Assembly (NCBI GenBank): GCA_017466965.1
Contig: JAFTTD010000382.1
Coordinates: 1-17,273, forward strand
Reading direction: 5' to 3'
Origin: Bacteroidaceae bacterium
GTDB taxonomy: Bacteria > Bacteroidota > Bacteroidia > Bacteroidales > Bacteroidaceae
Length of the DNA stretch: 17,273 nucleotides
Shown here: piece after piece, positions 1-17,273 of the stretch
Numbering within the stretch: position 1 is the first letter of the stretch
Layout: each line of letters opens with the position of its first letter
Position numbers and translations under genes: made by a program
The notes under the pieces: model-generated
Databases searched by the model: none
Told to the model about the DNA's origin: nothing
Seen by the model: only the letters and a program-made list of their open reading frames with translations

Positions 1-1
1 T

Positions 2-691
2 AATTTTGCATTTAATGAAAAAGGCTACATATCTAAATTTAATTATAATGAAATAGATGAGTATGAAGATAAAAATGGTGAATATGGAAAAGAGGTTGAT
101 AAAGCAAAAGGAAATTATAAATTGTCGTATGATAATGATGGATATTTAGTAAAAATAACAGGAAGTACTTCGTGGGAAGATACTTATCAAGGTGAAACAG
201 AGCGATATCAAGATGAAGAAACTATTACTCAAACTTGGAATAATGGGCTTCTTATGGAATATAAGTATGAGAGTGTGTTAAGTAACGGTGATTATCGTAT
301 ATATATTTTATCTTATGACTACGGTAATAAAATATATCAAAACAAGTATAAACAATATTTTGACATAGATGGAGGGGTTTTAGATATTTTGTTTGGGTGG
401 ATAGGACTTTTGGGAAAAGGTCCAGATTATTTACCAGAAAGTATGACTATTACCGAAATTGAAAAATACGAAGGTGAAGAATATGAAAGTGAAGATACTT
501 ATTCTTTTTCTTATGAATTCAATGAGGATGGAACTATTCACTATATAGATTCAAATTATTATACAGAATTTTATTATACTTATGGCACTTATGAAGACCA
601 GCTTAATATGGATGAGAATGAAACAAAATCTACTCGTTCGGGAAAAAGAGTTAATAGAAATTTCTTGTTCGGAAAGTATTTTATGAGATAA
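2..691 (+). CDS. DUF4595-like lipoprotein family protein, 5' end cut by window edge
   Basis: The reading frame is already open at base 2 and runs to TAA at 689-691, giving 229 residues without a start, so this is the C-terminal part of a longer protein. It aligns along its whole length with the next gene (752-1771), which has a lipoprotein signal; by analogy this copy probably lost its signal peptide to the window edge. Visible features are repeated short beta-like stretches such as LSYDNDGYLVKI, a central GLLGKGPDYLPES segment and a basic C-terminus ending FLFGKYFMR. The pattern of YSYD/FNEDG strands and the LLGKGP segment recall DUF4595-type exported Bacteroidetes proteins, but I recognise this only by general look. 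Function is unknown. The last 122 bp are nearly identical to the end of the neighbour. Confidence 0.75.
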   Translation, partial: NFAFNEKGYISKFNYNEIDEYEDKNGEYGKEVDKAKGNYKLSYDNDGYLVKITGSTSWEDTYQGETERYQDEETITQTWNNGLLMEYKYESVLSNGDYRIYILSYDYGNKIYQNKYKQYFDIDGGVLDILFGWIGLLGKGPDYLPESMTITEIEKYEGEEYESEDTYSFSYEFNEDGTIHYIDSNYYTEFYYTYGTYEDQLNMDENETKSTRSGKRVNRNFLFGKYFMR

Positions 692-693
692 GA
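572..693 (+). repeat. near-identical 3' coding repeat, copy 1
   Basis: Bases 572-693 match 1652-1773 with only two differences (positions 677 and 679 against 1757 and 1759); the first 105 bp are identical. Upstream the two genes differ clearly at both DNA and protein level, so the identity is concentrated in the 3' end. Confidence 0.9.
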
Positions 694-751
694 AATAATA
701 CATAATAACTAAGTCGAAAACAAATTTATAAACAATCTAATCAAAAAAATC

Positions 752-1771
752 ATGAAGTGTTTTAGTTTATTACAGAGATTATCAGTTCTCCTTTTAGTAG
801 GAGCATCTGTTGGTGTTTTTCAGTCTTGTTGCGACTATGAAGACGAAGTTGCCAATATAGGCAATTCATCTGGTATAAAAGTAGGTGAGATAGTTCCGGG
901 AAGCGGAAAAAGAATTTTAGAGGTAGGTGCTAACAAGTATTATTATACTGCAGACGGATTTTTGGATTATGTGATACAGGGAGGATACAGAGGCGTGCGT
1001 TGGGATTTCTCTTCAAATAAAGTTGTAGGTAAATATGAAATAGAAGATGAGGACTCAAAAACTTATAATAAGATAGATGCGAATCTTGCATTTAATGAAA
1101 TGGGCTATTTATCTAAGATGAGTTATGATGAAATTTATGAATATGAAGAAAAATATGGTGATTATGGAAAAGAGGTTGATAAAACAAAAGGAAGTTTTAA
1201 TTTGTCTTATGATAGCGAAGGGCATTTAGTAAAAATTATTGGCAATTCTTCAGAAGAAGATAGTGATGGTATTTTAGAAGGACAAGATATTGTTACTCAA
1301 GTTTGGAGCAATGGACTTCTAATGGAAAATAAGTGGGAAACAGTATATAGTAGTGATGAATCATATATAACAATCACAACTTATGACTATGGTGATAAAA
1401 TGTATATTAACAAGTATAAGCAATATATATTAAATAGTTTAAATGGAGGATGGTTTGATGATATGGGATATATAGGTCTTCTAGGAAAAGGCCCAGAATT
1501 TTTACCAGAAAGTGTTACTATTACAGAAATTAATGTTTATGATGAAAGTGAATATACTTATTCTTATTCTTATTCTTATGAATTCAATGAAGATGGTACT
1601 ATCTATTGTGTGAAAACATATGGTGAGTATGAAGAAGATAATTCTACAGACTATTATACTTATGGCACTTATGAAGACCAGCTTAATATGGATGAGAATG
1701 AAACAAAATCTACTCGTTCGGGAAAAAGAGTTAATAGAAATTTCTTGTTCGGAAAGCACTTTATGAGATAA
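752..1771 (+). CDS. putative lipoprotein, DUF4595-like, tandem paralogue
   Basis: A complete 339-residue protein starting MKCFSLLQRL. Residues 1-25 form a hydrophobic signal ending in VFQSCC, a plausible lipobox with Cys26 or Cys27 as the lipidated residue, so it is predicted to be an envelope lipoprotein. An acidic stretch (DYEDE) follows, as is common in exported Bacteroidetes lipoproteins. The body has repeated short beta-like segments, a GLLGKGPEFLPES segment in the second half, and a Tyr/Ser alternation (YSYSYSY) encoded by a 6-bp microsatellite near 1554-1578. The C-terminus is strongly basic. It lies 60 nt after its paralogue, consistent with tandem duplication and perhaps co-transcription; a hairpin terminator follows at 1799. 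No enzymatic motif is seen and the function is unknown. Assignment to DUF4595 is by resemblance only. Confidence 0.8.
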   Translation: MKCFSLLQRLSVLLLVGASVGVFQSCCDYEDEVANIGNSSGIKVGEIVPGSGKRILEVGANKYYYTADGFLDYVIQGGYRGVRWDFSSNKVVGKYEIEDEDSKTYNKIDANLAFNEMGYLSKMSYDEIYEYEEKYGDYGKEVDKTKGSFNLSYDSEGHLVKIIGNSSEEDSDGILEGQDIVTQVWSNGLLMENKWETVYSSDESYITITTYDYGDKMYINKYKQYILNSLNGGWFDDMGYIGLLGKGPEFLPESVTITEINVYDESEYTYSYSYSYEFNEDGTIYCVKTYGEYEEDNSTDYYTYGTYEDQLNMDENETKSTRSGKRVNRNFLFGKHFMR

Positions 1772-1773
1772 GA
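1652..1773 (+). repeat. near-identical 3' coding repeat, copy 2
   Basis: Partner of 572-693, offset by exactly 1080 bp. It covers the last 40 codons of the second paralogue including the stop, and identity ends just after the stop codon. Confidence 0.9.
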
Positions 1774-1798
1774 TAAAGCGAGTTTATTGTAAAAGGTT

Positions 1799-1856
1799 CC
1801 CATTCGGAAAATGTGTCACTGGCGACATATTTCTGAATGGGATTTTCTGTTTTTAG
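1799..1856 (+). terminator. hairpin terminator after the lipoprotein pair
   Basis: The stem pairs 1799-1817 (CCCATTCGGAAAATGTGTC) with 1824-1841 (GACATATTTCTGAATGGG), with one bulged A, one G-T pair and a 6-nt loop. T-rich sequence follows (ATTTTCTGTTTTT). It sits 28 nt after the stop codon. Confidence 0.8.
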
Positions 1857-1941
1857 TAAGAGTAGGGGAAATATTTATTAAGAGAAGTTTTAAAAGGAGT
1901 TACTTTTTAATTATGAATTCAGAATTATGAATTATGAAAGG

Positions 1942-1977
1942 TGTGTCAGAATGATAGCGTACATTCTTTTTGACACA
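1942..1977. repeat. inverted repeat (hairpin)
   Basis: TGTGTCA at 1942-1948 pairs with TGACACA at 1971-1977, and the inner GAATG pairs with CATTC, leaving a short T-rich internal loop. It lies in the 466-bp gap between the lipoprotein pair and the hydrolase and has no assigned role. Confidence 0.65.
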
Positions 1978-2018
1978 TCTTCATATCATTGGCATACATA
2001 TAAATCTCACTAAATATT

Positions 2019-2106
2019 CAGTGTGCCGCAATTCTATTTCCGGCACACTGTTCGGCAGAATTCAGCGCGCTGGAAACAAAATTTCAGCGCACTGATTTCT
2101 TTCTTA
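2019..2106. repeat. four 22-bp-spaced palindrome-related units
   Basis: Related 10-mers begin at 2019 (CAGTGTGCCG), 2041 (CGGCACACTG), 2063 (CAGCGCGCTG) and 2085 (CAGCGCACTG), each exactly 22 bp after the last. The first two are perfect reverse complements and can form a 10-bp stem with a 12-nt loop. The third is itself a perfect palindrome, and the fourth differs from it by one base. The 12-bp spacers between them are A/T-rich and not conserved. The rest of the 1772-2237 gap holds the two hairpins listed separately and the promoter of the next gene. Confidence 0.8.
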
Positions 2107-2145
2107 ATGTATAGTTAATATGAAAAAATAAGGGTAATGATGTGG

Positions 2146-2173
2146 TTTGTTTGTTTTGAATGATTTATATTTG
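2146..2173 (+). promoter_or_regulatory. candidate Bacteroidetes promoter of the hydrolase gene
   Basis: TATATTTG at 2166-2173 is a perfect match to the TAnnTTTG -7 element, followed by CAATG as is common at Bacteroidetes starts. TTTG motifs lie upstream at 2146, 2150 and 2155; the farthest leaves a 16-nt gap, shorter than the usual 19-21. The implied leader is about 55-60 nt. Confidence 0.5.
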
Positions 2174-2237
2174 CAATGAAAGATGTTTTGATGATTATTA
2201 TAAGTTTCATACGTTCAGTTTGATGGAGTTATAGGAT

Positions 2238-3497
2238 ATGAAGAAGTTTTTTATTATGATTTTGCTTGGCTGTTTGTGTTTGCCAGGTGTTTCGCAAGTG
2301 GCTAATGAAGCACCGGCGCTTATTGGCTCTTGGACTGGAAAATTGAAGGCGGGGACAATGTCGTTGACTTTGGTATTTAACTTTAGTCAGGCTGATGGTT
2401 ATGTGGTTTGCACTTTTGACAGTCCTGACCAGAACGCAAAGGGCATTGGTGTGTATAAGGATTATTTGTCTGAAGATTCTGTGGCTCTTACCATTACTCA
2501 GATAGGTGCTTCGTATCGCGCTCGGCTGAAGGACGGTAAACTTCTGGGTACATTCTCTCAGGGAGGAATGAATTTTCCGCTGACGATGGAAAAGGGTAGT
2601 TATGAGGTGCGCCGTACGCAAACTCCAGCAAAGCCATATCCTTACAAGACTGAGGAAATAGTTTTCCGCAACAGCGCTGATGATGTTTCGCTGGCTGGCA
2701 CTCTTACTTACCCTGTGGGGTATGAAGACATGAAGAGTGTGCCAGTAGTGCTGATGGTTACTGGTAGCGGTCTGCAGAACCGTGATGAGGAGATTTTTGG
2801 CCATAAGCCTTTCCTTGTTATAGCTGATTATTTGGCTCGTAATGGCATTGCGTCCTTGCGTTATGACGACCGTTCATTCGGTGCTTCCACTGGTGGCAAT
2901 AAAGCGGTGAACGAAACTACCACTCTTGATTACAGGCGTGATGCTGAAGCTGGAATCCGATACCTTCGTGGTCTGAAGAAATTCGGTTCTGTGGGTGTCA
3001 TAGGCCATAGTGAAGGCGGTAATATAGCTTTTATGCTTGGAAGCGACAAGGCTGTTGACTTTGTTGTCAGCATGGCCGGTGTGGGTGTAAGGGCTGACAC
3101 TGCGTTTACAGCTCAGTACAACAGGATTATGCAATTGAAAGGACAGTCTGCACGAATCAGCGTGGAGCAATACAGGCAAATCGTCTCATCTACAGGAAAT
3201 GCATGGATGAACTGGTTTGTTGATTATGACCCGGAATCTGACATAAGCGCTATCGCTTGCCCTGTGTTTGCTATTAATGGCGACAAGGACAGCCAAGTCA
3301 TTTCATCGCTGAACCTTGCAGGAATAGAGAGGTCGTTGCCTAAGAACAAAAAATCTGTCATCAAGGAGTATCCGTCTTTGAATCATCTTTTCCAGAATTG
3401 CCAGACAGGTGTTCCGGAAGAATACAATGGCATAGAAGAAACCATTTCCCCCGCAGTTTTGGATGATATAGCGAAGTGGATAAAGGGGGTAAAGTAA
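2238..3497 (+). CDS. secreted alpha/beta hydrolase (serine esterase/peptidase-like)
   Basis: A 419-residue protein with a signal peptide at residues 1-20 (MKKFFIMILL...GVSQ). Residues about 25-120 form a beta-rich N-terminal domain (GSWTGKLKAG...), a layout seen in exported Bacteroidetes hydrolases. The alpha/beta-hydrolase fold fills the rest. The nucleophile elbow is GHSEG with Ser258, the likely acid is Asp351 in NGDKDSQV, and the likely His is His383 in LNHLFQ. A GSG motif near residue 176 may help form the oxyanion hole. It is expected to hydrolyse an ester or amide in the periplasm or outside the cell; the substrate cannot be told. The gene stands alone, with its own promoter-like sequence upstream and a hairpin terminator downstream. 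The ATG at 2238 is chosen because the signal peptide follows directly. Confidence 0.9.
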   Translation: MKKFFIMILLGCLCLPGVSQVANEAPALIGSWTGKLKAGTMSLTLVFNFSQADGYVVCTFDSPDQNAKGIGVYKDYLSEDSVALTITQIGASYRARLKDGKLLGTFSQGGMNFPLTMEKGSYEVRRTQTPAKPYPYKTEEIVFRNSADDVSLAGTLTYPVGYEDMKSVPVVLMVTGSGLQNRDEEIFGHKPFLVIADYLARNGIASLRYDDRSFGASTGGNKAVNETTTLDYRRDAEAGIRYLRGLKKFGSVGVIGHSEGGNIAFMLGSDKAVDFVVSMAGVGVRADTAFTAQYNRIMQLKGQSARISVEQYRQIVSSTGNAWMNWFVDYDPESDISAIACPVFAINGDKDSQVISSLNLAGIERSLPKNKKSVIKEYPSLNHLFQNCQTGVPEEYNGIEETISPAVLDDIAKWIKGVK

Positions 3498-3561
3498 GAC
3501 AAGTTTTCTTCTATGAACGTATATCAATCTTTGTTCGATAAGAAAACAAGTATGACATAAG

Positions 3562-3569
3562 TATATTTG
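3562..3569 (+). promoter_or_regulatory. orphan promoter-like TAnnTTTG box
   Basis: TATATTTG at 3562-3569 followed by CGCCC is a perfect -7 element with no gene downstream. The closest TTTG upstream (3530-3533) is too far for the usual spacing. It sits 39 nt before the hairpin at 3608. Confidence 0.3.
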
Positions 3570-3606
3570 CGCCCTATAAAATTTCATAATCAGCATTATT
3601 GAAGTG

Positions 3607-3652
3607 AAAAAGGTATCTTAGTCGCATAGATTAGCGATTGAGATACCTTTTG
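3607..3652. terminator. bidirectional hairpin terminator between hydrolase and C10 protease
   Basis: AAAAGGTATCT (3608-3618) pairs perfectly with AGATACCTTTT (3641-3651), with an additional inner TCGC/GCGA pairing. Both strands carry T runs at the 3' side of the stem, so it can end the + strand hydrolase transcript and the minus-strand protease transcript. The two genes converge here. Confidence 0.75.
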
Positions 3653-3738
3653 AAAATATAGTAGAATCTGTTTGTTCTTTCAAAATCTTTGTATAATGCT
3701 ACGGGGCAGAGGTGTCGTAGTTTTATTGATTCGTCTCA

Positions 3739-3939
3739 TTAATGAACTAAGATTTTAATTCCATTTATAAGGTATAACCCTTGCGGTAGCTTGCATATTT
3801 CTGTTTGTGAAGGTGTGAGTTTTATTTGTTTTATCATCATACCGCTTACTGTATATATTTTTACTTGGGTAGGTTTTATGGAAGTCAAACTAATACCTCC
3901 ATTAATAGGAGTTATTTGCAGTTCACTTGCTCTTAGTAA
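3739..3939 (-). other. detached T9SS-type C-terminal sorting domain, in frame with the C10 protease
   Basis: Directly after the TAA that ends the protease frame (3940-3942), the same minus-strand frame stays open for 66 codons to a TAA at 3739-3741. The encoded segment contains ELQITPINGGISL, VKIYTVSGMMIKQI, a short spacer, then LPQGLYLINGIKILVH at its end. This order (strand, VxIYxxSG, PxGxYxxNGxK, end of protein) is that of type A T9SS sorting domains in Bacteroidetes. There is no start codon of its own near the stop. The simplest reading is that the full gene is 3739-5496 (about 585 residues) interrupted by one nonsense codon. An artefact in the sequence cannot be excluded. Confidence 0.8.
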
Positions 3940-5496
3940 TTAAATGTCATTTGAATCGTCAAACTCTTCCTTGTTGGTTGTAAAATAATGTCCATCTTCT
4001 GTTGTCAGCATATAAATAGTATGCTCACCGAAAGGTTCATACCATTCATATTTGTCGTTGGGTCTCCAGAAGAAACGGATTTCTCTTATACCTTGTGACA
4101 TTTCAACAGCGTTATTCCATCTAATCCACTGTTCACTGTACCACCAATACCAACCAGGTTTTAAATTATTGTAAGTAATAAGTTCATTTATTTCATCAGA
4201 AATCATCTTGCCATTCTTAAATATTGCATATCCTGTTTGTCCTGAAATGACTTTATCTGTGGTATTTGTCACATATATAGTATATGTTACCTTAGGGGTT
4301 ACAATTGAATTATTTTGTTCTGTAATTTCGATTCTCCCAACATGAGGAATCAACTTATAATCTTTTTCGCTTTCATCCTCTTCTATTGGTTTAATATTGA
4401 TTATAGCCTGCTGATCATAATTGTAGTCAAATCCATTAGGAGTAAGTGCATTGAAATCAAAATATCCATCACACAAACTACCCCATCCCCAATTGATATG
4501 ATAGCGTCCGTCTTGATCTACGCCTGAGCAAATAAAAAAATGTCCTTCTTCACCATTTTTATCGTTACCACAATACAATACAGGTTGTCCTTCTGATAAA
4601 TTTTTATATATCATATTATTCCATGCATCATTAGAATAATAGTTTCTATCAACAAACTGTATTTGTGGTGAATAATCAAAATGTCTCAATAAAGCTGTTA
4701 CAGCGTTATATGTATAAGCAGAAGTACTATTAACACCATAATGAACATTGCAAGCATATCCTACATCTTTCATTAGTTGCGCTACGGCATTGGCTTCTGC
4801 TGTTGTGTAAGAATATGAATAATAACTGTTGCGCATAATATTCCACTGATAATCTTTTTCAAGATTTGTGACAACTTTGGTGCTGTCACCATCGTTGAGT
4901 GTAGCAAAGCATGTACCATGTCCTTTCTTTGGCCATTCGTGGTATTTCATTAATTGAGCAACGGCTGTTGCAACACAACCCGTATAAGTTGATTTTCCGT
5001 TTATTTTCGGACAGTATTTGTTGTATGGATGTGTTTGGTTCCATGTTGTTCGTATTAAAGGGGAAATAGGTATAACATCTTCTTCATATTGAGTCTTAGG
5101 TTTACCTGTTCCTTTCCATATTTGTTGTATGTATTGGCTATATGATGACAGGTATTTGGCTAATGCTGTTGGTATATCATGACTTAAGAACTTGGAAGAT
5201 GAAGAATACCCAACAATGGGTGTTACTTCGTCATCACCTGCAACAATAACAAAGCCAATAGAATCAGTAGGAGAAAAGACATAAAACTCTGATGATTTAT
5301 GTTTATTCCTTGTTTTTATAGGTGATTCATAAACTAGCATCATTTTATTATTGGATGCCTTAATTGTTTTTTTTGTTTTAGATATAGTATTAAAAAAATT
5401 TTCGGCAGTTTTTCTTCCTGTTTCAACATCTATAGGTTTAGCTAATGTTGTTAAGGCTATACCAAATGAAAAAAATGTAAAAAATAATCTATTCAT
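3940..5496 (-). CDS. secreted C10-family cysteine protease (streptopain/interpain-like), lacking its sorting domain
   Basis: A 518-residue protein with a signal peptide (MNRLFFTFFSFGIALTTLAK), then a propeptide of the Spi type (roughly residues 20-140, with FVIVAGDDEVTPIVGYS). The C10 catalytic domain has the nucleophile Cys174 in YTGCVATAVAQ, His319 in EEGHFFICSG and the HINWGWGS motif at 333-340. A beta-rich domain follows from about residue 375. Family members are secreted zymogens that mature by removing the propeptide and degrade host or dietary proteins. In T9SS organisms they usually carry a C-terminal sorting domain; here that domain is present but lies behind an in-frame TAA (3940-3942). 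As read, the protein could reach the periplasm by its signal peptide but would lack the signal for outer-membrane export. The gene stands alone, with about 400 bp of A/T-rich upstream DNA. Confidence 0.92.
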   Translation of the reverse strand: MNRLFFTFFSFGIALTTLAKPIDVETGRKTAENFFNTISKTKKTIKASNNKMMLVYESPIKTRNKHKSSEFYVFSPTDSIGFVIVAGDDEVTPIVGYSSSSKFLSHDIPTALAKYLSSYSQYIQQIWKGTGKPKTQYEEDVIPISPLIRTTWNQTHPYNKYCPKINGKSTYTGCVATAVAQLMKYHEWPKKGHGTCFATLNDGDSTKVVTNLEKDYQWNIMRNSYYSYSYTTAEANAVAQLMKDVGYACNVHYGVNSTSAYTYNAVTALLRHFDYSPQIQFVDRNYYSNDAWNNMIYKNLSEGQPVLYCGNDKNGEEGHFFICSGVDQDGRYHINWGWGSLCDGYFDFNALTPNGFDYNYDQQAIINIKPIEEDESEKDYKLIPHVGRIEITEQNNSIVTPKVTYTIYVTNTTDKVISGQTGYAIFKNGKMISDEINELITYNNLKPGWYWWYSEQWIRWNNAVEMSQGIREIRFFWRPNDKYEWYEPFGEHTIYMLTTEDGHYFTTNKEEFDDSNDI

Positions 5497-5697
5497 GGCT
5501 GTGATTTCTAATTTTAATTGTTTTATAAAGTTTAATAAATAGAGTGTTTTTTATAATCAATTCGTTATACCGAAAGAGTAGTCAACAAGAATTAAGATTA
5601 ATATATAACTCAATGAATAAATAAAAAGTTTTGACAAAATACTTCTTCCCAAATAATGTCATTGCGAAGATAATTATTTTTCTTTAGATATCAATTA

Positions 5698-5880
5698 TTA
5701 AATATAACAAAATAATTTCCAAATCTCATTAGAATTCAAATGGCAGTGGTTATGATTGTAAATTGCTGAATATAACTTGTTTGAAAATCCAAATTTATGG
5801 CGGTTATTAGAAGTCCAATAGTATCCTGTTATAGCACTTAATGGCTGATTTGAAATAAACAGAAGAGGAGATGTGTCTTT
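5698..5880 (-). other. possible decayed coding remnant in the 5497-5945 gap
   Basis: The minus strand has a 60-codon open frame without a start codon, containing GYYWTSNNRHKFGFSN and ending at TAA 5698-5700. The GYYWTS phrase resembles the C-terminal part of some exported Bacteroidetes domains (FISUMP-like), but nothing else supports a family. The remainder of the gap is A/T-rich; apart from the terminator at 5863-5899 I see nothing in it. Confidence 0.15.
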
Positions 5881-5899
5881 TTATTACACATCTCCTCTT
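5863..5899 (-). terminator. perfect 14-bp hairpin after the RNA methyltransferase gene
   Basis: AAGAGGAGATGTGT (5863-5876) and ACACATCTCCTCTT (5886-5899) are perfect reverse complements with a 9-nt loop. It lies 46 nt after the stop of the minus-strand methyltransferase gene. There is no long T run after it on that strand, so termination may be moderate. Confidence 0.7.
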
Positions 5900-5945
5900 A
5901 GTAATTCTATTCAAATTTGCAGATTTTCAGTTCTGCTCATTTGTT

Positions 5946-7565
5946 TTAATTGATTTTGTCGTTTCTTTTGAATGGTCTTCCTTCGCTGTCGAATCCCCAG
6001 CTTGCAGATTGTTTTTCTTTGCCGCCTGCACGGAAATCTTTTCTGTCGCGGTCTTTTCTACCCTTGAAATCTCTTTTGTCTTTGAATTCTCTGTCGCCAC
6101 GGAATTTGCGTTCGCCGTCACGTTTTCGCTTGTCGCCATCGAATGATTTTCGTTTCTTGTCAGAATATGTCTTTGAGTTTCTTGAGTAGTCCTCGTCTTC
6201 TGCTCTGAATGATTTGCGCTCGTTACGTTCTTTGCCTTTACCGAATGGTTTGCGTTCAGCGAAAGGTCTGCTCTTGAAATAGTGGTCGTCGTCGCGTGAA
6301 CCTCGTTTTCCGAATGTGTAATCTTCTTCATCCTCATCTTCATTCTTTCTGCGATAAGGTTTGAAGTTGCGGTTATGCTCAAGTTCGTCTGCTGTCTTTA
6401 TTTCAAGTCCTTCTTCGCGGCGGTCGCTTAGTTTTCCGTCGAATATCTGATATTTTCTCAGTTCGCATTCAAGTCCTCCGTTAGGAAGTGTGTAGCGTGT
6501 TGAAGGTCTCATGCCTATTTTTGCGAAGCATTCTTCCTTGTAACTGAAAATCCATGCGTCGTTGCCCACAAATGCATGTTTCAGACGTTCGCCTATCGTA
6601 GAGTATAATCCGAGTATGTCGTCGGTTGTGATACGTTCGCCGTAAGGAGGGTTTGTTATCATTATGGATTTCTGGCGTGGTTCTTCAAATTCATAGAAGT
6701 CGCGCTGCATTACTTCCACCACTTTGTTTACACCTGCAGAACGTACATTTTCTGTTGCTATGGCTACTGCTTGGCGGTTGATGTCATATCCGTATATCTT
6801 GTAGTCGAAGTCGCGTTCTTGTGAATCGTCATTGTATATTCTGTCGAAGAGTTCTTCATCAAAATCTTTCCATTTTTCGAAAGCAAACTCTTTTCTGAAC
6901 ACTCCTGGATATATGTTCATTGCGATTAGTGCGGCTTCAATAAGTATTGTTCCAGATCCGCACATTGGGTCAATAAGGTCACATTCGCCGTCCCATCCTG
7001 TGAGCATGATGATTCCGGCTGCAAGCACTTCGTTGAGAGGTGCTGGAACTGAGCCTGTTCTGTAGCCTCGCTGATGCAGGCTTTCTCCGGAACTGTCGAG
7101 CGAGATTGTTACATCGTTTTCTGCAATGTGAATGTTGATTCGTATGTCTGGATTTGTTATGCTGACATTTGGACGCTCTCCTGTCTTCTCACGGAAGAAG
7201 TCTGCTATTCCGTCTTTCACTCTGTAAGCGGCGAATTTGGAATGTCTGAAGTTTTCAGAGAATACAACAGCATCAACAAGGAATGTGTTTGTAACGTCCA
7301 TATATTGAGTCCAGTCTGTATTCTTTACTACTTCATATATTTCATCAGCATCGTTTGCTGTGAAGTTCAATATTGGTTTGAGTACTTTCACTGCTGTACG
7401 CAAACAGAAGTTAGCTTTATACAGCATTTCTTTGTCACCTGTGAATGCAACCATGCGGCGGCCAATTTCTATATTGTTGGCTCCCAATGTTGTAAGTTCC
7501 TTCGCCAATACTTCCTCAAGTCCCTGGAATGTTTTGGCTATGATTTTGAATTCTTGTGTTTCCAC
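5946..7565 (-). CDS. THUMP-domain 23S rRNA guanine-N2-methyltransferase-like protein (RlmL-like)
   Basis: A 539-residue protein. Residues about 1-170 form the ferredoxin-like plus THUMP RNA-binding region. Residues about 170-385 form a Rossmann methyltransferase with DPMCGSG (199-205) for S-adenosylmethionine and NPPYGE (305-310) as the catalytic motif for N2-guanine methylation. This matches the RlmL N-terminal/YpsC family, which makes m2G in 23S rRNA. After the domain comes a tail of about 140 residues (400-539), almost entirely Lys, Arg, Asp, Glu, Phe, Gly and Ser; it is predicted disordered and probably binds RNA or ribosome precursors. The start is GTG at 7565 (residues METQEF); no in-frame ATG lies upstream. 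A 170-nt gap separates it from the TPR gene, so it may have its own promoter, though I did not find a clear one. A perfect hairpin follows. Confidence 0.9.
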   Translation of the reverse strand: METQEFKIIAKTFQGLEEVLAKELTTLGANNIEIGRRMVAFTGDKEMLYKANFCLRTAVKVLKPILNFTANDADEIYEVVKNTDWTQYMDVTNTFLVDAVVFSENFRHSKFAAYRVKDGIADFFREKTGERPNVSITNPDIRINIHIAENDVTISLDSSGESLHQRGYRTGSVPAPLNEVLAAGIIMLTGWDGECDLIDPMCGSGTILIEAALIAMNIYPGVFRKEFAFEKWKDFDEELFDRIYNDDSQERDFDYKIYGYDINRQAVAIATENVRSAGVNKVVEVMQRDFYEFEEPRQKSIMITNPPYGERITTDDILGLYSTIGERLKHAFVGNDAWIFSYKEECFAKIGMRPSTRYTLPNGGLECELRKYQIFDGKLSDRREEGLEIKTADELEHNRNFKPYRRKNEDEDEEDYTFGKRGSRDDDHYFKSRPFAERKPFGKGKERNERKSFRAEDEDYSRNSKTYSDKKRKSFDGDKRKRDGERKFRGDREFKDKRDFKGRKDRDRKDFRAGGKEKQSASWGFDSEGRPFKRNDKIN

Positions 7566-7735
7566 GTTTTGAATGATTGTGTTATATTAATTTTTTTTAT
7601 TTGTTTTCAAATAATCTCTTTTGGGATAACTCTGCTGTTGTGGGAGTTAGGATGTGTGATGTCAGCGGATGCGGATAAACGGATAACTGTGGGTTTAGGC
7701 GTTTTGTTGCCAATATCACAAACTGCACATAAAAA

Positions 7736-9490
7736 CTACTTCAGATAACTGTCAATGATTTCTTGTGCATTTTCATCTCCAAGCTCCTTTGCACGTTCAA
7801 GGTTTTGTTTTGCTTCTTCCTTGTTGCCCTTTTGCAGTTGTGCATAGCCGAGAATGCGGTAAGCAGAAGCAAAATTAGGATCGAGCCTGATGCAATTCTG
7901 TGCAGATTTGATACATTCTTCCATGTTTCCAACTCTGAGCATCAGTGCACCTCGTTCTATGTAATATAGTGCTTCGTTAGGTGCTATTGCTATCGCCATG
8001 TTTATGTCGTCAAGAGCTTGCTGGTACATTCTTGCTTTTATCTCTAACTGTGAGCGGTCGTAATAGAAAGATGCGTTAACCTTGCTGTGGTTCAGTGTGC
8101 AGAACTGGTTGTAGTCCAACACGGCTTCGCGATACCTGCCTGCTTGTTCGTAGAGCTTGCCTCGATGGAGAACGTACGATGCGGCTTCAGCTGGCAGGCG
8201 AGTGCCAAACATGGCTATTGCGCTATCAAGAAGTTCTATCTGAACAGATAGCGAATCACCTTTGTCTGCATGAGCCAATGCTGAGGCGTAAAGAAGTGCC
8301 GGACTGCGCAGTTCGCCTTTGTTAAGTTCGTTGTATAAAGCTATCGCCTCGTCAAAATTTTTGTTGGATAACAGGATACGGCTTTTCTGCAGCATAAAGT
8401 CAAGATACCTTGCTTTTTTGTTCTCATTAGTACTGTCGGCAACAGCAGCCTCCTGTATGTTTGGTGTTGATTGTTTTTCAATTTCTATTGCAGTGTTGAT
8501 ATAATTCAGAGCCACTTCAAAATTCCATTTTTCGTATTTGTGTTCTGGCTGATACACCAATTTGGTATGTATGGCTTTAGCTACGTTTGCATTTGCAAGT
8601 GCTTTGTCTTTTGACAGTCTCAGATATTCCTGCAAATCTACTTCTGCTTCATTGAATTTAAGCATATCCATAAGAGGTGTTGCGCGTCTCAGATAGCCTT
8701 CCGGATTTTCAGGATAAGTTGATATAAAGAGGTTCAGCATGTCAATGTATTCTTCGTTGTCAGTATTTCGTGATTTGAAGTAAAGATATACCAATGCTTC
8801 TTCCATGCTTTCAGGCAATGCTTTGTAAATGTGAATTTTGTCAAGAGCCAATGCTGCAGAACCCGAAGCTATGGCTTCTATATTCAGCTCGTTCTTGAAA
8901 TTAATATCAACAGCGTATCCGTTTTCGCCGAATGGCGGCTGCATTACGCCTACAACTTTACCATCCTCTGTCATTATTGGTGAACCGACGTATTTGCTTT
9001 CTGGTTTTTGTGCGAATGTGTAGTAAACATATTTGCTCTGAACAGATGATGTGTCAGTAACTGTTACAAAAGGGCAAGTACGAATTTTTTCCTTTGAAAA
9101 GGTCAATACATATAAGGTTTCATCTTTAGATGCTGGAGTTTCAGATATTTGAAGCATGGGATTCTTATTAACATCAACAGTGAACCTGACCAATGAATAT
9201 GTGTCGTCAGCTCCGAGAATCCTTTTCACTTCATGTTTCTTGCCGTCCATTCCTATAGCCACAGCACTGTAGGCATTGTTGAATAGTGAATAGTCGGCAA
9301 TGGCTTCACCGTTTTCACCAATATAAAACCCTGTGCCTGAGTTCAGCATATTACCGTCTTTGTCGTAGCTAAAAAGCGAAAAGATGGCTTTCTGCATCTT
9401 TCCTACCCATTTTGGCGCAGTCTTCATTTGCGCACAAGCAGTCATCATTGTCATCAGACAGACTGCAAAAGAAAATAAATATCTTTTCAT
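7736..9490 (-). CDS. lipoprotein with degenerate trypsin-like domain and TPR repeats
   Basis: A 584-residue protein with signal MKRYLFSFAVCLMTMMTAC and a lipobox MTAC giving Cys19 as the lipid site. Residues about 35-200 look like an S1C (HtrA-type) fold: SGTGFYIGENGEAIADYSLF matches the GSGF...H region, ADDTYSLVRF the Asp region and YVGSPIMTEDGKVVGV the GNSGGP...G region. None of the three catalytic residues is apparent: the His slot reads ADYSLF, and the Ser slot in GNSGGP is a Val (KYVGSP, 167-171). From about residue 225 to the end there are TPR-type helical repeats (for example AIYNELNKGELRSPALLYASALAHADKG). It is probably a scaffold in the envelope rather than an active protease. It starts 21 nt after recN and ends the tightly spaced gene row. 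No gene name is known to me. Confidence 0.8.
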   Translation of the reverse strand: MKRYLFSFAVCLMTMMTACAQMKTAPKWVGKMQKAIFSLFSYDKDGNMLNSGTGFYIGENGEAIADYSLFNNAYSAVAIGMDGKKHEVKRILGADDTYSLVRFTVDVNKNPMLQISETPASKDETLYVLTFSKEKIRTCPFVTVTDTSSVQSKYVYYTFAQKPESKYVGSPIMTEDGKVVGVMQPPFGENGYAVDINFKNELNIEAIASGSAALALDKIHIYKALPESMEEALVYLYFKSRNTDNEEYIDMLNLFISTYPENPEGYLRRATPLMDMLKFNEAEVDLQEYLRLSKDKALANANVAKAIHTKLVYQPEHKYEKWNFEVALNYINTAIEIEKQSTPNIQEAAVADSTNENKKARYLDFMLQKSRILLSNKNFDEAIALYNELNKGELRSPALLYASALAHADKGDSLSVQIELLDSAIAMFGTRLPAEAASYVLHRGKLYEQAGRYREAVLDYNQFCTLNHSKVNASFYYDRSQLEIKARMYQQALDDINMAIAIAPNEALYYIERGALMLRVGNMEECIKSAQNCIRLDPNFASAYRILGYAQLQKGNKEEAKQNLERAKELGDENAQEIIDSYLK

Positions 9491-9511
9491 ATATTTTTAT
9501 AGTCTTACAGT

Positions 9512-10339
9512 TTAACTCATTTCGTTGGCAGACAATAATTCGTTGGCATTTTTGATTGCCGCTTCAGTTAATGTTTCTCCACTGAGCATATTAGCCAGTT
9601 CTTCAACCCTCTGCTCATGGTTCAGTTCAACGATATGGCTTGTAGTTGATTCATCTCCGTCTGTTTTGTAAACCTTGTAATGAGTGTTACCGAGAGCGGC
9701 AATCTGTGGCAGGTGGGTGATGCTTATCACCTGTCTGTCGTTTCTTCCCATATCCTTCATTATGCGTGCCATTTTTTCGGCTATACCGCCTGACACACCT
9801 GTATCTATTTCATCAAAAATAATTGTAGGAAGCTTCACTGCGCCTGCAATCATTGACTTCAATGATAACATCACTCTTGCAATTTCACCCCCCGAAGCTA
9901 CTTGAGCTACATTCTGTAAAACCCCGTTCTTGTTTGCGGAGAATAAGAAGTTAACCTTGTCAGCGCCGTAAGCATTATATGAATCAATTTTTCCTCGAGA
10001 AAGAATCTCAACTTTGAAACGGACGTTAGGCATTCCTAAAGGGGCAAGACTGCTGACCATGTATTCCTCCACCTTTTTTGTGGCGGTTGTTCGTTTGCTA
10101 GTTAGAATACTGGCAGCTTGAATTACATTCTTTTCTGCTTCTGAACATTTTTTCTTCAGCTGTTCAATGTTCTCGTCGCTGTTATCTATCAAAGCCAGCC
10201 GTTCTTCAAGGTCGTTCTGGATTTTCAAGAGTTCATCGACACTGCTGACATGATGTTTCTTTTCAAGTGAGTAGATGAGATTCAGTCTTTCATTGACTTC
10301 ATCAAGTCTCATTGGATTATAATCAACAGATTCAGCCAA
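9512..10339 (-). CDS. recN: RecN C-terminal half (second coiled coil and ATPase head lobe 2)
   Basis: The open frame begins after the TGA at 10340-10342 with a TTG at 10339; the first ATG is at 10312 (MRLDEVNERL), giving 266 residues. It holds a coiled coil (about 15-90), the ABC signature ASGGEIARVML (148-158), Walker B with D-loop TIIFDEIDTGVSGG (172-185) and the switch histidine in THLPQIAA (208-215). There is no clear ribosome binding site before either start, but Bacteroidetes rarely use strong ones. Translation by restart is possible but unproven. Confidence 0.65.
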   Translation of the reverse strand: MAESVDYNPMRLDEVNERLNLIYSLEKKHHVSSVDELLKIQNDLEERLALIDNSDENIEQLKKKCSEAEKNVIQAASILTSKRTTATKKVEEYMVSSLAPLGMPNVRFKVEILSRGKIDSYNAYGADKVNFLFSANKNGVLQNVAQVASGGEIARVMLSLKSMIAGAVKLPTIIFDEIDTGVSGGIAEKMARIMKDMGRNDRQVISITHLPQIAALGNTHYKVYKTDGDESTTSHIVELNHEQRVEELANMLSGETLTEAAIKNANELLSANEMS

Positions 10340-10369
10340 TCATTCCAGTTAATCGTCAATATCCTTCAG

Positions 10370-11197
10370 TTAAATGTAGCATGATTCTATCCTTGAAACC
10401 AGCTCGCTTGCCGGAGCAAACATATTGCACACATTCCCAAGGATTCCTGAACCTGTTTTCAAGTTCAGCAACGTGTTGTTGTCTCCATCCGAAGCTATTG
10501 AGTCATGTGCCTTGTATAATGCTGTTTTTATATCTTCGGCGTGAGAAAGTATTTCTGCTTCATTTTCCAGTTCCGATTGCTCGTTCTCTTTGAGTAATGC
10601 CTCTGCCAGTTGGTTTGCCTGGAATCTCATGTATTCTTCTTCATCTCTGCCTTTGCGAGCTTCTTCCTCCGCACGTTCCAGTTCTTTGCACAGCGATTTG
10701 TAGTCTTGCAAATGTTTCTGATATAAGGCCAGGTCTTCTTTGCATCCGCCAATGATGTCAAGAATACCAATGAGGAAATCTTCCTTGTTTAGTAATAAGT
10801 TCTGATGCTGAGAATGAACATCAAGCAGTTTCTCGCCTATATCCTTAAGCATGGTCAATGATGCTGGGGTGTCGTTAATAAACGCCCTGCTCTTGCCTGT
10901 AGCCGAGAGTTCACGCCTTACAATACATTCTTTGCCGTCAAAATCAAGTTCGTTTTCTTCAAAGAAATGTTCCAGTCCATATTGTTCCACATTGAATACT
11001 GCTTCAATAATGCATTTGCTTGCACCATGCTTAATGGATTTAGAGTCTGCTCTTTGTCCTAAAAGCAGACCTATGGCACCAAGGATAATGGATTTTCCGG
11101 CACCGGTTTCACCTGTGATAACAGAAAACCCTTTATGCAGATTTATGCTGAGTTTCTCAATAAGGGCATAATTTTCTATGTAAAGCGACTTTATCAT
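10370..11197 (-). CDS. recN: RecN N-terminal half (ATPase head lobe 1 and first coiled coil)
   Basis: 275 residues starting MIKSLYIENYALIEKL. Walker A is GETGAGKS at 29-36 and the Q-loop region is DVHSQHQNLL near 126. A charged coiled coil follows at about 160-225, and the piece stops at ESCYI in the hinge region. If translated alone it has half of the ATP site and would need the C-terminal piece to form a working head. Confidence 0.75.
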   Translation of the reverse strand: MIKSLYIENYALIEKLSINLHKGFSVITGETGAGKSIILGAIGLLLGQRADSKSIKHGASKCIIEAVFNVEQYGLEHFFEENELDFDGKECIVRRELSATGKSRAFINDTPASLTMLKDIGEKLLDVHSQHQNLLLNKEDFLIGILDIIGGCKEDLALYQKHLQDYKSLCKELERAEEEARKGRDEEEYMRFQANQLAEALLKENEQSELENEAEILSHAEDIKTALYKAHDSIASDGDNNTLLNLKTGSGILGNVCNMFAPASELVSRIESCYI

Positions 11198-11235
11198 TCT
11201 ATGTTAAAAACATTGATGGCACGTATCCTTTATGC

Positions 11236-12141
11236 CTATTTTTTAATTCTGCTCCAATACTGATTCTGTGAAGCGTTTATTTCTGAAACAATGTTATACA
11301 CAGTTTCTTTTTCTTTTGCAGTACCATGTCCGTTATAGATATTTACAATTTCGTCTCTTTTATAGTCTGTAAATATCTGTGGCAGCATGCTTAACGATTT
11401 GTTATTGTATGCTTCCTTCAGTAGTTCAATGGCTTCTGTTACAGCTGTCCTGCCACGATCTACATTGTTTGCCATTTCGTCCAAACCGCTACGGTGATAC
11501 TTGTAAATCATCATTCTGAAAGGCTCCATAGATGTTTCCATGTAATCGTTGATTATGGCATGACGATTACGGTTGTCATCAAAAGCTTTCCATCCTGTTT
11601 CACTCATTGTCTGTGCGTTGTTCACAATGTTTTCGGCAAGATGGAGAATGTCTGTTCCGCCTAATGGCGACATAGCGTCCATGTCCATTCCTATGAACAG
11701 ATACGCATAGTAAGCCAGCATGGCAGTAAGATTGTTGTCTATATTGTTTTCGTTAAATTCCAGTGGATCGTGTTCTTTGTAAGTGAAATTAAATTCTGAG
11801 TCTTTCATGGAAAAGACGGTTGTGTTGTAGTTTGAATTGAATACAGGCCGGGCAATTTGGAACAACAGTTCGCCTTTGAATGAATTTTCAGCTTCCTTGT
11901 ATTGTTTTATGGTTATGTTCATTGTGCATTCAATTCTTTCATTGTCCTTGAACTGTAACTCTGTCCACGACCTGTTGTTCATAAATTCTGTAATGGCTTT
12001 CTGCAGAGTTTCAAACACAGTGAGATTTGTGCCTTGTACCTGAGAACGGTTTATAGAAACCTTGCAATTCAATTCTTGTGCAAAGGCACATTCAGACAAC
12101 CCAATCATTGTCAGGAATAAAACAAAAAATAATCTCATCAT
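11236..12141 (-). CDS. porD: type IX secretion system protein PorD-like (DUF4835)
   Basis: A 301-residue protein read from ATG at 12141 (MMRLFFVLFL), with a signal peptide ending near CAFAQ. A TTG 21 nt further upstream is also open, but the ATG directly before the hydrophobic core is preferred. After the signal, ELNCKVSINRSQVQGTN is the typical N-terminus of the DUF4835 family, which is annotated as the T9SS protein PorD. The rest is a mixed fold ending WSRIKK. Family members are periplasmic or envelope proteins; their exact role in secretion is not well settled. The place between coaBC (43 nt away) and recN (38 nt away) is, as I recall, common in Bacteroidales, and supports the call. It also fits the T9SS-type cargo domain found at 3739. 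Confidence 0.8.
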   Translation of the reverse strand: MMRLFFVLFLTMIGLSECAFAQELNCKVSINRSQVQGTNLTVFETLQKAITEFMNNRSWTELQFKDNERIECTMNITIKQYKEAENSFKGELLFQIARPVFNSNYNTTVFSMKDSEFNFTYKEHDPLEFNENNIDNNLTAMLAYYAYLFIGMDMDAMSPLGGTDILHLAENIVNNAQTMSETGWKAFDDNRNRHAIINDYMETSMEPFRMMIYKYHRSGLDEMANNVDRGRTAVTEAIELLKEAYNNKSLSMLPQIFTDYKRDEIVNIYNGHGTAKEKETVYNIVSEINASQNQYWSRIKK

Positions 12142-12184
12142 AAAAATTAGAACACCATTCAATTTATGTCAAAATGTTGGAAAC

Positions 12185-13396
12185 TTACTTGTTAATCCAG
12201 TTTTCAAGTTCGTCAACAATGTCGGAAGCAACGTCTTTTTTCTGTTTCAGACCGAAAACCTTGCTATCATTCTTGCTGATTATTGTTATTTTGTTCGTAT
12301 CGCAGCGGAATCCGGCACCTTCGTCTCGCAGTGAGTTCAGCACAATGAAATCAAGTTTTTTTCTTTCAAGCTTACCTTGTGCATTGTTCTCTTCGTCATT
12401 TGTTTCAAGGGCAAAGCCTACAAGAGTCTGTCCGTCACCTTTCATTTCTCCAAGTTTGGCAGCAATGTCATGCGTTGGTTTCAGTCTTATAACCATGTCG
12501 TCACCTTTACGCTTTATTTTTTCTTCGGCGCAAGTTTCGGGAGTAAAGTCAGCCACTGCTGCACAAAGTATGCCTGCATCCATTTTTGGAAATAGTGCTG
12601 TTGCCGCTTCATACATTTCGGCTGCCGACTCTACATCAGTACGGTGAATAAGCGGATTGGCTGTTTTCATGCTTGCTGAAACAGGGCCGCATACCAGTTC
12701 TACTTCAGCACCTCTGTTTGCACATTCCTCTGCCAGAGCAAATCCCATTTTTCCAGAAGAATAATTGCCTATGAATCTTACAGGATCTATTTTTTCATAA
12801 GTAGGACCGGCTGTAATCATTACTTTCCTGCCTTTCAGACTGTTGCGCTTATCGTTGTTGAAGAAATCCTCTAATTGTCTGACAATCTCCTCTGGTTCTT
12901 CCATTCGTCCTTTTCCAACCCAGTGACTGGCTAAGAAACCTTCACCAGCTTCAATGATATGATTTCCGTATGAAATCAGCGTCTGCATGTTCTTCTGTGT
13001 TGAAGGATGCGCATACATATCCAGGTCCATAGCCGGAGCTATAAACACAGGAGCTTTCATTGACAAGTAAGTAGTTATAAGCATATTATCGGCAATTCCG
13101 TTTGCCATCTTGCCTATGGTTGAAGCTGTAGCCGGAGCTATAAGCATAGCGTCAGCCCAAAGACCTAATTTTACATGGCTGTGCCAAGTTCCGTCTCTCT
13201 GTGAAAAGAACTCGCTTACCACAGGCTTGCTTGTCAGGGCTGACAATGTTATAGGAGTGATAAATTCTTTTCCAGCCGGAGTTATCACCACCTGTACTTC
13301 AGCTCCTTTCTTTATGAGCAAACGAATTATCTGGCATGCCTTGTACGCTGCAATGCTGCCTGTTATACCTAAAACAATTTTTTTGCCCGTGAGCAT
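12185..13396 (-). CDS. coaBC: bifunctional phosphopantothenoylcysteine decarboxylase / phosphopantothenate-cysteine ligase
   Basis: A 403-residue protein of normal family length that joins phosphopantothenate to cysteine (CoaB) and decarboxylates the product to phosphopantetheine (CoaC) in coenzyme A synthesis, in the cytoplasm. The CoaC flavoprotein domain (about 1-180) begins GKKIVLGITGSIAAYKA, with active-site His74 in HSHVKLG. Its PxMNxxMW motif reads PAMDLDMYAH (121-130, Asp in place of Asn). The GxGRM loop reads ASHWVGKGRM (156-165), with Ser where E. coli Dfp has its catalytic Cys; I believe related Bacteroidetes proteins share such changes, but could not check. The CoaB domain (about 188-403) has KVMITAGPTYEKIDPVRFI, GNYSSGKMG, AAVADFTPE and the Lys-rich loop KIKRKGDD. 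The gene starts 65 nt after the exonuclease gene ends. Confidence 0.95.
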   Translation of the reverse strand: MLTGKKIVLGITGSIAAYKACQIIRLLIKKGAEVQVVITPAGKEFITPITLSALTSKPVVSEFFSQRDGTWHSHVKLGLWADAMLIAPATASTIGKMANGIADNMLITTYLSMKAPVFIAPAMDLDMYAHPSTQKNMQTLISYGNHIIEAGEGFLASHWVGKGRMEEPEEIVRQLEDFFNNDKRNSLKGRKVMITAGPTYEKIDPVRFIGNYSSGKMGFALAEECANRGAEVELVCGPVSASMKTANPLIHRTDVESAAEMYEAATALFPKMDAGILCAAVADFTPETCAEEKIKRKGDDMVIRLKPTHDIAAKLGEMKGDGQTLVGFALETNDEENNAQGKLERKKLDFIVLNSLRDEGAGFRCDTNKITIISKNDSKVFGLKQKKDVASDIVDELENWINK

Positions 13397-13461
13397 AAGT
13401 ATATTAGTTTTTGAGTTTTAAGTTTTTGACCTCTTCTGTTCTTGAGAGCCTGTTTCACTTC

Positions 13462-14247
13462 TCAGTTTCTCTCTTGCAGTCTTATACGTGTCAGTACCTG
13501 TTTTGTATTCAATGCGAAATCTCCCTGCATCATCCATCCGTAGAAACCAGGATCGCGTTTCAGCACTTCGCTGACTGGTTTTCCTTTGTATTTGCCGAAG
13601 TTGAAAATTTCCACACCTTTTTCATCAAGTACAATTCTGCCAGCAAAGTCCACATTTCGGTTCATGCAAGAGAAGTCCGCAAGAAAGCTCACGTCATTTT
13701 GTAGTGTGTCACTGTATTTGTCCAACTGAGCTTCAAGAACTTCCAAAGTGGCTTTTGTGTCGCTCAGAGCTGAATGTGCATTTTCCAAATCTTTGCCGCA
13801 ATAGAATTTATATGCAGCAACGAGTGTACGCTGTTCCATCTTGTGGAATATGTTCTGCACATCCACAAACTTGCGCTTTGAGAGATCTATATCAACCCCG
13901 GCACGCAGAAACTCCTCCACAAGCAAAGGTATGTCAAACTTGTTTGAATTGAATCCGGCAAGATCGCATCCTCGCAGCGTAGTTTCCAAATCTTTGGCTA
14001 TTTCCTTGAAAGTAGGGCAGTCTTTCACATCCTCATCCGTAATGCCATGAATAGCTGTTGAGAACTCTGGAATGTGTATGGTGTTACCCAATGTGTCAAC
14101 AGGTCTCAATCGCATAGATTTAGACTCTTCGTTTCCGTTAGGCATCACCTTTATGTAACAGAGTTCAACTATTCTGTCAGAAGTGATGTTTACTCCCGTT
14201 GTCTCAAGGTCAAAAAAGACAATAGGATTTTTTAGATTTAGTTTCAT
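13462..14247 (-). CDS. DEDDh 3'-5' exonuclease (DnaQ/epsilon-like)
   Basis: A 261-residue protein. The exonuclease domain (about 8-175) has ExoI FFDLETTG with Asp13 and Glu15, ExoII GFNSNKFDIPLL with Asp105, and ExoIII ENAHSALSDTKAT with His158 and Asp163, so all four metal ligands plus the general-base His are present. A small C-terminal module (about 218-255, NFGKYKGKPVSEVL...GFYGWMM) resembles the C-terminal module of ExoX-like enzymes. It removes 3' nucleotides from DNA and could act in proofreading or repair. It starts 15 nt after the dnaN stop, so it is very likely co-transcribed with the clamp gene. Whether it is the polymerase III epsilon subunit or an accessory exonuclease cannot be told from sequence alone. 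Confidence 0.9.
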   Translation of the reverse strand: MKLNLKNPIVFFDLETTGVNITSDRIVELCYIKVMPNGNEESKSMRLRPVDTLGNTIHIPEFSTAIHGITDEDVKDCPTFKEIAKDLETTLRGCDLAGFNSNKFDIPLLVEEFLRAGVDIDLSKRKFVDVQNIFHKMEQRTLVAAYKFYCGKDLENAHSALSDTKATLEVLEAQLDKYSDTLQNDVSFLADFSCMNRNVDFAGRIVLDEKGVEIFNFGKYKGKPVSEVLKRDPGFYGWMMQGDFALNTKQVLTRIRLQERN

Positions 14248-14262
14248 AGCCAGCTGTCAATA

Positions 14263-15384
14263 CTAATCATTCAGCATCATAGGCATGAGCAACATGAGCA
14301 AGTCTTCCTCCTCTTCCTGTTCTGCAGGTACGATAACACCAGCACGGCTTGGGTCTGCAAGTTCAAGAACTACGTCCTGACCTACGATGCTGTTGAGAAT
14401 GTCAAGAAGGAAAGTGCCTTTGAAGCCAATGCTCATAGGATTGCCGCTGTAGTCACAGATGATATGCTCTTCAGCCGAAGTTGAGAAGTCTATGTCTTGT
14501 GCAGAAACAGTCAGAGTGTTCATGTCAAGACGAAGCTTAATCAGAGCGTTGCTTGCACTTGCAAAAACAGATACACGGCGAAGAGCGCTGATTAAAGCCT
14601 GACGGTCTATTGTAACGCAGAATGGGTTGTCTGAAGGAATAACAGAGTTGTAGTTAGGATAGCGTCCTTCAATCAGACGGCAGCTCAGTTTGAAGTTGGC
14701 AAGTTGTATTTCCGCGTTTCTGTCGTCAAATCTTATTGTTGCATTTCCATCTTCCTTAGGCAAGATGTTCTTAAGCATCAATGCTGGTTTCTTTGGAAGG
14801 ATGAAAGCGGCATTTTCGCCCTTTACAGAATAGTTTCTGTTGCGAACGAGCTTATGGCCATCGCTTGCCACGAAAGTGATAAAGTTTTCAGAAACATCAA
14901 AATAAACACCGTTCATCACAGGACGAAGTTCATCGTCAGCTGTAGCGAACAAAGTACGGGAAATACCATTCAATAGAACGTTGCATCCTATATTTAGGTT
15001 GCGCACGTTTTCGCCTATGCCCATTGGTGTTGGATATTCATTTGCATTCTGTCCAATAAGGTTGTATTTACCGTTTTGGTAGCATATTTCTATTTCGTTA
15101 TTGTCGTTGTTGACGTAAAAAGTTATTGGCTGTTCTGAAATCTCCTTCAAGGCATCTATCAGCGTTTTTGCATTGATAGCAAATTTGCCGTTACAGTCAG
15201 CCTCACTTGTTTCTACGTAAGTAACAAGAGTTGTGTCGCTGTCTGATGCTGTTAGTTTCAGCGAACCGTTTTCAAGTTCAAAAAGAATACAGTCAAGAAT
15301 AGCCAAAGAGTTCTTAGAACTGAGAACTCTGCTTATAGTCTGCAGACGACTGCAGAGCATGGTGCTTGAGATATTAAATTTCAT
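14263..15384 (-). CDS. dnaN: DNA polymerase III sliding clamp (beta subunit)
   Basis: A 373-residue protein of normal length for the beta clamp, which forms a ring on DNA and tethers the replicase and many repair proteins. The three clamp domains are recognisable: MKFNISSTMLCSRLQTISRVL at the start, NANEYPTP near 113-120, TLFATADDELRPVMNGVYFD in domain 2, LIEGRYPNYNSVIP before domain 3, and the ending LLMLLMPMMLND, the usual MPMRL-type tail near the protein-binding pocket. An acidic insert (EQEEEED) just before that tail is a small lineage feature. It is the first gene of the minus-strand row, with a promoter-like box 28 nt upstream. Confidence 0.97.
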   Translation of the reverse strand: MKFNISSTMLCSRLQTISRVLSSKNSLAILDCILFELENGSLKLTASDSDTTLVTYVETSEADCNGKFAINAKTLIDALKEISEQPITFYVNNDNNEIEICYQNGKYNLIGQNANEYPTPMGIGENVRNLNIGCNVLLNGISRTLFATADDELRPVMNGVYFDVSENFITFVASDGHKLVRNRNYSVKGENAAFILPKKPALMLKNILPKEDGNATIRFDDRNAEIQLANFKLSCRLIEGRYPNYNSVIPSDNPFCVTIDRQALISALRRVSVFASASNALIKLRLDMNTLTVSAQDIDFSTSAEEHIICDYSGNPMSIGFKGTFLLDILNSIVGQDVVLELADPSRAGVIVPAEQEEEEDLLMLLMPMMLND

Positions 15385-15411
15385 CTGTCTTTAATTATTA
15401 TATATAGCATA

Positions 15412-15419
15412 CAAAGTTA
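15412..15419 (-). promoter_or_regulatory. candidate -7 box of dnaN
   Basis: On the minus strand TAACTTTG (15419 to 15412) matches TAnnTTTG, followed by TATGC. It lies 27 nt before the ATG. No clear TTTG is at -33. It is one side of the 128-bp divergent region between dnaN and the DUF3127 gene. Confidence 0.45.
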
Positions 15420-15482
15420 TGAATTGTTTCGTAATGTTGATAAAAAATTGCAATAAAATTAGTTTTCTACAGCATAAAGTTG

Positions 15483-15490
15483 TACTTTCG
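15483..15490 (+). promoter_or_regulatory. candidate -7 box of the DUF3127 gene
   Basis: TACTTTCG at 15483-15490 followed by CACC is a common Bacteroidetes start-site form of TAnnTTTG. It also shows that the open frame extending upstream to a TTG at 15480 is not coding, and that the ATG at 15513 is the true start. Confidence 0.5.
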
Positions 15491-15512
15491 CACCAAAATT
15501 CAACATATAATC

Positions 15513-15920
15513 ATGGAAATAGCAGGAAAAATTATTGCCGTCCTCGACGCAAGAGGTGGTATTTCTAAAAGTACAGGAAACCCATGGAAGACACAGGATT
15601 ATGTAGTCGAAACCCATGAGCAGTATCCAAGACGAATGTGTTTCAATGTTTTTGGTGAAGACAAGATATCTCAGATGAACCTGAAGGTTGGAGATGAGGT
15701 GAATGTCTTCTTCGACATTAACGCACGTGAATATCAAGGACGTTGGTACAATGACATACGAGCATGGAAGGTTGATCATATCCAGCCAGGTCAGCCTGTT
15801 CCAGGACAGATGCCTCCTGTGGCAGCCGAATTCCCTCCAGCTCAGCAGTACGTTCCTTCGGTGTCGTCTGCGCCTGTTGATTTCTCAAGCAATGACTCTG
15901 CCGACGACCTACCGTTTTGA
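15513..15920 (+). CDS. DUF3127 family protein, OB-fold-like with SSB-type acidic tip
   Basis: A 135-residue protein from ATG 15513 (MEIAGKIIAVLDARGG). Residues 1-90 are a compact beta domain with WKTQDYVVET and VGDEVNVFFDINAREYQGRWYNDIRAW, the pattern of DUF3127, a Bacteroidetes family with an OB-like, single-strand-binding look. Residues 91-120 are a Pro/Gln-rich linker. The last five residues are DDLPF, very like the DDDIPF tip by which SSB proteins recruit repair and replication partners. I infer a single-stranded nucleic acid-binding role with partner docking through the tip. It is transcribed away from dnaN across a shared 128-bp promoter region and ends at a strong terminator shared with the HU-like gene. 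Confidence 0.85.
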   Translation: MEIAGKIIAVLDARGGISKSTGNPWKTQDYVVETHEQYPRRMCFNVFGEDKISQMNLKVGDEVNVFFDINAREYQGRWYNDIRAWKVDHIQPGQPVPGQMPPVAAEFPPAQQYVPSVSSAPVDFSSNDSADDLPF

Positions 15921-15941
15921 TTGTTACTGACAGAAAAATAC

Positions 15942-15989
15942 CCCCTTCTTACCACATTAGCGATAATGGAAAAGAAGGGGACTTTTTTT
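15942..15989. terminator. bidirectional terminator between convergent DUF3127 and HU-like genes
   Basis: CCCCTTCTT (15942-15950) pairs with AAGAAGGGG (15972-15980), and an inner CATTA/TAATG pair closes a GCGA tetraloop. TTTTTTT follows on the + strand (15983-15989) and a T run lies on the minus strand beyond the other side. Confidence 0.9.
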
Positions 15990-15993
15990 GTTG

Positions 15994-16404
15994 TCAATTA
16001 TGTGCCACTCTTCTTTTTTGGCGTTTTTTCTGTTTCACGAATTCGTGGTTGAATCCTTGGTTAATATGCGCTCTGACTCCGATTTTCACATCCTTCTCAG
16101 AAAGCTCCAGTAAAGCAGAATCCACATCATTTTTCTCACCGCAGAATGATTTTTTCAGGCTGAATTTTGGTGTAAGTCTGACGAACCCGAAAAGGTCAAT
16201 CTCGTTACCTTCAATCAATTCCTTCATCATCTCCAGTCTGAGCCATTCTGTTAGTTCGCACAGTTTCTTTCTGTCAATGTTGTGTTGGTAAAGCATACGG
16301 GCTGTAAGGTGATCACTTGTAACCATTTTTTTGCTACATTCAACAGCTGCCATCCATTTGCCAGTCAAGTTATTACGTTTGTTTACAAATTTAATATTTC
16401 CCAT
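15994..16404 (-). CDS. HU-like DNA-binding protein (HU-HIG type), divergent
   Basis: A 136-residue protein from ATG 16404 (MGNIKFVNKRNN); an upstream TTG two codons earlier is unlikely to be used. The middle (about 40-85) has RKKLCELTEWLRLEMMKELIEGNEIDLFGFVRLTPKF, which matches the helix pair and the 'L..G..V.L.GFG.F' strand of the HU/IHF-like proteins expanded in Bacteroidetes. The C-terminus is a basic tail (KQKKRQKRR). Such proteins bind and bend DNA and shape the nucleoid; some may act locally. It converges on the DUF3127 gene and is followed upstream by the repeat-rich region at 16561-16816. The family call rests on pattern, not a search. Confidence 0.65.
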   Translation of the reverse strand: MGNIKFVNKRNNLTGKWMAAVECSKKMVTSDHLTARMLYQHNIDRKKLCELTEWLRLEMMKELIEGNEIDLFGFVRLTPKFSLKKSFCGEKNDVDSALLELSEKDVKIGVRAHINQGFNHEFVKQKKRQKRRVAHN

Positions 16405-16454
16405 TTTCAATAAAGATTTGTTTCATTAAACTGTTTATTGTTTTTTTGTCTTTG

Positions 16455-16462
16455 CAAAGTTA
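16455..16462 (-). promoter_or_regulatory. candidate -7 box of the HU-like gene
   Basis: On the minus strand TAACTTTG (16462 to 16455) matches TAnnTTTG exactly and is followed by CAAAG. It lies about 50 nt before the ATG at 16404. No TTTG at the expected -33 distance was found. Confidence 0.4.
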
Positions 16463-16560
16463 TATTCCCCTTGTGTCATATCACGACATTGTTGTTTTCA
16501 AAACCTCCCTTTGTTCAGTCTGAAATGTTAAAAAAACTTCAATCGTTTTTGAGTTCTCAA

Positions 16561-16816
16561 TTGTAAGGTTGTAAGGCGTTTTTGAGGTTATAAGGTTTTG
16601 AGGTTTTAAGGTAGGCAATAACGTCCAATGTATTGTCCCCTTTTAACTCCTCCCTTTAACTCCTTAACTACTTAACTCCTTAACTCCCTTATTTTAAGGT
16701 TATGAGGTTTTAAGGTAAGCAATAACGTTCAATGGTACTGTCCCATTTTAACTCCTTCTTTTAACTCCTCCCTTTAACTTCTCCCTTTAACTCCTTAACT
16801 TCTTAACTTCTTAACT
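16561..16816. repeat. two ~104-bp tandem units made of 8-bp periodic arrays
   Basis: The segment starting at 16600 (GAGGTTTTAAGGTAGGCAAT...) recurs at 16704 with two mismatches in 31 bp, so the unit is about 104 bp. Each unit has a left part of RAGGTTNT-type 8-mers, a unique core (GCAATAACGTYCAATG) and a right part of TTAACTCC-type 8-mers (16641-16687 and 16747-16817). Opposite parts are partly complementary (about 6 of 8 bases). No coding frame survives, because TAA occurs in all frames of the 8-bp arrays. The wider 16405-16859 stretch holds otherwise only the HU-like promoter. Confidence 0.8.
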
Positions 16817-16859
16817 CCTAAAAAATAATCTCCTCACCTCCTCATCCGTTCTTCTCATT

Positions 16860-16958
16860 TTAGTTCTTGCACTCAATAAGCAAATTCAACAAGGTGATAA
16901 TAACATCTCTGTGTTCACCAACAATTTCCATAATTCGTCTTATAACGTCCTTTTTCAT
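16860..16958 (-). CDS. small ORF, 32 residues, unknown function
   Basis: ATG at 16958 to TAA at 16860-16862 encodes a peptide beginning MKKDVIRRIMEIVGEHRDV and ending NLLIECKN. It reads as one amphipathic helix with a basic start and a hydrophobic second half (VIITLLNLLIE). A well-formed promoter lies about 120 nt upstream (17077-17109). Its start is preceded by an A/T-rich leader as in other Bacteroidetes genes. I do not recognise the family. Support is the promoter, the balanced small-protein composition and the absence of any other gene here; chance cannot be excluded. Confidence 0.4.
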   Translation of the reverse strand: MKKDVIRRIMEIVGEHRDVIITLLNLLIECKN

Positions 16959-17076
16959 AATTGTAATAGATTTTTAGTGTTTTTAGTCAGGTCTTTATTC
17001 TAGGTAAAAGCCTGTCTCAAAAACATTGGTTAATAATAGATTTAAGTAGATTTGGGCGCCTGTCATCTTGACTTTG

Positions 17077-17109
17077 CAAATATACCATCAGATAGTTGCA
17101 AATAGCAAA
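17077..17109 (-). promoter_or_regulatory. well-formed Bacteroidetes promoter upstream of the small ORF
   Basis: On the minus strand TTTG (17109 to 17106) and TATATTTG (17084 to 17077) are separated by 21 nt, fitting the -33/-7 consensus. It lies between the IS30 end and the small ORF and directs transcription toward the repeats and the HU-like gene. Confidence 0.55.
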
Positions 17110-17179
17110 AAATAAATCTGTAAAATCAAGAGTCCAATTAATATATATGGCGAATTCAACTTGCAAATGCAATCGAATT

Positions 17180-17273
17180 CTAATTTGTTAATATTGAATT
17201 AAATTTCTCATTTGGTGTGAGATAACCAAGCCTCTTTCTGGGTCTGTTGTTCAACTTGTTCTCAACCCAGGAA
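17180..17273 (-). CDS. IS30-family transposase, C-terminal fragment
   Basis: The minus-strand frame entering at the window edge reads SWVENKLNNRPRKRLGYLTP and ends NEKFNSILTN before TAG (17180-17182). The NNRPRKRLGYxTPNE sequence is the well-known C-terminal signature of IS30-family transposases (DDE integrase fold). The rest of the gene lies outside the window. The end of the element should fall within a few tens of bases left of the stop, perhaps around the GAATTC-flanked AACTTGCAAATGCAATC segment (17153-17180), but the terminal inverted repeat cannot be proved with only one end visible. Confidence 0.88.
   Translation of the reverse strand, partial: SWVENKLNNRPRKRLGYLTPNEKFNSILTN

Follow-up and report, generated by a model that had tools for sequence, protein, structure and literature searches.

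The window analysed here, a stretch of 17,273 nucleotides from a Bacteroidaceae bacterium, carries on its minus strand a recN reading frame of 561 codons plus a terminal TAA (9512..11197), interrupted at codons 276, 283 and 286. On translation of this strand the three interrupting codons are TAA (10372-10370), TAA (10351-10349) and TGA (10342-10340), and beyond them the frame is closed solely by its terminal TAA, codon 562 (9514-9512). Translation confirms the preliminary description of the locus, which had reported three same-frame stops between two open halves and no other internal stop. The first half (10370..11197, minus strand), defined by its open reading frame and a profile match, comprises 275 codons and a stop. 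The second (9512..10339, minus strand) has 275 codons counted from a TTG that stands right after the last stop, and its first ATG, at 10312, comes after an A+T-rich stretch. GETGAGKS is present in the translation of the first half, and SGGE, IIFDEID and ITH in that of the second. We take these motifs to be the P-loop, the signature, Walker B and the switch His, as the preliminary description had placed them. The gene that follows, encoding a trypsin-like and TPR protein (7736..9490, minus strand), has a relative at 99% identity, P0242, and served as a control. Elsewhere, the window contains tandem genes for related DUF4595 proteins with nearly the same C-terminal end (2-691 and 752-1771, the second just under the cut-off), and a gene (3940-5496) whose product belongs to the Peptidase C10 family and carries a Spi protease inhibitor domain.

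Each half alone matched the RecN profile TIGR00634, at profile positions 1-252 and 294-562, with scores of 198.3 and 243.6 bits that both lie under the cut-off of 407.85. When the stops were read as X, the whole frame reached 453.3 bits, above that cut-off, over positions 1-562. A second RecN model, NF008121 (cut-off 418), was not reached by the window (394.9), nor by its uninterrupted relative P0002 (398.9). In each of the remaining five frames of the recN span there are between 21 and 46 stops, indicating that the recN frame was probably under coding constraint until very recently, and may still be. No frameshift occurs in the frame. With its three stops, the sequence as given does not encode the two head halves and the coiled coil between them as one uninterrupted chain.

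The preliminary description had proposed comparing recN between close strains. The nearest relative found, P0002, is an uninterrupted RecN of 561 residues with 98% identity over its full length, and the next two, P0003 (95%) and P0004 (85%), are likewise uninterrupted, so that the stops are not shared by any of the three. P0003, encoded on a contig of 5395 bases, differs from P0002 at 17 of its first 35 residues and at only 4 of the other 526; this contig is probably chimeric, joined at the conserved P-loop. The window differs from P0002 at 10 of 561 residues; codons 276-286 account for four of these differences, and six lie outside. In these 11 codons P0002, P0003 and P0004 agree with one another and the window deviates at four positions: the three stops and a missense change at codon 281, which lies in the same stretch (10340..10372, minus strand) and was invisible to the earlier reading from sequence only. 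When 46 relatives were aligned (P0002 plus 45 chosen from 120 listed), Glu was seen to occupy position 276 in 45 and position 283 in 42, and Ala position 281 in 39; position 286, that of the third stop, is variable. Two of the three stops thus fall on conserved residues.

The stops are clustered and not scattered, as had been noted, and their clustering exceeds chance expectation. In post hoc tests, 435 of 500,000 draws of three random single-step nonsense changes had all three inside 11 codons, and random placement brought at least four of ten differences within 11 codons in 611 of 200,000 trials. The four differences are also of one kind. With mutation classes derived from residue differences to P0002, so that silent changes are unseen and multi-step codon changes are possible, all four fit one base step, G:C to T:A, compared with none of the six differences elsewhere in recN (five transitions and one A:T to T:A). 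The Fisher probability for this contrast is 1 in 210, in a comparison that is post hoc and based on small numbers. The six differences in the rest of the gene look like natural variation. Of the possible G:C to T:A changes in recN, 103 of 695 create a stop, compared with 240 of the 5022 single changes of every class; since this class is richer in stop outcomes, a burst of such errors would yield stops readily.

These observations bear on the proposal, made in the preliminary description, that the short link between two translated halves had been free to gather stops. From a freely evolving link a mixed spectrum including transitions would be expected, and there is none among the four changes. 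The changes belong to a single transversion class, sit at a site predicted to be helical and strike two conserved residues, all of which argues against that proposal.

The neighbouring gene was the control. Its protein differs from P0242 at 3 of 572 aligned residues, and all three differences are of the A<->C/G<->T class, to which the four changes of the recN cluster also belong (4/4 in the cluster, 3/3 in the next gene, 0/6 in the rest of recN). The residue that the window has at position 40 does not occur in any of 12 aligned relatives. At residue 449, however, the odd one is P0242 (beside P0243) and not the window, and the difference at residue 163 can be assigned neither to the window nor to P0242. 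This pattern suggests that contigs of this kind may contain sequence errors, and that both the window and its relative are affected. According to a review, A<->C/G<->T is by far the commonest class of Illumina substitution error (PMC4719071), and for MiSeq, C to A and G to T are described as leading the replacements of C and G in the last 50 bases of reads (PMC4381044).

We therefore favour a local error in the assembled sequence as the source of the three recN stops, with a probability of roughly 0.72; of the explanations named in the preliminary description, where it came third, it fits best. According to this explanation, the reads behind the stretch 10342-10372 would have been few or poor, and the consensus would have taken up four substitutions of the commonest Illumina type, three of which created stops. 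The gene in the cell would then be an ordinary recN encoding one 561-residue RecN, an SMC-like ATPase used in double-strand-break repair. The poor read support, the Illumina platform and the wholeness of the gene in the cell are what we infer. The uninterrupted relatives, the single mutation class and its match to the leading Illumina and MiSeq errors all favour a local error, as do the conserved Glu residues, the differences in the next gene with its residue 40 unlike all 12 relatives, and the ease with which G:C to T:A changes yield stops in recN. Against it, four changes lie within 31 bases and none of this class is among the six others, so an unusually bad spot is needed. The evidence from the next gene is likewise weakened by residues 449 and 163, and the third stop, at a variable position, says little on its own. 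Inverted repeats have been linked to Illumina errors in the review cited above (PMC4719071), but none was found within 10250-10460.

A real and very recent cluster of mutations could also have inactivated recN, the halves being intact for lack of time to decay. Such a cluster could come from error-prone synthesis or from one mutational event where the DNA was single-stranded and damaged, and the one class and tight spacing of the changes suit a single event. 8-oxoguanine is reported to give G to T (PMC11666792), and apart from the cluster the two halves have hardly changed. A local event leaves the differences of the error-prone type in the next gene unexplained, though, and interrupted recN genes are rare in the family, as set out below. 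Nor does the window hold a donor copy of the altered stretch. The fresh pseudogene of the preliminary description ranks second, with a low probability. Two related candidates were rejected. A decaying pseudogene would not agree with a frame that has no frameshift or scattered nonsense and only six residue differences to P0002 outside the cluster. As for a gene-conversion donor inside the window, 24 bases taken from the altered stretch have a single occurrence there with up to 3 mismatches allowed.

The rarity of interrupted recN genes was assessed in 399 genomes of the family, of which 374 gave a recN match and 25 did not. Among the 150 rows listed from these matches, there was no true internal stop in recN; stop flags were raised in five, and all five mark the normal gene end. 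This absence favours a local error over a recent mutation cluster in the window. In the genus of the best matches, that of G001, all three genomes searched have a whole recN at 68-69% identity. Nine genomes with weak or double matches were searched again; two of them, G073 and G396, had already appeared in the 150 rows. Six of these are whole at the break site, two (G268 and G293) are frame-broken elsewhere, and in G306 only the first 166 residues are present, the gene being cut at the contig end. The recN of G268 (L039, L042) changes frame between residues 376 and 386 and is an interrupted copy of a different kind; that of G293 (L038, L044) has a stop at residue 63 and a shift of frame somewhere from residue 57 to 70. 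Genome contigs gave four further relatives, at 56-66% protein identity, and a DNA search of the 399 family genomes gave, among the matches listed, two nearly full-length ones at 65-66%. The viral contigs searched yielded no relatives.

With these data in mind, one may consider the idea for which the preliminary description mostly argued, that of a natural two-piece RecN. Here the second half would be re-initiated at the TTG at 10339 or the ATG at 10312, and the two chains would pair along the coiled coil. Both halves are indeed open and keep their motifs, and of the two candidate starts the TTG stands right after the last stop and the ATG behind the A+T-rich stretch. The three closest relatives found are single uninterrupted proteins, however, and the methionine encoded at 10312 (Met296) is already present in P0002, P0003 and P0004. 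The ATG therefore did not arise with a split, and it gives no sign of an adapted start for a second chain. The region 10200-10500 holds no terminator-like site and one promoter-like match, on the plus strand, where shuffled sequences give a mean of 0.7.

The position of the break speaks in the same direction. In RecN the centre of the protein is described as a coiled coil, flanked by globular ends that carry Walker A and Walker B (PMC6856136), so that a cut here parts the two ATPase halves. In one predicted model of P0002 (mean pLDDT 87.1, pTM 0.66, about 91 over residues 271-300) residues 263-290 form a helix and 291-294 a loop, and all three stops lie inside the helix. The preliminary description had placed the break in the hinge region, and it does fall in the middle helical part of the protein; in this model it lies inside the helix, however, and not in the loop that follows. 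For a break that leaves two chains able to fold, the loop would be the likelier site.

Partial relatives give this idea some encouragement. A search with the second half returned 4481 protein matches, of which 120 were listed and placed. The partial relatives among these 120 begin at scattered points over residues 60 to 300, with 16 starting at 261-298, near the break. One, P0125, is a partial RecN of 272 residues that begins at P0002 residue 284, in a cluster whose longest contig has 47,095 bases; another, P0122, has 278 residues, lies on a contig of 3101 bases and begins at residue 298. The starts of these two proteins may reflect contig ends or real splits. No partial C-terminal relative among the 120 listed exceeds 69% identity, though, and the spread of starts is what contig ends would give. 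Among the titles listed in a literature search, none was on a split RecN. The four changes, moreover, are of a single class and not a neutral mix, and we consider a natural two-piece RecN very improbable. Equally slight is the chance that one recent cluster of mutations gave rise to a real two-chain RecN whose second chain re-initiates directly behind the last stop.

It could also be imagined that the stop codons are read as amino acids in this organism, since the closest relatives have sense codons at these positions. Two different stop codons would then need to be read, although recN itself ends at TAA (9514-9512), and the cluster also contains a missense change. Such recoding is extremely improbable. 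In order of likelihood, a local error thus comes first, followed by a fresh nonsense cluster; a split RecN is unlikely, and recoding more so.

The recN of the window is very probably an ordinary gene. The case mainly carries a caution: when stops of a single transversion class crowd together in a gene that is intact elsewhere, they speak for a fault of the sequence and not for biology. Real stops would make the strain a natural recN mutant or, with lower probability, the carrier of a two-chain SMC-like protein. A two-chain RecN, if true, would provide a neat test of the need of RecN for a continuous coiled coil.

Compared with known systems, the locus is like RecN as represented by TIGR00634 and by the structure 4ad8 (DNA repair protein RecN), in that profile positions 1-562 are covered once the stops are read through as X, and the uninterrupted relative P0002 has sequence matches to both 4ad8 and 4aby. 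What sets the window apart from the RecN of TIGR00634 is codons 276-286, with their three in-frame stops and a missense change. These changes are unlike Illumina-type substitution errors in their density, four within 31 bases being more than scattered errors would give, and like them in kind, all four local differences belonging to the commonest error class.
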